A DNA stretch of 64,000 nt from assembly GCA_945868825.1 (NCBI GenBank), contig CAMBMM010000002.1:118252-182251 (forward strand). The letters are read 5' to 3'. The position numbers and the translations under genes were made by a program. Of the stretch, positions 1 to 64,000 are shown piece by piece. The stretch's first letter is position 1. Each line of letters opens with the position of its first letter. The DNA is from Sphingobacterium thalpophilum. GTDB taxonomy: Bacteria; Bacteroidota; Bacteroidia; Sphingobacteriales; Sphingobacteriaceae. The notes beneath the pieces are model-generated. The model saw only the letters and a list, made by a program, of their open reading frames with translations. It made no database searches and was not told the DNA's origin.

Positions 1-759
1 GAAACCGGCACGCCCGTATTTTTAATTGGCCACATTACCAAAGATGGCACCATTGCCGGACCAAAAATCTTGGAACACATGGTAGATACTGTTCTACAAT
101 TTGAAGGCGACCGACACCACGTGTACCGCATTTTACGTTCGGTAAAAAACCGTTTTGGCTCTGCTGCAGAATTGGGTATTTACGAAATGCAAGGCAGCGG
201 CCTCCGTGAAGTTTCTAATCCATCCGAAATATTACTCTCTCAACGAGATGAACCCCTAAGCGGCATTACCATTTCGGCCATGTTAGAAGGAATGCGCCCC
301 ATGCTTATTGAAACCCAAGCCTTAGTGAGCCACTCGGCCTATGGCACGCCTCAGCGTTCGGCTACGGGCTTTGATACCCGCCGCATGAACATGTTGTTAG
401 CCGTATTAGAAAAGCGCTGTGGATTTCGCTTAAGCACCAAAGATGTGTTTTTAAATATTGCTGGTGGCTTGCGGGTAGAAGATCCGGCAATAGATTTAGC
501 CGTAGTCGTAGCCATTATCAGTTCGCACGAAGATATGCCGGTACCGACCAAGGCTTGTTTTGCAGCAGAAGTAGGTTTATCTGGAGAAATTAGAGCCGTT
601 AACCGCATTGAACAACGCATTGCCGAAGCTGAAAAATTAGGCTTTGAGCAAATTTACATCTCCAAATACAATAAAAAAGGCTTAGACTTAAAGCGCTACC
701 AAATAGAAATTAAAACCGTAGCCAAAGTAGAAGAGGTGTTCTCGGCACTTTTTGGGTAA
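1..759 (+). CDS. radA: DNA repair protein RadA, C-terminal part (5' end outside window)
   Basis: RadA is a RecA-like ATPase that promotes branch migration during recombinational repair. The reading frame is open from base 1, so the zinc finger and Walker A motif lie outside the window and about 252 residues remain of a family of about 455. The RadA signature KNRFG is at residues 49-53 of the visible part, preceded by the HMVDTVL..FEGDR segment typical of the family. The rest matches the Lon-protease-like C-terminal domain, including the LSTKDVFLNIAGG and DLAV segments. The stop codon is ten bases from the convergent lipoprotein gene, with no terminator between them. Confidence 0.96.
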   Translation, partial: ETGTPVFLIGHITKDGTIAGPKILEHMVDTVLQFEGDRHHVYRILRSVKNRFGSAAELGIYEMQGSGLREVSNPSEILLSQRDEPLSGITISAMLEGMRPMLIETQALVSHSAYGTPQRSATGFDTRRMNMLLAVLEKRCGFRLSTKDVFLNIAGGLRVEDPAIDLAVVVAIISSHEDMPVPTKACFAAEVGLSGEIRAVNRIEQRIAEAEKLGFEQIYISKYNKKGLDLKRYQIEIKTVAKVEEVFSALFG

Positions 760-768
760 AATACGCTG

Positions 769-1137
769 TTAATTATTTTCTTTGTAGCCCATACTTAGGT
801 TGGTGTCGCCGTTTAATTTGATATTAATCACCGCTACCTCCTTACCTAAATTTTTAAAACTCACTCGGTTATCCTTAGCCACACTGTATTCCTGTTTATC
901 TCCTTTATTAAGCACCCCCAAAGAGGTACTCACTTCAGATTGATATTTTTGGATAAATACTTCTACCGGGGTGTTAGTGGTGTTTTGTATTACCGCTGTA
1001 TAACTTCCATGCTGGCCTTCTCCCAAAACAAACGACTTTTCAGAATCAATAGTAGTTTGAGAAGTTAGTACGCCGAAAATACTGCACGATTGAAAAAAAA
1101 CAAAGCTGAATAGCAACAGAAAAAGAACTCTTCTCAT
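769..1137 (-). CDS. Small putative lipoprotein of unknown function
   Basis: This 122-residue protein begins with a hydrophobic signal segment ending FFQSC, with Cys18 as the likely lipidation site; the box is loose but acceptable for Bacteroidota. The rest is predicted to be beta-rich, with alternating polar and hydrophobic residues and no cysteine or catalytic motif that I recognise. I cannot assign a family. The gene lies 25 bases downstream of carB on the same strand, so it may be read through from carB, and it converges on radA. The function is unknown, probably at the cell envelope. Confidence 0.7.
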   Translation of the reverse strand: MRRVLFLLLFSFVFFQSCSIFGVLTSQTTIDSEKSFVLGEGQHGSYTAVIQNTTNTPVEVFIQKYQSEVSTSLGVLNKGDKQEYSVAKDNRVSFKNLGKEVAVINIKLNGDTNLSMGYKENN

Positions 1138-1162
1138 TTTATAGGTTGACTGATTGATACAT

Positions 1163-3979
1163 TTATTTACTCAAGTACATCGATTTCTCTTTGTACAATT
1201 TAATAAAGTACGGATCTTCTAAATCTTTAATAAAACGAATGGCTTCGCCGGTAGATTTCATTTCTGGACCTAATTCCTTTTCAATTTCCGGAAATTTATC
1301 GTGAGAGAAAACTGGTTCTTTAATGGCATAGCCTTTTAGCTTGCGCTCAATGGTAAAATCTTTCAGTTTCTTAAAACCTAGCATCACCTTGGCAGCAATA
1401 TTAATGTAAGGTACATCGTAGGCTTTAGCAATAAATGGCACAGTACGTGAAGCACGAGGATTGGCCTCAATAACATATACATCTCCATTTTTTACCGCAA
1501 ACTGAATGTTCAACAAACCGCGAACGTTTAGGGCTTTAGCCAATTTAATGGTGTATTCTTCCATCTTATCCTGTACCGTAGCTGGTAGGCTAAATGGTGG
1601 CAATACCGCACTCGAATCGCCGGAATGGATACCAGCAGGCTCAATATGCTCCATCATGCCAATAATATGTACATCTTCCCCATCGCAAATAGAATCCGAT
1701 TCGGATTCTTCCGCTCTATCTAAGAAATGATCTATTAATACTCGATTACCCGGCATAGCTCGTAATAATTTCACTACGGCGTTTTCTAAATCTTCATCGT
1801 TAATTACAATACTCATTCCTTGGCCACCCAAAACATAACTCGGGCGTACCAACACCGGATAGCCTACTTCATGAGCAACCACTAATGCCTCTTCGGCACT
1901 TTCGGCTACGCCATATTTAGGGTACGGAATGCCTAAATCTTTCAACAAATCGGAGAAACGACCACGATCTTCGGCAATATCCATATTGTCAAAAGAAGTG
2001 CCTATAATTTTGATGCCGTTTTCGTGGAGCTTTTCGGCCATTTTTAAAGCAGTTTGGCCGCCCAATTGCACAATTACGCCTTCGGGTTTTTCTAAATCTA
2101 TAATTTCGCGAACATGTTCCCAAAACACCGGCTCAAAGTATAACTTATCGGCCATGTTAAAATCGGTAGAAACCGTTTCTGGGTTACAATTTATCATAAT
2201 GGCCTCGTAACCGGCTTCTTTAGCAGCCAATAATCCGTGTACACACGAATAATCGAATTCAATACCTTGGCCAATGCGATTTGGACCAGAACCCAATACG
2301 ATTATTTTTTTCTTAGCGCTCACCATCGATTCGTTTTCGTCTTCAAACGTAGAGTAGTAATACGGCGTTTGTGCCGGAAACTCGGCAGCACAAGTATCTA
2401 CCATTTTATACACCCGTTTAATGCCTAATTCGCGGCGGCGATTATACACCTCATCTTCCGTTACGTTACTCAATAGCCAAGCCAATTGCGCATCCGAATA
2501 GCCCCGCTGTTTTAGGGTGATGAAAAAGTCCTTAGAGATTGTTTCTAACGTAAAGTTTTTTAATTCTTGTTCTAGCGTAACCAATTCTTGAATTTGCACC
2601 AAGAACCACTTATCTATGTGGGTAATTTTCCGAATAGATTCTAGTGGCACCCCTAAACTGAAGGCATCTTTTACGTGGAATAAGCGGTCCCAGCTTGGAT
2701 GCTCCAAGCTGTGCATAATTTCTTCGAGATTGCGGCTTTGGCGGCCGTCGGCGCCCAAGCCTAAACGGTTGGTTTCTAAACTCTGGCAGGCTTTCTGTAA
2801 GGCTTCAATAAAGCTGCGGCCAATACCCATTACTTCTCCTACCGATTTCATTTGTAAGCCCAACTGGGTATTTGCTCCTTTAAATTTATCGAAGTTCCAG
2901 CGTGGAATTTTAACAATCACGTAATCTAGCGTGGGTTCAAAATAGGCCGACGTAGTTTTAGTAATTTGATTTTCTATCTCATCTAAATTATAACCGATAG
3001 CCAATTTAGCGGCAATTTTAGCAATGGGGTAACCGGTTGCTTTAGAAGCCAGTGCCGATGAACGAGAAACCCGTGGGTTAATTTCAATGGCAATAATTTC
3101 GTCGTTAGCAGGGTTTACCGAGAACTGTACGTTACAGCCACCGGCAAAATTGCCGATTGCCCGCATCATTTTGATGGCTTGGTTACGCATATCTTGGTAA
3201 CAACGATCGCTCAAAGTCATGGCTGGAGCCACCGTAATCGAATCACCAGTATGGATGCCCATCGGATCGAAATTCTCGATAGAGCAAATAATAATCACAT
3301 TGTCTTTATTATCGCGAAGCAATTCGAGCTCAAATTCTTTCCAGCCCAAAACGGCTTGCTCTACCAATACCTCGTGGGTAGGCGATGCTTGCAAACCACG
3401 GCTTAAAGCCGCATCAAATTCTTCTTTTTTATGTACAAAACCTGCACCCTTGCCACCCAATGTATAACTTGGCCGTATAACCAGCGGGAACCCAATATCT
3501 TGAGCAGCTTCTTTTCCTTCTAAAAAGGAATTAGCAATTTTCGATTTCGCTACCCCTATTCCAATCTCTACCATCAACTTGCGAAACTCTTCTCGATTTT
3601 CGGTTTTTTCAATGGCTGCTACATCTACCCCAATTACTTTTACTCCATATTTTTTCCAAAGTCCCTGCTCGTCTGCCTCAATACAAAGATTTAAGGCCGT
3701 TTGGCCACCCATGGTTGGCAATACCGCATCTATTTTTTGTTCCTTTAAAATCTGCTCAATACTTTCACAGTTCAGCGGCAATAAATACACATGGTCGGCA
3801 ATTACCTTGTCGGTCATAATGGTAGCCGGGTTTGAGTTGATGATGGATACACTGATGCCTTCCTCTTTTAAAGAAAGTGCAGCTTGCGATCCGGAGTAAT
3901 CAAACTCACATGCTTGGCCGATGATAATGGGTCCAGAACCGATGATCAGGACAGATTGTATGGAGGTATCTTTTGGCAT
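1163..3979 (-). CDS. carB: Carbamoyl-phosphate synthase large subunit, without the allosteric domain
   Basis: CarB makes carbamoyl phosphate from bicarbonate, ammonia (from glutamine via CarA) and two ATP, for pyrimidine and arginine synthesis. Two homologous ATP-grasp halves are visible: the first opens with IGSGPIIIGQACEFDYSG and the second, near residue 560, with LGSGPNRIGQGIEFDYSC. Each contains a RPSY.LGG nucleotide-binding segment and an EINPR or EANPR metal-binding segment. The protein has 938 residues, against about 1073 in Escherichia coli, and stops where the E. coli allosteric (MGS-like) domain would begin. The stop codon is clean, with no sign of a frameshift. No carA lies in the window. 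The leader upstream contains competing hairpins (see the leader entry). Confidence 0.97.
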   Translation of the reverse strand: MPKDTSIQSVLIIGSGPIIIGQACEFDYSGSQAALSLKEEGISVSIINSNPATIMTDKVIADHVYLLPLNCESIEQILKEQKIDAVLPTMGGQTALNLCIEADEQGLWKKYGVKVIGVDVAAIEKTENREEFRKLMVEIGIGVAKSKIANSFLEGKEAAQDIGFPLVIRPSYTLGGKGAGFVHKKEEFDAALSRGLQASPTHEVLVEQAVLGWKEFELELLRDNKDNVIIICSIENFDPMGIHTGDSITVAPAMTLSDRCYQDMRNQAIKMMRAIGNFAGGCNVQFSVNPANDEIIAIEINPRVSRSSALASKATGYPIAKIAAKLAIGYNLDEIENQITKTTSAYFEPTLDYVIVKIPRWNFDKFKGANTQLGLQMKSVGEVMGIGRSFIEALQKACQSLETNRLGLGADGRQSRNLEEIMHSLEHPSWDRLFHVKDAFSLGVPLESIRKITHIDKWFLVQIQELVTLEQELKNFTLETISKDFFITLKQRGYSDAQLAWLLSNVTEDEVYNRRRELGIKRVYKMVDTCAAEFPAQTPYYYSTFEDENESMVSAKKKIIVLGSGPNRIGQGIEFDYSCVHGLLAAKEAGYEAIMINCNPETVSTDFNMADKLYFEPVFWEHVREIIDLEKPEGVIVQLGGQTALKMAEKLHENGIKIIGTSFDNMDIAEDRGRFSDLLKDLGIPYPKYGVAESAEEALVVAHEVGYPVLVRPSYVLGGQGMSIVINDEDLENAVVKLLRAMPGNRVLIDHFLDRAEESESDSICDGEDVHIIGMMEHIEPAGIHSGDSSAVLPPFSLPATVQDKMEEYTIKLAKALNVRGLLNIQFAVKNGDVYVIEANPRASRTVPFIAKAYDVPYINIAAKVMLGFKKLKDFTIERKLKGYAIKEPVFSHDKFPEIEKELGPEMKSTGEAIRFIKDLEDPYFIKLYKEKSMYLSK

Positions 3980-3995
3980 AGGGCTATTAAAATGG

Positions 3996-4043
3996 GGGAT
4001 TTTCCTATGCTCTTCGAGCGAAAATCCCGACTTATGTGTCGGG
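3996..4043 (-). promoter_or_regulatory. carB leader: two mutually exclusive hairpins
   Basis: In the carB transcript (minus strand) a six-base-pair hairpin forms between 4038-4043 and 4026-4031 (CCCGAC with GTCGGG). A larger hairpin pairs 4020-4028 with 3996-4004 (GGGATTTTC with GAAAATCCC) and has an inner GCTC/GAGC stem. The GGG encoded by 4026-4028 is needed by both, so only one can form at a time. A near-consensus -7 element (TATCTTTA, minus strand 4054-4047) would start the RNA just before the first hairpin. The larger hairpin has no U-run directly after it and ends 16 bases before the carB ATG, so control of translation or of pausing is likelier than classical termination. The folding is my reading only. 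Confidence 0.45.
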
Positions 4044-4170
4044 GCATAAAGATATGAAATAGGACTTAATTAGTAGGCTAAAAAACAAAAAAAATGTGGC
4101 TTGTAAAACAATTTCATTTCTTGTTACGTTATAGCATAGTAATCTGAGGTGCTTGGTTTCTTACACCAAA

Positions 4171-4178
4171 TACTTTTG
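4171..4178 (+). promoter_or_regulatory. Candidate -7 promoter element upstream of pnuC
   Basis: TACTTTTG is an exact match to the Bacteroidota -7 consensus TAnnTTTG. A TTG lies at 4153-4155, but with a spacer of only 15 bases. Initiation here would give a transcript that enters the 4201-4234 hairpin within about 20 bases. Confidence 0.35.
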
Positions 4179-4200
4179 TTAGTTACAATTTGGTTGGTCA

Positions 4201-4234
4201 AAAATCCCCTTGATGAAAATCGAGGGGATTTTTA
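4201..4234 (+). terminator. Terminator-like hairpin in the pnuC leader
   Basis: The arms 4201-4211 (AAAAATCCCCT) and 4224-4234 (AGGGGATTTTT) are perfect inverted repeats of 11 base pairs around a 12-base loop, and the right arm ends in a T-run. It lies between divergent genes, so it does not end either neighbour. It therefore either attenuates pnuC or ends an unseen small RNA. Confidence 0.5.
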
Positions 4235-4377
4235 GTAAAAATTGGCCGAGTTCTTCTTAAGTTTGAAAAAAATCTTACACATAAAAAACAATTTGGCTCT
4301 GTATTGATCCTAAACGTGTTATGGAAAAATAGTAAGGGTTAGCAAATTGTACTGCAAAGTACACACACCAACACACC

Positions 4378-4977
4378 GTGATTGAAACACTAAGCACATG
4401 GCTGCAAGAGCAGTCACTTTTAGAAACAATTGGCGTAATTACAGGCATTTTGTGCGTGTATTTAGCCGCCAAAAACAACATTTGGAATTGGCCTATTGCC
4501 ATTGTAAGTGTGGGCATTTATATTGTTATTTTTTTAGAAGCCAAACTTTACGCCGATACCGGTTTACAGGTTTACTTTTTGGCCATGAACGCATACGGCT
4601 GGTGGTTTTGGAGCCGCAAACCGGCCGATGCACTCAAGGTACCCGTAAAGCGTATTACTAAAACAGAAATCCTGCTTTCACTGCTTGGTATAGCCGTATT
4701 TACTGCCCTTATTGGCTTTTTTCTGTACCATAAAACCGATGCTGCTTTCCCATTTATTGATAGTTTTTGCACCGCTTGTAGCCTAGTGGCACAAATTTTC
4801 TTGGCACGTAAAGTAGTAGAAAACTGGCTTATTTGGATTTTTGTAGACATTATTTATATAGGCGTTTACCTAGCTAAAGGCCTTCACCTTACCGCAGGCA
4901 TGTATGCCTTATACATATACATTGCGCTCATGGGATACCTAGCTTGGCGAAAAGAGTTTAACCAACAAAAAGTATGA
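4378..4977 (+). CDS. pnuC: Nicotinamide riboside transporter PnuC
   Basis: PnuC is an inner-membrane facilitator for nicotinamide riboside, an NAD precursor. The 199-residue protein is almost wholly hydrophobic, with about seven predicted membrane segments. It carries the family's aromatic motifs WNWPIAIVSVGIYI (about residues 38-51) and NAYGWWFW (about 72-79). The start is a GTG; no ATG in frame precedes the conserved N-terminus. Its stop overlaps the next gene in an ATGA junction, so the two are translationally coupled. The partner kinase argues for nicotinamide riboside rather than thiamine as substrate. A hairpin in the leader may control expression. Confidence 0.93.
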   Translation: MIETLSTWLQEQSLLETIGVITGILCVYLAAKNNIWNWPIAIVSVGIYIVIFLEAKLYADTGLQVYFLAMNAYGWWFWSRKPADALKVPVKRITKTEILLSLLGIAVFTALIGFFLYHKTDAAFPFIDSFCTACSLVAQIFLARKVVENWLIWIFVDIIYIGVYLAKGLHLTAGMYALYIYIALMGYLAWRKEFNQQKV

Positions 4978-5501
4978 GCATGGGGATAAAAAAAATAGCC
5001 ATTGTTGGGCCCGAATCTACAGGAAAATCGAGTATTTCAGCGCTTTTAGCCAAACACTACCATACCGTGTGGGTGCTTGAGTATGCCCGCGAATACTGTG
5101 AAAAATTGACTGCACCTTGCACCTGGCAAGATGAAATAAACATGTTTCACGGACAATTGGCCTTAGAAAAAGAACTGCTGCCCAAAGCCAACAAACTCTT
5201 AATTTGCGATACTACCTTTATTACCGTAAAAATTTGGAGCGATGCCTTTTTTGGCAAATCGCCACAAGAAGTGCTCGATAAATTACCCAAACATAGCTAC
5301 GATTTCTACCTGCTTATGGATGTAGATTTACCTTGGGAAGAAGACCCCCTACGAGATTTTCCGAACCAACGCGAACATTTTATGGAGATTTGGCACCAAG
5401 AGTTGAAAGCTATAAACGCCAATTACCAAGTAATTTCGGGGCAAGGAGAACTACGCTTTCAGCGGGCAGTGCAGGCAATTGATAGATTTTTAGCGGTATA
5501 A
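4974..5501 (+). CDS. NadR-like ribosylnicotinamide kinase (P-loop ATPase)
   Basis: This protein probably phosphorylates imported nicotinamide riboside to nicotinamide mononucleotide, trapping it in the cytoplasm. Its 175 residues correspond to the C-terminal kinase domain of NadR alone: a Walker A motif GPESTGKSS at residues 12-20, a VLEYARE segment near 42 and an ICDTTF segment near 80 as expected for the NadR kinase fold. The adenylyltransferase and repressor domains of enteric NadR are absent, so another enzyme must complete NAD synthesis. The ATG overlaps the pnuC stop by four bases, which supports a shared role. ATG at 4980 is an alternative start. Confidence 0.88.
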   Translation: MSMGIKKIAIVGPESTGKSSISALLAKHYHTVWVLEYAREYCEKLTAPCTWQDEINMFHGQLALEKELLPKANKLLICDTTFITVKIWSDAFFGKSPQEVLDKLPKHSYDFYLLMDVDLPWEEDPLRDFPNQREHFMEIWHQELKAINANYQVISGQGELRFQRAVQAIDRFLAV

Positions 5502-5517
5502 ATTGTACTTTCGTTTT

Positions 5518-6303
5518 ATGGAATTTTTAAGCAACCCCGAAATTTGGATTTCGTTAATCACCCTAAGCATATTAGAAATCGTTTTAGGCATCGATAACAT
5601 TATTTTCATCTCTATTTTAGCCGGAAAATTGCCGGAAAATCAACAAAAAAAAGCCCGTCAGCTGGGTTTAGCCCTAGCCATGATTACCCGGGTATTGCTA
5701 TTACTTTCCTTAAGTTGGATGATGACCCTGACCACGCCCCTTTTCAACGCGGCTAATTTAATCGGCCTTACTGAAGGTGAATGGGTAGAAAAACTAGCTA
5801 TTTCGGGCCGAGATTTAATTTTATTGATTGGAGGCTTGTTCCTAATTTATAAAAGTACCAGCGAAATTCACGAGAAATTAGAAGGTGCTAATCACGCAGA
5901 TGGAGGTAAGAAAAAACTTTCTTTTTCGGCAACCATCGTACAAATTCTATTATTAGATATTGTATTCTCTCTCGATTCGGTAATAACCGCTGTGGGTATG
6001 GCCAGCCATGTAGAAGTAATGATAGCCGCTGTAATTATTGCCGTAATCGTAATGATGCTAGCCGCTGGAGGCATAAGTAACTTTGTAAATAACCATCCAA
6101 CTGTGAAAATGTTGGCGCTCTCGTTTTTATTGTTAATTGGTGTGTCGCTCTTAGCAGAAGCCTTTGAACAACACATACCAAAAGGATACGTGTACTTTGC
6201 TATGGCCTTCTCGGTATTGGTAGAAATGCTCAACTTGCGTGTAAAAAGCAAAACTAAACCGGTACAATTACATAACACCCCAGAGGCACCTAAAGAAGAT
6301 TAA
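5518..6303 (+). CDS. TerC family integral membrane protein
   Basis: TerC-family proteins are multi-pass membrane proteins linked to metal (manganese) export and tellurite resistance. The 261-residue sequence shows the hallmark acidic membrane motifs EIVLGIDNIIFISIL near residue 20 and DIVFSLDSVITAVGMA near 145, whose aspartates are the likely metal ligands. About seven membrane segments are visible. I start at the ATG at 5518 rather than the TTG at 5503, because the conserved region begins right after the ATG and a promoter-like TACTTTCG (5506-5513) lies across the TTG-initiated extension. The 3' end overlaps the convergent rlmI-type gene by four bases. Confidence 0.93.
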   Translation: MEFLSNPEIWISLITLSILEIVLGIDNIIFISILAGKLPENQQKKARQLGLALAMITRVLLLLSLSWMMTLTTPLFNAANLIGLTEGEWVEKLAISGRDLILLIGGLFLIYKSTSEIHEKLEGANHADGGKKKLSFSATIVQILLLDIVFSLDSVITAVGMASHVEVMIAAVIIAVIVMMLAAGGISNFVNNHPTVKMLALSFLLLIGVSLLAEAFEQHIPKGYVYFAMAFSVLVEMLNLRVKSKTKPVQLHNTPEAPKED

Positions 6304-7487
6304 AATACTCTACAAAGAAGCCCTTTTAAATATTCTCCCTCAGGAAAAGAAGAGCGTATCGGGTGATCTTCGGGTTGGCAAAACTGATCAATAAACTGCA
6401 CTTCTTTGCCGGCATCTAAAGCAGACCAGGCCAAAATTTGCTTAAACGTACCTATATCTAATGCTCCCGAGCAAGAAAAAGTAGCCAAAAAACCCCCTTT
6501 ATTCAATAGGCCCATGGCCAATCGGTTTAAGTCTTTATACGCTCTAGACGCCTTGGTTAAAGCCGAGCGTGAGGGTGCATATTTAGGTGGATCGAGCACA
6601 ATAAGATCGAATTTATCGCCACTCTCTAAAAAAACACGAAGTTGTTTATTTACATCAGACTGGATGGATGTTTGTTGCGAAGCTTTAAATCCATTCAACT
6701 TGATGTTTTTTTTCAGCGTATCAATAGCCAAAGCAGAACTATCTACACTCACTACCTTTTTAGCGCCTGCAGCCAACGCATTTAAGGTAAAGCCGCCCGA
6801 GTACGAAAAGCAGTCCAATACCACTTTAGCATTGGTTCGGGCCGCTACTTTTTTACGATTCTCCCGTTGGTCGCAATAAAAACCAGATTTTTGCCCATCG
6901 GCAATATTTACTTGATAACGAATGCCGTTCTCAACCACTTCAATAAATTCGGGTGGAGCTTCTCCAGCCAAAATACCCGAGGAGGCTTGTAGTCCTTCGT
7001 GGGCTCGAGCATTAGCATCGCTACGGTCAAAAATGCCTTTTGGTTTTAACAATTTTTGCAATTCATCTAAGCAAATAGCCTTGGCTTTCTCCATGCCCGA
7101 TGTTAAAATTTGTACCGATAAAAAATCGGCATACTTATCTACAATTAAGCCAGGCAAGTAATCGGCTTCACTAAAAATCAATCTACAGGTATTCGTTTCA
7201 CCAGAAGCCAATAATTGCGTACGGGCCGCAACGGCTTGCTGTATTCGGCTACGCCACCACGTTTCATCAATCACTTGCTCGGCATTCCAGGCCAAAACCC
7301 GTACCGCCACTCTCGACTGGGCGTTATAAAAACCAGTAGCCAAAAAATCACCTTTGGCGTCTAATACGATAACCAAATCACCGTTTTCAGGCTTACCAAT
7401 TATTTTTTCTATAGCTCCCGAAAAAATCCAGGGATGTAATTGCCTTACGGCCTTTTCTTTTCCTTTACGTAAATAGATGCTGTGCAT
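6300..7487 (-). CDS. rlmI: Class I SAM-dependent 23S rRNA methyltransferase, RlmI type
   Basis: RlmI-type enzymes methylate a cytosine C5 of 23S rRNA. The 395-residue protein starts with a PUA RNA-binding domain (IYLRKGKEKAVRQLHPWIFSGAI at the N-terminus). An EEHAD-like connector and a Rossmann methyltransferase domain follow. SAM-binding motif I is VLDCFSYSGGFTLNALAAGA, and the catalytic motif is LDPPKYA followed by a downstream TFSCSG cysteine motif. Length fits the family (about 396). The gene is monocistronic and leftward, between convergent terC and divergent tadA. Family membership is secure; the exact target base is inferred from E. coli. Confidence 0.9.
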   Translation of the reverse strand: MHSIYLRKGKEKAVRQLHPWIFSGAIEKIIGKPENGDLVIVLDAKGDFLATGFYNAQSRVAVRVLAWNAEQVIDETWWRSRIQQAVAARTQLLASGETNTCRLIFSEADYLPGLIVDKYADFLSVQILTSGMEKAKAICLDELQKLLKPKGIFDRSDANARAHEGLQASSGILAGEAPPEFIEVVENGIRYQVNIADGQKSGFYCDQRENRKKVAARTNAKVVLDCFSYSGGFTLNALAAGAKKVVSVDSSALAIDTLKKNIKLNGFKASQQTSIQSDVNKQLRVFLESGDKFDLIVLDPPKYAPSRSALTKASRAYKDLNRLAMGLLNKGGFLATFSCSGALDIGTFKQILAWSALDAGKEVQFIDQFCQPEDHPIRSSFPEGEYLKGLLCRVF

Positions 7488-7522
7488 GGCACAAATCTAG
7501 TCAAAGATTTCATTTCATTTTC

Positions 7523-7530
7523 TACCTTTG
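7523..7530 (+). promoter_or_regulatory. Candidate -7 promoter element of tadA
   Basis: TACCTTTG is an exact TAnnTTTG match that ends seven bases before the tadA ATG. It implies a leader of only a few bases. No TTG is seen at the -33 distance. Confidence 0.45.
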
Positions 7531-7537
7531 GCATACC

Positions 7538-8014
7538 ATGAACTATGTGAATTTTGGCGACGAGCCTAGCTTAGCGCCCGATGAGTTTTTTATGAACGAG
7601 GCTTTAAAAGAGGCTCGTAAAGCCCAAGAGCTAGACGAAGTGCCTATAGGTGCGGTTATTGTGTGTAAAGGACGTATTATTGGCCGCGGACATAACCTTA
7701 CCGAACGCTTAAACGACGTAACGGCCCATGCAGAAATGCAAGCATTTACGGCTGCTGCCGATTATTTGGGTGGAAAATATTTAACCGATTGCACCTTATA
7801 TGTAACCCTAGAACCCTGCGTAATGTGTGCGGGTGCTTCATATTGGACCCAAATTAGTCGCATAGTATTTGGCGCCTACGATATGCAACGGGGTTTTACT
7901 CGGATTAATCAAACGCTAACTCATCCTAAAACCGAACTCATTGGAGGCATAAAAGCCGATGAATGCGGAGAACTGGTGAAAGCATTCTTCAAATCAAAAC
8001 GGAGTAAAAGTTAA
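7538..8014 (+). CDS. tadA: tRNA-specific adenosine deaminase TadA
   Basis: TadA converts A34 to inosine in the tRNA-Arg(ACG) anticodon and is normally essential. The zinc-dependent deaminase motif is complete: HAE at residues 64-66, with Glu66 as proton shuttle, and PCVMC at 93-97 supplying the zinc cysteines. The 158-residue length is normal. An internal ATG at 7592 would also leave the domain intact, but the promoter element at 7523-7530 supports the upstream start. The gene stands alone between the divergent rRNA methyltransferase and sod. Confidence 0.95.
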   Translation: MNYVNFGDEPSLAPDEFFMNEALKEARKAQELDEVPIGAVIVCKGRIIGRGHNLTERLNDVTAHAEMQAFTAAADYLGGKYLTDCTLYVTLEPCVMCAGASYWTQISRIVFGAYDMQRGFTRINQTLTHPKTELIGGIKADECGELVKAFFKSKRSKS

Positions 8015-8044
8015 AAACCACGCACGTTATACCCCTAAGCAACG

Positions 8045-8052
8045 TATATTTG
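8045..8052 (+). promoter_or_regulatory. Candidate -7 promoter element of superoxide dismutase
   Basis: TATATTTG is an exact TAnnTTTG match 41 bases before the sod ATG. No TTG stands at the usual upstream distance; the region upstream is AT-rich. Confidence 0.45.
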
Positions 8053-8093
8053 TATACCCTATTCATTTAAAAATTAATTAAAATAAACAACAT

Positions 8094-8702
8094 ATGGCAT
8101 TTGAACTACCTGCATTAGCATATGCAACCGATGCGCTAGAACCGCATATTGATAAAATGACCATGGAGATTCACCATGGAAAACACCACCAAGCGTATGT
8201 AGACAACCTAAATAAAGCCTTGGCTGGAACCGATTCTGCAAATGCAAAAATCGAAGATATTTTAAAATCTATTTCTAAATTCCCAATGCCGGTGCGCAAT
8301 AATGGTGGTGGCCACTACAACCACAGTTTATATTGGTCAATTATGTCGCCAAATGGTGGCGGTACACCTACTGGAGATTTAGCAAAAGCTATTGATAGCG
8401 CATTCGGAACATTTGATGCCTTTAAACAAAAGTTTGCCGAAGCAGGCACTACCCGTTTTGGTTCGGGTTGGGCTTGGTTATGCCTAAAGGCTGATGGTAC
8501 GTTATGCGTGTGCTCTACGCCAAATCAAGATAATCCTTTAATGGATATTGCCGAATGCCCAGGCACTCCACTTCTAGGAATGGACGTGTGGGAACATGCG
8601 TACTACCTAAAATATCAAAATAAACGCCCCGATTATATTGCTGCGTTTTGGAATGTAGTGAACTGGACTGCTGTTGCCGAACGCTTTGCAAAAGCGAAAT
8701 AA
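8094..8702 (+). CDS. sodA: Superoxide dismutase (Mn/Fe family)
   Basis: This enzyme dismutates superoxide to oxygen and hydrogen peroxide in the cytoplasm. All four metal ligands are present: His27, His77 (in NHSLYW), Asp164 and His168 (in DVWEHAYY). The 202-residue length is typical. The second-sphere glutamine appears to come from the C-terminal side (Gln145 in PNQDNPLM, with glycine and histidine in GGHYNH on the N-terminal side), which is the manganese-type rather than the iron-type arrangement. Cambialistic use of either metal is possible. The gene has its own promoter candidate and a strong terminator, so it is monocistronic. Confidence 0.95.
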
Positions 8703-8716
8703 GTCGATACAGTATA

Positions 8717-8752
8717 AAAAAGTCCTCCCGAAATTTCGGGAGGACTTTTTTT
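8717..8752. terminator. Bidirectional terminator after sod
   Basis: A perfect 36-base palindrome: an A-run and AGTCCTCCCGAAA pair with TTTCGGGAGGACT and a T-run (18 base pairs). It sits between the convergent sod and DUF2805 genes and can serve both strands. Confidence 0.9.
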
Positions 8753-8753
8753 A

Positions 8754-9044
8754 TTAGCGTTTACTTATTTTGTTGAATGTAATTTGTTTTTGCAACGTAC
8801 ATTTAAATCGGTTTATGGCTAGACTGCGCTTTTGGGCATGTTTCTGGCTCACCCCGCTATTTACCCTTTTTCTCCACAAATTAAAGCTGGTTTTCTTTAA
8901 TGTTTTACGCATTAAGGCAATGGTATCGGCTTCTGAAAAACCAAATTGATAAAATATGGCTTCAAAGGGTGTTCTATCTTCCCAAGCCATCTCAATAATA
9001 CGGTCTTGATCTTGAACGCTTAAGGAATTAATTTTTTCATCCAT
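8754..9044 (-). CDS. DUF2805 / TIGR03643 family small protein
   Basis: This 96-residue soluble, basic protein matches the TIGR03643 (DUF2805) family by the segment DRIIEMAWEDRTPFEAI (about residues 14-30), followed by FGFSEADTIALMRK and FNLWRKRV. The N-terminal half looks like a helix-turn-helix fold, so nucleic-acid binding is possible, but no function is established to my knowledge. The C-terminal tail is rich in lysine and arginine. The family is common in marine and environmental Bacteroidota and Proteobacteria. The gene converges on sod across a shared terminator. Confidence 0.85.
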   Translation of the reverse strand: MDEKINSLSVQDQDRIIEMAWEDRTPFEAIFYQFGFSEADTIALMRKTLKKTSFNLWRKRVNSGVSQKHAQKRSLAINRFKCTLQKQITFNKISKR

Positions 9045-9258
9045 AAAGTTTGGTGCTTCCTAGGAATAGCTGTACCGGTAAATTTACTTAAAATAGAAAA
9101 GTTAGAACCACTTATTTGGTTTTGTGATATTCTGATGATGAATAAGATGCACCTAATTACAATATGGTAAACCACATTAATTTAGCGGTTTTTTAGCATG
9201 TATTAAGAACGAATTTTGTGGAGATAGTTGGTATATTCGTTCAAGTCAAATACGTAAC

Positions 9259-10971
9259 ATGAAAAAAATAGTCTGCATTTCACTCTTACTGATGCTTGGT
9301 TTTGCCGTGCGGGCACAACAACTCGTTGGGTCGGGCAAAGCTGTAGATCCATATAAACGTATAAGCCAAAAATCGGGGGTATTTAGCCAAGGTGCCGTTG
9401 CAAGCGCCAGCCCTCTGGCCAGCCAAGTGGGTGTAGAAATTATGAAACGAGGAGGCAATGCATTTGATGCAGCCATTGCCACACAGTTGGCTTTGGCAGT
9501 GGTTTATCCCATTGCCGGAAATATTGGTGGCGGTGGATTTTTGTTAGGCCGTACTGCAAAAGGTGAACTCCTCGGTTTAGATTTTAGAGAAAAAGCACCA
9601 ATGGCAGCAAGTCGCGATATGTATTTAGACAAACAAGGCAATGCCCAATTTGATTTTTCTCAAAATGGACATTTGGCTAGCGGAGTTCCGGGTACCGTTG
9701 CGGGACTGTTTGCTACCCTGCCCTATGCCAAACTGCCCTTCAACGAATTAATTCAGCCTGCTATTGATTTAGCTGAATTTGGCTTTACACTCAGCCAAAA
9801 TGAGGCCACAGGACTGAATTGGACCAAGGAATCGTTTCAGAAATATAGTACACAAGTAAGTGCTTTTGTGAAAAATACCGATTGGCAAGCAGGCGATACC
9901 CTCATACAAAAAGAATTGGCCACTACCTTAAAACGTATTCGCGATAAAGGTGCTAAAGGATTTTATCGTGGTAAAACTGCCCAACTTTTAGTAGCCGAAA
10001 TGCACCGAAGGAATGGCATTATCAGCAAAAAAGATTTGAGACAGTACGAAGCCAAAAAAAGAACACCGCTTCAGTTTAACTATAAAGGAAATGAGGTAAT
10101 TGGCTTCCCTCCACCCAGCAGTGGCGGCATTATTATGGCTCAAGTACTCAAAATGCTCGAAGATAGAAAACTAGAAACCCCAGGCTTTCAATCGGAGAAA
10201 AGTGTGCAACTTTTAATAGAAGCCGAACGTATAGCCTTTGCGGATAGGGCCGAACATTTGGGCGACCCTGATTATTGGCAAGTGCCCGTAGAAAAATTGT
10301 TAAATAGTGGGTATTTAACCAGCCGAATGACTGCTTTTACAGAAGGTAAAGCAGGTAAAAGCAGTGAAACTAAGGCAGGAAATTTTAGCGAAAGTACCGA
10401 AACTACGCACCTGAGCATATACGATAAAGAAGGGAATATGGTAGCCGTAACCACTACGCTAAATGGTGCTTATGGTAGTAAAACCGTGGTAGGCGGGGCG
10501 GGGTTTTTATTAAATAATGAGATGGACGATTTTAGCATTAAAGCCGGTGTACCCAATATGTATGGCGCCGTGGGCAGTACGGCAAACGCCATAGAACCAA
10601 ATAAACGCATGCTAAGCTCTATGTGCCCTACCTTGGTGTTAAAAGATAACAAGCCATATATCATTGTGGGTACTCCTGGCGGAACAACCATACCCACCTC
10701 CGTGATACAAACCTTGATAAATCTTATCGACTTTAAATTAAGCCCGATGGATGCAAACAATAGTCCGAAATTTCATCACCAATGGTTACCCGATGTGGTA
10801 GCTGTAGAAAAAGATTTTCCGCAAGCTTTAAAAGATCGCTTAATAGCTATGGGCTATACGCTGAGACTGCTTGATAGCATAGGCCGCACCGAACTTATTG
10901 TAATTGATGCTAATGGGACAATACAGGCAGTAGCCGATATACGTGGTGAAGATAGTGTGGCTGGTTTTTAA
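9259..10971 (+). CDS. ggt: Gamma-glutamyltransferase (glutathione hydrolase)
   Basis: Ggt cleaves gamma-glutamyl bonds of glutathione and related compounds outside the cytoplasm. The 570-residue precursor begins with a signal peptide ending near VRAQ (residue 20). The autocleavage and nucleophile site is the TTH triad starting at Thr382, followed by the SIYDKEGNMVAVTTTLN segment typical of the small subunit. Downstream, a NNEMDDFS segment and a GTPGG glycine motif match the substrate-binding and oxyanion regions. The length is normal and both subunits are encoded. The gene is followed closely by the convergent glycerophosphodiesterase gene. Confidence 0.95.
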   Translation: MKKIVCISLLLMLGFAVRAQQLVGSGKAVDPYKRISQKSGVFSQGAVASASPLASQVGVEIMKRGGNAFDAAIATQLALAVVYPIAGNIGGGGFLLGRTAKGELLGLDFREKAPMAASRDMYLDKQGNAQFDFSQNGHLASGVPGTVAGLFATLPYAKLPFNELIQPAIDLAEFGFTLSQNEATGLNWTKESFQKYSTQVSAFVKNTDWQAGDTLIQKELATTLKRIRDKGAKGFYRGKTAQLLVAEMHRRNGIISKKDLRQYEAKKRTPLQFNYKGNEVIGFPPPSSGGIIMAQVLKMLEDRKLETPGFQSEKSVQLLIEAERIAFADRAEHLGDPDYWQVPVEKLLNSGYLTSRMTAFTEGKAGKSSETKAGNFSESTETTHLSIYDKEGNMVAVTTTLNGAYGSKTVVGGAGFLLNNEMDDFSIKAGVPNMYGAVGSTANAIEPNKRMLSSMCPTLVLKDNKPYIIVGTPGGTTIPTSVIQTLINLIDFKLSPMDANNSPKFHHQWLPDVVAVEKDFPQALKDRLIAMGYTLRLLDSIGRTELIVIDANGTIQAVADIRGEDSVAGF

Positions 10972-10976
10972 TTAGC

Positions 10977-11864
10977 CTACTTCATGGCGCTAAATAAATT
11001 AGGGTAATCGGAAATAATTCCGTCTACACCCAATTTTAGCATTGTCTGCATTTCGGGAAGGGTATTTACTGTCCAAACAATAACTTGCATGCCTTTTTTA
11101 TGGCAGTTATCCACTAGTTTTTGATCTACAAATTGATAGGCTGGACTAAAAATGGTGGGAACAAACCCCAGCGTTTTCAATTGAGTGTTTAGTTTTTTAG
11201 CACTGGTATTTTCCACCAAAAAAGCAGTTTTAAGTTGGGGGTATTGTTTATGAACAAGCTGAATGGTACGCAAATCAAAACTTTGAATAATGGTTCTAGG
11301 TGCAATGCCTTTACCTTGTATAACTGCTAAAACTAAATTTACAAATTCAGCAGGTTTAGGATGATAGCTATCATCACCTTCTGGGTCAGATTTCGTTTCA
11401 ATATTGTACTGTACCGGCGGTAAATTATGCATCCGAATGTAGGCTTCTACCGCATCTATCACATCGGCCAATAAAGGTTTTGTTGCCGGTGTTTTTTCTT
11501 GCTGAGGAAAGCGTGGATGTGGCTTTAAGCCCACATCCCATGTTTGTACAGCAGCATAATCTAATTGGTAAATGTTATATGTTTTTTCTTGAGCTGCAGT
11601 GATGGATTTCCCCTCCGGATTTGTGGAAATTTCGGCACTCATGAAAGGTTCGTGCGATAGAATGACCTGTTTATCTTTGGTAATTACCACATCTAATTCT
11701 AGGGTACTTACACCTAAATCTATGGCTTTAAGCATAGCCTGAATGGTATTTTCGGGGTATAGCCCTCTACAACCTCGGTGACCCTGCCAATCTATGCTGC
11801 GCTCTTGAGCCTGTGTTATAGATAAACACAAAAAATTGACTGCTAACACGAATACTTTTTTCAT
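10977..11864 (-). CDS. Secreted glycerophosphodiester phosphodiesterase
   Basis: Enzymes of this family hydrolyse glycerophosphodiesters from phospholipids to glycerol-3-phosphate and an alcohol. The 295-residue protein has an N-terminal signal peptide ending around ITQAQ. The TIM-barrel signatures are present: GHRGCRGLYPENT (residues about 28-40, catalytic histidine), TLELDV (metal-binding glutamate and aspartate) and SHEP (second catalytic histidine, with Glu where Asp is usual). A VWTVN segment and the ending GVDGIISDYP also fit. It is the last gene of a leftward operon behind yceI (gap 29 bases). Export places it in the periplasm. Confidence 0.9.
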   Translation of the reverse strand: MKKVFVLAVNFLCLSITQAQERSIDWQGHRGCRGLYPENTIQAMLKAIDLGVSTLELDVVITKDKQVILSHEPFMSAEISTNPEGKSITAAQEKTYNIYQLDYAAVQTWDVGLKPHPRFPQQEKTPATKPLLADVIDAVEAYIRMHNLPPVQYNIETKSDPEGDDSYHPKPAEFVNLVLAVIQGKGIAPRTIIQSFDLRTIQLVHKQYPQLKTAFLVENTSAKKLNTQLKTLGFVPTIFSPAYQFVDQKLVDNCHKKGMQVIVWTVNTLPEMQTMLKLGVDGIISDYPNLFSAMK

Positions 11865-11893
11865 ACCAAGAATAAAGCTTAATCTAAAACCAA

Positions 11894-12439
11894 TTAATAA
11901 ACAACCTTAAACTTAAGTTTTAACACATCATCTGCAGCTACACCCAACAAACTAGGTGGCTCAATTTTGAACTGGGTCATTTTAAGCGTAAATGCACCAC
12001 TTACCTCTAAATTAGATCCTGTTGTTTTTCGTTTTGCCTCAAAATTTATGGGCTGAGTAACGCCATGGAAACTTACATTTCCTTTTACCAACACTACATC
12101 ACCTTGAGTTTGAATGGAGGTGCTAGAAAAACTAATAGTTGGGTATTTTAAGCCTTCGGCCACTTCAATCATGTGCGAATCTCGGTTGGCATTTTTGCTA
12201 TCAAAAGAACCCAATTTTACACTAACTGCCACTTGTGTGAGTTGCGATTTATCGGCATTAGTTAAAATAACCGAGTTCACCTCTTTGCTTGTTCCATCCC
12301 AAGTGTGTAAGGGGTGACGCATGGTATAGGTTATACTCGATAATTTTTTGTCGGCAAAAACTTTTACGGTTCCTGCATCTTGTGCAAGTGCAGTGCTGAC
12401 TAATCCAATGAACAGCAGGAAGAAAAATATGTTTTTCAT
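11894..12439 (-). CDS. YceI family periplasmic lipocalin-like protein
   Basis: YceI proteins form a beta-barrel that binds isoprenoid or other amphipathic ligands in the periplasm. The 181-residue protein has a signal peptide ending in ALAQ near residue 19. It shows the family's conserved features: SHMIEVAEGLKYPTISF in the middle and a VKGNVSFHGVTQPINFE segment. The family's usual length is about 190. It starts three bases after the stop of the b561-like gene, which mirrors the yceJ-yceI pairing of E. coli. The natural ligand is unknown. Confidence 0.9.
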   Translation of the reverse strand: MKNIFFFLLFIGLVSTALAQDAGTVKVFADKKLSSITYTMRHPLHTWDGTSKEVNSVILTNADKSQLTQVAVSVKLGSFDSKNANRDSHMIEVAEGLKYPTISFSSTSIQTQGDVVLVKGNVSFHGVTQPINFEAKRKTTGSNLEVSGAFTLKMTQFKIEPPSLLGVAADDVLKLKFKVVY

Positions 12440-12442
12440 AAG

Positions 12443-13078
12443 TTAGAATTTTATTGCAATCATTGATGCGGCATAAGCGCCAAATGCAGTATAGGCTGCT
12501 GCCCGGTGGTATGCTTTTAAATTCGGGTTATCTTCTGTCATCCCGGCTAATACATTGGTAGCAATCATAGCCGACATGTGCACTACTGCCAACCATTTAT
12601 GCAATTTAATGCTGCTATATCCTTTACGCTCATCAAGTGCTTTGGGTGGCGCAAATAGCGATAGGGAGGCCGTAGTAAAATAGCCTATATTCACTGCAGC
12701 ACCTAGCGCCTCGTGAGTATCTTTTAAATCGTAGCGACCATTGTATAATTTACCCCCAATAATGCCTTGGGCTACCATACCGCCAAGCGTAGCAAAACCT
12801 AATATTTGGTGTACACCCAACATGGTACGGCGTAGTTTTAACTCATTTTGTCGTTTTTCTGGCGTTAACTCAAACCTATTAAAGCCTCTCATTAAACCCT
12901 TTGGGCCCCATAATAAGCGTTGGCTGGGAATCATTTTATTGGGCAACAATTGCACTTGGCTCGAATCTGCTAGGGACAAATCTTGTAATAAGTTATTGGT
13001 TTGGGTAGAATCGGTTTGGGCAAAACTTGTAGCCAAAAAGAAAAAGAAAAGGCTACATGTGAAAAGTAATTTTTTCAT
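12443..13078 (-). CDS. Putative four-helix, b561-like membrane protein with signal peptide
   Basis: This 211-residue protein has a signal peptide ending in SFAQ (about residue 21), an 80-residue periplasmic linker and four hydrophobic segments. Histidines sit in or beside the segments: LGVHQILGF, DTHEALGAA, KLHKWLAVVHMS and AYHRAAAY. Such spacing resembles the haem-ligating histidines of cytochrome b561-like proteins. That, and its position three bases before yceI, suggests a membrane electron-transfer partner of the YceI protein. I do not recognise the family from sequence alone, so this assignment is inference. It is the first gene of the operon continuing to yceI and the phosphodiesterase. 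Confidence 0.6.
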   Translation of the reverse strand: MKKLLFTCSLFFFFLATSFAQTDSTQTNNLLQDLSLADSSQVQLLPNKMIPSQRLLWGPKGLMRGFNRFELTPEKRQNELKLRRTMLGVHQILGFATLGGMVAQGIIGGKLYNGRYDLKDTHEALGAAVNIGYFTTASLSLFAPPKALDERKGYSSIKLHKWLAVVHMSAMIATNVLAGMTEDNPNLKAYHRAAAYTAFGAYAASMIAIKF

Positions 13079-13192
13079 GGTGAGGAAATTAGCTAGTGTA
13101 ATATACGAAAAAAAGTGCGTAAAAATTGATTTTAACTTAGTTTTAACACCCGATAGGATGTATTAGGCAGATAAGCTTGAAACAATGTGAGG

Positions 13193-15028
13193 TTATTCCA
13201 CCGTAACAGATTTAGCCAAATTACGCGGTTGATCTACATTACAGCCTCTAAGTACAGCAATGTGGTAAGCCAATAACTGTAAGGGTATGGTAGCTAAAAT
13301 AGGTAAGAATGCTTCGTCGGCATCGGGTATTTCAATGGTATAATCGGCCATTTCTTTCACCACTACATCACCCTCGGTTACAATGGCAATTACTACGCCT
13401 TTGCGGGCTTTTACCTCTTGTATGTTGCTAATTACTTTTTCGTACGATGAGTTTTTGGTGGCTATAAAAATCACCGGCATGTCTGCATCAATTAAGGCAA
13501 TAGGGCCGTGTTTCATTTCGGCAGCCGGGTAGCCCTCGGCGTGTATGTAAGAAATCTCTTTTAGTTTTAGGGCGCCTTCTAAAGCAACTGGGAAACCGCT
13601 ACCGCGGCCCAAGAATAGACAATTGGTGGTGTCTTTAAATTTCTCAGCAATTTTTAAAATACCCGCATTGGCTTCTAAACATTTCTCTACCAGGTTAGGT
13701 ATTTGATCTAATTCGGATAATAAACCGATTAATTTAGATTGAGAAATGGTGCCTTTTTGTTGGGCAATGTAAAAAGCCATTAAGGTTAAAACCGTTACCT
13801 GAGCGGTAAATGCTTTGGTAGAGGCCACTCCAATTTCGGGACCAGCGTGGGTATACACTCCCGCATGTGTTAAGCGTGGAATAGACGAACCCACCACATT
13901 ACAAATACCAAAAATAGTAGCGCCTTTTTCTTTGGCCAATTCAATGGCGGCCATGGTATCGGCCGTTTCGCCCGATTGGGAAATAGCTATTACAATATCT
14001 TTTTCGGTAATAATGGGGTTTCGGTACCGGAACTCCGAAGCATATTCTACTTCTACCGGTACACGTGCAAATTCTTCAATTAAATATTCGCCTACCAAGC
14101 CTGCATGCCACGAAGTACCACAAGCTACAATAATAATGCGGTCGATATTTTTAAGCTTTTCAGCATATTCTTTAATACCTCCTAATTGCACCAAACCTTC
14201 ATCGGGATAAATACGACCACGCATACAATCTTTAATAGAACGTGGCTGTTCGTAAATTTCTTTGAGCATGAAATGATCGTAACCGCCTTTCTCAAGCATC
14301 TCTAATTTTAGTTCGAGTTCTTGTACGTAAGGGGTTTTTACTACATTATCCAGGTTCTTGATCAGTAATTCATCACGCTTTATATAGGCAATTTCGTTAT
14401 CGTTTAAATAGATCACGTTTTTGGTATACTCAATAATTGGAGAGGCATCGGAGGCGATGAAGTATTCGTCTTTACCAACTCCAATAACCATGGGGCTGCC
14501 TTTACGGGCGGCTATAAGTTGGTCGGGCTCATCTTTGCTCATAATTACAATGGCATAAGCTCCAACTACTTCATTAAGGGCCACACGTACGGCTTCTCTC
14601 AGATCTAATTGCGTTTTTTTCTGAATTTCTTCGATCAAGTGGATGAGCACTTCGGTATCGGTATCACTCTTAAACACGTGCCCTTCTGAAATGAGTTCTT
14701 CTTTCAGGGTGGCGTAATTTTCTATAATTCCGTTGTGAATAATAGTTAAACGATCGTCTCCAGAAGTATGTGGGTGTGAGTTTCTATCAGATGGTGCTCC
14801 GTGGGTGGCCCAACGGGTATGGCCCATGCCAATATGGCCAGACACATCTTTATCGGCAGAAAAATTTTCTAATTCGCTAACTTTTCCAGCTTTTTTGTAA
14901 ATGCGTAAACTTCCATTTAATAGAGCTACCCCAGCACTATCGTAGCCACGGTATTCTAAACGATGAAGTCCTTTTATAATTAATGGCCATGCTTCTCTAT
15001 GACCAATGTATCCAACAATTCCACACAT
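13193..15028 (-). CDS. glmS: Glutamine-fructose-6-phosphate aminotransferase (isomerizing)
   Basis: GlmS makes glucosamine-6-phosphate from fructose-6-phosphate and glutamine, the first step to UDP-GlcNAc. The 611-residue protein starts MCGIVGYIG, so Cys2 is the N-terminal glutaminase nucleophile. The HTRWATHG and HNGIIENY segments of the glutaminase domain follow. The C-terminal half holds two SIS sugar-isomerase domains, with CGTSWHAG, SQSGETADT and a C-terminal DQPRNLAKSVTVE, the typical ending. The length is normal. It is the last gene of a leftward set with DUF4270 and the glycogen-synthase-like gene (gap 30 bases). No ribozyme-like leader was recognised. Confidence 0.97.
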   Translation of the reverse strand: MCGIVGYIGHREAWPLIIKGLHRLEYRGYDSAGVALLNGSLRIYKKAGKVSELENFSADKDVSGHIGMGHTRWATHGAPSDRNSHPHTSGDDRLTIIHNGIIENYATLKEELISEGHVFKSDTDTEVLIHLIEEIQKKTQLDLREAVRVALNEVVGAYAIVIMSKDEPDQLIAARKGSPMVIGVGKDEYFIASDASPIIEYTKNVIYLNDNEIAYIKRDELLIKNLDNVVKTPYVQELELKLEMLEKGGYDHFMLKEIYEQPRSIKDCMRGRIYPDEGLVQLGGIKEYAEKLKNIDRIIIVACGTSWHAGLVGEYLIEEFARVPVEVEYASEFRYRNPIITEKDIVIAISQSGETADTMAAIELAKEKGATIFGICNVVGSSIPRLTHAGVYTHAGPEIGVASTKAFTAQVTVLTLMAFYIAQQKGTISQSKLIGLLSELDQIPNLVEKCLEANAGILKIAEKFKDTTNCLFLGRGSGFPVALEGALKLKEISYIHAEGYPAAEMKHGPIALIDADMPVIFIATKNSSYEKVISNIQEVKARKGVVIAIVTEGDVVVKEMADYTIEIPDADEAFLPILATIPLQLLAYHIAVLRGCNVDQPRNLAKSVTVE

Positions 15029-15058
15029 GCGATGTAATGCTTAAAAGGTTAAAACCAA

Positions 15059-16456
15059 TTAATTGTTTAGCAGAGAATATTTTACTCTAAGTTTCATCTT
15101 AAAGTTAGCACTACTTTTACCACTTCCCAAAACAACTTTGCTAGCAACTCCTGCAGATGGCTTAATAATATTGGCTAAATTAGACATCTCTGTTTCTGTG
15201 GGTGCTAGATAAAGGGCGTATTGCTTGGATTTACCAATTAATAAGTCTTGAATATAGGCCGTTAGGTTAAAGGTATAGGTTTTAGCCGTGCTGGTATACA
15301 AACCGCCAAAACCACCTACGCTTATAAATCGAGAATCATAAGGATCTAAATCGGGTACTAATTTACGCTGACTTGCAATATCTGTTTGATAGAGAATCAT
15401 TCTAGGAGCCGGAGCAAATGGAACGTCGCTACCGCCCTCTACACTCACAATTAATTCGGCTTTATTGATGTAAATAGCACCAAGCTGTTTTAACTGATTG
15501 ATATTGGGGAACGTAACTTTAGTTCTTAAGCCGCCCAAAGCTTGGGTAAATACTTTGTTGTATTCTACCGCTGGATTGGCTAATTGTGTGGCCACTTCGG
15601 TACCTGTATAATCGTGGCTAAACGTGGCGGCTACCGTCGACATAGAATTGTTGATACTAAAAGTTACGTAGTTGGTATCAATCTTTGCGTTTACATTGCG
15701 GTAGTATAGCTCTAACTTGCTGGCACCAGAGGTTAAATCAAAAAATGGAATTCCTCCAGCTTTGCCACCACCAATAGGATCAACCTTAATATGTAGCCCT
15801 TTAATATGCGTTAAGAAAGCAGCAGGTTTAAAGAAATTAGCCGCAGCAGCATTAATAAATTGGCTATTTATAAAACTTGCATCAATCGGTATGCGAACCT
15901 GTGGCGCTTGTTTTGTAATGGTATCTAGTTTGCCAACACGTATTTGATTTATAGCAATACTATCTTTCAATTTAATTTTGTTAATCACTTTAAATCCAAT
16001 TTCTGTATTACCATAGGCAAGAGGCATATCGTTGTAATACGAGGTAAGGGGATTTAGCTTTGCATTAAGTTGGTGTACCGAAAAACGATAAGTAGAGGTA
16101 AGCGAATCGCCATAAAATTCATTGGCATATTTAAGTACCAATACCGCCGAATCTAATACCGCATTGGTGCCAAATTTTAAACTATCGCTAAGTAAATTAA
16201 TACTTGCTCCTGCAGCAGTTTCGGTAATTCCTAAATCCGGATCTATAAAGTATCCGATAGGGTATTTAGCCAAATTATTGGTAAAAATCTTTTCTTCGGG
16301 TACAGTTAAGGCCAATACAGTCGTATTATCATCAATAGCCGTGTTTATACCATTATTGGGATCTACATCCAAACCAATTTGATCTGGATTGTTACATGCA
16401 CCTAAACTAAAAAGACCTATCAACAGGGTTAATAAGTCTAATTTATATACTTTCAT
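15059..16456 (-). CDS. DUF4270 family lipoprotein
   Basis: This 465-residue protein has a lipoprotein signal peptide with lipobox SLGAC and likely lipidated Cys21, followed by the NNPDQIGLDV segment often seen at the start of DUF4270 proteins. The rest is predicted to be beta-rich and contains the YPIGYFIDPDLGITETAA segment characteristic of the family. No enzymatic motif is seen, and the role is unknown, probably at the outer membrane. It starts 19 bases after the glycogen-synthase-like gene and precedes glmS, a gene order I recall as common in Bacteroidota. Family assignment is firm; function is not. Confidence 0.85.
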   Translation of the reverse strand: MKVYKLDLLTLLIGLFSLGACNNPDQIGLDVDPNNGINTAIDDNTTVLALTVPEEKIFTNNLAKYPIGYFIDPDLGITETAAGASINLLSDSLKFGTNAVLDSAVLVLKYANEFYGDSLTSTYRFSVHQLNAKLNPLTSYYNDMPLAYGNTEIGFKVINKIKLKDSIAINQIRVGKLDTITKQAPQVRIPIDASFINSQFINAAAANFFKPAAFLTHIKGLHIKVDPIGGGKAGGIPFFDLTSGASKLELYYRNVNAKIDTNYVTFSINNSMSTVAATFSHDYTGTEVATQLANPAVEYNKVFTQALGGLRTKVTFPNINQLKQLGAIYINKAELIVSVEGGSDVPFAPAPRMILYQTDIASQRKLVPDLDPYDSRFISVGGFGGLYTSTAKTYTFNLTAYIQDLLIGKSKQYALYLAPTETEMSNLANIIKPSAGVASKVVLGSGKSSANFKMKLRVKYSLLNN

Positions 16457-16475
16457 AGTAAACCTTGGTTAACAA

Positions 16476-17303
16476 TTAAGCCAATGAAACAAGTTCGTCG
16501 TTTGAAATTTCTTGGTAAAGGTTGTAATAATTTTCGAAATCGGCTGTTGAAATGTATTCTAAAACCGGTTTATTGGTTTTTTTAACAAACTTTAACACTT
16601 CTTCATTTATTTGCTCACTTCCGTACACCACTGCATCAGAATAATGAATTGCTCCTTGATGTAAGGAAGTTACATCTGCAGCTTTATACAAATCCATGTG
16701 GGTAGCATCCATACCATTCATAACGGCTTTACGTGCAAAATCGGTATGTAAATTTCCTTCAAAAGCATCTTCATCATAAACAGAGTAAATTACTTTAGAA
16801 TTTTTATACGCAGGATCTTCTTTATACACGGTTTTCATGTAAGCAGGTACCAATGCGGTCATCCAACCGTGGCAATGCACTACATCTGGCGACCAGCCTA
16901 ATTTTTTAACTGTTTCAAGTGCACCCTTACAAAAGAAGATGGCACGCTCGTCATTATCTTCAAAAAACTTATCATTTCCATCGGAAAACACGTGCTTACG
17001 TTGGAAATAATCTTCATTATCCAAGAAATAAACCTGCATCCGAGCTGCCGGAATAGAGGCAACTTTTATGATTAATGGATTGTCGTTATCTTCAATAATA
17101 ATATTCATCCCCGATAAACGTATAACTTCGTGTAAACGGTTCCTACGCTCATTAATATTGCCAAAACGTGGCATCAAAATTCGGATCTCGAGACCCTTAT
17201 CTTGCATAGCTTGAGGAAGTTTTCGAGTAATTTCTGCGATCTTAGTCAATTCCAGAAAAGGCGACATCTCGTGAGTAATAAACAGTAGTTTAGTTTTTGC
17301 CAT
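16476..17303 (-). CDS. Glycogen/starch synthase-like protein, N-terminal GT5 domain only
   Basis: The 275-residue protein resembles the N-terminal Rossmann domain of glycogen synthase: KLLFITHEMSPFLELTKIAEI at the start (where true GlgA has the K-x-G-G-L ADP-glucose loop), then PDVVHCHGWMTALVPAYMKT near residue 140. The C-terminal GT-B domain, which holds most donor-binding residues, is missing and the N-terminal KTGGL motif is degenerate (LTKIAEI). It is therefore unlikely to be a conventional glycogen synthase. I start at the ATG at 17303, because a frame extending to 17507 has no conserved residues and a -7 element lies at 17344-17351. It heads the unit with DUF4270 and glmS. Confidence 0.8.
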   Translation of the reverse strand: MAKTKLLFITHEMSPFLELTKIAEITRKLPQAMQDKGLEIRILMPRFGNINERRNRLHEVIRLSGMNIIIEDNDNPLIIKVASIPAARMQVYFLDNEDYFQRKHVFSDGNDKFFEDNDERAIFFCKGALETVKKLGWSPDVVHCHGWMTALVPAYMKTVYKEDPAYKNSKVIYSVYDEDAFEGNLHTDFARKAVMNGMDATHMDLYKAADVTSLHQGAIHYSDAVVYGSEQINEEVLKFVKKTNKPVLEYISTADFENYYNLYQEISNDELVSLA

Positions 17304-17343
17304 CTCCGTGAGTATATTTTTGATTGTTAAGCAATTGAGTCTG

Positions 17344-17351
17344 CAAAGATA
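17344..17351 (-). promoter_or_regulatory. Candidate -7 element of the glycogen-synthase-like/DUF4270/glmS unit
   Basis: Read on the minus strand, TATCTTTG matches TAnnTTTG exactly, 40 bases before the ATG at 17303, and is followed by CA as is common. No TTG is present at the -33 distance. Confidence 0.5.
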
Positions 17352-17447
17352 CGAAAAATATTGGTATTTAGGTAGGTTTCCTGCTTTCCACTTGGAGTTG
17401 AAGGGATTAATACCCATTTTTGGAAGGCAAAATTTGATTCTATTCTT

Positions 17448-18287
17448 TTGAAAATACTTCGTACCCGCTCCGAAATTTCGGCCTATACGCTTCAACAAAA
17501 ACAACAAGGCAAGCGAATTGGCTTTGTACCCACTATGGGCGCTTTACACCAAGGGCATATTTCGCTCATCAACCTTGCGAAAAAAAGAAGCGACTTGGTG
17601 GTATGCAGCATTTTTGTAAACCCTACTCAATTTAACGATCCTAAAGACTTAGAAAAATATCCACGGCCCATTGAGCACGATATTGCCAAATTGGAGGAAG
17701 CTGCTTGCGACATACTTTTTATGCCAGAAGTTGGTGAAATGTATAGTAAAGATGAAGAATGGCAAGTAACCTTGGATGGATTAGACGAAATACTGGAAGG
17801 TAAGTATCGGCCAGGCCATTACCAAGGGGTTACACAAATTGTTTACAAACTATTTTCGTGCACCCATCCCGATGTTGCTTTCTTTGGCCAAAAAGACTAC
17901 CAGCAAGTAATGGTGATTGAAAAAATGGTACAAAAGCTACAACTAGCTGTAGTATTAGAAATGTGCCCCATTATTCGGGAAGCCGATGGATTGGCCATGA
18001 GCTCTAGAAATGTACATTTAAGCCCTACGGAAAGAGCACAATCCTTAGCCCTTTATCAAAGTTTAAACCATATAAAGGAAGGTTGGGGTAAAAAATCAGT
18101 GCAAACACTGAAGCAAGAAGCAATCGAATTTTTAGAAAAAAGCCCTGGTATAAGCTTGGGCTACCTAGAAATTTGCACAGCCAACAACCTGCAAAATAAC
18201 CAACCCACTAATCAATCTGAGGCGGTAGCATTAGTAGCTGCTAGCCTAGGCCAAACACGCCTAATCGACAATATATTACTCCCCTAA
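17448..18287 (+). CDS. panC: Pantothenate synthetase
   Basis: PanC condenses pantoate with beta-alanine using ATP, the last step to pantothenate. The 279-residue protein has the family's MGALHQGH ATP-binding motif (about residues 30-37), the FVNPTQF segment, the FFGQKDYQQ motif and the SSRN motif (about residues 182-185) near its usual place. The only reasonable start is a TTG at 17448, since the conserved N-terminus (KILRTRSEI) begins right after it and no ATG is in frame upstream. panD follows after 46 bases and supplies beta-alanine, so both genes of this branch are together, although panD also has its own promoter candidate. Confidence 0.95.
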   Translation: MKILRTRSEISAYTLQQKQQGKRIGFVPTMGALHQGHISLINLAKKRSDLVVCSIFVNPTQFNDPKDLEKYPRPIEHDIAKLEEAACDILFMPEVGEMYSKDEEWQVTLDGLDEILEGKYRPGHYQGVTQIVYKLFSCTHPDVAFFGQKDYQQVMVIEKMVQKLQLAVVLEMCPIIREADGLAMSSRNVHLSPTERAQSLALYQSLNHIKEGWGKKSVQTLKQEAIEFLEKSPGISLGYLEICTANNLQNNQPTNQSEAVALVAASLGQTRLIDNILLP

Positions 18288-18321
18288 GCCATAGCTATGG
18301 GCAAAAACTGTTAATTATTAC

Positions 18322-18329
18322 TATTTTTG
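18322..18329 (+). promoter_or_regulatory. Candidate -7 element at the start of panD
   Basis: TATTTTTG matches TAnnTTTG exactly and ends four bases before the panD ATG at 18334. Initiation a few bases downstream would give a leaderless or nearly leaderless mRNA. Confidence 0.4.
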
Positions 18330-18333
18330 TAAG

Positions 18334-18684
18334 ATGATTATCGAGATACTGAAGTCTAAGATTCACAGAGCACGTGTAACCCAAGCCGAACTTAACTATG
18401 TTGGCAGCATTACTATTGATGAAGACTTAATGGATGCAGCCCATATGATTGCCAACGAAAAGGTGCAAGTAGTAAATAACAATAACGGTGCACGTTTTGA
18501 AACCTATATAATTAAAGGTGAACGTGGAAGCGGTGTAATTTGCTTAAATGGCGCTACTGCTCGGTTAGCACAAGTGGGCGATGTATTAATCATCATGTCG
18601 TATGGGCAATTACCCCTAGCCGAAGCGAAAAACTACCAACCTTTATTGGTTTTCCCCGATGATCAAAATCGTTTAGTAAAATAA
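18334..18684 (+). CDS. panD: Aspartate 1-decarboxylase
   Basis: PanD decarboxylates aspartate to beta-alanine for pantothenate synthesis. It is made as an inactive pro-enzyme that cleaves itself between Gly24 and Ser25 to form a pyruvoyl cofactor; both residues are present in the motif YVGSITID. The catalytic Tyr is in the later [21 protein letters not shown] region. The 116-residue length is standard. It lies between panC and the flippase-like gene, which starts five bases after its stop. Confidence 0.96.
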
Positions 18685-18689
18685 GCAGA

Positions 18690-19664
18690 TTGAAACTATC
18701 GCTAATTAGCATACTCAAATACCTACTATTTTTAGGCCTAGCCGGCTTGTTACTCTACTGGGCATTTAAAGGGCAAGATTTGAATAAAATGGCCCAAAGC
18801 GTAAAAGAGTCAAATCCGTATTGGATACTAGCTTCGGTACTAGCTTGTTTATTGGCTCACGTATTTCGGGCATTACGCTGGAACATGCTTATTAAGCCTT
18901 TAGGCTATAGTCCATCTGCAAAAAATTCCTTTTACGCCGTAATGATTGGCTACCTAGCCAACCTAGCCATACCCCGAATGGGCGAAGTGTCTCGTTGTGG
19001 TGTACTCAAAAAAAGTGACGGCATTCCCGTAACACCACTTATTGGCACCGTATTTACCGAACGTCTGTCTGATTTGGCTATGCTACTAAGCATAAGCGCA
19101 CTCACCCTGCTATTAGAGTTTGAGCGTATTGCTACGTTTATGTATCAATACGGTTGGCTACGTGTAAAACCAATGCTTAGTGGTACACTATTCCTAGGTT
19201 TGGTATTCTTTTTGGGTATGCTATATTTCCTAAAACCACTACTGAAGAAATGGCTTAGACCACTTGAAAATACACTAAATTCCTTTAAAATTGGAGTATT
19301 GTCGTTTAAAAAAATGCCGAATAAATTGGCGTATTTGGGCTATTCGATGGGTGTTTGGGGCTGTTACTTTTTATCTACCTACTTAGCCTTTTTTGCCTTA
19401 GCAAGCACTACGCATTTAGGCCCAATTGCTGCTCTGGCGGCATTGGTTTTTGGCAGTTTAGGTATGATTGTGCCCGTACAAGGAGGTATTGGTGCTTTCC
19501 ATTGGATGGTAGCCGAAGGACTTACCCTTTATGCCTTGCCTAAAGCCGAAGGTTTGGGCTTTGCCACCCTCATTCACTCCTCACAAATATTGGTTATTTT
19601 GCTAATAGGCGGTATCAGCTTAGTACTTATTGCCACCAAAAGAAGCCTAAAACCCGAACATTAG
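18690..19664 (+). CDS. Lysylphosphatidylglycerol synthase/flippase-type membrane protein (UPF0104)
   Basis: This 324-residue protein has about eight predicted membrane segments and matches the membrane domain of the UPF0104/LPG_synthase_TM family. Typical features are the LRALRWN-like segment (HVFRALRWNMLI, about residues 58-69), NLAIPRMGEVSRC (about residues 93-105) and GSLGMIVPVQGGIGAFHW near residue 260. The soluble aminoacyltransferase domain of MprF is absent, so a lipid-flipping or transport role is the best guess. The start is a TTG five bases after panD, which suggests co-expression. The panC-panD-UPF0104 order is one I recall in other Bacteroidota. Confidence 0.85.
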   Translation: MKLSLISILKYLLFLGLAGLLLYWAFKGQDLNKMAQSVKESNPYWILASVLACLLAHVFRALRWNMLIKPLGYSPSAKNSFYAVMIGYLANLAIPRMGEVSRCGVLKKSDGIPVTPLIGTVFTERLSDLAMLLSISALTLLLEFERIATFMYQYGWLRVKPMLSGTLFLGLVFFLGMLYFLKPLLKKWLRPLENTLNSFKIGVLSFKKMPNKLAYLGYSMGVWGCYFLSTYLAFFALASTTHLGPIAALAALVFGSLGMIVPVQGGIGAFHWMVAEGLTLYALPKAEGLGFATLIHSSQILVILLIGGISLVLIATKRSLKPEH

Positions 19665-19727
19665 GACCATTTGTCTTTCTTATATCAAAAATGCAATAGC
19701 CACCTCTTTTCCAAAGAGATTAAATGT

Positions 19728-19735
19728 TATTTTTG
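19728..19735 (+). promoter_or_regulatory. Candidate -7 element of the acyl-CoA dehydrogenase gene
   Basis: TATTTTTG matches TAnnTTTG exactly, 27 bases before the ATG at 19763. It lies inside the region that a longer frame from 19724 would translate, which supports the shorter protein. Confidence 0.4.
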
Positions 19736-19762
19736 AGTCGAAAAAACAAAAGTCTACCCCCT

Positions 19763-20902
19763 ATGGATTTCCAATTAACCGAAGAACACCTTATGATACA
19801 GCAGGCCGCTCGAGATTTTGCACAAACCGAGCTAAAACCTGGCGTAATAGAACGAGACGAACACCAGAAATTTCCGGCAGAACAAATAAAAAAACTAGGC
19901 GAACTGGGTTTTTTAGGCATGATGGTAAGCCCCGAATACAATGGCTCTGGCTTAGACACCATTTCCTATGTATTGGCCATGGAAGAATTATCAAAAATAG
20001 ATGCCTCTGCCTCGGTAGTGGTATCGGTAAATAATTCCTTAGTGTGCTACGGATTAGAAAAATATGGCTCCGAAGAGCAAAAACAAAAATATTTAAAGCC
20101 ACTAGCCGCTGGTGAAATTATTGGTGCGTTCTGTTTATCAGAACCCGAAGCCGGTTCCGATGCCACTTCACAGCAAACTACCGCCATAGATATGGGCGAC
20201 CATTATCTCTTAAACGGCACCAAAAATTGGATAACCAATGGTGGAAGTGCATCCGTATATTTGGTAATTGCCCAAACCGATGTGGCTAAAGGTCACCGCG
20301 GTATTAATGCGCTTATTGTAGAAAAAGGCATGGAAGGCTTTAGCATTGGACCAAAAGAAAATAAATTAGGTATTCGTGGCTCAGATACCCACTCCCTCAT
20401 GTTTACCGATGTAAAAGTGCCCAAAGAAAACAGGATTGGCGAAGATGGCTTCGGCTTTAAATTTGCCATGAAAACCCTAGAGGGTGGCCGCATTGGTATT
20501 GCTGCCCAAGCCCTTGGTATTGCCTCTGGCGCTTACGAGTTAGCGGTACAATACGCCAAAGAACGCAAGGCATTTGGCAAACCCATTGCCGAACACCAAG
20601 CCATTCAATTTAAATTGGCCGACATGGCTACCCAAATTGAAGCCGCCCGCATGCTTTGCTTAAAAGCAGCCTGGTTAAAAGACCAAGACCTGCCTTATGC
20701 CCAAGCAAGCTCTATGGCAAAACTATTTGCATCCGAAGTAGCCATGAACACCGCCGTTGAAGCAGTACAAGTACACGGAGGCTATGGCTTTGTAAAAGAA
20801 TTTCATGTAGAACGTTTAATGCGTGATGCAAAAATTACACAGATATACGAAGGAACCTCCGAAATACAACGCATTGTAATTGCCCGAGAGGTATTAAAAT
20901 AA
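19763..20902 (+). CDS. Acyl-CoA dehydrogenase
   Basis: This FAD enzyme oxidises acyl-CoA to 2-enoyl-CoA. The 379-residue protein has all three domains of the family: an N-terminal helical domain (LTEEHLMIQQAARDFA), the beta domain with FCLSEPEAGSD and the TKNWITNG substrate and FAD-binding segments, and the C-terminal helical domain with ERKAFGKPI and the IYEGTSEIQRIVIAR ending. The catalytic glutamate is the one in YEGTSE, as in short- and medium-chain enzymes; chain-length preference cannot be read. The start at 19763 gives the canonical N-terminus. The lipoprotein gene follows after ten bases. Confidence 0.94.
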   Translation: MDFQLTEEHLMIQQAARDFAQTELKPGVIERDEHQKFPAEQIKKLGELGFLGMMVSPEYNGSGLDTISYVLAMEELSKIDASASVVVSVNNSLVCYGLEKYGSEEQKQKYLKPLAAGEIIGAFCLSEPEAGSDATSQQTTAIDMGDHYLLNGTKNWITNGGSASVYLVIAQTDVAKGHRGINALIVEKGMEGFSIGPKENKLGIRGSDTHSLMFTDVKVPKENRIGEDGFGFKFAMKTLEGGRIGIAAQALGIASGAYELAVQYAKERKAFGKPIAEHQAIQFKLADMATQIEAARMLCLKAAWLKDQDLPYAQASSMAKLFASEVAMNTAVEAVQVHGGYGFVKEFHVERLMRDAKITQIYEGTSEIQRIVIAREVLK

Positions 20903-20912
20903 AATCAAAATC

Positions 20913-22154
20913 ATGAAAAAAATTATTCTCCCGTTTATTGTCCTTTCTATGTTTGCTTTGAGCAGCTGTAAACAAGCCGGTCTAGCCGATTTACAAAACG
21001 GCACCTGGCGGGCTACCCTTAAAACAGAAAGCGGTGTAGAAATTCCTTTCAATTTTGAACTAGCCGACTCGGCCGGGATAAGGCAATTAGACATTATTAA
21101 CGGAGATGAGCGTTTGAGAGTAAATGAAATTAGCCAAGAGGGCGATTCAATTCTCATTCAAATGCCTTTGTTTGATTCGGAAATTAAAGCCGTACTCACA
21201 GGCGGTTCGCTATCAGGCAAATGGACCAAACACCTAGCCACTACCGATGTGGCCATGGAATTTACTGCCACTCCAAATACCCATTGGCGTTTTTTCAAAA
21301 CAGAAAGTGAACCCAAAGGAGATTTAAACGGAAAATGGTCGAGTACCTTTATTAGTGCCGATGGGAAAGACACCAACGTGTATATAGGCCAGTTTATCCA
21401 AAAAGGAAACCGATTAACAGGCACTTTTTTAAGCACCACTGGCGATTACCGCTTTTTAGAAGGTACCGTAAACGGAAACAAATTTTACCTTTCTTGTTTT
21501 GATGGATGCCACGCCCTTTTATTCTCAGGAACGGTAAATGGCAATACCATTACCGATGGCAAACTCTATTCGGGTTTTTCGAGTATGGATAATTGGACAG
21601 GCACCAAAGACGATAAAGCCGAACTGCCCGATGCCTACAGCTTAGTAGGCTTAAATCCGGGTTACAAAAGCATCGATTTTGCATTCCCCGATTTAACTGG
21701 CAAGCTCGTATCGCTTAAAGACGAACAATTTAAAAACAAGGTGGTAGTAGTACAATTTTTTGGCTCTTGGTGCCCAAATTGCATGGACGAAACCGCCTTT
21801 ATGGTTCCTTTTTATAACCGCTATAAAGATAAAGGCTTGGCCGTTATTGGTTTGGGTTATGAGCGCTCTACCGATGTTGCCCGTGGACGCAAAAACATTG
21901 GTCGTTTACAAAAGCGCTTCAATGTACCCTACCCTTTATTGCTAACCGGCTATACCAACCAACCGGGCGAAGTGCTAAAAAGCTTACCTATGTTGAACAA
22001 ATTTATGGCCTTCCCAACCACCATTATTATTGATAAAAAAGGAGAAGTACGTAAAATACATACTGGTTTTTCTGGCCCTGGAACAGGTAAATACTATACC
22101 GAGTTTACCGAAGAGTTTGATAAGCTAATTACCGATTTACTAGCAGAAAAATAA
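20913..22154 (+). CDS. Lipoprotein with C-terminal TlpA-like thioredoxin domain
   Basis: This 413-residue lipoprotein has lipobox ALSSC with lipidated Cys19. The middle (about residues 25-240) is a beta-rich domain with two similar halves that contain W.ATL or KW-type repeats. A peroxiredoxin/TlpA-like domain starts near residue 255. The redox motif is WCPNC (Cys287 and Cys290), and a cis-proline segment FPTTIIID follows. It is probably a periplasm-facing thiol-disulfide reductase, in the style of Bacteroidota TlpA proteins with an N-terminal carbohydrate-free beta domain. Substrates are unknown. A terminator follows. Confidence 0.88.
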   Translation: MKKIILPFIVLSMFALSSCKQAGLADLQNGTWRATLKTESGVEIPFNFELADSAGIRQLDIINGDERLRVNEISQEGDSILIQMPLFDSEIKAVLTGGSLSGKWTKHLATTDVAMEFTATPNTHWRFFKTESEPKGDLNGKWSSTFISADGKDTNVYIGQFIQKGNRLTGTFLSTTGDYRFLEGTVNGNKFYLSCFDGCHALLFSGTVNGNTITDGKLYSGFSSMDNWTGTKDDKAELPDAYSLVGLNPGYKSIDFAFPDLTGKLVSLKDEQFKNKVVVVQFFGSWCPNCMDETAFMVPFYNRYKDKGLAVIGLGYERSTDVARGRKNIGRLQKRFNVPYPLLLTGYTNQPGEVLKSLPMLNKFMAFPTTIIIDKKGEVRKIHTGFSGPGTGKYYTEFTEEFDKLITDLLAEK

Positions 22155-22159
22155 GCATG

Positions 22160-22186
22160 AAGCCACTCTAAAAGAGTGGCTTTTTT
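22160..22186. terminator. Terminator after the TlpA-like gene
   Basis: Arms 22160-22169 and 22173-22182 (AAGCCACTCT with AGAGTGGCTT) form a ten-base-pair stem with a three-base loop, followed by a T-run to 22186. It lies between convergent genes. Confidence 0.85.
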
Positions 22187-22532
22187 ACTGCTTTTTCTCG
22201 GGCTTAAACCAATTGAATATAATTTTTAAGAGGCCCAACACGATAGCAAACCAAGCGGCAGAAATAAAACCGACGGTATGAAAACCACTTACAAAAGCAT
22301 CTACCAACAATACCATGCAAACTGTAATGATAAACGATACCAAGCCAAGCGTTAAAAAGTTAAGCGGAATAGTAAGTATGTGAAGTACAAAACCAATGGT
22401 TGCATTAACCAAGGCTAATAATAATGCTACCCAAAGAGCCGTTACAAACGAATCTACACTTACACCCGGTAAAATATAAGCTGCTAGTAATACAGCAATA
22501 CCACTCAATAAAATCTCTAAAAGCGTTTTCAT
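22185..22532 (-). CDS. Small four-TM membrane protein of the phage holin IV / UPF (DUF360-like) family
   Basis: This 115-residue protein has four hydrophobic helices and matches the so-called phage holin family 4 (mycobacterial 4TMS) proteins: an N-terminal AAYILPGVSVDSFVTALWVALLLALVNATIG segment and a central LTIPLNFLTLGL motif, the family hallmark. There is no lysis cassette or phage gene nearby, so a housekeeping membrane role is likelier than lysis. I start at the ATG at 22532; an open frame reaching 22871 merely mirrors the divergent lipoprotein gene. It lies 22 bases from that gene's start. Confidence 0.85.
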   Translation of the reverse strand: MKTLLEILLSGIAVLLAAYILPGVSVDSFVTALWVALLLALVNATIGFVLHILTIPLNFLTLGLVSFIITVCMVLLVDAFVSGFHTVGFISAAWFAIVLGLLKIIFNWFKPEKKQ

Positions 22533-22536
22533 AGTG

Positions 22537-22544
22537 TAAATTTG
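22537..22544 (+). promoter_or_regulatory. Candidate -7 element of the small lipoprotein gene
   Basis: TAAATTTG matches TAnnTTTG exactly, ten bases before the ATG at 22555, in the 22-base gap between divergent start codons. Its upstream part must overlap the divergent holin-type gene. Confidence 0.35.
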
Positions 22545-22554
22545 ATTAAAAAAG

Positions 22555-22986
22555 ATGAGAAAATTATTAGCACATAGCCTACTGGTTTGCTGTTTTGGTA
22601 TTTTGGCCTGCACACCCACTAAACAATCTAACGAATTAGACTTAGCAATTAGCCTTTCGGCAGATAAAAAAAGTGTGTTGGTAAAAAATATCCCAGCAGA
22701 CTTACTCTCTAGCATAAAAAAAGATAGCCTGCAATTGGTGGCATTTTTTGCCTTATACCCTACTAGTAACGATCCAGACATGCAGGGTTTAGAATCGCCT
22801 ATTCCTGGAAACTTTTCGGAGCAACACGAAGTACTTGTATTTACACCTATTAGCCAACTCAGTAAAGGCACAACTTATCGAGCCGAAATTTATGCACAAA
22901 GTCGAGAATTTTCAGTCATCAGTTTACTACAAAAACAAGAAAAATTGGGAGGAAATAACCCTATTACCTACACATTTACCTTTTAG
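22555..22986 (+). CDS. Small lipoprotein of unknown function
   Basis: The 143-residue protein has a clear lipoprotein signal peptide (GILAC, Cys19) and a beta-rich remainder ending in the aromatic-alternating ITYTFTF. No family is recognised. The LDLAISLSADKKSVLVKNIP segment and the later VFTPISQLSKGTTYRAEIYA segment suggest an immunoglobulin-like or fibronectin-like fold, but that is only an impression from strand patterning. It precedes the rimP promoter and is otherwise isolated. Confidence 0.75.
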   Translation: MRKLLAHSLLVCCFGILACTPTKQSNELDLAISLSADKKSVLVKNIPADLLSSIKKDSLQLVAFFALYPTSNDPDMQGLESPIPGNFSEQHEVLVFTPISQLSKGTTYRAEIYAQSREFSVISLLQKQEKLGGNNPITYTFTF

Positions 22987-22990
22987 TTGC

Positions 22991-23020
22991 TTGTAAAAAC
23001 AATTATTTGTACTATATTTG
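22991..23020 (+). promoter_or_regulatory. Promoter of the rimP-nusA-infB operon
   Basis: TTG at 22991-22993 and TATATTTG at 23013-23020 are separated by 19 bases. This matches both halves of the Bacteroidota housekeeping promoter (TTG at -33, TAnnTTTG at -7). Transcription would start near 23025, just before the leader hairpin. Confidence 0.65.
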
Positions 23021-23029
23021 TATCGAATT

Positions 23030-23056
23030 AAAGAGGGGACGGTGTCCCCTCTTTTT
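23030..23056 (+). terminator. Terminator-like leader hairpin upstream of rimP
   Basis: Arms 23030-23040 (AAAGAGGGGAC) and 23044-23054 (GTCCCCTCTTT) pair over 11 bases with a three-base loop and a T-run to 23056. It sits between the operon promoter and the rimP ATG at 23077, which makes it a transcription attenuator candidate. Confidence 0.6.
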
Positions 23057-23076
23057 ATTTACCATACCCTAGCAAC

Positions 23077-23541
23077 ATGAAGGTAGAACAACGCATACTA
23101 GCTCTGGTAGCCGAAAAAATAGCCGACAGACCCGATTTATTCTTGGTAGAAGCAAAAATGCACGCCAATGGTAAATTGATGATTCTGATAGATGGCGACA
23201 AAGGCGTTGCCATACAAGATTGCGTTGCTATTAGCCGCCATGTAGGTTTTCATTTGGAAGAAGAAAATTTGGTGGATACCGCTTATACACTAGAAGTATC
23301 GTCGCCGGGAGTAGACTTTCCCTTAACCTTGCTAAGACAATACGCTAAAAACGTAGGTCGTAACCTAAGTGTTAAGTTTAAAGACGGCAACAAAACAGAA
23401 GGAAAATTGGCCGAAGTACAAGAAGGTCACATTCTTTTGCAAGAACTGAAAAAAGAAAAGGGCAAAAAAGCCCAAACCGTTGATAGGCTAATCCCTCTCA
23501 ATGAAATAACAGAAAGTAAAGTTTTAATTTCATTTAAATAA
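23077..23541 (+). CDS. rimP: Ribosome maturation factor RimP
   Basis: RimP binds the 30S subunit during late assembly. The 154-residue protein shows the two-domain layout of the family: an N-terminal alpha/beta domain with the DGDKGVAIQDCVAISRHV segment (about residues 39-56) and LEVSSPGVDFPL (about residues 77-88), then an SH3-like C-terminal domain (GNKTEGKLAEVQEGHI). It is the first gene of the conserved rimP-nusA-infB operon; nusA starts one base after its stop codon. Expression may be limited by the leader hairpin. Confidence 0.95.
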   Translation: MKVEQRILALVAEKIADRPDLFLVEAKMHANGKLMILIDGDKGVAIQDCVAISRHVGFHLEEENLVDTAYTLEVSSPGVDFPLTLLRQYAKNVGRNLSVKFKDGNKTEGKLAEVQEGHILLQELKKEKGKKAQTVDRLIPLNEITESKVLISFK

Positions 23542-23542
23542 A

Positions 23543-24781
23543 ATGAGCAACATTAATTTAATTGATTCCTTCCAGGAATTTAAAGATTTCAAAAATATCG
23601 ACCGTCCAACGGTGATCAGTGTATTAGAAGAAGTGTTTCGTAGCATGTTGCGCAAACGTTTCGGAACCGACGAAAATTGCGACGTAATTGTGAACCCCGA
23701 TAACGGAGATTTGGAAATTTGGCGTACCCGTATGGTTATGGAAGATGGCTTTTCTGAAGATGACGATTTAGAAATTGAATTGGCTGAGGTTAAAAAACTT
23801 GACCCAGACATGGAAGTTGGCGATGAATTCATCGAACAAATTACCTTAGAAAGTTTTGGTCGTAGAGCTATTTTAGCTGCCCGCCAAACCTTAGTTTCTA
23901 AAGTATTGGAATTAGAAAAAGATGAGATATTCAAAAAATACAAAGATCGCGTAGGCGAAATTGTAAGCGGCGAAGTTTACCAAGTTTGGAAAAAAGAAAC
24001 CTTGGTATTAGACGATGAAGGAAACGAATTGTTGTTGCCTAAAACCGAACAAATTCCAGCTGACTTTTACAAAAAAGGCGACTCGGTACGTGCGGTAATT
24101 AAGGAAGTAGAAATGGTAAACGCCAGCCCGAAAATTATTATTTCTCGTACTGCACCAGAATTTTTACAACGTTTGTTCGAAATGGAAGTACCGGAAATTT
24201 TCGACGGGTTAATTACCATCAAAAATATTGTACGCGAACCAGGCGAACGTGCCAAAGTAGCCGTAGAATCGTACGACGATCGTATCGATCCTGTTGGTGC
24301 ATGTGTAGGCATGAAAGGCTCTCGTATCCATGGCATTGTACGTGAATTGAAAAACGAAAATATCGACGTAATTAACTACACCAACAACTTATCTTTATTT
24401 ATTACACGTGCTCTAAGCCCAGCGAAAATTACCAGTATTAAATTAGACGATGTTGATAAAAAAGCAGCCGTGTACTTAAAGCCAGATCAGGTATCATTGG
24501 CTATTGGCCGTGGTGGACATAACATTAAACTAGCCGGAAAATTAACGGGTTACGAAATTGATGTATACCGCGAAAATGCCGATGAAGATGAAGAAGATGT
24601 AGATTTAGAAGAATTTGCAGATGAAATTGACGGTTGGATTATTGACGAATTAAAGCGTGTTGGTTTAGATACTGCAAAATCGGTATTAGCGCTAAACGCA
24701 GAAGAATTGGTAAAACGTACCGATTTAGAAGAAACTACTGTAGAAGAAGTATTAGGAGTTTTACGTGCCGAATTTGAATAA
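23543..24781 (+). CDS. nusA: Transcription termination/antitermination factor NusA
   Basis: NusA binds RNA polymerase and nascent RNA and modulates pausing, termination and antitermination. The 412-residue protein has the N-terminal polymerase-binding domain, an S1 domain (about residues 135-200, GEIVSGEVYQVW), and two KH domains, with the GMKGSRIHGIVRELKNENIDVI and AIGRGGHNIKLA motifs. It is shorter than E. coli NusA (495) because the C-terminal acidic repeats are reduced to one short helix-hairpin-helix-like tail. Position directly after rimP and 82 bases before infB is the universal order. It could feed back on the hairpin in its own leader. Confidence 0.97.
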   Translation: MSNINLIDSFQEFKDFKNIDRPTVISVLEEVFRSMLRKRFGTDENCDVIVNPDNGDLEIWRTRMVMEDGFSEDDDLEIELAEVKKLDPDMEVGDEFIEQITLESFGRRAILAARQTLVSKVLELEKDEIFKKYKDRVGEIVSGEVYQVWKKETLVLDDEGNELLLPKTEQIPADFYKKGDSVRAVIKEVEMVNASPKIIISRTAPEFLQRLFEMEVPEIFDGLITIKNIVREPGERAKVAVESYDDRIDPVGACVGMKGSRIHGIVRELKNENIDVINYTNNLSLFITRALSPAKITSIKLDDVDKKAAVYLKPDQVSLAIGRGGHNIKLAGKLTGYEIDVYRENADEDEEDVDLEEFADEIDGWIIDELKRVGLDTAKSVLALNAEELVKRTDLEETTVEEVLGVLRAEFE

Positions 24782-24819
24782 GCTAAACCGCATTTTCATA
24801 CTTGCCACTAAAAAAAACC

Positions 24820-24827
24820 TACTTTTG
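24820..24827 (+). promoter_or_regulatory. Possible internal promoter upstream of infB
   Basis: TACTTTTG matches TAnnTTTG exactly in the 82-base nusA-infB gap, with TTG at 24802-24804 (spacer 15, shorter than usual). It would allow infB to be expressed apart from nusA. Confidence 0.35.
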
Positions 24828-24863
24828 TTATTATAATTTAAAGCGAACGCTTAACCCTATTAC

Positions 24864-27584
24864 ATGTCAGAAGGTAAAAACATCAACTTACTAAAAGCCG
24901 CCAAGGAACTAAACATTGGTTTATCTACCGCTGCCGAGTTTTTAAGCAAAAAAGGCTTTGCTGTAGAAGCAAAACCTATGTTTAAACTCGAAGGAGCTAT
25001 GTATGATGCCTTATTGAAGGAATTTCAGGGCGATAAAATTGTGAAAGAAGAGGCCAAGCAACTTGCTATAGACAAAATTCGCAAAGAGGAAGTAACCGAA
25101 CCTGTACTAAAACCTGCACCGAAACGTCCGGATATTTTTGAACAAGAGGAAATTCTGATTAAAAACACCGGTTCATTTACGCAACCAGAAAAACCAAAAG
25201 AAGTAATTGCAAAAGCAGACGAAAGTAAGGGAGTTAAAATAGTTGGTAAAATTGATTTAGATGACTTAAAACCAAAAGCTAAAGCCGAAGAAAAAGCACC
25301 AATAGAAACCCCTAAAATAGAAGAAAAAGTGGTAGAGCCCGTTGTAGAAACACCTGCAACTCCTCCTGAAACTTCAATTGATGAGGTGGTAAGAGCCCGT
25401 GCGGGCAAATTAAGCGGACCAAACGTAGTAGGTAAAATTGATTTACCACAAGCACGTAAAGCCAATCCAGTGGCTTCATCTAATGCCGCTGCCGACCAAA
25501 AGCGTAAGCGTAAGCGTACCGCCTTTACCCCAGGCCAGGGGCAACCGGGGGGAGCAGCGGGCGCTAATACCAATCGTCCGGCACCAGGTAATCGTCCGGC
25601 ACCAGGTGGCCGCCCAGATTTTAGAAATAATAGGCCCAATAATACACCCTCTGCTCCAAAAGGAGAGCCTACAGAAAAAGAAATACAAGATCAAATTAAG
25701 GCAACACTTGCCCGTTTAAGCGGAGCAGGTAAATCCGGGAAATTTGCTCAACGTGCTAAATTACGTCGCCAAAAACGCGATGATGTAGCCCTATCTGCCG
25801 AAGAGGCAGCCATAGAGAAAGAACTTCAATCCAAGGTTTTAAAGGTTACCGAGTTTGTTACCGCAAACGAATTGGCCAATATGATGGATGTGCCCGTAAC
25901 CCAAATCATTTCTACTTGTATGACCTTGGGCTTATTCGTATCTATTAACCAACGTTTAGATGCCGAAACATTAAGCATTGTAGCCGATGAATTTGGTTTT
26001 GAAGTAGAATTTGTAAAACCAGAAGACGAAGAAAACTCTACACTAGAGGAAATAGATACTCCGGAAGAATTAAAAGATCGAGCGCCTATTGTTACGGTAA
26101 TGGGTCACGTAGATCATGGTAAAACCTCCCTGCTCGATTTTGTACGGAAAACCAACGTAATTGCTGGTGAAGCCGGAGGTATTACCCAACATATTGGTGC
26201 CTACGAGGTAACCTTAGACAACGAACGTAAAATTACTTTCTTAGATACACCGGGTCACGAAGCCTTTACGGCCATGCGTGCTCGTGGTGCCAAAGTAACC
26301 GATATTGCCATTATTGTAATTGCGGCTGATGATAGTGTGATGCCTCAAACCAAAGAAGCTATTAACCACGCTCAAGCTGCTAACGTACCTATTGTATTTG
26401 CATTTAGTAAAGTAGATAAACCGGGTGCCAATGCTGATAAAATTCGCGAACAATTATCAACCATGAATATTTTGGTAGAAGATTGGGGTGGTAAATATCA
26501 AAGTCAAGAAATTTCGGGTAAAACCGGCCTAGGTATTGATGCTTTATTAGAAAAAGTATTATTAGAAGCCGATTTATTAGAACTAAAAGCCAACGCAAAC
26601 AAGCGGGCAACTGGAACTGTAATTGAAGCTGCTTTAGATAAAGGTCGTGGTATTGTAACCACAGTTTTAATACAAGCCGGAACACTAAAAGTGGGTGACC
26701 CTATTTTAGCGGGTTGCTACAGCGGTCGTGTAAAAGCCTTAACTAATGAACGTGGCCAAAAAATAGAACAAGCCGGACCAAGTACCCCGGTACAAGTATT
26801 GGGTATGCAAGGTGCACCAACTGCGGGCGATAAGTTTAACTCGATGGAAAGTGAAGTAGAAGCCCGCGAAATTGCTACCAAGCGTATGCAATTGCAACGT
26901 GAGCAAGGCTTACGCAGCCAGAAACACATCACACTGGATGAAATTGGCCGTCGTTTAGCCATTGGCAACTTTAAAGAATTGAACATTATTGTTAAGGGTG
27001 ATGTGGATGGTTCTATCGAAGCCTTATCCGATTCATTATTAAAATTATCTACCGAAGAAATTCAGGTAAACATCATCCACAAATCGGTGGGTCAAATCTC
27101 CGAATCGGATGTATTGTTGGCTTCGGCTTCCGATGCCATTATTATTGGTTTCCAGGTACGACCGTCGCAAGGTGCACGTAAATTGGCCGAGCAAGAGCAA
27201 ATAGACATCCGTTTATATTCTATTATTTACGATGCCATTAACGAAGTAAAAGCCGCCATGGAAGGCATGCTTGCCCCTGAGTTTGAAGAAAAAATTACTG
27301 CGAATGTTGAAATTCGTGAGGTATTCAAAATCAGCAAAGTGGGAACTATTGCCGGCTGTATGGTATTGGATGGTAAAATTACCCGTAACTCGAAAGTGCG
27401 TATTATTCGCGATGGCGTAGTAATTTATGCCGGTGAATTAGCTTCCTTGAAACGCTTTAAAGAAGATGTAAAAGAGGTGGCTACCAACTACGAGTGTGGA
27501 TTAAACATTCAAAATTTTAACAACATTGAGGTAGGCGATATTGTAGAAGCATACGAACAGGTGGAAGTGAAACGGAAACTTTAA
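24864..27584 (+). CDS. infB: Translation initiation factor IF-2
   Basis: IF-2 is the GTPase that brings initiator tRNA to the 30S subunit and promotes subunit joining. The 906-residue protein has an N-terminal IF2_N-type helical domain, a long low-complexity linker (about residues 90-300, rich in Lys, Glu, Pro and Asn), a second IF2_N domain near 320, and the G domain. G1 is GHVDHGKT and G3 is DTPGHEAF. The G4 motif reads SKVD, with Ser515 where Asn is usual. Domains II to IV follow normally and the C-terminus is complete. An 18-base tandem duplication lies in the linker. A terminator ends the operon. Confidence 0.97.
25572..25607 (+). repeat. Two tandem 18-base repeats inside infB
   Basis: Two perfect, adjacent copies (25572-25589 and 25590-25607) of the unit AATCGTCCGGCACCAGGT encode two copies of NRPAPG in the flexible linker of IF-2. 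The exact identity suggests a recent slippage duplication. Confidence 0.9.
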
Positions 27585-27603
27585 TTAGCTATTCTAGCTA
27601 TCC

Positions 27604-27637
27604 AAAACCCGCCCCGATGATATCAGGGCGGGTTTTT
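27604..27637 (+). terminator. Terminator of the rimP-nusA-infB operon
   Basis: Arms 27604-27614 (AAAACCCGCCC) and 27626-27636 (GGGCGGGTTTT) form an 11-base-pair, GC-rich stem, followed by T. Confidence 0.9.
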
Positions 27638-27659
27638 ATTTGTATATTTATTTTATCAA

Positions 27660-28070
27660 ATGAGTTCTATGGCAGATTTCAAAAAATCCGAACTAATATC
27701 ACTACCAAAAATCTTAGATAATAGGGGTAATCTGTCCTTTATTGAAGAGAACACGCATGTTCCCTTCAACATAAAAAGAACCTATTGGATTTACGATGTG
27801 CCTGGTGGAGAAATACGAGGCGGACATAGTTATAAAACAAACCAAGAACTTATCATTGCTTTATCCGGAAGTTTTACGGTAGTAATTAACGATGGCGTGA
27901 AAGAAGAACAATTTTTGTTAAATAGATCGTACATGGGCTTGTATGTTCCCCAAGGTATTTGGCGTCATATGGAAAATTTTTCAACCAACTCATGTGCATT
28001 GGTGCTAGCCTCCAACCCCTTTGATGAAACTGATTATGAGCGTGATTTTGAGAAATTTTTAAAAAAATAG
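27660..28070 (+). CDS. FdtA/WxcM-like sugar ketoisomerase homologue, copy 1 (altered active site)
   Basis: FdtA-type cupins convert dTDP-4-keto-6-deoxyglucose to the 3-keto isomer, the first committed step to 3-amino-3,6-dideoxy sugars. The 136-residue protein has the family's RGNLSFIEE opening, the IKRTYWIYDVPGGEIRGGH segment and the DETDYERDFE ending. The active-site motif normally read as RGxHAHK is RGGHSYK here: His56 is kept, but the second histidine is Tyr58. Copy 2 directly downstream has both. Copy 1 may therefore have a different product stereochemistry, or be a structural partner. It is the first gene of the glycan island, 75 bases after infB. Confidence 0.85.
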   Translation: MSSMADFKKSELISLPKILDNRGNLSFIEENTHVPFNIKRTYWIYDVPGGEIRGGHSYKTNQELIIALSGSFTVVINDGVKEEQFLLNRSYMGLYVPQGIWRHMENFSTNSCALVLASNPFDETDYERDFEKFLKK

Positions 28071-28075
28071 TGATC

Positions 28076-28486
28076 ATGAAAATTTCAGTCGATAATTGCA
28101 ATCTGATTGAATTGCCTAAAATTTATAACAGAGCAGGCAATATAACCCCTGTTCATGAAAATGTTGAGGTACCCTTTGAAATTAAGCGTATATTTTATTT
28201 ATACGATATTCCCGGAGGTGAATCAAGAGGAGCGCATGCACATAAAAAATGTCATCAGTTTTTAGTGGCAGCTAGTGGCAGCTTTGAAGTGATATTGGAC
28301 GACGGAAATGCAAAGAAACAAGTCTTGTTGAATAAACCCAATTTAGCTTTACATATACCGCCCGGCATTTGGGCTTCAGAAATTAATTTTTCAACAGGAG
28401 CTATTTGTTTAGTATTAGCCTCTCATAAATATGATGAAACAGATTACATTAGAGCGTATGAAAACTTTAGATCATTTATAAAATGA
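28076..28486 (+). CDS. FdtA-like dTDP-4-keto-6-deoxyhexose 3,4-ketoisomerase, copy 2
   Basis: This 136-residue single-domain cupin has the complete FdtA signature: IKRIFYLYDIPGGESRGAHAHK with His54 and His56, the residues that match the catalytic bases of FdtA. It also has HQFLVAASGSF and DETDYIRAYE. It probably supplies the 3-keto sugar for the downstream FdtB-like aminotransferase. I start at the ATG at 28076; a GTG at 28070 overlapping the previous stop is possible and would add two residues. Its stop is four bases past the start of the ketoacyl synthase gene, so translation is coupled. dTDP-glucose synthesis genes are not in the window. Confidence 0.88.
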   Translation: MKISVDNCNLIELPKIYNRAGNITPVHENVEVPFEIKRIFYLYDIPGGESRGAHAHKKCHQFLVAASGSFEVILDDGNAKKQVLLNKPNLALHIPPGIWASEINFSTGAICLVLASHKYDETDYIRAYENFRSFIK

Positions 28487-29475
28487 AACAATTAGTTAGA
28501 AGTGTAAAAATAATTGGAACTGGCGCATATCTACCTGAGCAAAGAGTAACAAATGCAGATTTAGAAAAAACGCTTGATACAAACAGCAAGTGGATATTTG
28601 AAAATTTAGGTATAAATGAAAGAAGAATAGCACAAAGTAATCAATGCACAAGTGACCTTGCTACTTTAGCAGGAATAATGGCTATTAAAAATGCAGGATT
28701 GCATAAAGATGATATTGAATTAATTATTGTTGCAACAGCCACTCCAGACAGATTAGCTCCTTCCACGGCTTCAATCGTTCAAGATAAATTACAAGCATAC
28801 AATGCAGTCGCCTTTGATATATCAGCAGTTTGTAGTGGGTTTTTATTTGCTATGTCTGTTGCCTCTCAATATATTGCAAGTGGTGTTTACAATAATGTTT
28901 TAGTAATTGGTGCTGATACCTTTTCTAAAATTACTGATTGGGAAAGAAGAGATGCTGTTTTTTTTGGCGATGGTGCTGGTGCGGCTGTTTTAACTCACAC
29001 GTCTGAGAACGAAGGATTTTTGGCATACAGGTTATATACAGATGGACGGGGTAAATATGAGTTTACTATTCCGGCAGGTGGGTCTGAAATGCCTGCAAAC
29101 CAAGATACCATTGATAAAAAGCTTCATTATTTTAAAATGAATGGACGAGCAGTATATGAAACTGCCACAAAAGTTTTACCCATTGCAATTAACCAAGTGT
29201 TATCAGATACCAATTTAACAATTGATGAAATTGATCTAATGATTCCGCATCAACCTAGTATTAAAATATTGGAGAAAACAGCTGAAATTTTAGGGTTCCC
29301 ATTCGAAAAGGTAATGACAAATATGGATAGATATGCGAATACATCTGGAGGTACAATACCGATTTTATTACACGAAACATTTGTGGCGGGGAAAATAAAA
29401 AAAGGTTCAAATATATTATTTGCGGCAGTGGGTAGCGGTTGGACTTATGGAGCTGCCATTATTAAATGGGGTTAA
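28483..29475 (+). CDS. 3-Oxoacyl-ACP synthase III (KASIII/FabH-like) of the glycan cluster
   Basis: KASIII enzymes condense an acyl-CoA starter with malonyl-ACP. The 330-residue protein keeps the full triad: Cys117 (AVCSGF), His256 (IPHQPS) and Asn286 (YANTSGG), so it should be active. The sequence begins with IIGTGAYLPE and the length is normal for FabH. Its position inside a deoxy-amino-sugar cluster, next to a reductase and an N-acyltransferase, argues for making a special acyl group rather than bulk fatty acid. Arg is mostly AGA and the gene is AT-rich next to infB, which points to transfer. Family is certain; role is inferred. Confidence 0.9.
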   Translation: MKQLVRSVKIIGTGAYLPEQRVTNADLEKTLDTNSKWIFENLGINERRIAQSNQCTSDLATLAGIMAIKNAGLHKDDIELIIVATATPDRLAPSTASIVQDKLQAYNAVAFDISAVCSGFLFAMSVASQYIASGVYNNVLVIGADTFSKITDWERRDAVFFGDGAGAAVLTHTSENEGFLAYRLYTDGRGKYEFTIPAGGSEMPANQDTIDKKLHYFKMNGRAVYETATKVLPIAINQVLSDTNLTIDEIDLMIPHQPSIKILEKTAEILGFPFEKVMTNMDRYANTSGGTIPILLHETFVAGKIKKGSNILFAAVGSGWTYGAAIIKWG

Positions 29476-29488
29476 AAAAATAAGATTT

Positions 29489-30169
29489 ATGATATTAATA
29501 ACAGGTGCATCAAAAGGAATAGGTAAATATTTATGTGAAGAATACTTACGAAAAGATGAAAAAGTAATCGGATTATTCAATACAACAGTTATTGGAAATA
29601 ACCAAGGTAATTATTACAAAGTAGATATTACCGATACTATTCAGGTTAGGGATTTTATAACTGAAAACGCAGAATCACTGAACCATATCACCTTAATTAA
29701 TTGTGCAGGAATTAACTATAATTCATTCGCCCACAAAGCGGACATAATGAAATGGCAAGATGTTGTTAAGGTAAATTTATTTGGCACTTTTAATATAATT
29801 AATGGTATCCTTCCTATAATGAGGGAGCAATCATACGGAAGAATAATAAATTTCGGATCTGTTGTTTCAGAACTTCCATCACCAGGTATTAGTGCTTATG
29901 CAGCTTCAAAATCTGCTCTTTCAGGAATGTCGAAGTCCATCGCAGTAGAAAATGCAACCAAAAACATCACGATAAATAACATTAATCTAGGATATTCGGA
30001 ATTAGGCATGATTAATGAAGTTCCAGAAATTTATTTGAATCAAATTAAAGAAAGAATACCTTCCAATCAGTTGTGTAAATCATCCGATATTTTTAATACC
30101 GTGGAATTTTTGAGAAATACGGAATATGTAACTGGATCAAATATTAACATCAATGGAGGATTAATATGA
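29489..30169 (+). CDS. FabG-like short-chain dehydrogenase/reductase of the glycan cluster
   Basis: This 226-residue SDR has the dinucleotide-binding motif TGASKGIG (residues 5-12), NCAG at 71-74, and the catalytic Ser124, Tyr137 and Lys141 (YAASK). The closest type by motif layout is 3-oxoacyl-ACP reductase, which would reduce the product of the neighbouring KASIII to a 3-hydroxyacyl chain. An alternative is a sugar ketoreductase. The start is the ATG at 29489; a longer frame from 29420 overlaps the KASIII gene and lacks conserved residues before the Rossmann motif. It overlaps the next gene by four bases. Confidence 0.88.
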   Translation: MILITGASKGIGKYLCEEYLRKDEKVIGLFNTTVIGNNQGNYYKVDITDTIQVRDFITENAESLNHITLINCAGINYNSFAHKADIMKWQDVVKVNLFGTFNIINGILPIMREQSYGRIINFGSVVSELPSPGISAYAASKSALSGMSKSIAVENATKNITINNINLGYSELGMINEVPEIYLNQIKERIPSNQLCKSSDIFNTVEFLRNTEYVTGSNININGGLI

Positions 30170-31098
30170 TTTTAGATTTAATTGATGCTAGAAAAGATAT
30201 ACTCTATAATTATTCCCAATATAGTTTCTTTCAAAGTTCTAATAAGGATAAGATTTTTAAGCACACCATTGTAGATACTATTTTAAATGATGCACATGAT
30301 GAGAATGTAGAATTTGTAGAAATTGATATTTTGGGTTATAAGCATGTTTTTATAATCAAGTTTTTGAAATGGGATTCTGATTATTTTAAAATCAAAACTT
30401 TTAAATTAGTACACGTTCTCTATAGCCATACTAACTATGATGCATTAAAACAGGCAGCTCAACTTTTTTCAAAAAAGTTCTTTGTCGAAAATAATGTTTA
30501 TTGTTTTTCAGAAATTCCTAGCGAAGATATTTTTACAATTCAGGCCTTAAACGAATGTGGTTTTAAGTTGGTTGAAAATAGATTGACGTATTATTTAGAT
30601 TTGAATAAACATGACTTTGAGCGCAATGAAGTAAGATCTGCAAAATCAGAAGATATACCAAATTTAAAGAGAGTTGCTAGAATGATGAGAAATGATTACG
30701 ATAGATTTCATGCAGAACCCATTTTTAATGCTCAACTAGCAGATGAGTTCTTAGCAACATATATTGAAGAGTCAATCAATGGTTTTGCTGATTATGTAAT
30801 GGTTCCAAACGAGAAAAACATAAAACCGGATGCTTTTTTAACAGCAAATTATTTGAAAAATGATTGGGAAATTATAAACGAAAAAATTTCAAAAATGGTA
30901 CTATCTGCTGTTTCTTCCGAAAGCTGTAAGGGTTGGTATATCAAATTGATCAGTGAAATGGCCTATCATTTGAAATCTATTGGTGCGAACTATGCATTTA
31001 TGCATCCCGCAACTACAAATAAAGCCGTAATTCATTCCTATGAAAAACTTGGTTGCAAATATGGTAAATGCGTTCATGTTTTAACTTTTTCCAAATGA
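30166..31098 (+). CDS. Putative N-acyltransferase of RffC/WecD type (GNAT fold)
   Basis: RffC-type enzymes acylate the amino group of a dTDP-amino-deoxyhexose. The 310-residue protein carries the N-terminal LKWDSDYF motif (residues 67-74), like the L-W-DS-FF segment of RffC. A C-terminal GNAT-like region begins near residue 165 ([20 protein letters not shown]) and ends with HSYEKLGC. A long middle segment [20 protein letters not shown] also parallels RffC. Identity is clearly low, so the call rests on motifs and context. The gene is the most AT-rich in the window (15 of 60 bases are G or C at 30181-30240). Its stop overlaps the aminotransferase start in ATGA. Confidence 0.65.
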
Positions 31099-32192
31099 TA
31101 AAATTTTTAGACCTACAAGCAATCAATCATCAGTATAAAACTGAATTAGAAGAGGCCTGTTCTCGAGTAATAAATTCGGGTTGGTACATTTCTGGCACCG
31201 AAGTAAGTGCATTTGAACAACAATTTTCAACCTATTGTGGGGTTAAACATTCTGTGGGAGTTGCAAATGGCTTAGATGCGCTTATTCTGATTTTTAGAGC
31301 CTATAAAGAGCTGGGCAGATTAAAAGATGGCGATGAAGTATTGGTTCCTGCAAATACCTATATCGCCAGCATTTTAGCCATTTCTGCAAATGGTTTAGTG
31401 CCCATCTTAATAGAACCCAACGAGCAAACCTATAATGTAGATGTTAGCTTAATAGAACAAAACCTCACACCCAAAACAAAAGCCATTTTAGCAGTACACC
31501 TTTATGGCCAGTTGGCCGATATGCCAAGCATTATGAACCTTGCCGAAAAGCATAATTTATTAGTTGTTGAAGATGCAGCACAGGCGCATGGTGCACGTAT
31601 AAAAGGTAAAAAAGCGGGCAATTGGGGCCATGCAGCTGGCTTTAGTTTTTACCCGGGTAAAAACTTAGGTGCTTTAGGCGATGCTGGTGCCGTTACCACT
31701 AACGATGAAGCCTTAGCCACTATGATACGCAGCTTAGGAAATTATGGCTCCGAAGTAAAATACCACAATGCATATAAGGGCATCAATAGTCGCCTCGATG
31801 AGTTGCAAGCAGCCCTTTTGAGTGTAAAATTGAAACATTTAGATATAGAAATTGAGCGAAGACAGACGATTGCAAACGCCTTTTTAAATGGCATAAAAAA
31901 CCCTAAAATAAAACTGCCGCTCATACAATACCAAGAGCAACACGTATGGCATTTATTTGTAGTACGGGTAGAAGATAGAGCAAATTTTCAATCTTATTTA
32001 ACCGAAAAAGGTATTCAAACGGTTATTCATTACCCTATTCCTCCACATAAGCAAAAGGCGTATAGCGAACTTAATCAGTTAAGTTTTCCCCTTACCGAAA
32101 AAATTCACGAACAAGTACTCAGTTTGCCCATAAGCCCGGTATTAACAAATACCGAAGTACAGAAAATAATCGACGTAGTGAATGGCTTCTAG
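31095..32192 (+). CDS. DegT/DnrJ/EryC1 aminotransferase, FdtB-like
   Basis: This PLP enzyme probably transfers an amino group to C3 of the 3-keto-6-deoxy sugar made by the ketoisomerase. The 365-residue protein has the [13 protein letters not shown] segment, the [11 protein letters not shown] motif (cofactor-binding Asp160) and the Schiff-base Lys189 in [17 protein letters not shown], very close to the FdtB/QdtB signature. I start at the ATG at 31095, which overlaps the previous stop and gives the typical MIKFLDLQ beginning; 27 upstream bases are also open. The base composition is back to that of the chromosome. The next gene overlaps by 11 bases. Confidence 0.92.
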
Positions 32193-33072
32193 CACACCCC
32201 TAAATAGCCAACCGCTCGTAAGCGTGATTGTACCCTGCTACAACCACGAAGCCTTTATAGCAGAATGCATTCAGAGTATTCTTAATCAGAACTATCCAAA
32301 CATTCAGCTAATTGTTATTGATGATGGATCAAAAGACAAAAGTGTAGAAGTCATTGAGAAGCTAAGGAGCAACCACCCTTTCATTTTTGAACAACAAAAA
32401 AATAGAGGTCTTTCAGCTACACTCAATAAAGCTATTCGTACCTATGCTAAGGGAAAATATATAGCCAATATTGCGTCCGACGATTTTTGGGATGTACATA
32501 AAATTAAACTACAGGTGGATTTTATGGAAAACCATCCTGAAATAGCCATGTGCTGCTCTAAAGCAGCTATTGTAAATCAAACATCCGAAATTATTGGGGA
32601 ATTTGATACGAAATCCTTCGTACAGCCATATAACTTTTCGAATATTGCTCTAGGCAAATCCTTGGTACCCGCATTAACGGTGATGGCTAAAAAAGAAGTA
32701 TATGACTCAGTAGGGCTTTTTGATGAAACCTTACTAATTGAAGATTTAGATATGTGGTTGCGTATTGCCGATGTGTACCCCATAGGTTTTATAAATGAAG
32801 TGACGGCATTTTATCGGCAGCATGGAAGCAATACCTCCTCCAGAGTAGTAGCCATGACCGAAGCTAGATTTCAAATTTTGGATAAGTGGAAGCACAAAAA
32901 AGTTGTATATCGTAAAATGAAGCGGAATTTTGAGTTGCTGGCTCTCAGCGAATTGGGTAGAGATTTTCCTGATGAAGCAAAAAAATACCTACACGTAAGT
33001 CTTATTAATTTTTTTCATGCAAAATATCGTAAGTTCATTTTAAAATATCTTTTTACCGGTCAATTTGTTTAA
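32182..33072 (+). CDS. Glycosyltransferase family 2
   Basis: This 296-residue GT-A enzyme adds a sugar to a lipid-linked or growing glycan on the cytoplasmic face. The N-terminal nucleotide-binding region reads [13 protein letters not shown], with the IDDGSKDKS motif near residue 50 and [10 protein letters not shown] near 95, where the DD acts as the DxD metal site. The [13 protein letters not shown] segment near residue 180 holds the probable catalytic base region (ED). Acceptor and donor are unknown. It overlaps the aminotransferase gene and is followed by a second glycosyltransferase after three bases. Confidence 0.9.
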
Positions 33073-33075
33073 GCT

Positions 33076-34182
33076 ATGAAAAAAATTCTTTTTATAACGC
33101 CTTATTCTGGTCGTACAGGATCTGAAATGCAGCTTTTTTATCTCTTAAATGCCTTAGATCGCCAAAAATATCAACCCTACCTATTTTCTAGAGACTGTGG
33201 CATTTTATTAAAAAATCTACCTAAAGATATTCCACATTCGCCTGGGTACAAAAAACACCCCAATGTGTTATTCAGGGTATTTCGTTTAGTGTTATTCGCA
33301 TTTGGTATAAATCCGGTTGAATTTCAACTTCGCAAAATACATCGGCGTTTTAAACCCGATTGTTGGTACATAAACACCATTGCCAACCGCGATGCATTAA
33401 ATCTAGCCAAAAAGCTGAAGGTAAAGCTTATTACACATGTACACGAATTGCCCATGTCGTATAGCATGGTTCAAGCACCCACCATACGCAACATGGTGGA
33501 ACATTCAACAATGGCTATCGGTTGCTCAAAAATTGTGTGCGAAAAACTTCAAGACATGGGTATGAAAAATGTACACCTATTGTACGGATTTATAGACGAA
33601 ACCCAAATTAAACTAGATGCCAACGAAAAAGATATTAAGAAAAAATTAGGCATAAACCCAGATGACTTTGTTTGGATAGTGGCTGGAAGTGCATCTACAA
33701 CCAAAGGAATAGACTTTTTAATTCCCTTACTTAAAGAACTAAAACCTAATCATAAAATTTTATGGTTAGGCTCAACCATAACAAGTGGTACGAGTTATTA
33801 TGTAGAAAAATCTATAGAAACACATTTTGATGATCGTGTACTATTTACCGGACCACGCATAGCAGACTATTATAGTTATTTTAACATTGGACATGCTTGC
33901 TTATCCCTTTCACGAGAAGATTCATTCCCCTTAGTTTTACAAGAGGCAGCACACTTGGGCAAACCTATTGTAGGTTTTAATTCGGGGGGTATTAGCGAAT
34001 TTGTTAACGAACGGATAGGAACGGTTGTTGACCAACTTAATTTTAAAGAGTTGGCAAAAGCCATGGAAAAAGTAGAACAAAATTATAGTAAATACGACCC
34101 GAAATACATCAAGCAATATGCTAAAGGGTTTAATGCAGGCCAACAAGCAAAAGAGCTAAGCAGGTTACTCGATACTTATTGA
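33076..34182 (+). CDS. Glycosyltransferase family 4
   Basis: This 368-residue protein is a GT-B enzyme. The C-terminal half contains the donor-binding pattern LSLSREDSFPLVLQEAAHLGKPIVGFNSGGISEFV, with the family E-x7-E region (E..SFPLVLQEA). A VAGSASTTKGIDFLIPL segment near residue 205 fits the hinge. The N-terminal half has KKILFITPYSGRTGSE. It is probably the last rightward gene of the glycan island, and its 3' end overlaps the convergent ABC exporter gene by seven bases. Donor sugar cannot be read from sequence. Confidence 0.88.
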   Translation: MKKILFITPYSGRTGSEMQLFYLLNALDRQKYQPYLFSRDCGILLKNLPKDIPHSPGYKKHPNVLFRVFRLVLFAFGINPVEFQLRKIHRRFKPDCWYINTIANRDALNLAKKLKVKLITHVHELPMSYSMVQAPTIRNMVEHSTMAIGCSKIVCEKLQDMGMKNVHLLYGFIDETQIKLDANEKDIKKKLGINPDDFVWIVAGSASTTKGIDFLIPLLKELKPNHKILWLGSTITSGTSYYVEKSIETHFDDRVLFTGPRIADYYSYFNIGHACLSLSREDSFPLVLQEAAHLGKPIVGFNSGGISEFVNERIGTVVDQLNFKELAKAMEKVEQNYSKYDPKYIKQYAKGFNAGQQAKELSRLLDTY

Positions 34183-35996
34183 TCAAACACTTGCATCTCC
34201 ACCAATTTGCAGTACATGCCTTTTTGTTCCATAAGCTCTTGGTGGGTACCCGTTTCAGTGATTTTTCCTCCTTCTAGAACTACAATCTTATCGGCCCGCT
34301 GAATGGTACTTAAACGGTGGGCTATGACCAAAGAGGTGCGATTTTCCATTAATTTATTAAGGGCATCTTGTACCAATTTTTCCGATTCAGTATCTAGGGC
34401 TGAAGTGGCTTCATCTAAAAGCATAATAGGTGGATTAGCCAATACGGCTCTTGCAATACACAAACGTTGACGCTGGCCACCCGAAAGTTTCAAACCGCGG
34501 TCGCCAATATTAGATTGATAGCCTTGCTCGGTTTCCTCAATAAAATCGTGAGCGTTGGCAATTTTAGCGGCAGCTAGTACTTCTGCTTCCGTGGCATTGG
34601 GTCTGCCAAAGGCAATATTATTAAAAATGGTATCGTTAAAAAGTACCGAATCTTGATTTACGACACCCATTTGTGAACGAATGCTATCCATTTTAAGGGT
34701 TTTTATGTCCACGCCATCAAACAAAATATGTCCTTGCTGCGGATCAATAAATCGAGGGATTAAATCCATTAAAGTGGATTTACCCCCACCCGATGGCCCT
34801 ACCAAAGCCACCATTTTGCCAGCCGGAATACTTAAATTAATGTCTTTTAAAATAGTCCGATTGCCATACGAAAAGGATATGTTTTTACATTCGATGCTGC
34901 TTGTAAAGACCGAAGCAGAAGGTGCATTTGGTACATCGTTTACTTCTGAAGGGGTATCGATAAGTGCCAATACCCGTTGGCCGGCAGCAATACCTTGGTG
35001 TATTTGGCTGAAAGAGTCTGTAATAGCTTTGGCCGGACGCATCACTTGAGAAAACAAAGCGATATACGCTATAAATGCCGGTGCTTCTAAGCCCTTATCT
35101 CCCGATAAAATGAGGTAACCACCATACAACACAATGCCACAAACTACTAGTACACCTAAAGTTTCTGATACCGGCGACGCCAACTGTTGCCTACGGGCCA
35201 TAGAGCGTAATAAGCCCGTATAGCGTTTATTTTCGGTATTAAATTTATCTTTTACTACCTCGGTGGCATTAAATGCTTTTATAATTTTTATACCCGATAA
35301 GGCCTCGTCTAAAAAGGTGATCATACTGCTTAACGATTCTTGAGCGGCTACCGCTTGCTGGCGTAAGCGTTTCACCAAGCGGGCAATTACCAAACCCGAA
35401 ACCGGAATAATAAGCAAAGCAAATAAGGTGAGTTTTGCCGAAATTAAAAACAACATTATAATGTAGGCAATCAGTTGTACGGGTTCTTTAAATACCACCA
35501 AAAGCGTGCTCGTTACCGAATATTGCACCACTTGCACATCCGACGATACTTTAGACATGATATCCCCTTTACGTTCGTTATTAAAATAGCCTAAATGCAA
35601 GTTCATGACGCTATTGAATACCGATTTGCGAAGATTTAAAAGCGTATGCGCCCGTAAATTTTCCATAATACGCTGAGATAGGTAACGAAAAATATTAGCC
35701 AATACCACCGAGCCAATGATACAGGCACAAACGATTTGCAAGGCACCCCAAGTGCCGTATTGCTCTATAGCTAATTGAATGTAGTATTTAAATTGTGCCA
35801 TAATATCCCAGCTAGAAGTAGGTGGGACCAATACTTTCGATTTCCCATTCTGAAAAAACAACGTTTCCAAAAGAGGGGCAAGCAAGGCTAAATTGAGAGT
35901 GTTGAAAATTATAGACAGGATGGTTGTAAAAATATACGGTAGGGCAAATTTTTCAATGGGTTTAGCAAAAGAAAGAAGGCGAAAATAGGTTTTCAT
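34176..35996 (-). CDS. ABC transporter, fused permease and ATPase (MsbA-like exporter)
   Basis: This 606-residue half-transporter forms a homodimer that exports lipid-linked or hydrophobic substrates. The first 330 residues form a six-helix exporter-type membrane domain. The ATPase has Walker A GPSGGGKST (about residue 400), the signature LSGGQRQRL, Walker B IMLLDEATSAL and a switch histidine in IAHRLST. The length is typical of MsbA and of glycan-lipid flippases. The gene is leftward and convergent with the glycosyltransferase cluster. It could flip lipid A, as in other bacteria, or a glycolipid made by the island; sequence alone does not decide. Confidence 0.9.
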   Translation of the reverse strand: MKTYFRLLSFAKPIEKFALPYIFTTILSIIFNTLNLALLAPLLETLFFQNGKSKVLVPPTSSWDIMAQFKYYIQLAIEQYGTWGALQIVCACIIGSVVLANIFRYLSQRIMENLRAHTLLNLRKSVFNSVMNLHLGYFNNERKGDIMSKVSSDVQVVQYSVTSTLLVVFKEPVQLIAYIIMLFLISAKLTLFALLIIPVSGLVIARLVKRLRQQAVAAQESLSSMITFLDEALSGIKIIKAFNATEVVKDKFNTENKRYTGLLRSMARRQQLASPVSETLGVLVVCGIVLYGGYLILSGDKGLEAPAFIAYIALFSQVMRPAKAITDSFSQIHQGIAAGQRVLALIDTPSEVNDVPNAPSASVFTSSIECKNISFSYGNRTILKDINLSIPAGKMVALVGPSGGGKSTLMDLIPRFIDPQQGHILFDGVDIKTLKMDSIRSQMGVVNQDSVLFNDTIFNNIAFGRPNATEAEVLAAAKIANAHDFIEETEQGYQSNIGDRGLKLSGGQRQRLCIARAVLANPPIMLLDEATSALDTESEKLVQDALNKLMENRTSLVIAHRLSTIQRADKIVVLEGGKITETGTHQELMEQKGMYCKLVEMQVFDQ

Positions 35997-36056
35997 GAAT
36001 ATTGTTTACGGTGTAAAGTTACACTTTTGCTCGAATGTGCCTTAAATGAATTTGGC

Positions 36057-37052
36057 TTAGACTTTTTCCTTGCCAGGTTGTACATCTTGCCCCGCTAAAA
36101 GCACTCTCATTTCTTGTTGAACATCGGTAAAAGTTCGGGTGCTTCGGTGTTTTTTCTGCAAGGCCAAAAAACGTTTCTTTGCATCATTAATATCTTCAGA
36201 AAGATCGAAAAACTGCTTTAACGAGCTATAAAAATAAAAATTACCCGCTAGCCACATTACGCAAGTTTCTAAGAGGGTTCGCAAGTACCAGCCTAGCTTT
36301 TGTACACCCAATAGGTGTAAAGCATGAACCATTAACTTATTTCTAAAATAAATACCTTTTACCCAGTTTTTAGTTTGATAGTTTTTGGTGGTGGCTGCAT
36401 GATCGTGTAAACAAAAGCGATCGGGGTAGTAATAACACTTCCAACCTAGACGCCATGCTCGTAAGCCTAAATCAAAATCCTCGTAATAAAATGGAGAAAA
36501 GCTTTCGTTAAAACCGCGTAATTCTTTCAACTTTTCGGCATCTAGTAACGCATTTGCGCCAGATAGGTAAGCGGTTGGAATAAGCCCCGAATGATTTACC
36601 ACATGAAAAAAGGTGTTGGGTTTTAGCTTTCCCCATTGTAGCCTAAAACTGCGGGCACTGTCTTGTATTTCTCCGTTTTTGGCTCCTCTAATTTGAGCCA
36701 TTACGCCAAAAGTATCAGCATGTTTAAAATAGTCAAATTGGCCATCTAAATAATTTTCGGGCAATTTAATATCGGTATTTAAAAGTAGAATATAAGCATT
36801 TTTGGCTTGGTGTATGCCCACATTACAGGTAGCAGAAAATCCACTATTTTTTTCTTTTACCTGTAATTTTACTTCGGGGTATTTTTTCTGAAGAAAGGCA
36901 ACCGAATCATCCGTAGAGCAATCGTCTACCACCAAAACTTCATAAGGAATGGCGGCGTGCTCCAAGGCAGCAAACACCGAAGGCAAATTGTTTTGCAATA
37001 GGTTTTTACCGTTGTAATTCGGAATAATTACAGAAATACTAGCTGCCTTCAT
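36057..37052 (-). CDS. Glycosyltransferase family 2 with C-terminal membrane-associated region
   Basis: This 331-residue GT-A enzyme has ISVIIPNYNGKNLL at the start, VDDCSTDDSV near residue 42, LLLNTDIKLP near residue 89 and the YYEDFDLGLRAWRLGW segment near residue 190, all typical of rhamnosyltransferase-like GT2 proteins. A hydrophobic C-terminal stretch (LLETCVMWLAGNFYFY) suggests membrane contact. I start at the ATG at 37052 since a -7 promoter element (37075-37068) lies just upstream and an earlier ATG at 37070 would sit within it. Donor unknown. The gene is leftward, 60 bases upstream of the ABC exporter. Confidence 0.9.
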   Translation of the reverse strand: MKAASISVIIPNYNGKNLLQNNLPSVFAALEHAAIPYEVLVVDDCSTDDSVAFLQKKYPEVKLQVKEKNSGFSATCNVGIHQAKNAYILLLNTDIKLPENYLDGQFDYFKHADTFGVMAQIRGAKNGEIQDSARSFRLQWGKLKPNTFFHVVNHSGLIPTAYLSGANALLDAEKLKELRGFNESFSPFYYEDFDLGLRAWRLGWKCYYYPDRFCLHDHAATTKNYQTKNWVKGIYFRNKLMVHALHLLGVQKLGWYLRTLLETCVMWLAGNFYFYSSLKQFFDLSEDINDAKKRFLALQKKHRSTRTFTDVQQEMRVLLAGQDVQPGKEKV

Positions 37053-37067
37053 AGGAACGTAAAGGTA

Positions 37068-37075
37068 CAAATATA
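37068..37075 (-). promoter_or_regulatory. Candidate -7 element of the leftward glycosyltransferase gene
   Basis: Read on the minus strand, TATATTTG matches TAnnTTTG exactly, 15 bases before the ATG at 37052. No TTG stands at the -33 distance. Confidence 0.5.
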
Positions 37076-37156
37076 CCTGCTAACGCATTATTCGGGGAAT
37101 GATTTTGGAATACAAATAAAAAACGTGTTTTTTGTACTGACTTTTGGGTGTAACGC

Positions 37157-38026
37157 ATGCTAAATAAAACAGATTTTAAGGAGTTATCGAGAGCCCTCAG
37201 CTTGGTAGAAAATAGCGTAGAGGGCTATCGCGATATCTTGCTCGGACTACAGCCCAATGCTACGCCCATTATAGGTATTACTGGCCCACCAGGGGCGGGC
37301 AAAAGTACCTTGGTAAATGCGCTGCTAAACCACTGGAGCGCCCAAGGAAAATACGTAGCGGTATTGGCCATAGATCCCACCTCTCCTTTCAATTTAGGTT
37401 CTTTACTCGGCGACAGAATTCGCATGGCCGAACAGTTTACTAAACCTAACGTGTTCATTCGTTCCTTAGCCACTCGGGGTTCATTGGGTGGCTTGTCTGC
37501 CAAAACCATCGAGTTGACCGATATATTACGTTCCGCAGGTTTCGATTATATTTTGGTGGAAACCGTAGGCGTAGGCCAATCGGAAGTAGAAATTGCCGGT
37601 TTAGCCGATATTACTTTAGTGGTATTGGTTCCCGAAGCAGGCGATGAGATTCAAGGAATAAAATCGGGTTTAATGGAAATTGCAGATGCGTTTATAGTGA
37701 ACAAAGCCGACCGTGAAGGAGCCGATACTTTTGCCAATACCTTAAAAAAACTAAGTCAGCAAAAAGCAGAGCCCGTACCTGTGTTAAGTACCGTGGCTAG
37801 CAAAGCAAAAGGTATTGAAGAACTCATTGCCTTTATAGATCAGTTTGAGAAAAATACCTCAACCAAAAAACAACAACTATTGGCACAAAAAGCCTGGCAA
37901 TTGCTGCAACAAAAACTTACGGCAGGCCTAAACAAAGAACAGCTCCAACAAGATCTTGCTGAAGCTGTTCAAAAAAGTGATTTTAATCTCTACCAGTTTA
38001 TAGATAACTGGACTAGCCGTTCATAA
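37157..38026 (+). CDS. meaB: Methylmalonyl-CoA mutase-associated GTPase MeaB
   Basis: MeaB is a G3E GTPase chaperone that loads and protects the adenosylcobalamin cofactor of methylmalonyl-CoA mutase. The 289-residue protein has Walker A GPPGAGKST (about residues 44-52), the AIDPTSPF switch segment, ETVGVGQSEVE and the NKAD guanine-specificity motif. It is slightly shorter than many family members (about 320), with a short C-terminal dimerisation arm. No mutase gene lies in the window. The 3' end overlaps the convergent aminopeptidase gene by 14 bases. Confidence 0.94.
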   Translation: MLNKTDFKELSRALSLVENSVEGYRDILLGLQPNATPIIGITGPPGAGKSTLVNALLNHWSAQGKYVAVLAIDPTSPFNLGSLLGDRIRMAEQFTKPNVFIRSLATRGSLGGLSAKTIELTDILRSAGFDYILVETVGVGQSEVEIAGLADITLVVLVPEAGDEIQGIKSGLMEIADAFIVNKADREGADTFANTLKKLSQQKAEPVPVLSTVASKAKGIEELIAFIDQFEKNTSTKKQQLLAQKAWQLLQQKLTAGLNKEQLQQDLAEAVQKSDFNLYQFIDNWTSRS

Positions 38027-39302
38027 TATCTTCCAACTCTTCTACCTCTACCGGTATATCAGCCATCAAATCAATATTACCATTTTTAGTGATTAAAATA
38101 TTATTCTCGATACGAATACCCAAACCTTCTTCGGGAATGTAAATACCCGGTTCGCAGGTTAAAATATTACCTACTTCAAAGGCTTTATAGCGACTTGCAA
38201 AATCGTGTACATCAATACCCAAATGGTGTGAGGTACCGTGCATAAAGTATTTTTTATAAAGCGGTGCCGCCGGATTTTGTTTGGCTACAGCTTGCTTATC
38301 CAACAAACCCAACCCAATTAACTCGGCCTCCATAATGCGGCCTACTTCATCGTGGTAGTTGTTCCAAATAGTACCAGCAACCAATAATTTTGTGGCAGCC
38401 CTCATTACCCTTAATACCGCATTATACACCTCTTTTTGGCGTAGACTAAACCTACCGCTTACCGGAATAGACCGACTCATATCCGCATTGTAATTGGCAT
38501 ATTCTGCACCAAAATCAAACAAGATAACATCGCCGGCGTTACACACTTGATTATTATCGTTGTAGTGCAAAATATTGGCATTTGAGCCCGAGGCAATAAT
38601 GGGGTTATAGGCATGCCCGGTAGCTCTTTGGCGAATAAATTCGTGGATAATTTCAGCCTCTATTTCATATTCACTTACACCAGGCTTGGTAAATTTTAAT
38701 ACCCGAACAAAGGCATCACGAGTAATTTCACACGCTTTTTTGGTCAATTGAACCTCTATTTCCGATTTAATGGGGCGTAAATCACGCAATATTAAAGCAC
38801 TACGCTCATACTGATGCAGCGGATAGCGCTCCTTCAATTGCTGTATAAAACGTAAATCGCGGTAAGGCACTTCGTACACCGAACGATCGTTCTCGTTGGT
38901 ATTTAAATAGATGTTTTCGGCATAGTGAATAATTAATTGCAACACGCCCCAAAATTCATCAAGCCAAAAAACTTGCTCCAGCCCAGAAGCCTTTTTGGCT
39001 TCCTCTTTGGTGTATTTGTGGCCTTCCCATACCTTTATATGGTCGTTGGTTTGACGTAAAAAAAGTACCTCCCTGTATAGCGGATTAGGACAATCTGGAA
39101 ATAAGATTAAAATACTTTGCTCTTGATCTATGCCGCTTAAATAAAATAAATCAGGATTTTGCTTAAAGGCAAAATTCTGATCACCACTGCGTAACTGTTC
39201 ATCATTCGCATTAAAAATAGCTATCGATTTCGGTTTTAAACGCTGGGCAAAATTCTTCCGATTAAGCATGAATAAACTAGCATCAGGGGCTATATATTTC
39301 AT
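38013..39302 (-). CDS. pepP: Aminopeptidase P family protein (M24B metallopeptidase)
   Basis: Aminopeptidase P removes an N-terminal residue that precedes proline. The 429-residue protein has an N-terminal creatinase-like domain (about residues 1-165) and a pita-bread catalytic domain. The two-metal site can be followed: Asp in LFDFGAEY and in YNADMSR, His in GTSHHLGID, Glu in TCEPGIYI and Glu in GIRIENN. It ends shortly after that motif, as the family does. The gene is single, leftward, and divergent from the OmpA-like gene across a 172-base gap. Confidence 0.92.
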   Translation of the reverse strand: MKYIAPDASLFMLNRKNFAQRLKPKSIAIFNANDEQLRSGDQNFAFKQNPDLFYLSGIDQEQSILILFPDCPNPLYREVLFLRQTNDHIKVWEGHKYTKEEAKKASGLEQVFWLDEFWGVLQLIIHYAENIYLNTNENDRSVYEVPYRDLRFIQQLKERYPLHQYERSALILRDLRPIKSEIEVQLTKKACEITRDAFVRVLKFTKPGVSEYEIEAEIIHEFIRQRATGHAYNPIIASGSNANILHYNDNNQVCNAGDVILFDFGAEYANYNADMSRSIPVSGRFSLRQKEVYNAVLRVMRAATKLLVAGTIWNNYHDEVGRIMEAELIGLGLLDKQAVAKQNPAAPLYKKYFMHGTSHHLGIDVHDFASRYKAFEVGNILTCEPGIYIPEEGLGIRIENNILITKNGNIDLMADIPVEVEELEDIMNG

Positions 39303-39398
39303 AATAATTTAATATTATCTATAATGATTTTTAGTATAATAATTTTATCTTTACAAATTAAAACACATTTACGAAAAATAGTATAAACGTACGATAGT

Positions 39399-39428
39399 TT
39401 GCTCGAACCAAACTTATCATTAATTTTG
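39399..39428 (+). promoter_or_regulatory. Promoter of the OmpA-like gene
   Basis: TTG at 39399-39401 (within TTTG) and TAATTTTG at 39421-39428 are 19 bases apart, a full match to the Bacteroidota -33/-7 promoter. The expected start is near 39433, giving a leader of about 40 bases. Confidence 0.65.
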
Positions 39429-39474
39429 CAAAAAAATTATACATAAAGAAATAGTTTAACCTTAAAAAAAGAAT

Positions 39475-40836
39475 ATGATTCATTCTACATGTAAAAAAGT
39501 TGTTGCCCTCTCTATATTTATTTTGTTGGGTCTTTCTGTCGTTTCAAATGCACAAGAATCGGCCACAAGCTCAGCCCCTAAACTATTTGGTGGTAGAACC
39601 CAATACAGAACCTGGTCGGTAGGTTTTAATCTAGGAGCTACTGCACCTAGTACCTTAGCAGGAGGTGTAAAGGATTATGCTGATGGTGATTTAAATCTAG
39701 CTTACGGTCTTTCATTGCGCAAGCAATTGGCTCACTCATTCGGATTAGAATTTGGATTTGGTGCTGGTAAATTATCTGGAACTACTGGTATTGGTGGCAA
39801 TTTAGCTTATGAAACCAAATTGGCTTGGACTACAAGTTTGAGTGGCGTAATTAATGTAGCTACCATAGATTTCTTGAATAGAGAAAATGCTGTAAATTTC
39901 GTTGCAAAAGCCGGATACGGAATTGCTGGATATGCATACAAAGTTACCAATGCATTAAACGTAGCTACCGATTATAAAGGTACTTATGGTGCTAGTGGTA
40001 CTAAAAAATATGCTCAAGACAACTTTATTCCCGTTGGCCTAGGTGCTAAATTTAAAGTATCAAACCGTGTTAATTTCGATTTAGGATACACCATGAACTT
40101 CATTAACACGGATAACGTAGATGGAACTGTTGCTCCTGGAAACGATAGCTGGTCTTATACCTCAGCAGGTTTAGAATTTTCTTTGGGTGCAAAAACCAAA
40201 CCAAATTTAGATTGGGTTAACCCGATTGCCTTAATGTATGATGAATTAAAAGATCCTACATTACGCAAAGAATTAGAAGCATTAAAACAACGTGTAAGTA
40301 CTTTAGAAGCTGCCGATTTATTAAAAGATAGCGATGGTGACGGTGTTGCTGATAAATTAGACAAATGCCCGAACACCGAAGCAGGTGTGAAAGTTGATGG
40401 TGGCGGTTGCCCTTTAGATACCGATAACGACGGTGTGCCAGATTCTAAAGATAGCTGCCCTACTGAAAAAGGTACTGCAGAGTTCAATGGTTGCCCAGGC
40501 TCTCCAAGCTCTTCAGCAAATGCTATTCAGTTTGAGTTTAACTCATCTGTGCTAAAAACTTCTTCTTACCCTGTATTAGATCAATTGTCTGATGACTTAA
40601 GAAGCAAAGTTGTTTTAAAAATAGAATTAGGCGGTCACGCTTCTGAAGAAGGTAATACAGACTATAACTTACAATTATCCAAAGATCGTGCAAATGCTGT
40701 TAAAACCTATTTGGTAAACTCTGGTGTTGCTGCAAGCAAAATCGTTACTAAAGGTTTTGGCGAAACTCGTCCAGTTGCTTCAAACGCCACCGAAGAAGGT
40801 CGTCAGTTAAACAGACGTGTAGAAGTTGTGAGATAA
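39475..40836 (+). CDS. OmpA family outer-membrane protein with thrombospondin type 3 repeats
   Basis: The 453-residue protein has a signal peptide ending in SNAQ (about residue 26). A putative outer-membrane beta-barrel of about 215 residues is followed by a coiled-coil-like stretch near residue 265. Calcium-binding TSP3-type repeats (DSDGDGVADKLDKCP, DTDNDGVPDSKDSCP) lie at about residues 282-335. The C-terminal OmpA domain anchors to peptidoglycan: FEFNSSVLK, then GHASEEGNTDYNLQLSKDRA and the QLNRRVEV ending. This barrel-TSP3-OmpA plan is common in Bacteroidota. It likely ties outer membrane to cell wall. It has its own promoter and a strong terminator. Confidence 0.94.
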   Translation: MIHSTCKKVVALSIFILLGLSVVSNAQESATSSAPKLFGGRTQYRTWSVGFNLGATAPSTLAGGVKDYADGDLNLAYGLSLRKQLAHSFGLEFGFGAGKLSGTTGIGGNLAYETKLAWTTSLSGVINVATIDFLNRENAVNFVAKAGYGIAGYAYKVTNALNVATDYKGTYGASGTKKYAQDNFIPVGLGAKFKVSNRVNFDLGYTMNFINTDNVDGTVAPGNDSWSYTSAGLEFSLGAKTKPNLDWVNPIALMYDELKDPTLRKELEALKQRVSTLEAADLLKDSDGDGVADKLDKCPNTEAGVKVDGGGCPLDTDNDGVPDSKDSCPTEKGTAEFNGCPGSPSSSANAIQFEFNSSVLKTSSYPVLDQLSDDLRSKVVLKIELGGHASEEGNTDYNLQLSKDRANAVKTYLVNSGVAASKIVTKGFGETRPVASNATEEGRQLNRRVEVVR

Positions 40837-40858
40837 TTCGCTTTCTTAAAACCCTCAC

Positions 40859-40896
40859 AAAAAAAGAGTCTCGGTACACATCGCGACTCTTTTTTT
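40859..40896 (+). terminator. Terminator after the OmpA-like gene
   Basis: Arms 40859-40870 (AAAAAAAGAGTC) and 40885-40896 (GACTCTTTTTTT) are perfect 12-base complements around a 14-base loop, ending in a T-run. Confidence 0.9.
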
Positions 40897-40901
40897 GTTT
40901 A

Positions 40902-40909
40902 TACCTTTG
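40902..40909 (+). promoter_or_regulatory. Candidate -7 element of the mini-protein/ridA/recG unit
   Basis: TACCTTTG matches TAnnTTTG exactly, directly after the terminator and five bases before the ATG at 40915. Confidence 0.5.
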
Positions 40910-40914
40910 GTACC

Positions 40915-41055
40915 ATGTATTTCTTCAGAAAAAAAGATCCGAACAGACCTGATAGTTTCAATCTAAAAGTCATGCATGCGATTAATACCGTCGCTATCTT
41001 GTTGTTTTTAGGCGGCATTATTTATAAACTAATCCAGTGGGTTACACAAAGATGA
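40915..41055 (+). CDS. 46-residue membrane mini-protein (DUF6728-like)
   Basis: A short gene encodes MYFFRKKDPNRPDSFNLKVM, then a single hydrophobic helix (residues about 27-42) and a short basic tail ending VTQR. The KKDPNRP..FNLKVMHAIN pattern matches what I recall of the Bacteroidota family DUF6728, which has no known function. Support for reality is an exact -7 element five bases upstream, directly after a terminator, and an ATGA overlap of its stop with the ridA start, implying coupled translation. It is probably an inner-membrane protein with the charged part inside. Confidence 0.78.
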   Translation: MYFFRKKDPNRPDSFNLKVMHAINTVAILLFLGGIIYKLIQWVTQR

Positions 41056-41432
41056 GTAAACAAGTACTTTACACCAAGCAAGCACCCGAACCTATTGGCC
41101 CATATAGCCAAGGTATTCAGAGCGGACCATTCCTGTTTTTATCGGGCCAAATTGCCATTAACCCTGGCACTAATGAATTGGTAGAAGGCGATATTGTGGT
41201 AGAAAGCACCCAGGTAATGGAGAATATTAAAAAACTCCTCCAAGAAGCAAATTGTACGTTTGAAAATGTGGTGAAAACCAGCATTTTTTTAAGTGATATG
41301 AGCTACTTTGCTCAAGTAAACGAGGTATACGGCAGTTATTTTAGCGGCACTTTCCCTGCCAGAGAAACTGTAGCCGTACTTGGCCTACCCAAAAATGTAA
41401 ACGTAGAGATATCGGTAATAGCCGCAAAATAG
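41052..41432 (+). CDS. ridA: RidA family reactive intermediate deaminase
   Basis: RidA hydrolyses reactive enamine and imine intermediates such as 2-aminoacrylate. The 126-residue protein has the PIGPYSQGI segment near residue 15 and FLSGQIAINP, with the catalytic arginine in the FPARETVAV segment and Glu in the NVEISVIA ending, as in active family members. I start at the ATG at 41052, which overlaps the previous stop; a frame from 41037 would add five residues. It sits in a four-gene unit with a membrane mini-protein, an EamA transporter and recG. Confidence 0.94.
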   Translation: MSKQVLYTKQAPEPIGPYSQGIQSGPFLFLSGQIAINPGTNELVEGDIVVESTQVMENIKKLLQEANCTFENVVKTSIFLSDMSYFAQVNEVYGSYFSGTFPARETVAVLGLPKNVNVEISVIAAK

Positions 41433-42346
41433 TGAAGGAGAGCAGAGTCAAGTATTTTATAGCTGCCCTAACAGCCACGGCACTTTGGGGCTTTTTTTCT
41501 ATCCCATTACGTATGCTCAAAGCATACCCCTCAGATGAAATTTTACACTACCGCATTCTCACCTCTTTATCTATCACTTGGGTAGTAATTGCCCTATTTA
41601 GACGACATAAATTAAAAGAAGATATCGCTCGGTTGAAAAGCTTAGATGCCCATCGGCGCAAGCGTATACTTTTGCTCACACTGTTGGCCGGAGTGTTGGT
41701 TACCGCCAATTGGTTTGCCTTTATTTACGCCGTAAACCATGTAAGTTTAACTTCTGCAGCTTTTGCCTACATGGTTTGCCCACTATTAACGGCTATGGGT
41801 GGTTTTATCCTCTTAAAAGAACATCTTACCCCTATTAAATTTATAGCCATTGGCATTGCCTTAATTAGTATTTTAATTTTAGCCCAAGGTTCTTTAAGAG
41901 ATGTATGGTGGTCGGTGTTAATTGCCAGTTTATATACCGGTTACCTACTTATACAACGGGTAGTGGTAGAAATAGATAAGTTTAATATGTTGGGAGTGCA
42001 GCTCGTATTATCCACCCTAATTATGCTTCCTTTCTTTTTATACCACCACAGTAGTTTCCCCTGGGATGCTCATTTTTGGATGGTAATTTTAGTCATATCG
42101 GTAGTGTTTACCATTATCCCTTTATTTTTAAGTTTATATTCACTTATTGGCTTGCCCTCTTCTACCATGGGAATTCTCATCTACGCCAATCCATTAGTTG
42201 CTTTTGCCGTAGCTATTTTTTATTTTCAAGAATCAATAAACCAACAACAAGTATTTGCTTATATATTGTTACTGCTAGCAGTAATAGTATTTAACTGGGC
42301 ACTTGTAGCTAGTTTATTAGCTAAGTATAAAAAGCAAGTAGACTAA
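41432..42346 (+). CDS. EamA/RarD-like drug/metabolite transporter
   Basis: The 304-residue protein has ten predicted membrane segments and two EamA repeats. Segments such as ALWGFFSIPLRML near the start and TSAAFAYMVCPLLTAMGGFILLKE match the RarD branch (chloramphenicol-sensitive protein family). Substrate unknown; RarD-type proteins are not proven drug pumps. The start is a GTG overlapping the ridA stop by one base. recG begins nine bases after its stop. Confidence 0.88.
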   Translation: MKESRVKYFIAALTATALWGFFSIPLRMLKAYPSDEILHYRILTSLSITWVVIALFRRHKLKEDIARLKSLDAHRRKRILLLTLLAGVLVTANWFAFIYAVNHVSLTSAAFAYMVCPLLTAMGGFILLKEHLTPIKFIAIGIALISILILAQGSLRDVWWSVLIASLYTGYLLIQRVVVEIDKFNMLGVQLVLSTLIMLPFFLYHHSSFPWDAHFWMVILVISVVFTIIPLFLSLYSLIGLPSSTMGILIYANPLVAFAVAIFYFQESINQQQVFAYILLLLAVIVFNWALVASLLAKYKKQVD

Positions 42347-42355
42347 ACGAAAAAT

Positions 42356-44455
42356 ATGCATAAACTAAGTACTCCTATTGAGTACCTAAAAGGTGTAGGA
42401 CCACAACGGGGCGAACTCCTCAAAAAAGAGTTGGGCATATACACCTATGCCGATTTATTACAAAACTATCCCTTCCGATACATTGATCGTACCCGATTTT
42501 ACAAAGTAAACCAGCTCAATGCCGAATTGCCTCATGTGCAGGTGTTGGCCCGAGTACTGAGCAAAGCTGTGGTGGGCGAAAAAAGAACCAAGCGTTTGGT
42601 AGTTGAGTTAAAAGACGATACTGGAACCTTTGAAAGTGTGTGGTTTCAGTCTATAAAATGGTTTGAACGTAACATACAAATAGGCTCAGTATATGTGTTT
42701 TTTGGCAAGCCTACTGTATTTAATGGACGTATCTCCATGTCGCACCCCGAAATAGAGGTATATAACCCAAAGGCCAAAAAACAAGGAAACCTACACTTAC
42801 AACCCGTTTATTCATCTACCGAAAAATTAAAATTAGCTACCTTAGATAGCAAAGGACTACAACGTTTGCAGGCGGCTGTTTTAGAAAGCTGCATATCCGA
42901 AGTAGAAGAAAACTTACCCGAATACCTAAAAGAACAACACCAGCTCATTGGCCTTAAACAAGCGCTCATTAATATTCATTTTCCGGAAGATGCCCAGCTA
43001 TTGGCCACGGCACAAAAACGCATAAAATTTGATGAATTATTCTTTATCCAACTCAAAATATTAAAAAACAAACTGCTTAGAAGTAGAAAGTTTAAAGGCG
43101 TAATTTTTGGAGAAGTGGGCGAAAAATTTAATACTTTTTACAATACTAGGTTGCCCTTTCAACTGACCGAAGCACAAAAACGAGTACTCAAAGAAATTCG
43201 CCTCGATACCCAGAAAGGCGTTCAAATGAACCGTTTACTACAAGGTGATGTGGGAAGCGGAAAAACTATTGTAGCGCTAATGACCATGCTTTTGGCCATA
43301 GATAACGGTTATCAAACCTGTTTAATGGCCCCTACCGAAATATTAGCAAGACAACATTTCAACTCTCTAAAAGAATTGGTGGGCGATGGATTAGTAAACA
43401 TTGAACTCCTCACCGGATCGGTAAAAGCCAAACAACGCAAAATAATTCACGAGGGCTTAGAAAATGGGCAAATAAATATTTTAATTGGTACCCATGCACT
43501 TATTGAAGACGTGGTTCAATTTAAAAACTTAGGCCTAGTAGTTATTGATGAACAACACCGCTTTGGGGTAGAGCAACGAGCAAAATTATGGAAAAAAAGC
43601 CCGGTTCCACCCCATGTTTTAGTTATGACGGCCACGCCCATACCTAGAACTTTGGCCATGACCCTTTATGGCGATCTGGATATTTCGGTAATTAATGAAT
43701 TACCAGTGGGCAGAAAACCCATCGAAACTCGGCATTTTTACGAAAGCCAACGCTTACGCATGTTTGGTTTTATGCGGGAAGAAATTGCCAAAGGCCGACA
43801 GGTTTACATCGTATACCCGCTTATTAAAGAAAGTGAAAAACTCGATTTATTATATTTAGAAGCCGGTATAGAGGCCGTTAGCCAAGAGTTTCCCCTGCCC
43901 GAATACCGCATCAGCATGGTGCACGGAAAACTAGCCGCCGCCGACAAAGAATTTGAAATGCAGCGTTTTGTAAAAGGGCAAACCCAAATTATGGTTGCCA
44001 CTACGGTAATTGAAGTAGGCGTAAATGTGCCCAATGCCAGTGTTATGATTATCGAAAATGCCGAACGTTTTGGCCTATCGCAATTACACCAACTTAGGGG
44101 CAGGGTGGGTAGGGGAGCTGAGCAGTCGTATTGCATTTTAATGTCGGGAAATAAACTAAGCAACGACGCCAAACTACGGCTCAACACGATGGTGCGCACC
44201 ACCGATGGCTTTGAAATTTCGGAAATTGACCTGCAATTACGTGGGCCCGGCGATATTGAAGGAACGCAACAAAGTGGCGTACTCGATTTAAAATTGGCCA
44301 ACATCACCCAAGACCAAGCCCTATTACAAGAAGCTCGGCAAGCAGTTATTTTACTCTACGAAAACGACCCTGATTTACAAAAACCAGAAAATGCCATCTT
44401 GCGAACGTATTTCGAGCAACGCAATCCGGGCATTAGCTTGGATAAAATATCCTAA
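42356..44455 (+). CDS. recG: ATP-dependent DNA helicase RecG
   Basis: RecG remodels stalled replication forks and Holliday junctions. The 699-residue protein has the N-terminal wedge (OB-fold) domain (about residues 55-150), then the helicase core: motif I GDVGSGKT, motif II DEQH (in VVIDEQHRFGVEQR), motif III TATPIPRTLA and the GRVGRG motif VI. The TRG-like C-terminal segment is present. Length is normal for Bacteroidota (about 700). It is the last gene of the four-gene unit beginning at 40915. Confidence 0.97.
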   Translation: MHKLSTPIEYLKGVGPQRGELLKKELGIYTYADLLQNYPFRYIDRTRFYKVNQLNAELPHVQVLARVLSKAVVGEKRTKRLVVELKDDTGTFESVWFQSIKWFERNIQIGSVYVFFGKPTVFNGRISMSHPEIEVYNPKAKKQGNLHLQPVYSSTEKLKLATLDSKGLQRLQAAVLESCISEVEENLPEYLKEQHQLIGLKQALINIHFPEDAQLLATAQKRIKFDELFFIQLKILKNKLLRSRKFKGVIFGEVGEKFNTFYNTRLPFQLTEAQKRVLKEIRLDTQKGVQMNRLLQGDVGSGKTIVALMTMLLAIDNGYQTCLMAPTEILARQHFNSLKELVGDGLVNIELLTGSVKAKQRKIIHEGLENGQINILIGTHALIEDVVQFKNLGLVVIDEQHRFGVEQRAKLWKKSPVPPHVLVMTATPIPRTLAMTLYGDLDISVINELPVGRKPIETRHFYESQRLRMFGFMREEIAKGRQVYIVYPLIKESEKLDLLYLEAGIEAVSQEFPLPEYRISMVHGKLAAADKEFEMQRFVKGQTQIMVATTVIEVGVNVPNASVMIIENAERFGLSQLHQLRGRVGRGAEQSYCILMSGNKLSNDAKLRLNTMVRTTDGFEISEIDLQLRGPGDIEGTQQSGVLDLKLANITQDQALLQEARQAVILLYENDPDLQKPENAILRTYFEQRNPGISLDKIS

Positions 44456-44474
44456 AATTAATGCCCAAAAAAAT

Positions 44475-44482
44475 TACATTTG
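44475..44482 (+). promoter_or_regulatory. Candidate -7 element of the M28 peptidase gene
   Basis: TACATTTG matches TAnnTTTG exactly, 16 bases before the ATG at 44499. No TTG lies at the usual -33 distance. Confidence 0.45.
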
Positions 44483-44498
44483 TTAAAATACTAAACAT

Positions 44499-45887
44499 AT
44501 GAAAGTAGTAAAACTCCTTCTAGCACTAGTCTTATTAAATACTAGCCTTTTTGCACAATCGGCCGATTCTATTTTTCTTCGTAAAATATACGATGAAGCT
44601 TTGGTTAACGGAAAAGCATATCAAAATCTAAACTATTTATGCAAGCAAATTGGCCCCCGTTTAAGTGGCTCAGCACAAGCACAAAAAGCAGTAGATTGGA
44701 CCAAAAAACTCATGGAAAGCTATGGCTTTGATCGGGTGTATTTGCAAGAAGTTTTGGTGCCACACTGGGTACGTGGAGAGAAAGAGGTGGGTAAAATTTT
44801 GCTTGGTAAAAAAGATATAGAGGTGCCTATTGCCGCCCTCGGCGGTTCGGTAGCAACACCAAAACAAGGTCTCACTGCCGAAATAATTGAGCTACAAAGT
44901 TTGGCAGAGCTTAAAACATTAGGCGAAGATAAAATTAAAGGAAAAATTATCTTCTTTAATCGTGCTTTTGACGCTAAACCCATTGAAACAGGTACCTCCT
45001 ACGGTATGGCTGGCGACCAACGTCGTGCCGGAGCTTCCGAAGCAGCTAAATATGGCGCCCTTGGTGTAATTGTTCGATCGTTAACCCACGCCATAGACGA
45101 TTATCCACACACCGGTGCTATGAATTACGAGGCCAATGGAACAAAAATTCCTGCCGCCGCTATCTCTACCAAAGGTGCAAATGAACTCAGTAGATTACTA
45201 AAATTAAAGTCGGCAGAGCCCGTAAAATTCTTCTTTAAACAAAACTGCGAAACCTTACCCGATGTACTTTCCTACAATGTTATTGGTGAATTAAAAGGCA
45301 CAACCACCCCCGATGAAATTATTACTATTGGAGGGCATTTAGATTCATGGGATTTGGCCGAAGGTGCCCACGATGACGGCACTGGAGTCATGCAGTCTGT
45401 AGAAGTATTGCGCATACTAAAAAGCTTAGGTTATCAGCCTAAGCATACCATCAGAGCTGTGTTGTTTATGAACGAAGAAAATGGCTTGCGTGGCGGACAG
45501 AAATATGCCGAAATAGCAAAAATTACAGGCGAAAAACACATTGCGGCCATGGAATCGGATGCCGGAGGATTTACCCCTCGTGGCTTCGGCATTGATGCCC
45601 CTACAGATCTTTTCAAAAAAATAAAAGGCGATTGGGAAAAATTGTTCGAACCCTACCAAACCGATCGCCTAACCTTAGGTGGTGGTGGTGCCGATATAGG
45701 CCCACTAAAAACCGCCAGCCCAGGCATTGTACTTATTGGTTTTAAACCCGATTCGCAACGCTACTTTGATATTCACCACACGCCGAACGATGTGTTCGAA
45801 AATGTAAACCGAAGAGAATTAGAGTTAGGTGCCGCTGCTATGACCAGTCTTATTTACTTAATTGACCACAACGGATTGAAGAACTAA
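44499..45887 (+). CDS. Secreted M28 family zinc peptidase
   Basis: The 462-residue exopeptidase has a signal peptide ending in SLFAQ (residue 20) and a PA-type insert (about residues 120-250), then the M28 catalytic domain. The metal and catalytic residues are visible: GGHLDSWD (His and Asp), AHDDGTGV (bridging Asp), MNEENGLRGG (Glu base and ligand), ESDAGG and HHTPND (His ligand). It is probably a periplasmic or secreted aminopeptidase or carboxypeptidase Q type enzyme. The MFS gene follows after two bases. Confidence 0.92.
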   Translation: MKVVKLLLALVLLNTSLFAQSADSIFLRKIYDEALVNGKAYQNLNYLCKQIGPRLSGSAQAQKAVDWTKKLMESYGFDRVYLQEVLVPHWVRGEKEVGKILLGKKDIEVPIAALGGSVATPKQGLTAEIIELQSLAELKTLGEDKIKGKIIFFNRAFDAKPIETGTSYGMAGDQRRAGASEAAKYGALGVIVRSLTHAIDDYPHTGAMNYEANGTKIPAAAISTKGANELSRLLKLKSAEPVKFFFKQNCETLPDVLSYNVIGELKGTTTPDEIITIGGHLDSWDLAEGAHDDGTGVMQSVEVLRILKSLGYQPKHTIRAVLFMNEENGLRGGQKYAEIAKITGEKHIAAMESDAGGFTPRGFGIDAPTDLFKKIKGDWEKLFEPYQTDRLTLGGGGADIGPLKTASPGIVLIGFKPDSQRYFDIHHTPNDVFENVNRRELELGAAAMTSLIYLIDHNGLKN

Positions 45888-45889
45888 TT

Positions 45890-47140
45890 TTGGCAAAAAC
45901 CGACCCATATAGCGCCTTACGTTTTCCCGAATTTCGGGCCTATGTGGGCATGCGCTTCTTTCTAACATTTGCCTACCAAATACAAGCCGTAATTATTGGT
46001 TGGCATATGTATCAGCTCACCAAAGATCCGCTTTCTTTGGGTTTAATTGGTTTAACAGAAGCCATACCAGCCATTACTATTTCTTTGTACGGAGGTTATT
46101 TAGCCGATAAATCAGATAAGAAAAAACTATTGGCTTGGGTAATTGTTGCCATGACCATTTGCTCGGCAGTATTACTTTTAGTAACCTCCCCATTAGTAAC
46201 TAGCTACTTAAGCAAACATGCCATTATTGTCACGATCTATCTTATGATTTTAGGCATTGGTATTGCCCGAGGATTTTTTTCTCCCACTGCATTCTCATTA
46301 ATGGCCCAAATTGTACCCAAAGAACACCTAACCAATTCCTCAACCTGGAACAGCTCAAGCTGGCAAATAGGCACTATTGTAGGACCAGCCATAGGTGGTT
46401 TATTATACGGATTTAGTGGCGTAACCACCTGTTTTATTGCAGTTTTTCTATTTATGTTGGTGGCCTTGGTTTGCACCCTATTCATCAGCAATAAACCGGC
46501 GCAATTCATCTCCCAACAACCTATTTTCGACTCGTTAAAAGAAGGAATTCAGTTTGTGTTTAAAAGCCGAATGCTTCTAGGCGCACTTAGCTTAGATTTA
46601 TTTTCGGTGTTTTTTGGTGGTGCCGTAGCACTCATGCCCATTTTTGCCAATGATATTTTAAAAGTAGGACCCGAAGGATTAGGTTTTCTACGAGCTGCAC
46701 CTGCCGTAGGTGCTGTACTTGCTATGCTGCTCATGACCCACTTTTCGCCCATGAACAAACCCTGGAGAAACCTGCTATTAGCGGTTACGGGCTTCGGCAT
46801 TACTATCATATGCTTCGGGCTTTCCACAAATTTTTACCTCTCTTTGGTGATTTTATTTTTCGAAGGTGCTTTTGACAGTGTGAGCGTTATTATTCGTTCC
46901 ACTATCTTACAAATTCTCACCCCCGACGAAATGCGTGGACGGGTGGCTGCTGTAAACTCCATGTTTATAGGCTCATCCAATGAAATTGGAGCCTTCGAAT
47001 CGGGTCTTACCGCCCGTTTAATGGGTGCCATACCATCGGTATTGTTTGGCGGCACCATGACCTTGTGTGTGGTGGGCTTTACCTACCTAAAAACCAAACG
47101 ATTGGTGCCGCTTAGTCTCAAACAAATTAATCCGCATTAA
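45890..47140 (+). CDS. MFS transporter
   Basis: The 416-residue protein has about twelve predicted membrane segments and the layout of the MFS_3 (enterobactin exporter EntS-like) group: LRFPEFRAYVGMRFF at the start, YGGYLADKSDKKK as the loop 2-3 motif, and QILTPDEMRGRVAAVNSMF in the second half. The substrate is unknown; EntS relatives export siderophores or drugs. The start is a TTG two bases after the peptidase stop; the conserved N-terminus begins directly there. Its 3' end overlaps the convergent CapA-like gene by four bases. Confidence 0.9.
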   Translation: MAKTDPYSALRFPEFRAYVGMRFFLTFAYQIQAVIIGWHMYQLTKDPLSLGLIGLTEAIPAITISLYGGYLADKSDKKKLLAWVIVAMTICSAVLLLVTSPLVTSYLSKHAIIVTIYLMILGIGIARGFFSPTAFSLMAQIVPKEHLTNSSTWNSSSWQIGTIVGPAIGGLLYGFSGVTTCFIAVFLFMLVALVCTLFISNKPAQFISQQPIFDSLKEGIQFVFKSRMLLGALSLDLFSVFFGGAVALMPIFANDILKVGPEGLGFLRAAPAVGAVLAMLLMTHFSPMNKPWRNLLLAVTGFGITIICFGLSTNFYLSLVILFFEGAFDSVSVIIRSTILQILTPDEMRGRVAAVNSMFIGSSNEIGAFESGLTARLMGAIPSVLFGGTMTLCVVGFTYLKTKRLVPLSLKQINPH

Positions 47141-48180
47141 TTCTTAGGTAGTTTTTTGCTGATAACACCATCTTCCGAAAATTGTAATGCTGCTTCGGGA
47201 ATATCACTTTGGGTAAGCTGTTTTAGCAATTGAAAAGCCTTGCCGGTAGGGTCTATAATCAAATGCTCATTATCTTGCTGAAAAATAGAAGTCACCTTTG
47301 CCGAAATAAACTCTCCTTTTTCGGTAATGTTTAATGCCAAAAGTGGAGCCACGCCGTTGGGACCATCTAAATTAAACATACCATAGGTGCAAAAATTGCC
47401 CAAACTATAGGCTATAAAGCGGTTTTTATACACATCAACCGCTCGGGTAACATGCGGGCCACTGCCCAATACCACATCGGCACCGGCATCAATAGCCATA
47501 CGAGCAAAAGCGTACGCATTACCTCGGTTCTCACCATAAAAATATTCGGTTGCTCGGGTAATGTGCTGAAATTTTGACCCTTCGCCACCACCATGAAAAT
47601 ACACTACCACAATATCACTTAGTTTTTTTAATTCGGCAATGCGCTTTTTTGCAGCAGCCCAATCGTGTAAAGAAGCCGTACCCTCATTGGGGGCAAAAGC
47701 ACAAACGCCATACTTCACTCCGTTTTTCACATATAAAGTGTATGGATGCGATTGAAAACCGGCAAACTGAATACCGGCATCGCTCAATGTTTTAGCCGTT
47801 TGTATACGTCCATTTTCATTAAAATCACCCGAATGATTATTGGCAACACTTACTACATCGAAACCGGCATCTTGCAAATTTACTACATAACGCTGGGGCA
47901 TACGAAAGGCATAGCAAGCCTTACTATTTTTACATTTATCGCTTATGCCATCATCTAAAAATACACCCTCTAAATTACCAAATGTTAAATCGGCATTACG
48001 CAGCAAAGGCAAAACCGCTTTAAAACTTCCTTTTCCATCGTCTTTGGGCAACACAGGAGCTGGAAAAGCAGAGCCCATCATGATATCTCCAACTGCCACA
48101 ATACGCAAGGTATCAGGGTGCGCTAGCAAGGCCTGCACTGTGCCAACAAAAAGATAAATGAAGAGGAAAAGCCGTTTCAT
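47137..48180 (-). CDS. CapA family metallophosphatase-like protein
   Basis: CapA-like proteins have a calcineurin-type phosphoesterase fold and include poly-gamma-glutamate synthesis proteins. The 347-residue protein has a signal peptide (ending near LLAHP, residue 22) and the motifs VGDIMMGS (metal), GNLEGVF, NNHSGDF and a GSGPHVTR segment, all typical. A CapA role in polyglutamate anchoring is unproven, since no other capsule gene of that type is nearby. I start at the ATG at 48180; a longer frame from 48222 has no signal peptide. It is convergent with the MFS gene. Confidence 0.88.
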   Translation of the reverse strand: MKRLFLFIYLFVGTVQALLAHPDTLRIVAVGDIMMGSAFPAPVLPKDDGKGSFKAVLPLLRNADLTFGNLEGVFLDDGISDKCKNSKACYAFRMPQRYVVNLQDAGFDVVSVANNHSGDFNENGRIQTAKTLSDAGIQFAGFQSHPYTLYVKNGVKYGVCAFAPNEGTASLHDWAAAKKRIAELKKLSDIVVVYFHGGGEGSKFQHITRATEYFYGENRGNAYAFARMAIDAGADVVLGSGPHVTRAVDVYKNRFIAYSLGNFCTYGMFNLDGPNGVAPLLALNITEKGEFISAKVTSIFQQDNEHLIIDPTGKAFQLLKQLTQSDIPEAALQFSEDGVISKKLPKN

Positions 48181-48246
48181 AGGGATAAAAATAAAAAAAT
48201 CCTGCCGAAGACAAGATTTCATATGTACTGATGAGGTAAAAATACT

Positions 48247-48786
48247 TTACTCTATAGGTGCATTTAAGCGACCGCCTTTGTAAAAATAGCGTTTATAATA
48301 AGGCTCATCTAAATTACTCAATACCACTCCACGGCTAGATGAAGCATGTGCAAATCGGTTATTGCCTAAATAGATACCCACATGCGTAATGCTGCGGCTT
48401 TTGATTTTAAAAAACACCAAATCACCTTCTTTCAACTCTTCGCGGCTTACCGGAGTAGACATGCTAAAAATTTCTCTGGAGTTACGCTGAATAACGGTAT
48501 TAAATACCTTCGAATAAATTTCTTTAGTAAAAGCAGAGCAATCTATTCCTTTACGGCTAGATCCGCCAAAGCGATATGGGGTACCAATCCAATCGTATAC
48601 AAATTGGTATAATTTTAAATTAGAAGTAGCAGATAGCGCAACGCCCATTACCTGCGAAAAGTAGTCCGAAAGTAAGTTATCCGGATCTTCTGTTTTTACA
48701 GGCTCCTTTTTGGCCACAGTAGTTTGGGCTTGCGCAGAAGCAAATAAAGCAGTAAGAATGAAAATTGTTAATATCTTTTTAAGCAT
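48247..48786 (-). CDS. NlpC/P60 family peptidoglycan hydrolase
   Basis: NlpC/P60 enzymes cut peptide stems of peptidoglycan. The 179-residue protein has a signal peptide ending in ASAQA (residue 20). The catalytic domain starts near residue 55 with FVYDWIGTPYRFGG; the catalytic Cys83 is in IDCSAF and His135 is in ITHVGIYLGN, with the third polar residue in the later AHASSS region. Probably periplasmic, in cell-wall turnover. It is a single gene, leftward, 66 bases upstream of the CapA-like gene. Confidence 0.93.
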   Translation of the reverse strand: MLKKILTIFILTALFASAQAQTTVAKKEPVKTEDPDNLLSDYFSQVMGVALSATSNLKLYQFVYDWIGTPYRFGGSSRKGIDCSAFTKEIYSKVFNTVIQRNSREIFSMSTPVSREELKEGDLVFFKIKSRSITHVGIYLGNNRFAHASSSRGVVLSNLDEPYYKRYFYKGGRLNAPIE

Positions 48787-48979
48787 AAGCTAGGGCTTAT
48801 TGTTTGTATAAATTGTGGTAATTGCTTGTTAATTAACACATTCAAACAACACAAAGGTAGCGTAATTAAACAAGTTAAGCAAAGAAGTTTGTCTTTTTAA
48901 CATTTTTTCACATTTAAACGTGGGCCAAAAACTTCGTGTAAACAACACAATAACTCTTCTTTTTTCTGTAAGATATGAT

Positions 48980-48987
48980 TAGATTTG
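48980..48987 (+). promoter_or_regulatory. Candidate -7 element of pdhA
   Basis: TAGATTTG matches TAnnTTTG exactly, 29 bases before the ATG at 49017. It lies within the extension that an ATG at 48975 would translate, which supports the downstream start. Confidence 0.45.
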
Positions 48988-49016
48988 TGATCCCTAAAAA
49001 CGATATATACAAGAGA

Positions 49017-50012
49017 ATGAGTTCAGTAGAAATTACGAAAGATACCTATCTCCAGTGGTACGAATCGATGCTTTTGATGAGAAAGTTTGAGGAGAAAGCT
49101 GGACAATTGTACGGACAACAAAAAATTAGAGGCTTTTGCCATTTGTATATCGGACAAGAAGCCGTAATGGCTGGTGCGATGTCGGTATTAGGCCCCCAAG
49201 ATTCCATGATTACTGCGTATCGCGAACATGCACACGCCATTGCTCGAGGCATATCTGCCAACGAAATTATGGCCGAATTGTATGGTAAAGCAACCGGTTG
49301 CTCTAAAGGCAAAGGTGGTTCTATGCACATGTTTAGTAAAGAATTGGGCTTTTACGGTGGACACGGGATTGTGGGTGGGCAAATTCCTTTGGGTGCGGGT
49401 ATTGCTTTCGCCGAAAAATATAAAGGTACCAACAACGTAAACGTATGTTATATGGGCGATGGTGCTGTACGCCAAGGTGCCTTAAACGAGGCCTTTAATA
49501 TGGCCATGTTGTGGAAATTACCTGTAGTATTTGTATGCGAAAACAACGGATACGCCATGGGTACTTCGGTAGCCCGTACCACCAACATGTTAGATATTTA
49601 TAAAATTGGTTTAGGTTTTGATATGCCTTGCGCTCCGGTTGACGGAATGGATCCGGTAGCGGTACACAACGCCATGGATGAAGCGGTTAGCCGTGCTCGT
49701 AAAGGCGAAGGCCCTACCTTCTTAGAAATGCGTACCTATCGCTATAAAGGACACTCTATGTCTGACCCAGCGAAATACCGTAGCAAAGAAGAAGTAGAGG
49801 AATTCAAAGCTAAAGATCCTGTAGAAAGTGTAAAAGAAACCATTCTTCGTAAAAAATATGCCACCGAAGCTTGGATTGAAGAAATAAACGAAAAAGTAAA
49901 AGCGATTGTAGACGAATCGGTGCGTTTTGCAGAAGAATCTCCATTGCCAGAAGCTCAGGAGTTATATACCGATGTATATGCACAGGGAGATTATCCTTTT
50001 ATTCGTGATTAA
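49017..50012 (+). CDS. pdhA: Pyruvate dehydrogenase E1 component, alpha subunit
   Basis: E1 decarboxylates pyruvate with thiamine diphosphate and passes acetyl to the lipoyl group of E2. The 331-residue alpha subunit has the KIRGFCHLYIGQEAV segment, the TAYREHAHAIARG segment, the thiamine diphosphate motif GDGAVRQGALNEAFNMA..ENN and the phosphorylation-loop region RYKGHSMSDPAKYR. I start at the ATG at 49017 because the conserved N-terminus (SSVEITKDTYLQWY) begins there. The beta subunit is not next to it and not in the window. The E2 gene follows after 23 bases. Confidence 0.96.
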   Translation: MSSVEITKDTYLQWYESMLLMRKFEEKAGQLYGQQKIRGFCHLYIGQEAVMAGAMSVLGPQDSMITAYREHAHAIARGISANEIMAELYGKATGCSKGKGGSMHMFSKELGFYGGHGIVGGQIPLGAGIAFAEKYKGTNNVNVCYMGDGAVRQGALNEAFNMAMLWKLPVVFVCENNGYAMGTSVARTTNMLDIYKIGLGFDMPCAPVDGMDPVAVHNAMDEAVSRARKGEGPTFLEMRTYRYKGHSMSDPAKYRSKEEVEEFKAKDPVESVKETILRKKYATEAWIEEINEKVKAIVDESVRFAEESPLPEAQELYTDVYAQGDYPFIRD

Positions 50013-50035
50013 GTTTACCTTAAATCAATAAAAAT

Positions 50036-51673
50036 ATGGCTGAAGTAGTGCGCATGCCCAAAATGAGCGACACCATGACTGAAGGGGTGATTGCGAAGTG
50101 GCATAAAAAAGTGGGTGATAAAATAAACTCTGGCGATTTAGTTGCCGAAGTAGAAACCGATAAAGCAACCATGGATTTCGAATCTTTCCAAGAAGGTACC
50201 CTACTTTATGTAGGTATAGCTGAAGGTCAGGCCGCTCCAGTTGACTCGATTATTGCTATTATTGGTGCCCCAGGCGAAGATTACCAAGCATTATTAACTG
50301 CTAGCCCTGCCCCTGCTGCCGAAAAACCAGCACCTATTGTGCTAGAAGCTGCCCCGGTTGCAGCGGCTCCTGCAGCTAGCGCAAGCGTAACACCAGAATC
50401 ATTAGGTGCTACGGTTATCCGCATGCCTTTATTAAGCGATACAATGACCGAAGGGATAATTGCAGAATGGCACAAAAAAGTGGGTGATAAAATAAAAAGC
50501 GACGATGCCTTGGCAGACGTGGATACCGATAAGGCAACCATGGAAGTAACAGCTTATGCCGAAGGAACCTTACTCTACGTAGGTGTAGAAAAAGGACAAG
50601 CAGCCAAAGTAAATGATATTATTGCCATTGTAGGCAAAGAGGGTACCGATGTAACGCCTTTATTAACAGCAGCCCCAAGTACTCCGGCGCCTATGGCTGA
50701 ACCTGCCCCAGTGGCAACAGCAGCTCCCATTGCTGCTCCAGTTGCAACAACAAGCAATAATGCGGCATTTGTTACTAGTAGCGACGATTCACGAGTAAAA
50801 GCATCGCCCTTGGCTCGTAAAATTGCGCAAGAAAAAGGGATTGATTTACGCCAAGTACATGGCAGTGCCGAAGGTGGGCGTATTGTGAAGAAAGATATCG
50901 ACGGCTTTGTACCGGGTGCTGCTCTGGTTGCGGCCACTAGCGCTACTCCAGTAGCTAGCACATCTGCTACACCAAGCATTCAGAGCTTTGTAGGCGAAGA
51001 AAAATATACCGAAGTACCTGTTTCGCAAATGCGTAAAGTAATTGCCAAACGTTTAGGAGAAAGTTTGTTTACCGCTCCTCATTTCTACTTAACCATTAGC
51101 GTAAACATGGAAAATGCCATGGCCGCTCGTACACAAATTAATGCGGTAGCGCCGGTAAAAGTATCTTTTAACGATATCGTGATTAAAGCCGTGGCCAATG
51201 CATTAAAGAAACATCCGGCTGTAAATTCATCGTGGGGTGGCGATACCATTCGCTTCAACGAACATACCAATATTGGCGTTGCCATGGCGGTAGAAGATGG
51301 CTTATTGGTTCCGGTGGTGCGTTTTGCTGATGGAAAATCGCTTTCTCATATTTCTGCGGAAGTGAAAGAATTTGGTGCTAAGGCTAAAAAACTTCAACCT
51401 GCCGATTGGGAAGGCTCTACCTTTACCGTATCTAATTTAGGCATGTTTGGTATTGATGAGTTTACGTCAATTATCAACTCACCCGATGGAGCCATTTTAT
51501 CAGTAGGAGCCATACAAGAAGTTCCAGTAATTAAAAACGGAGCCGTGGTACCAGGAAATGTGATGAAATTAACCTTAGGTTGTGATCACCGTGTGGTTGA
51601 TGGCGCAACAGGTGCCGCTTTCTTACAAACCCTTAAAGGGTTATTGGAAGAGCCGATACGGTTATTAGCCTAA
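50036..51673 (+). CDS. pdhC: Pyruvate dehydrogenase E2, dihydrolipoamide acetyltransferase
   Basis: E2 forms the core of the pyruvate dehydrogenase complex and makes acetyl-CoA. The 545-residue protein has two lipoyl domains, with lipoyl-lysines Lys43 and about Lys166 in the TDKAT motifs, joined by Ala-Pro-rich hinges. A peripheral subunit-binding domain (VKASPLARKIAQEKGIDL, about residue 255) and the C-terminal acyltransferase domain follow. Its catalytic motif near the end is DHRVVDGA. The two lipoyl domains are close copies of one another. Forms an operon with pdhA. A strong bidirectional terminator follows. Confidence 0.96.
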   Translation: MAEVVRMPKMSDTMTEGVIAKWHKKVGDKINSGDLVAEVETDKATMDFESFQEGTLLYVGIAEGQAAPVDSIIAIIGAPGEDYQALLTASPAPAAEKPAPIVLEAAPVAAAPAASASVTPESLGATVIRMPLLSDTMTEGIIAEWHKKVGDKIKSDDALADVDTDKATMEVTAYAEGTLLYVGVEKGQAAKVNDIIAIVGKEGTDVTPLLTAAPSTPAPMAEPAPVATAAPIAAPVATTSNNAAFVTSSDDSRVKASPLARKIAQEKGIDLRQVHGSAEGGRIVKKDIDGFVPGAALVAATSATPVASTSATPSIQSFVGEEKYTEVPVSQMRKVIAKRLGESLFTAPHFYLTISVNMENAMAARTQINAVAPVKVSFNDIVIKAVANALKKHPAVNSSWGGDTIRFNEHTNIGVAMAVEDGLLVPVVRFADGKSLSHISAEVKEFGAKAKKLQPADWEGSTFTVSNLGMFGIDEFTSIINSPDGAILSVGAIQEVPVIKNGAVVPGNVMKLTLGCDHRVVDGATGAAFLQTLKGLLEEPIRLLA

Positions 51674-51693
51674 AACACCTATTCGTACATAAC

Positions 51694-51729
51694 AAAAAAA
51701 CCATCCTGAAAAATCAGGATGGTTTTTTT
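51694..51729. terminator. Bidirectional terminator after pdhC
   Basis: Arms 51694-51709 (seven A then CCATCCTGA) and 51714-51729 (TCAGGATGG then seven T) make a perfect 16-base-pair stem with an AAAA loop, between convergent pdhC and pit. Confidence 0.92.
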
Positions 51730-51748
51730 ATATTGCCTAATCAACTCT

Positions 51749-53029
51749 TTAGTCTAAAAAGAACGAGAAAACGTAATACAGTATAGCCGCTAATAAAGCA
51801 GAAACTGGAATGGTTAATACCCATGCCCAAATTAGGTTTACGGTTACTCCCCAACGTACTGCAGAAATTCGTTTACTCAATCCAACTCCAATAATTGATC
51901 CAGTAATGGTGTGTGTGGTAGAAACTGGTATTTTAAAGTGTTCGGTAAAAAATAAGGTTAAGGCTCCTGCAGACTCGGCGGCAACTCCTTCAAATGGCGT
52001 TACTTTGGTAATTTTAGAACCCATTGTTTTTACAATTTTCCAACCACCACTTAGCGTTCCTAAAGCAATTACCGTGTAACAAGCTAAAGGAATCCACCCT
52101 GGAATATGACCTGGGTTATCGCCATTTGGCAAGGCCACATCTAACCAAGCCGGTAAGCTTTCTTGCGCAACGCCCGAGGTATGAATGTAAACAGCTACGG
52201 CAGCGGCAATAATACCCATTACTTTTTGGGAATCATTACCACCGTGGCCCAAACTAAAAGCTGCGGAAGATACCAATTGCATTTTACGCAACCATGCACT
52301 TGCTTTTATTTCGCTTAAGCTGCTAAAAATTAAACAGAAGAAGCCTATCGAAAAAACAATTCCAGCAAATAAAAGCCATTTTAAATTGTGTGATTCTGCA
52401 ACAACACTCCAGAAATGAGAATCGAAACGGGGTTTTTTAATTTCAAATATCATTCGGCTACGTACAAACAACGCTGTAACGGCCATAATTATCAAGGTAC
52501 AAATTTTAGGTAAAATTGCTTTTTTAGAAGAATGTAGCAACCATACAGATAAGAAATAGGAAACTAACATGCCAATAAGTGGAGCTAATACGATGAAAGA
52601 TGCAACAACCAATACACCCGAAGGCAAACCACCATCTTTACCGGCTGTAAACCATACTACCGAGCCTACACCGGCGTGCGCAACGGCTGCACCGGCAAAT
52701 CCACCAATTAATGTATGCGATGAACTAGATGGAATACCCAACCACCACGTTAATAAGTTCCAAGCAATGGCAGCGATAATACCAGCTAAAATAACAGTAA
52801 GGTTAATATCCATGGTGTTTGCCGTTTTGGCAACGGTATCGGCAACGCCAAAGCCAAATACCCAATAGGCTAAAAAATTAAAAAAGGCAGCCCATACTAC
52901 TGCCTGAAATGGACTAAGTACTTTGGTGGAAACTACTGTGGCAATAGAATTGGCTGCATCGTGAAAACCATTGATATAATCGAATACCAAGGCAAGCCCA
53001 ATAATGGTGAAAAGTAGCGTTAAGCCCAT
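51749..53029 (-). CDS. PiT family inorganic phosphate transporter
   Basis: PiT proteins carry metal-phosphate into the cell using the proton or sodium gradient. The 426-residue membrane protein has about ten helices and the two inverted PiT signature repeats: FDYINGFHDAANSIAT near residue 15 and FSLGHGGNDSQKVMGI near residue 255. The gene follows the DUF47 gene with a nine-base gap, and that pairing (pit with a PhoU-like DUF47 protein) is the usual phosphate-uptake arrangement. It is last in a leftward set that also includes a histidine kinase. Confidence 0.94.
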   Translation of the reverse strand: MGLTLLFTIIGLALVFDYINGFHDAANSIATVVSTKVLSPFQAVVWAAFFNFLAYWVFGFGVADTVAKTANTMDINLTVILAGIIAAIAWNLLTWWLGIPSSSSHTLIGGFAGAAVAHAGVGSVVWFTAGKDGGLPSGVLVVASFIVLAPLIGMLVSYFLSVWLLHSSKKAILPKICTLIIMAVTALFVRSRMIFEIKKPRFDSHFWSVVAESHNLKWLLFAGIVFSIGFFCLIFSSLSEIKASAWLRKMQLVSSAAFSLGHGGNDSQKVMGIIAAAVAVYIHTSGVAQESLPAWLDVALPNGDNPGHIPGWIPLACYTVIALGTLSGGWKIVKTMGSKITKVTPFEGVAAESAGALTLFFTEHFKIPVSTTHTITGSIIGVGLSKRISAVRWGVTVNLIWAWVLTIPVSALLAAILYYVFSFFLD

Positions 53030-53038
53030 AGCTCTTGC

Positions 53039-53686
53039 TTAAGCGTGTTTAACTAAAATAGATTCCAATACGTTGGCTGCATCTTCGCACATATCAGTTG
53101 CGGATTCTAGTGCCGCTAATACTTCTTTGTATTTTATAAGTTGAACGGCATCCTTTTCGAAATCAAATAGTTCGCCAACAGCTTTATCAAACACATAATC
53201 GGCTTGGTTTTCAATGCTGTTGATGCGTATACAAGAATCGGCAATAGCTCTTTTATTTTTTAAATTTTTCAACTCCCTAATAGCCTTATCCAAGTCTATC
53301 ACAGCTTGTAAAATTAATTCGGCCAGTTTTTGAATAGGTTCAGTAATGTGGTCCACATTATATAAATGCATTCTATTTGCTGAACCATGGATATAGTCAG
53401 CCACATCGTCAATTGCACTAGCTAATTGATGAATATCTTCTCTATCAAATGGGGTTATAAAGTTTTTACTAAGTTCTAAATAAATTTGGTGGGTTATATC
53501 GTCGCCGATATGTTCCATCGTTTCAATCTCTTTAAAAAGCTCCAAGCGATCATCAACATTTTTGGTGTTAACGGCTTTGTTTAATACTTCGGCCATATTA
53601 ATCAAATTGTTGCTTGCCTGCTCGAAAAGTGGGAAAAAATTCTTGTCCTTAGGTATAAAGTACTGAAAAATGGTGTTTAATGACAT
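53039..53686 (-). CDS. DUF47 family PhoU-like phosphate transport regulator
   Basis: DUF47 proteins are PhoU-like helical bundles found next to PiT transporters and thought to control phosphate uptake. The 215-residue protein is almost wholly alpha-helical and contains the typical DREDIHQLASAIDDVADYI segment (about residues 78-96) and E-x3-D-type metal-binding helices (ETMEHIGDDITHQIY, near residue 50). It sits nine bases upstream of pit and 56 downstream of the kinase gene. A regulatory role in phosphate uptake is inferred from family and position. Confidence 0.92.
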   Translation of the reverse strand: MSLNTIFQYFIPKDKNFFPLFEQASNNLINMAEVLNKAVNTKNVDDRLELFKEIETMEHIGDDITHQIYLELSKNFITPFDREDIHQLASAIDDVADYIHGSANRMHLYNVDHITEPIQKLAELILQAVIDLDKAIRELKNLKNKRAIADSCIRINSIENQADYVFDKAVGELFDFEKDAVQLIKYKEVLAALESATDMCEDAANVLESILVKHA

Positions 53687-53742
53687 TTGAGTTGATTTTA
53701 ATTAATCAAAGTTATAATTGCTGTGTTAAGTTAATGTTAAGT

Positions 53743-54765
53743 CTATGCTTTCTGGAGGGTAAATCCAAAGGTAGAGCCTATGCCCTCGGTACTGCGAACA
53801 GTAATGGTTTGATTTTGGGCCTCGAGCATGTGTTTTACAATGGCCAACCCTAAGCCAGAACCACCAATTTCTCTAGAACGACTTTGATCGGTTCGATAAA
53901 ACCGTTCGAAAACACGGGACTGATATTTTTCTTCTATGCCCACACCATCATCGGTTACTTCAACCAATATTTGATCGTGTAGTTCAAATAATTTTAAGGC
54001 AGTAGTACCATTGGGTTTGCCATATTTTAAAGAGTTATCAATCAGATTAACCAAAACTTGTCTTATTTTTTCTCGATCGGCTTCTACCTTGGTTACGGTT
54101 TGGTATTTGTCTTTAAATTCAAGGTTTATATGGTGTTTTTTTGCTTGCAATTCAAGCGATTCTACCACCTCTTGCAACAAGGCGCTAATATCAAAAATTT
54201 CGTAATTGATAGGTAATTCGCCGCTTTCGAGTTTAGAAATGGCATCTAAATCTTTTACCAAATAACTCAATCGGTCTACATTTTTGGCTGCTTTTTTAAG
54301 AAACCTTTCGGTTTGTTCTGGGTTAGATAACAAATCGTCTTGCAGCGCTTCAATATAGCCTTGAATAGCAAAAAGTGGCGTTTTAAATTCATGAGAAATA
54401 TTGGCCAAAAATTCTCGACGAAACTCTTCTTGTTTCTTTAAACTATCTATCTCAGATTTTTTATTAATGGCCCACTCTTTTACTTCTTGCTCTACATCGT
54501 AAATGGGATTATCGCTCACATATTCGCCAAGCGCATCTTTTAAATCTTTCCCCAATTTTAAATTGTGAATAAGCTTGTAGATAAGCTTAATTTTACTGTA
54601 CACAAAACGTTCGGTAAGGTAGTAAAATACAACAAAACTGGTACCCAGGGCAACCACCAAGGTAGCCAACATATATAGCCAATTGTGCTGAAAGTAGAAG
54701 TTTAACAGTGCTAAAGATAGGGCAACAGCTAAGGCATTAATCAACACTAAAACAGAAAGTTTCAT
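53743..54765 (-). CDS. Sensor histidine kinase (PhoR-like layout), no adjacent regulator
   Basis: This 340-residue membrane kinase has two transmembrane helices near the N-terminus (about residues 5-25 and 30-52), a cytoplasmic linker and a HisKA domain with His125 in ANISHEFKTP. The catalytic HATPase domain has LVNLIDNSLKYG (N box), DDGVGIEEKYQSRVFERFYR and the GGSGLGLAIVKH G2 box. It has no periplasmic sensor domain, so it may sense through partners. Its order upstream of DUF47 and pit suggests phosphate control like PhoR, but no response regulator gene is beside it. It is seven bases downstream of the methyltransferase gene. Confidence 0.92.
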   Translation of the reverse strand: MKLSVLVLINALAVALSLALLNFYFQHNWLYMLATLVVALGTSFVVFYYLTERFVYSKIKLIYKLIHNLKLGKDLKDALGEYVSDNPIYDVEQEVKEWAINKKSEIDSLKKQEEFRREFLANISHEFKTPLFAIQGYIEALQDDLLSNPEQTERFLKKAAKNVDRLSYLVKDLDAISKLESGELPINYEIFDISALLQEVVESLELQAKKHHINLEFKDKYQTVTKVEADREKIRQVLVNLIDNSLKYGKPNGTTALKLFELHDQILVEVTDDGVGIEEKYQSRVFERFYRTDQSRSREIGGSGLGLAIVKHMLEAQNQTITVRSTEGIGSTFGFTLQKA

Positions 54766-54772
54766 AAATTAG

Positions 54773-55957
54773 TTAAGCTAATGGGGCTGCATCCGGACTT
54801 TCTCTTCTGCTGCCTTCGTATAATTCATATTCTAATAAACGGCAATCTAATTTACCATTATAAAATTCTATTCTTCGCGAAGCTCTTAAGCCTATACGTT
54901 TCGCCAAATCGGGGTTACCAGTAAAAATATAGCCTCGGTAGCCTTTGGCCTCTTGCTTCATAAAATCGCCTATGCGTTTGTAGGTGGCCTCTAGCTTGGT
55001 GTGCAGGCCCATACGCTCACCATACTCGGGATTAAACATAATCACGCCCAGTGTACTCGGAACGGGTGTTTCGGCAAAATCGCATACCTTAAACGTAATT
55101 AATTGATCTACGCCAGCTGTTTGTGCATTTTTTTGAGCTATATCTACTGCATCAGCCGAAATATCGGTGGCAATAATTTCAAAATCGATGGTTTTAACCG
55201 ATTGATCTTTTAATAACCTGCGTTCCGTAAAAAACACCTCTTCCTCGTAACCCAATACGTGCATAAAGCTATAATTCATGCGGAATAAACCTGGGCGTTT
55301 GTTGGTTGCCAACAAGGCGGCTTCTATGGCCAAGGTACCCGAACCACACATGGGGTTTACGAAAGGGCTTTTTTGATCCCAATCTGTTGCCATAATGGTA
55401 CTAGCTGCTAAAGCCTCCAACATAGGTGCTTTGCCAGGCAATTTACGATAGCCGTGTTTGGCCAAAGTTTCGCCCGATGTATCTAAAAATATGTCCGCTT
55501 TATCATCTTTCCAATACAAGTGGATAACGACTTTATCTAACTCCGGTCCGGTATTGGGGCGAATTTCTTTTTTCTCTTTAATTCGATCTACAATGGCATC
55601 CTTTACCTTTAAATTGGCAAACAAAGGGGTGGTAATGGTTTCGTTATCTACATTAGAGGTCACGGAGAAATAACCGGTGAAATCAATTAAATTCTCCCAC
55701 TCCATTTCAACCAACTCTTTATATAAACGAGCGGGGTTATCGGCTATAAAGCTTTTTAATGAATAAAGTACCTGGCTGGCGCAACGCAAATTAAGATTGA
55801 GTTTGATACAATCGGTTACGGTACCTGTTAATTCTAAACCAGTACTAAACACCCTATCGGGAGTAAAGCCTAGGGCTTCTACTTCCGCTTGCAAATAAGG
55901 CGCTAGGCGCTTATTACAGGTGATGATAATTTTATTTTTGGTGTGGAAAACTTGCAT
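54773..55957 (-). CDS. THUMP domain class I SAM-dependent RNA methyltransferase
   Basis: The 394-residue protein has an N-terminal THUMP RNA-binding domain (about residues 40-150) and a Rossmann methyltransferase domain, like the first half of RlmKL, which methylates a guanine N2 of 23S rRNA. The SAM motif is FVNPMCGSGTLAIEAALLA. The catalytic motif IV reads FNPEYGERM where many relatives have NPPYGER. I start at the ATG at 55957; a TTG at 55969 would add four residues and overlaps a promoter element. Substrate is inferred. It heads a leftward set with the kinase, DUF47 and pit. Confidence 0.87.
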   Translation of the reverse strand: MQVFHTKNKIIITCNKRLAPYLQAEVEALGFTPDRVFSTGLELTGTVTDCIKLNLNLRCASQVLYSLKSFIADNPARLYKELVEMEWENLIDFTGYFSVTSNVDNETITTPLFANLKVKDAIVDRIKEKKEIRPNTGPELDKVVIHLYWKDDKADIFLDTSGETLAKHGYRKLPGKAPMLEALAASTIMATDWDQKSPFVNPMCGSGTLAIEAALLATNKRPGLFRMNYSFMHVLGYEEEVFFTERRLLKDQSVKTIDFEIIATDISADAVDIAQKNAQTAGVDQLITFKVCDFAETPVPSTLGVIMFNPEYGERMGLHTKLEATYKRIGDFMKQEAKGYRGYIFTGNPDLAKRIGLRASRRIEFYNGKLDCRLLEYELYEGSRRESPDAAPLA

Positions 55958-55966
55958 GATATTTTG

Positions 55967-55974
55967 CAAAGTTA
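55967..55974 (-). promoter_or_regulatory. Candidate -7 element of the methyltransferase/kinase/DUF47/pit set
   Basis: Read on the minus strand, TAACTTTG matches TAnnTTTG exactly and lies nine bases before the ATG at 55957. Confidence 0.4.
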
Positions 55975-56025
55975 ATCAATTAAAATATGGAGATTTGTTA
56001 CTGGTATTTTAAAAAATAAGAATTA

Positions 56026-56394
56026 ATGGATATTAAAGGAAAAGTACACGAGGTTAGCGAAGTAATTACCGTGAGCGAAAAGTTCAAAAAACGTGAAGTG
56101 GTAATTGAATATGCAGAAAATCCGAGCTACCCGGAATACGTAAAATTAGAAGCAGTACAAGATAAAGTAAACTTACTTGATACTGTAAAAGTAGGCGACC
56201 AAGTAGAGGTATTTTTTAACTTACGTGGCCGTCCGTGGACTGATAAAAACGGAAAAACACAATATTTTAACACCCTTTCGGTGTGGAGATTAAACATTTT
56301 GGGAGGCGCTGCTAGTGCTGCACCTACACCAGAATTTGCTGCACCTGCAGATTTATCTGCTGAACCGGGTGCTGAAGATGATCTTCCATTCTAA
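56026..56394 (+). CDS. DUF3127 protein with OB fold and SSB-like acidic tip
   Basis: The 122-residue protein matches DUF3127: IKGKVHEVSEVITVSEKFKKREVVIEY and the VEVFFNLRGRPWTDKNGKTQYFNTLSVWRL segment typical of a single OB fold. After a proline-alanine linker it ends in EDDLPF, much like the DDDIPF tip by which SSB recruits repair enzymes. This suggests nucleic-acid binding with an SSB-type partner-docking tail. Canonical SSB residues are not fully conserved, so it is not a standard SSB. It is a single gene, followed by a strong terminator. Confidence 0.88.
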   Translation: MDIKGKVHEVSEVITVSEKFKKREVVIEYAENPSYPEYVKLEAVQDKVNLLDTVKVGDQVEVFFNLRGRPWTDKNGKTQYFNTLSVWRLNILGGAASAAPTPEFAAPADLSAEPGAEDDLPF

Positions 56395-56411
56395 GAAAAA
56401 ACTCTTTTAGC

Positions 56412-56449
56412 AAAAAAGCCGTTCCGAAGAAATTCGGAGCGGCTTTTTT
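56412..56449 (+). terminator. Terminator after the DUF3127 gene
   Basis: Arms 56412-56428 and 56433-56449 (six A then GCCGTTCCGAA with TTCGGAGCGGC then six T) pair over 17 positions with one G-T pair, around a four-base loop. Confidence 0.92.
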
Positions 56450-56594
56450 GGCATTACACAAACCAAAAAATATAATCTAACCCTTTATACTATTAATTAC
56501 ATTTAATAAGTCAAAAATAAGGCGCTACTTCCTAGTATTTTGTTAAAAGCTTGTTAAAAAGTGTTAAAATAGGTGGCGCTACGCCAAGCTTGGG

Positions 56595-56602
56595 TATTTT
56601 TG
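56595..56602 (+). promoter_or_regulatory. Candidate -7 element at the start of the histidine kinase gene
   Basis: TATTTTTG matches TAnnTTTG exactly and ends four bases before the ATG at 56607, so the mRNA may be leaderless. Confidence 0.45.
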
Positions 56603-56606
56603 AAGC

Positions 56607-58388
56607 ATGAAACGGAAAAACATTGTGCTCATAACCGGCCTAATGGCTATAGCCCTATTGGGTGTATTGGCTATGCAATGGTATTTCCTTAACCAATCTT
56701 ATCAATTAAAATCGCAACTGTTCGATCAAAATGTAAACGAGGCGCTTAGCAATGTGGCTAAGAAACTAGAACGGCAAGAAGCCTATAATTTTTTATTAAA
56801 AAAGGCAGTAAACACCAGAAATGAATCTCAAAAAAGAATAAATCTAGAACAAGCAACCAGCCAGTTGAAGCAAAATTCGGCAGCCCGAAAAGAATCTTAT
56901 GCGCAATTTTTAAGCAAAGAACAGCAAAAAGCAGATAGTTTGTTTACCATACGAGACAGTTTGCTTCGGGCCCGTTACCCAGTAGTATTTTCTTACGACG
57001 CTACTAAACAACAAGTAGAAGAAGAGGGGGAATTGCAACAAGAATTGGTACAATTTGTAGATCCATTTGGCGGCATACATCAACAAGTATTACAGCATCG
57101 GGTTCCGAAACTCAGTTTTACAAAACAAAACCCGGTAGATTCTATTCGGCAGTACATTGTCTTCGACCCGCAAAATGGACCTAAACTTATTACCCTAGCT
57201 AAACCAAGGCTCACAAACATAAGTAGAAGCGATGCGACTACTGCGCCTGATGAACAACTCGTGCAGCACTTCTTAGATTCTGTACAAGCAAGTAAAAAAA
57301 ATGTATTGCAAGATTTGGCACAAGAATTTGGTTCGGCTAAAATGCCGTTAAATAAGCGCATACAATCAAATATGGTAAAACAACTTCTGCGTAAAGAATT
57401 ACAGAACAAAGGCATTACCGGAAGTTTTACCTACAAAATACAGCAAGCAAACGCCACAAATAAGATAGACACCCCAACTGAAACTATCGAACATTCGCAT
57501 ACCGGTGAAGTGTATAAAACACAACTCTTCCCAAAAGAAATGATTAAAGAAAGCGGTTGGCTTTTGCTTAGTTTTCCGAACAAAAGCAAATATATTTTGG
57601 CAAATATGGCCTGGATTATGGCGCTTTCTGGAGGTTTATTACTCATCTTATTGGGTAGTTTTGGATATACCTTGCAACTTATTTTAAAACAGAAAAAAAT
57701 ATCGGAAATGAAAACCGATTTTATAAACAACATGACCCACGAGTTTAAAACACCTGTAGCTACCATTATGATTGCCAGTGAGGCTTTAAAAGATGAAGAA
57801 TTGAGTGGAGGCCGGGCACAGATAGAGCGCTTAGCTACTATTATTTACGATGAAAATATTCGACTTGGAAATCACATTGAACGTGTTTTACACCTAGCCA
57901 AAGTAGATAAAGAAGATTTTAAACTAGAAAATAGAGCCATAGAATTAAACACCCTCATTGCTGCCGTAGCCGATAGCATGAGCTTACAACTCGAAAAACA
58001 AAAAGCCAAAATTCAGTTAGATTTACAAGCAAAAAATGATGTGGTATTTGCCGATGAATTACATCTATCGAACGTACTATTTAATTTAATAGACAACGCT
58101 CTTAAGTATTGCGATGGAGAAGCAAAAATTAAAATTAGTACACAAAACCTTGGGAAGCACGTAGTATGTATAGTAAAGGATAATGGCCTAGGAATGAGCA
58201 AAGACCAAATTGATAAAATTTTTGATCAATTTTATAGAATACCTACTGGCAACGTACACAATGTAAAAGGATTTGGCTTGGGCTTAAGTTACGTAAACAC
58301 TATTGTGCGCTTATTAAAGGGGCAAATAAAAGTGAAGAGTGAAAAACACAAAGGTTCTACCTTTGAAATTAGTATCCCACTAGCATGA
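56607..58388 (+). CDS. Sensor histidine kinase with periplasmic domain
   Basis: The 593-residue membrane kinase has an N-terminal helix (about residues 5-27), a long periplasmic region (about 28-330, predicted helical with an early coiled-coil-like stretch) and a second helix near 335-360. HisKA follows with His378 in NNMTHEFKTP, and a HATPase domain with FNLIDNALKYC, DNGLGMSKDQIDKIFDQFYR and GFGLGLSYV. The pairing with the OmpR-type regulator, whose ATG overlaps its stop by four bases, marks them as a cognate two-component system. The signal is unknown. Confidence 0.94.
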   Translation: MKRKNIVLITGLMAIALLGVLAMQWYFLNQSYQLKSQLFDQNVNEALSNVAKKLERQEAYNFLLKKAVNTRNESQKRINLEQATSQLKQNSAARKESYAQFLSKEQQKADSLFTIRDSLLRARYPVVFSYDATKQQVEEEGELQQELVQFVDPFGGIHQQVLQHRVPKLSFTKQNPVDSIRQYIVFDPQNGPKLITLAKPRLTNISRSDATTAPDEQLVQHFLDSVQASKKNVLQDLAQEFGSAKMPLNKRIQSNMVKQLLRKELQNKGITGSFTYKIQQANATNKIDTPTETIEHSHTGEVYKTQLFPKEMIKESGWLLLSFPNKSKYILANMAWIMALSGGLLLILLGSFGYTLQLILKQKKISEMKTDFINNMTHEFKTPVATIMIASEALKDEELSGGRAQIERLATIIYDENIRLGNHIERVLHLAKVDKEDFKLENRAIELNTLIAAVADSMSLQLEKQKAKIQLDLQAKNDVVFADELHLSNVLFNLIDNALKYCDGEAKIKISTQNLGKHVVCIVKDNGLGMSKDQIDKIFDQFYRIPTGNVHNVKGFGLGLSYVNTIVRLLKGQIKVKSEKHKGSTFEISIPLA

Positions 58389-59080
58389 AAAAAATACTAT
58401 TAGTAGAAGACGACCCTAACCTGGGGCTACTCTTACAAGAATATTTGCAACTCAAAGGAAAGTTCGAGGTAGTACGCTGCAGCGATGGCGACGAGGGATT
58501 ACAAGCCTTCACCAAAGAAGCATTTGATATCTGCATTTTAGATGTAATGATGCCCAAAAAAGACGGCTTTACCCTTGGCAAAGAAATTCGGAAAATAAAT
58601 GAGCACATTCCGCTCATTTTTGCAACCGCCAAAACCATGATTGAGGATAAAACAGAAGCTTTTACCCTCGGTGGCGACGATTATATTACCAAACCATTTA
58701 GAATCGAAGAATTACTTCTGCGTATTAATGCGCTCTTAAAACGAGTTTCAGAAAATAAAAACGATGAGACAATTGTGCAGCAAAGCAGCTTTCAAATTGG
58801 CGATTTTATATTTGATGTGGCGGCACAGCGAATTATCTATAAAGAAAATACCCAGCGATTAAGTACCAAAGAAGCAGAATTGTTAAAACTATTGTGCCAG
58901 AAACAAAACCAAGTATTAACCCGAGAAGAGGCACTTTTAGCCATATGGCACGACGATAATTACTTTAATGGCCGTAGCATGGACGTATTTCTCAGCAAAT
59001 TGCGCAAATACTTAAAAGCCGATCCGAAAGTAGAAATAATGAACGTACACGGCAGAGGCTATAAGTTATTCATCCATTAA
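58385..59080 (+). CDS. OmpR-family response regulator
   Basis: The 231-residue regulator has a receiver domain with the acidic pocket (Glu8, Asp9, Asp10), phosphorylated Asp53 in ILDVMMP and Lys103 in YITKPF. A C-terminal winged-helix DNA-binding domain (about residues 130-230) ends in HGRGYKL, typical of the PhoB/OmpR group. Its ATG overlaps the kinase stop (ATGA), so it is the kinase partner. Target genes cannot be read from here. Confidence 0.96.
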   Translation: MKKILLVEDDPNLGLLLQEYLQLKGKFEVVRCSDGDEGLQAFTKEAFDICILDVMMPKKDGFTLGKEIRKINEHIPLIFATAKTMIEDKTEAFTLGGDDYITKPFRIEELLLRINALLKRVSENKNDETIVQQSSFQIGDFIFDVAAQRIIYKENTQRLSTKEAELLKLLCQKQNQVLTREEALLAIWHDDNYFNGRSMDVFLSKLRKYLKADPKVEIMNVHGRGYKLFIH

Positions 59081-59252
59081 GCCGAACAAGCAATTCAGTT
59101 ACTAAGTACCTTGTTACCTTACTAAGTAATATTAAGTCCCATAATTATAAAAAGCCTTACAGTAACAAACCAGGCACTCGTTTAGTGTAGAGATGTGGAA
59201 AACTAAATCTATAAGAAAGACATTTTTGAGGTATTTTAAACATTAATTAGTC

Positions 59253-59268
59253 TTGGCAAGATTATTGA
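59253..59268 (+). promoter_or_regulatory. Sigma54-like promoter candidate upstream of the TPR gene
   Basis: TTGGCA (59253-59258) and TTGA (59265-59268) place the -24 GG (59255-59256) and the -12 position (GA at 59267-59268) with exactly ten bases between. The consensus is TTGGCA-N6-TTGC, so the last base differs. The start would be near 59280, 25 bases before the ATG at 59305. No sigma54 gene or activator is in the window. Confidence 0.35.
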
Positions 59269-59304
59269 TGATATAGCTTTAAAAGCGCATATTAGTTTAC
59301 GAGG

Positions 59305-60708
59305 ATGGAAGAAGAATTTGAATTTGGATTTAGTGAAGATCCTAAATTTTCAGTAGAACGCTACGAAGAAATGATCCGCAATCAGGATCAGTATTTCTTC
59401 GATGCGCAAGCATTTGAAAACATCATAGATTATTATATCGAAAAAAATGACCCCATAAAGGCACTTCAGGTAGTAGAATATGCCCTAAGCCAACACCCCT
59501 TTGTCTCGGTATTTTTAGTAAAACAAGCACAATTATTTTTAGTAACCAACCAACTAAACAAAGCTTTTGCTGCCTTAGATAAAGCCGAAACCTTAGAAGC
59601 ATCTGACCCTGATATTTACACCCTAAGGGGCACCATTTTTGAAGGCCTAGAACAACATACCGAGGCACTAGAAAACTATAAAAAGGCCTTAGAAATGACT
59701 GAAAGTAGAGATGAAATTCTCTTACACATTGCCTACGTTTACCAAAATATGGCCGATTATGAATCGGCAATAACCTACTTAAAAGAGTGCTTAGAAAGCA
59801 ATATGGAAAACCAAGAAGCCCTTTACGAGTTGGCTTTTTGCTACGATGTGCTCGATAAACAAGAAGAATGCATTGAATTTTATAAACAATACATTGATAC
59901 AGAGCCCTACTCATACGCCGCTTGGTACAACCTAGGCAATGCATACAATAAATTAAATTTATTCGAAAAAGCCATTGATGCTTACGATTATGCCATTTTA
60001 ATCAAAGAAAATTTTTCATCGGCTTATTTCAACAAAGGCAATTCATTGGTTAATTTAGATCGCTACAGCGAAGCTATTGAGGTGTATAAACAAACCTTTG
60101 AGTACGAACCACCCAATGGAGACACCTATTGTGCCATTGGCGAATGCTACGAAAAATTAGAGCAAATGGACGAGGCTCGTAAATATTACAAAAAGGCGGT
60201 AAAAATGGATCCCGAACAAGCCGATGCTTGGTTTGGCATAGGCGTAACGCTAGACTTTGAAGAACGCTTTTTTGAGTCGCTCCATTTTTATAGAAAAGCG
60301 TTGGAGTTAGACGATCAAAATCCAGATTTTTGGTTTGCCATTGCCGATGCGCAATACAAGCTCAAACAATTAGACGAATCTGAAAAAGCCTACGAAAAGG
60401 TAGTAGAACTTAATCCCATAGATATTGAAGCTTGGTTAGATTACTCTTCTATATTATTTGAGCAAAAGAAACTTGCCCAAGCAATTGAAACCATTTCGGA
60501 AGGTATTAAAACCAACCCAGATGCAGCCGAACTCTACTACCGCATGGTGGCCTACCTCTTTGCCGATGGACAATATGCAGAAGCGTTGGCTTTCCTAGAA
60601 ATTGCACTCAATACCGATCCGGAAAAACATCATATCCTATTCGAATACCTCCCCCAATTACAAGAAAACAAGGTAATTATCGATGTCATTAATCGGTATA
60701 CCAGATAA
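59305..60708 (+). CDS. Tetratricopeptide repeat protein
   Basis: The 467-residue protein consists almost entirely of TPR units, with about eleven 34-residue helix-turn-helix repeats. Examples are KALEMTESRDEILLHIAYVY, AWYNLGNAYNKLNLFEKAID and YYKKAVKMDPEQADAWFGIG. TPR arrays mediate protein-protein contacts. No signal peptide or membrane helix is seen, so it is probably cytoplasmic. The first 25 residues are acidic (EEEFEFGFSEDPKF). A GAGG sequence sits directly before the ATG, and a sigma54-like site lies upstream. Function unknown. Confidence 0.92.
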   Translation: MEEEFEFGFSEDPKFSVERYEEMIRNQDQYFFDAQAFENIIDYYIEKNDPIKALQVVEYALSQHPFVSVFLVKQAQLFLVTNQLNKAFAALDKAETLEASDPDIYTLRGTIFEGLEQHTEALENYKKALEMTESRDEILLHIAYVYQNMADYESAITYLKECLESNMENQEALYELAFCYDVLDKQEECIEFYKQYIDTEPYSYAAWYNLGNAYNKLNLFEKAIDAYDYAILIKENFSSAYFNKGNSLVNLDRYSEAIEVYKQTFEYEPPNGDTYCAIGECYEKLEQMDEARKYYKKAVKMDPEQADAWFGIGVTLDFEERFFESLHFYRKALELDDQNPDFWFAIADAQYKLKQLDESEKAYEKVVELNPIDIEAWLDYSSILFEQKKLAQAIETISEGIKTNPDAAELYYRMVAYLFADGQYAEALAFLEIALNTDPEKHHILFEYLPQLQENKVIIDVINRYTR

Positions 60709-60755
60709 ACACTCACAACACTTTAATAGTTAGATTTTTTTTGGACATTTGCAGC

Positions 60756-61523
60756 ATGAATTATACCTTAAATAATATCCCCGAACGCACCCAAAAACCA
60801 AGAAATAGTGGCATAACCATGGTTATGGATAAGGGCTTAAGTATCCGTGAAATTGAAGACTTTTTAGAAGTTTCCGGAACACATACCGATATTGTAAAAC
60901 TGGGCTGGGCTACTTCTTATGTAACACCCAACTTAGACAAAAAACTGCAGGTATACAAAGATGCAGGTATTCCAACCTATTTTGGAGGTACATTGTTCGA
61001 GGCCTTTGCCATTCGCAATCAATTTGACGATTACCGCCGAGTACTAGACAAATACGATATGCAATATGCCGAAGTATCGGACGGTTCTATGGATATCGAA
61101 CACGAAGAAAAATGTGAATACATTCGTAAACTAAGTGAACAAGTAACCGTAATTTCTGAAGTAGGATCTAAAGATGCTGCTAAAATATTTGCCCCATACA
61201 AATGGATTGCCCTCATGAAAGCCGAAATTGAAGCCGGTTCTTGGAAGGTAATTGCAGAAGCTCGTGAAGGTGGAAACGTAGGTATATACCGTGATTCTGG
61301 AGAAGTAAGAGAAGGTTTGGTAGATGAAATTTTAACCCAAATACCCGCTGAAACCATTATTTGGGAAGCCCCCATTAAAGCCCAACAAGTATGGTTTATA
61401 AAACTAATTGGTACCAATGTAAACCTAGGTAACATCGCCCCAGCAGAAGTTATTCCATTAGAAACCATCCGACTTGGTTTAAGAGGAGATACCTTTAGTC
61501 GCTTTTTAGATCAAGGGAAGTAA
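60756..61523 (+). CDS. comA: Phosphosulfolactate synthase (ComA-like)
   Basis: ComA adds sulfite to phosphoenolpyruvate to make phosphosulfolactate, the first step of archaeal coenzyme M synthesis. The 255-residue protein fits the family by length and by the segments GITMVMDKGLS (about residues 19-29), DIVKLGWATSY, TYFGGTLFEAF, EVSDGS and ISEVGSKD. Bacteroidota do not make coenzyme M, so the product probably feeds sulfolactate or cysteate, a sulfonolipid precursor; this is inference. The ATG at 60756 is chosen over a TTG at 60741. aroE follows after 16 bases. Confidence 0.88.
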   Translation: MNYTLNNIPERTQKPRNSGITMVMDKGLSIREIEDFLEVSGTHTDIVKLGWATSYVTPNLDKKLQVYKDAGIPTYFGGTLFEAFAIRNQFDDYRRVLDKYDMQYAEVSDGSMDIEHEEKCEYIRKLSEQVTVISEVGSKDAAKIFAPYKWIALMKAEIEAGSWKVIAEAREGGNVGIYRDSGEVREGLVDEILTQIPAETIIWEAPIKAQQVWFIKLIGTNVNLGNIAPAEVIPLETIRLGLRGDTFSRFLDQGK

Positions 61524-61539
61524 TTTCTGCATTCATAAC

Positions 61540-62319
61540 ATGAAAAAATACGGCATTATCGGGTACCCATTGGCACACTCCTTTTCAGTTGGCTATTTTA
61601 CAGACAAGTTTAAAAAAGAGAGCTTATCAGATCATGAATACGTGGCTTTCCCCATCGAATCCATTAGCGATTTCCCGGAAATTATAAAGAGTAATCCCGA
61701 TTTATGTGGATTGAATGTTACCCACCCGCATAAAATTGGGATTATTTATTATATGGATAGTCTAGATGAAGCCGCTAAAGAAATTGATGCCGTAAACTGC
61801 ATTAAAATTGCCAATAGCCACCCGGTTGAAGACTTTTTTAGCGGAGAACTATCCTCCACACAAATTCGTTTAATAGGCTACAACACCGATGCCTATGGTT
61901 TTGAGCACTCCCTAAAACCCATGTTACACAAGCGGCATCAAAAAGCCTTAATTTTAGGAAGTGGTGGGGCATCCAGAGCAGTGGCCTACGTACTTAAAAA
62001 ACTGCATATAGAATACCAAATAGTGTGCAGAAGAGCCCGTAGTAAACAATTGGGCTATGCTGATGTTACCGCCGATTTACTAAAAGAACACCTGCTCATT
62101 ATCAATACCACACCCTTGGGCACGTCCCCAAACATAAACGAATGCCCCGATATTCCGTACGAACACCTTACTGATAAACACCTGGTGTACGATTTAGTAT
62201 ACAACCCCGCAGAAACCGAATTTTTAAAAAGAGCCAAACAAAAAGGTGCCGCCATTAAAAACGGCTTAGAAATGCTACATATTCAAGCAGAAAAAGCTTG
62301 GCAAATTTGGAACAGCTAA
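61540..62319 (+). CDS. aroE: Shikimate dehydrogenase
   Basis: AroE reduces 3-dehydroshikimate to shikimate with NADPH in aromatic amino-acid synthesis. The 259-residue protein has GYPLAHSFS for shikimate binding, the catalytic Lys65 in NVTHPHK and the paired Asp117 in YNTDAYGF. The NADP-binding GSGGASRAV starts near residue 138. The length is slightly below E. coli AroE (272). It lies between comA-like and gldD genes with gaps of 16 and 3 bases, probably one operon. Confidence 0.95.
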   Translation: MKKYGIIGYPLAHSFSVGYFTDKFKKESLSDHEYVAFPIESISDFPEIIKSNPDLCGLNVTHPHKIGIIYYMDSLDEAAKEIDAVNCIKIANSHPVEDFFSGELSSTQIRLIGYNTDAYGFEHSLKPMLHKRHQKALILGSGGASRAVAYVLKKLHIEYQIVCRRARSKQLGYADVTADLLKEHLLIINTTPLGTSPNINECPDIPYEHLTDKHLVYDLVYNPAETEFLKRAKQKGAAIKNGLEMLHIQAEKAWQIWNS

Positions 62320-62322
62320 TCC

Positions 62323-62907
62323 ATGAGTTTTCTGAAAGTACTCCTAGCTGTATTGGGTATGGGTTTGATTTTTAGTGCTTGCGGGAGTAATTATACACCT
62401 AAGCCACGAGGTTATTTTAGAATAGATTTTCCAGAAAAAAAATACCAAAGCTATCGGACAAATGCTCCTTACGGCTTTGACTATCCGGTATATGCCCAGG
62501 TGCAGGCTGATACCCGAGCAGATGCCAAACCCTATTGGATTGATGTCGCATTTCCGCAATTTAACGGTCGACTACACTTGAGTTATTTACCCATAAACTC
62601 TCCGAAAATGCTCAACCAACTGAGCGAAGATGCCCGAACTTTCGCCTTTAAACATACCGTAAAAGCCACTGCCATTGATGAGGGTATTATTTATTACCCC
62701 GAAAAAAAGGTATACGGCATTTATTATACCATAGCAGGTAATACCGCATCGGCAGTACAGTTTTACCTTACAGATAGCAGTAAAAACTACCTACGAGCTG
62801 CCCTGTATTTTAACGAACAACCTCGAATAGATTCTATAAAACCTGTGCTCAACTTTATAAAAAAAGATATTGATGTATTCATCAAAACCTTTAAATGGAA
62901 AAATTGA
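62323..62907 (+). CDS. gldD: Gliding motility lipoprotein GldD
   Basis: GldD is an essential lipoprotein of the gliding and type IX secretion apparatus first studied in Flavobacterium johnsoniae. The 194-residue protein has lipobox FSAC with Cys20, followed directly by the family segment PKPRGYFRIDFPEKKYQ and the later FPQFNGRLHLSYLP stretch. It starts three bases after aroE, an uncommon but plausible operon partner. Other gld genes are not in the window, so active gliding is not proven by it alone. Confidence 0.93.
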   Translation: MSFLKVLLAVLGMGLIFSACGSNYTPKPRGYFRIDFPEKKYQSYRTNAPYGFDYPVYAQVQADTRADAKPYWIDVAFPQFNGRLHLSYLPINSPKMLNQLSEDARTFAFKHTVKATAIDEGIIYYPEKKVYGIYYTIAGNTASAVQFYLTDSSKNYLRAALYFNEQPRIDSIKPVLNFIKKDIDVFIKTFKWKN

Positions 62908-63001
62908 GGTGAAAGCTGAGTAATCTGCGACAAACTAAAAAAGTGTTATTTAGCCTGAAGGCATAACTGAATATTCGTTTTAACCTTGTTCCTAAATTTT
63001 A

Positions 63002-63490
63002 TCAACTATTGCTTTTAGGAAGTCTTTTTTTAATGGCTTCAACCAATAACTCGTCGATACAATAAAACAAAAAGGCAACAATAAAAAATTTGCAGAAGCC
63101 TATCCAAAAGAAATCATTCGCAAAGAGTTCTTTTTGACTGGTTTGAATTTGGAAATTTATAAATGTTGGCATCCAAAAAAGGGCGGAGGCATAAAGTCCA
63201 GATTTTAAATAAACTCTCCATGGTTTATCTGTTTCATCACCTACATAATAATTTACCTCATTATTTGAAAGGGGGCTTTTAATAATTAAATCCACTAGAA
63301 AATTTACAAACCGATTAATCGCAGGTATAGTGACTATTAGGGCCATCATATACTTAAGATATGTGCTAAAATCGATTTCAGCATTAAAAAGAGTGTGTAT
63401 AGTTACTGAAGGTACACAAAAGGTTATGGTAAGCCACCAATAAATGATGTACAATACCACGGCTAGTTTTATTTTTAGAGCATTTTTCAT
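63002..63490 (-). CDS. Membrane protein of unknown function
   Basis: The 162-residue protein has about four hydrophobic helices: residues 8-30, 45-68, 96-112 and 124-146. A polar loop in the middle (NNEVNYYVGDETDKPWRVY) and a basic tail follow. I do not recognise the family. It is leftward and starts ten bases after the S9 peptidase stop, so it may be co-transcribed with it. Codon use (more ATA, AAA) looks somewhat different from the neighbours. It could be a recently gained or fast-evolving gene. Confidence 0.65.
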   Translation of the reverse strand: MKNALKIKLAVVLYIIYWWLTITFCVPSVTIHTLFNAEIDFSTYLKYMMALIVTIPAINRFVNFLVDLIIKSPLSNNEVNYYVGDETDKPWRVYLKSGLYASALFWMPTFINFQIQTSQKELFANDFFWIGFCKFFIVAFLFYCIDELLVEAIKKRLPKSNS

Positions 63491-63500
63491 TTTAAAAAAA

Positions 63501-64000
63501 TTAATTTAATTTAAGTGTGCGTTCAAATAAGTTAAAAATTCGTTTGTACTCATCCGTCCAGCTGGCTGGCTCGGTAAAGCCATGGTCTTCTACCGGATAA
63601 ACGGCCAACTCCCAATTGTTTTTACCCAACTCTATTAAGCGTTGGCTAAAGCGAACAATATCCTGAAACTGTACATTTTCATCAACCATGCCGTGGCACA
63701 TCAATAAATTTCCTTTTAAGCCATCGGCAAAATAAATGGGCGAACTTTGTTTGTAGGCTTTTTCATCTAAAACAGGTTCGTTTAAAATGTTGGATGTGTA
63801 ACCATGGTTGTAATGCGCCCAATCGGTTACCGAGCGCAGGGCTGCTCCCGAGCTAAATACTTCCGGTTCGGTTAGTAAACCCATTAGGGTAATAAAACCA
63901 CCATAAGAACCGCCGTATAAACCTACGTGTTTAGGATTTACACCGTATTTCTCTACCAACAGTTTTACGCCATCCACTTGGTCGCTTAAATCTTTTCCGC
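63501..64000 (-). CDS. S9 family prolyl oligopeptidase (DPP IV-like), C-terminal part
   Basis: The 3' end of a serine peptidase of the prolyl oligopeptidase family runs off the right edge of the window. About 166 C-terminal residues are visible. The catalytic Ser is in [10 protein letters not shown], Asp in HGMVDENVQ and His in PVEDHGF, so the triad is intact. The frame stays open to base 64000, and the apparent GTG at 63977 is just an internal valine codon ([10 protein letters not shown]). The N-terminal beta-propeller is outside the window. Such enzymes remove dipeptides after proline in the periplasm. Confidence 0.93.

Follow-up and report, generated by a model that had tools for sequence, protein, structure and literature searches.

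The locus described here raises the question of why a hairpin followed by a run of T lies between a predicted promoter and rimP-nusA-infB, an operon that itself encodes a termination factor, and, if the hairpin acts as an attenuator, what sets its read-through. A preliminary description of this DNA had put forward an attenuator with autoregulation by NusA. In the text below the window is the whole stretch of DNA analysed, 64,000 nucleotides in length, from an assembly of 1.66 Mb in 4 contigs. Among the best 80 of 290 RimP matches, the closest named relatives are MAGs titled Sphingobacteriaceae or Sphingobacteriales (98% and 71% identity; Bacteroidota), followed mostly by Mucilaginibacter and Pedobacter.

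The operon and its promoter region

Pfam matches to RimP, NusA and IF-2 bear out the earlier assignment of the operon as rimP-nusA-infB (Table 1), in which a single base separates the rimP stop codon from the start of nusA. The order rimP then nusA was found in 52 of the 53 loci searched; in the exception the sequence stops 95 bases past rimP. The gene preceding rimP is without a Pfam match and ends 43 bases 5' of the stem. Divergent from it, at about 22185-22530 of the window, is a minus-strand gene whose product appears to be a small, phage-holin-like membrane protein.

Table 1. Features of the rimP region, in positions of the window
Feature	Position	Strand	Basis or remark
Gene upstream of rimP	22555-22986	same as rimP	probable lipoprotein by eye
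TTG of the -33 element	22991-22993	+	read from sequence; 19 bases 5' of the -7 box
-7 box TATATTTG (TAnnTTTG consensus)	23013-23020	+	sequence reading
Predicted transcription start region and leader 5' end	23024-23029	+	usual -7 box spacing
11-bp hairpin AAAGAGGGGAC / loop GGT / GTCCCCTCTTT	23030-23054	+	sequence, folding, comparison
T-run, predicted premature termination site	23052-23056	+	sequence and terminator scan
rimP	23077-23541	+	start codon ATG at 23077; Pfam RimP_N and RimP C-terminal domain
nusA	23543-24781	+	Pfam NusA_N, S1, KH_5
infB	24864-27584	+	Pfam IF2_N, GTP_EFTU, IF-2

Bacteroidota promoters have a -33/-7 consensus, and it is on this basis that the TTG is called a -33 element; the start region was predicted from the usual distance between a -7 box and the transcription start. 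Direct reading of the window confirmed the arrangement originally described before rimP, in which the -33/-7 promoter is followed after about ten bases by an 11-bp hairpin and a T-run, the gap between the -7 box and the stem being exactly 9 bases. The stem is perfect and the loop has three bases. From predicted start to predicted stop the RNA would be ~33 nt, and the whole predicted leader ~50 nt.

Folding of the 36-nt leader gave -17.5 kcal/mol (z -5.2) and that of a 77-nt stretch -20.9 kcal/mol (z -3.0), with equal stability in none of 200 shuffles in either case. In a terminator scan over 19 kb the rimP hairpin ranks top among 17 terminator-like sites; as 18.7 sites were expected by chance, the scan alone is no proof, and it is comparison that decides. 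The window contains 78 TAnnTTTG boxes, counting both strands, of which four have a hairpin with a T-rich tail within 70 bases downstream. Only the box before rimP combines such a hairpin and tail with a downstream ORF of at least 80 amino acids, in a scan that overlooks hairpins whose stem absorbs the T-run, such as that at pnuC.

Conservation of the hairpin before rimP

Searches for RimP succeeded in 58 of the 60 relatives examined and in 108 of 119 class genomes, which combine to 141 different genomes with the window's own included. The upstream DNA of 130 of these was scanned and the remaining 11 were read by eye. A hairpin with GGG opposite CCC lies 5' of rimP in 115 of the 130 class genomes scanned, versus 0.7% of 2,600 dinucleotide shuffles. 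Among the 15 scan misses, the printed sequences of ten (L027, L036, L037, L043, L104, L107, L115, L117, L122 and L124) carry a hairpin that falls outside the rule because its G-run contains a G-T pair or a mismatch, its loop is long or its sequence is a different one, while no hairpin is seen by eye in the other five (L101, L119, L128, L130 and L133). Of the genomes outside the scan, ten have a hairpin and L175 has none. By eye, some such hairpin precedes rimP in 135 of the 141 class genomes, although it should be emphasized that these counts are over related genomes and do not represent independent events. The comparison with other Bacteroidota rimP leaders is clear in that the hairpin is kept, the reverse of the lack of conservation that the preliminary description had considered possible.

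A generic terminator scan detected a site before rimP in 35 of 37 cases in the family (1.1% of shuffles), in 80 of 97 in the rest of the class (0.5%) and, for the phylum's other classes, in 22 of 31 (1.0%). Eight of the nine misses in other classes have a terminator by eye (long loop, mismatch or short stem), and L156 has none. The GGG/CCC hairpin is likewise present in 76 of the 80 named loci that derive from the best 80 of 290 matches, a sample that overlaps in species with the others; in the remaining four, of which three are Daejeonella records and one is titled Pedobacter schmidteae, the C-rich arm comes first, for example AAGAGCCCCGACATTATCGGGGCTCTTTTTTT.

A laxer scan of the 130 sequences returned 120 hairpins, including a spurious one (L128). 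In 118 of these hairpins the G-run is preceded at a distance of 9-33 bases by a TAnnTTTG box, and in 111 at least six T occur in the ten bases after the C-run. The T-run is poor (five or fewer T of ten) in nine, comprising the spurious L128 and eight with an intact stem, and this was counted against an attenuator.

The exact stem pattern GAGGGGAC-N3..8-GTCCCCTC is found in 18 of 37 genomes, one copy in each and always within 100 bases 5' of rimP; the reversed-pattern control is found in none of the 37. Our own structure model of the hairpin, R1, was run over whole genomes in a scan that scores ~56 candidates per genome; of 119 genomes, 37 had matches at E <= 0.001. Several of these matches are away from rimP and many rimP hairpins are not among them, and it was because the scan was both mixed and incomplete that the rimP upstream regions were fetched directly. 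At E <= 0.001 the genome to which the window belongs has a single R1 match, the rimP site. Some genomes of other families (G049, G052 and G128) have similar hairpins away from rimP, at which R1 scores well, and this was also counted against an attenuator. Over 97 class loci outside the family R1 gave 106 matches at E <= 0.1, on both strands.

Terminator shape appears to be conserved rather than stem sequence

Alignment A2 and model R1 comprise 31 of the 37 family loci, the near-duplicates L004, L006, L035 and L037 and the misfits L021 and L027 being excluded; alignment A1 comprises 45 of 50 loci (L004, L006, L035, L037 and L043 excluded). In the family alignment 98.5% of pair cells are paired and double changes occur at 4 of the 11 pairs, and on none of five measures did any of 500 shuffles reach the level of the alignment. 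The double-change count on its own, however, says little, because slid controls show as many (4 pairs and 5 cells at a slide of -3, and 3 pairs and 6 cells at -2, versus 4 and 4 for the structure itself). The share of paired cells and the covariation score are above those of every slide, at 98.5% versus 52-76% and 0.168 versus 0.06-0.10, respectively. Pair swaps such as A-T/C-G/T-A and C-G/T-A/G-C are seen among 116 hairpins in register (the spurious L128 was excluded from the pair table), a set chosen by a scan that demands pairing, so that pairing is partly built in.

Turnover of the whole stem, as read from these leaders, provides stronger evidence than changes at single pairs and is their most informative feature. 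In Daejeonella the stem is inverted and the T-run kept, as in GAGCCCCGA..TCGGGGCTC, while other classes have stems such as GTGGGG/CCCCAC, CGCCC/GGGCG and AGCCCG/CGGGCT, again promoter-proximal and with the T-run kept. Terminator shape, rather than stem sequence, appears to be what is conserved, and the persistence of this shape while the stem sequence turns over favours termination itself over a sequence-specific RNA binder. Recurrence before rimP and whole-stem turnover together lend the candidate attenuator good comparative support.

Families without the hairpin

Six of the 141 class genomes are without an evident hairpin, five of them in families f43 and f51 and the sixth being G062; G168, which is outside the class, is also without one. 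All three sampled genomes of f43 (L170-L172) have the -7 box a few bases from the rimP start and are almost leaderless, and both sampled genomes of f51 have a short leader without a hairpin. To judge from their leaders, these two families have lost the element, and they constitute ready comparisons. NusA is strongly diverged in L170-L172, with 40-41% identity to that of the window. Identities of 40-47% were observed in 6 of 16 loci, five without the hairpin and one (L178) with it, and L174 (genome G062) combines an absent hairpin with a NusA identity of 65%; as 5 of the 16 loci were picked for seeming to lack the hairpin, no coupling between NusA and the hairpin is deduced from this comparison. 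The rimP match of G062 has an internal stop, and the rimP start may be misplaced there.

Relation to known rimP leaders

Of the attenuators surveyed by Naville and Gautheret 2010 (PMC2965389), the rimP-leader is given as the most ubiquitous. Their main text reports it in Firmicutes and Gammaproteobacteria, with a GGGc/gCCC stem, without a visible antiterminator in the general form and with NusA named as the best candidate regulator, and contains no word beginning with Bacteroid-. Similar to the rimP-leader, the element described here is a single intrinsic terminator directly 5' of rimP-nusA-infB, with a G-rich 5' arm, a C-rich 3' arm and a T-run, and neither an antiterminator nor a larger conserved structure is present in the window. 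Of the GGGc(...)gCCC motif, the window and 115 of the 130 genomes scanned have GGG opposite CCC, most often within GGGGAC/GTCCCC; Daejeonella and other classes have an inverted or different stem. In contrast to the rimP-leader, the usual core, GGGGAC/GTCCCC, lies right at the predicted transcript start, and other clades invert or replace the stem. The E. coli rimP leader TGGGCTTTAGGCCCTTTTTTT resembles some Bacteroidia forms, such as AAAAGGGCTCTTTAAGGCCCTTTTTT in L127. Four loci, L116, L121 and L127 of family f14 together with L107, have GGGCT..GGCCC or GGGCC..GGCCC and a T-run, and are closer to the E. coli leader than to the usual Bacteroidia form.

In B. subtilis NusA stimulates termination in its leader and so keeps down its own expression (Mondal 2016, as related in the review PMC12288461), and E. 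coli NusA is reported to repress its own operon (as cited in the main text of PMC2965389). The Bacteroidota element resembles the B. subtilis leader in being an intrinsic terminator within the 5' leader of a nusA operon, a likeness seen here from sequence alone, whereas the NusA dependence of the B. subtilis leader has been experimentally tested; the latter is also longer, at 180 nt according to the main text of PMC2965389 versus the ~50 nt predicted here. In Flavobacterium psychrophilum a 2021 study reported that rimP has a structured 5' region which is transcribed, is conserved in Flavobacteriaceae and has no Rfam match (PMC9723704). This is likely to be the same hairpin, the passage concerned giving neither sequence nor mechanism.

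Judging by its family name, Rfam RF01770 (rimP) occupies the same genomic place. It gave no match above its gathering cut-off in the window, in 20 loci or in 60 genomes (0/60), and the weak matches seen in 58 of the 60 genomes at E up to 1 are uninformative, none being above the cut-off. An Rfam search of the window returned no family above cut-off; the best match of the element at relaxed E, sraA, scored 27.4 bits versus a cut-off of 56 and 23.8 bits on the opposite strand, and was taken as a chance match to a palindrome. The main texts of two B. thetaiotaomicron transcriptome papers do not mention rimP or nusA, and in the open-licence literature no Bacteroidota rimP attenuator was found beyond the rimP-leader, B. 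subtilis and Flavobacteriaceae reports. On these comparisons we regard the Bacteroidota element, which was followed through the phylum, as a new clade of the known rimP-leader kind. The range of a leader that is known but has received little study is thereby widened to Bacteroidota and related classes, in which the Rfam models tested do not recognise it.

A candidate mechanism and its alternatives

We consider it likely that the promoter-proximal intrinsic terminator is an attenuator of rimP-nusA-infB, most probably set by a polymerase-bound factor for which NusA is the best candidate; both termination at the hairpin and its setting by NusA are what we infer from the leaders compared. Polymerase would start a few bases 5' of the stem, and the hairpin and U-tract would be complete after ~33 nt, at which point some polymerases would release a tiny RNA and the remainder would continue into rimP. 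In the window the 9 bases between box and stem are too few for an antiterminator, aptamer or leader peptide, and neither a sensor structure nor a short ORF, as a riboswitch, T-box or leader-peptide system would have, can be placed 5' of the terminator. Given this lack of room, it is most likely a polymerase-bound factor that determines how many polymerases read through. NusA suggests itself because it is encoded by the operon, is reported to repress its own operon in E. coli and acts on leader termination in B. subtilis, precedents that make autoregulation plausible. A rise in NusA would increase termination and lower operon mRNA, resulting in negative feedback. Suboptimal terminator stems are described in the literature as the kind assisted by NusA; the window stem is strong and not of this kind, which was counted against NusA dependence, and it could act without NusA. 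The shortness of the predicted RNA and the free exchange of stems would offer a clean natural test of NusA feedback through a bare intrinsic terminator.

The stop signal lies close to the earliest point at which a hairpin can form, and for this reason the element may be conceived as a minimal attenuator of polymerase state, in which read-through would show whether, just after promoter escape, sigma has already given way to NusA. Such a phylum-wide sensor of NusA loading, with a stem that can be freely swapped or inverted, is a tentative and rather doubtful proposal. It could be argued, alternatively, that the terminator is constitutive and only partial, with a fixed read-through that balances a strong promoter and senses neither NusA nor anything else. 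The strong stem and T-run of the window are consistent with this view, as are the 9-base interval, which makes an antiterminator impossible, and the loss of the hairpin in two families. Conservation before an operon that encodes a termination factor, however, argues for regulation, and NusA feedback is on record in the E. coli and B. subtilis reports; we thus consider an unregulated terminator unlikely. That the hairpin instead protects the mRNA 5' end, or is bound by a translational repressor (RimP, IF2 or a ribosomal protein), with an incidental T-run, is suggested by the genomes in which an intact stem has a poor T-run (for example L049, L051, L109 and L111) and by the recurrent GGGGAC/GTCCCC stem, which resembles a recognition sequence. 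This is decidedly improbable, as the T-run is kept where the stem is inverted (Daejeonella) or unrelated (other classes), and is T-rich in the 111 of 120 hairpins noted above.

The gene preceding rimP is on the same strand and ends close to the stem, and the hairpin could in the window additionally end upstream transcripts. As an account of the element, an ordinary terminator of that gene is nevertheless very unlikely, as the -7 box sits between gene and hairpin and the hairpin stays with rimP in L040, L043, L045 and L048, where the nearest upstream ORF, not confirmed as a gene, is long and on the opposite strand. These four loci, of which L043 and L045 have diverged rimP hairpins, largely contradict the reading. 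Promoter, hairpin and T-run are also the anatomy of a short sRNA, but an RNA of ~33 nt that is almost entirely hairpin, and whose conserved attribute is its position before rimP, makes it close to inconceivable that an independent small RNA gene merely happens to precede the operon.

The hairpin upstream of pnuC

The proposal that the same plan recurs at pnuC in the window was not upheld. A box (TACTTTTG, at 4171) and a 15-bp hairpin (4200-4233, with a GAAA loop and the CCCC arm first) do lie upstream of pnuC (PF04973), yet the geometry differs, the hairpin being 144 bases 5' of the ORF start, and among 12 pnuC loci from related genomes L187 alone shares it. Unrelated hairpins that follow an upstream gene are present at the pnuC loci L188-L190 and L192-L195, and in L188, L192, L194 and L195 a TAnnTTTG box is located downstream of the hairpin. 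In L196 and L197 a second pnuC copy is preceded by CTGAGAT..ACCTGATxCGGATAATGCCGxCGTAGGGA, which resembles a TPP riboswitch.
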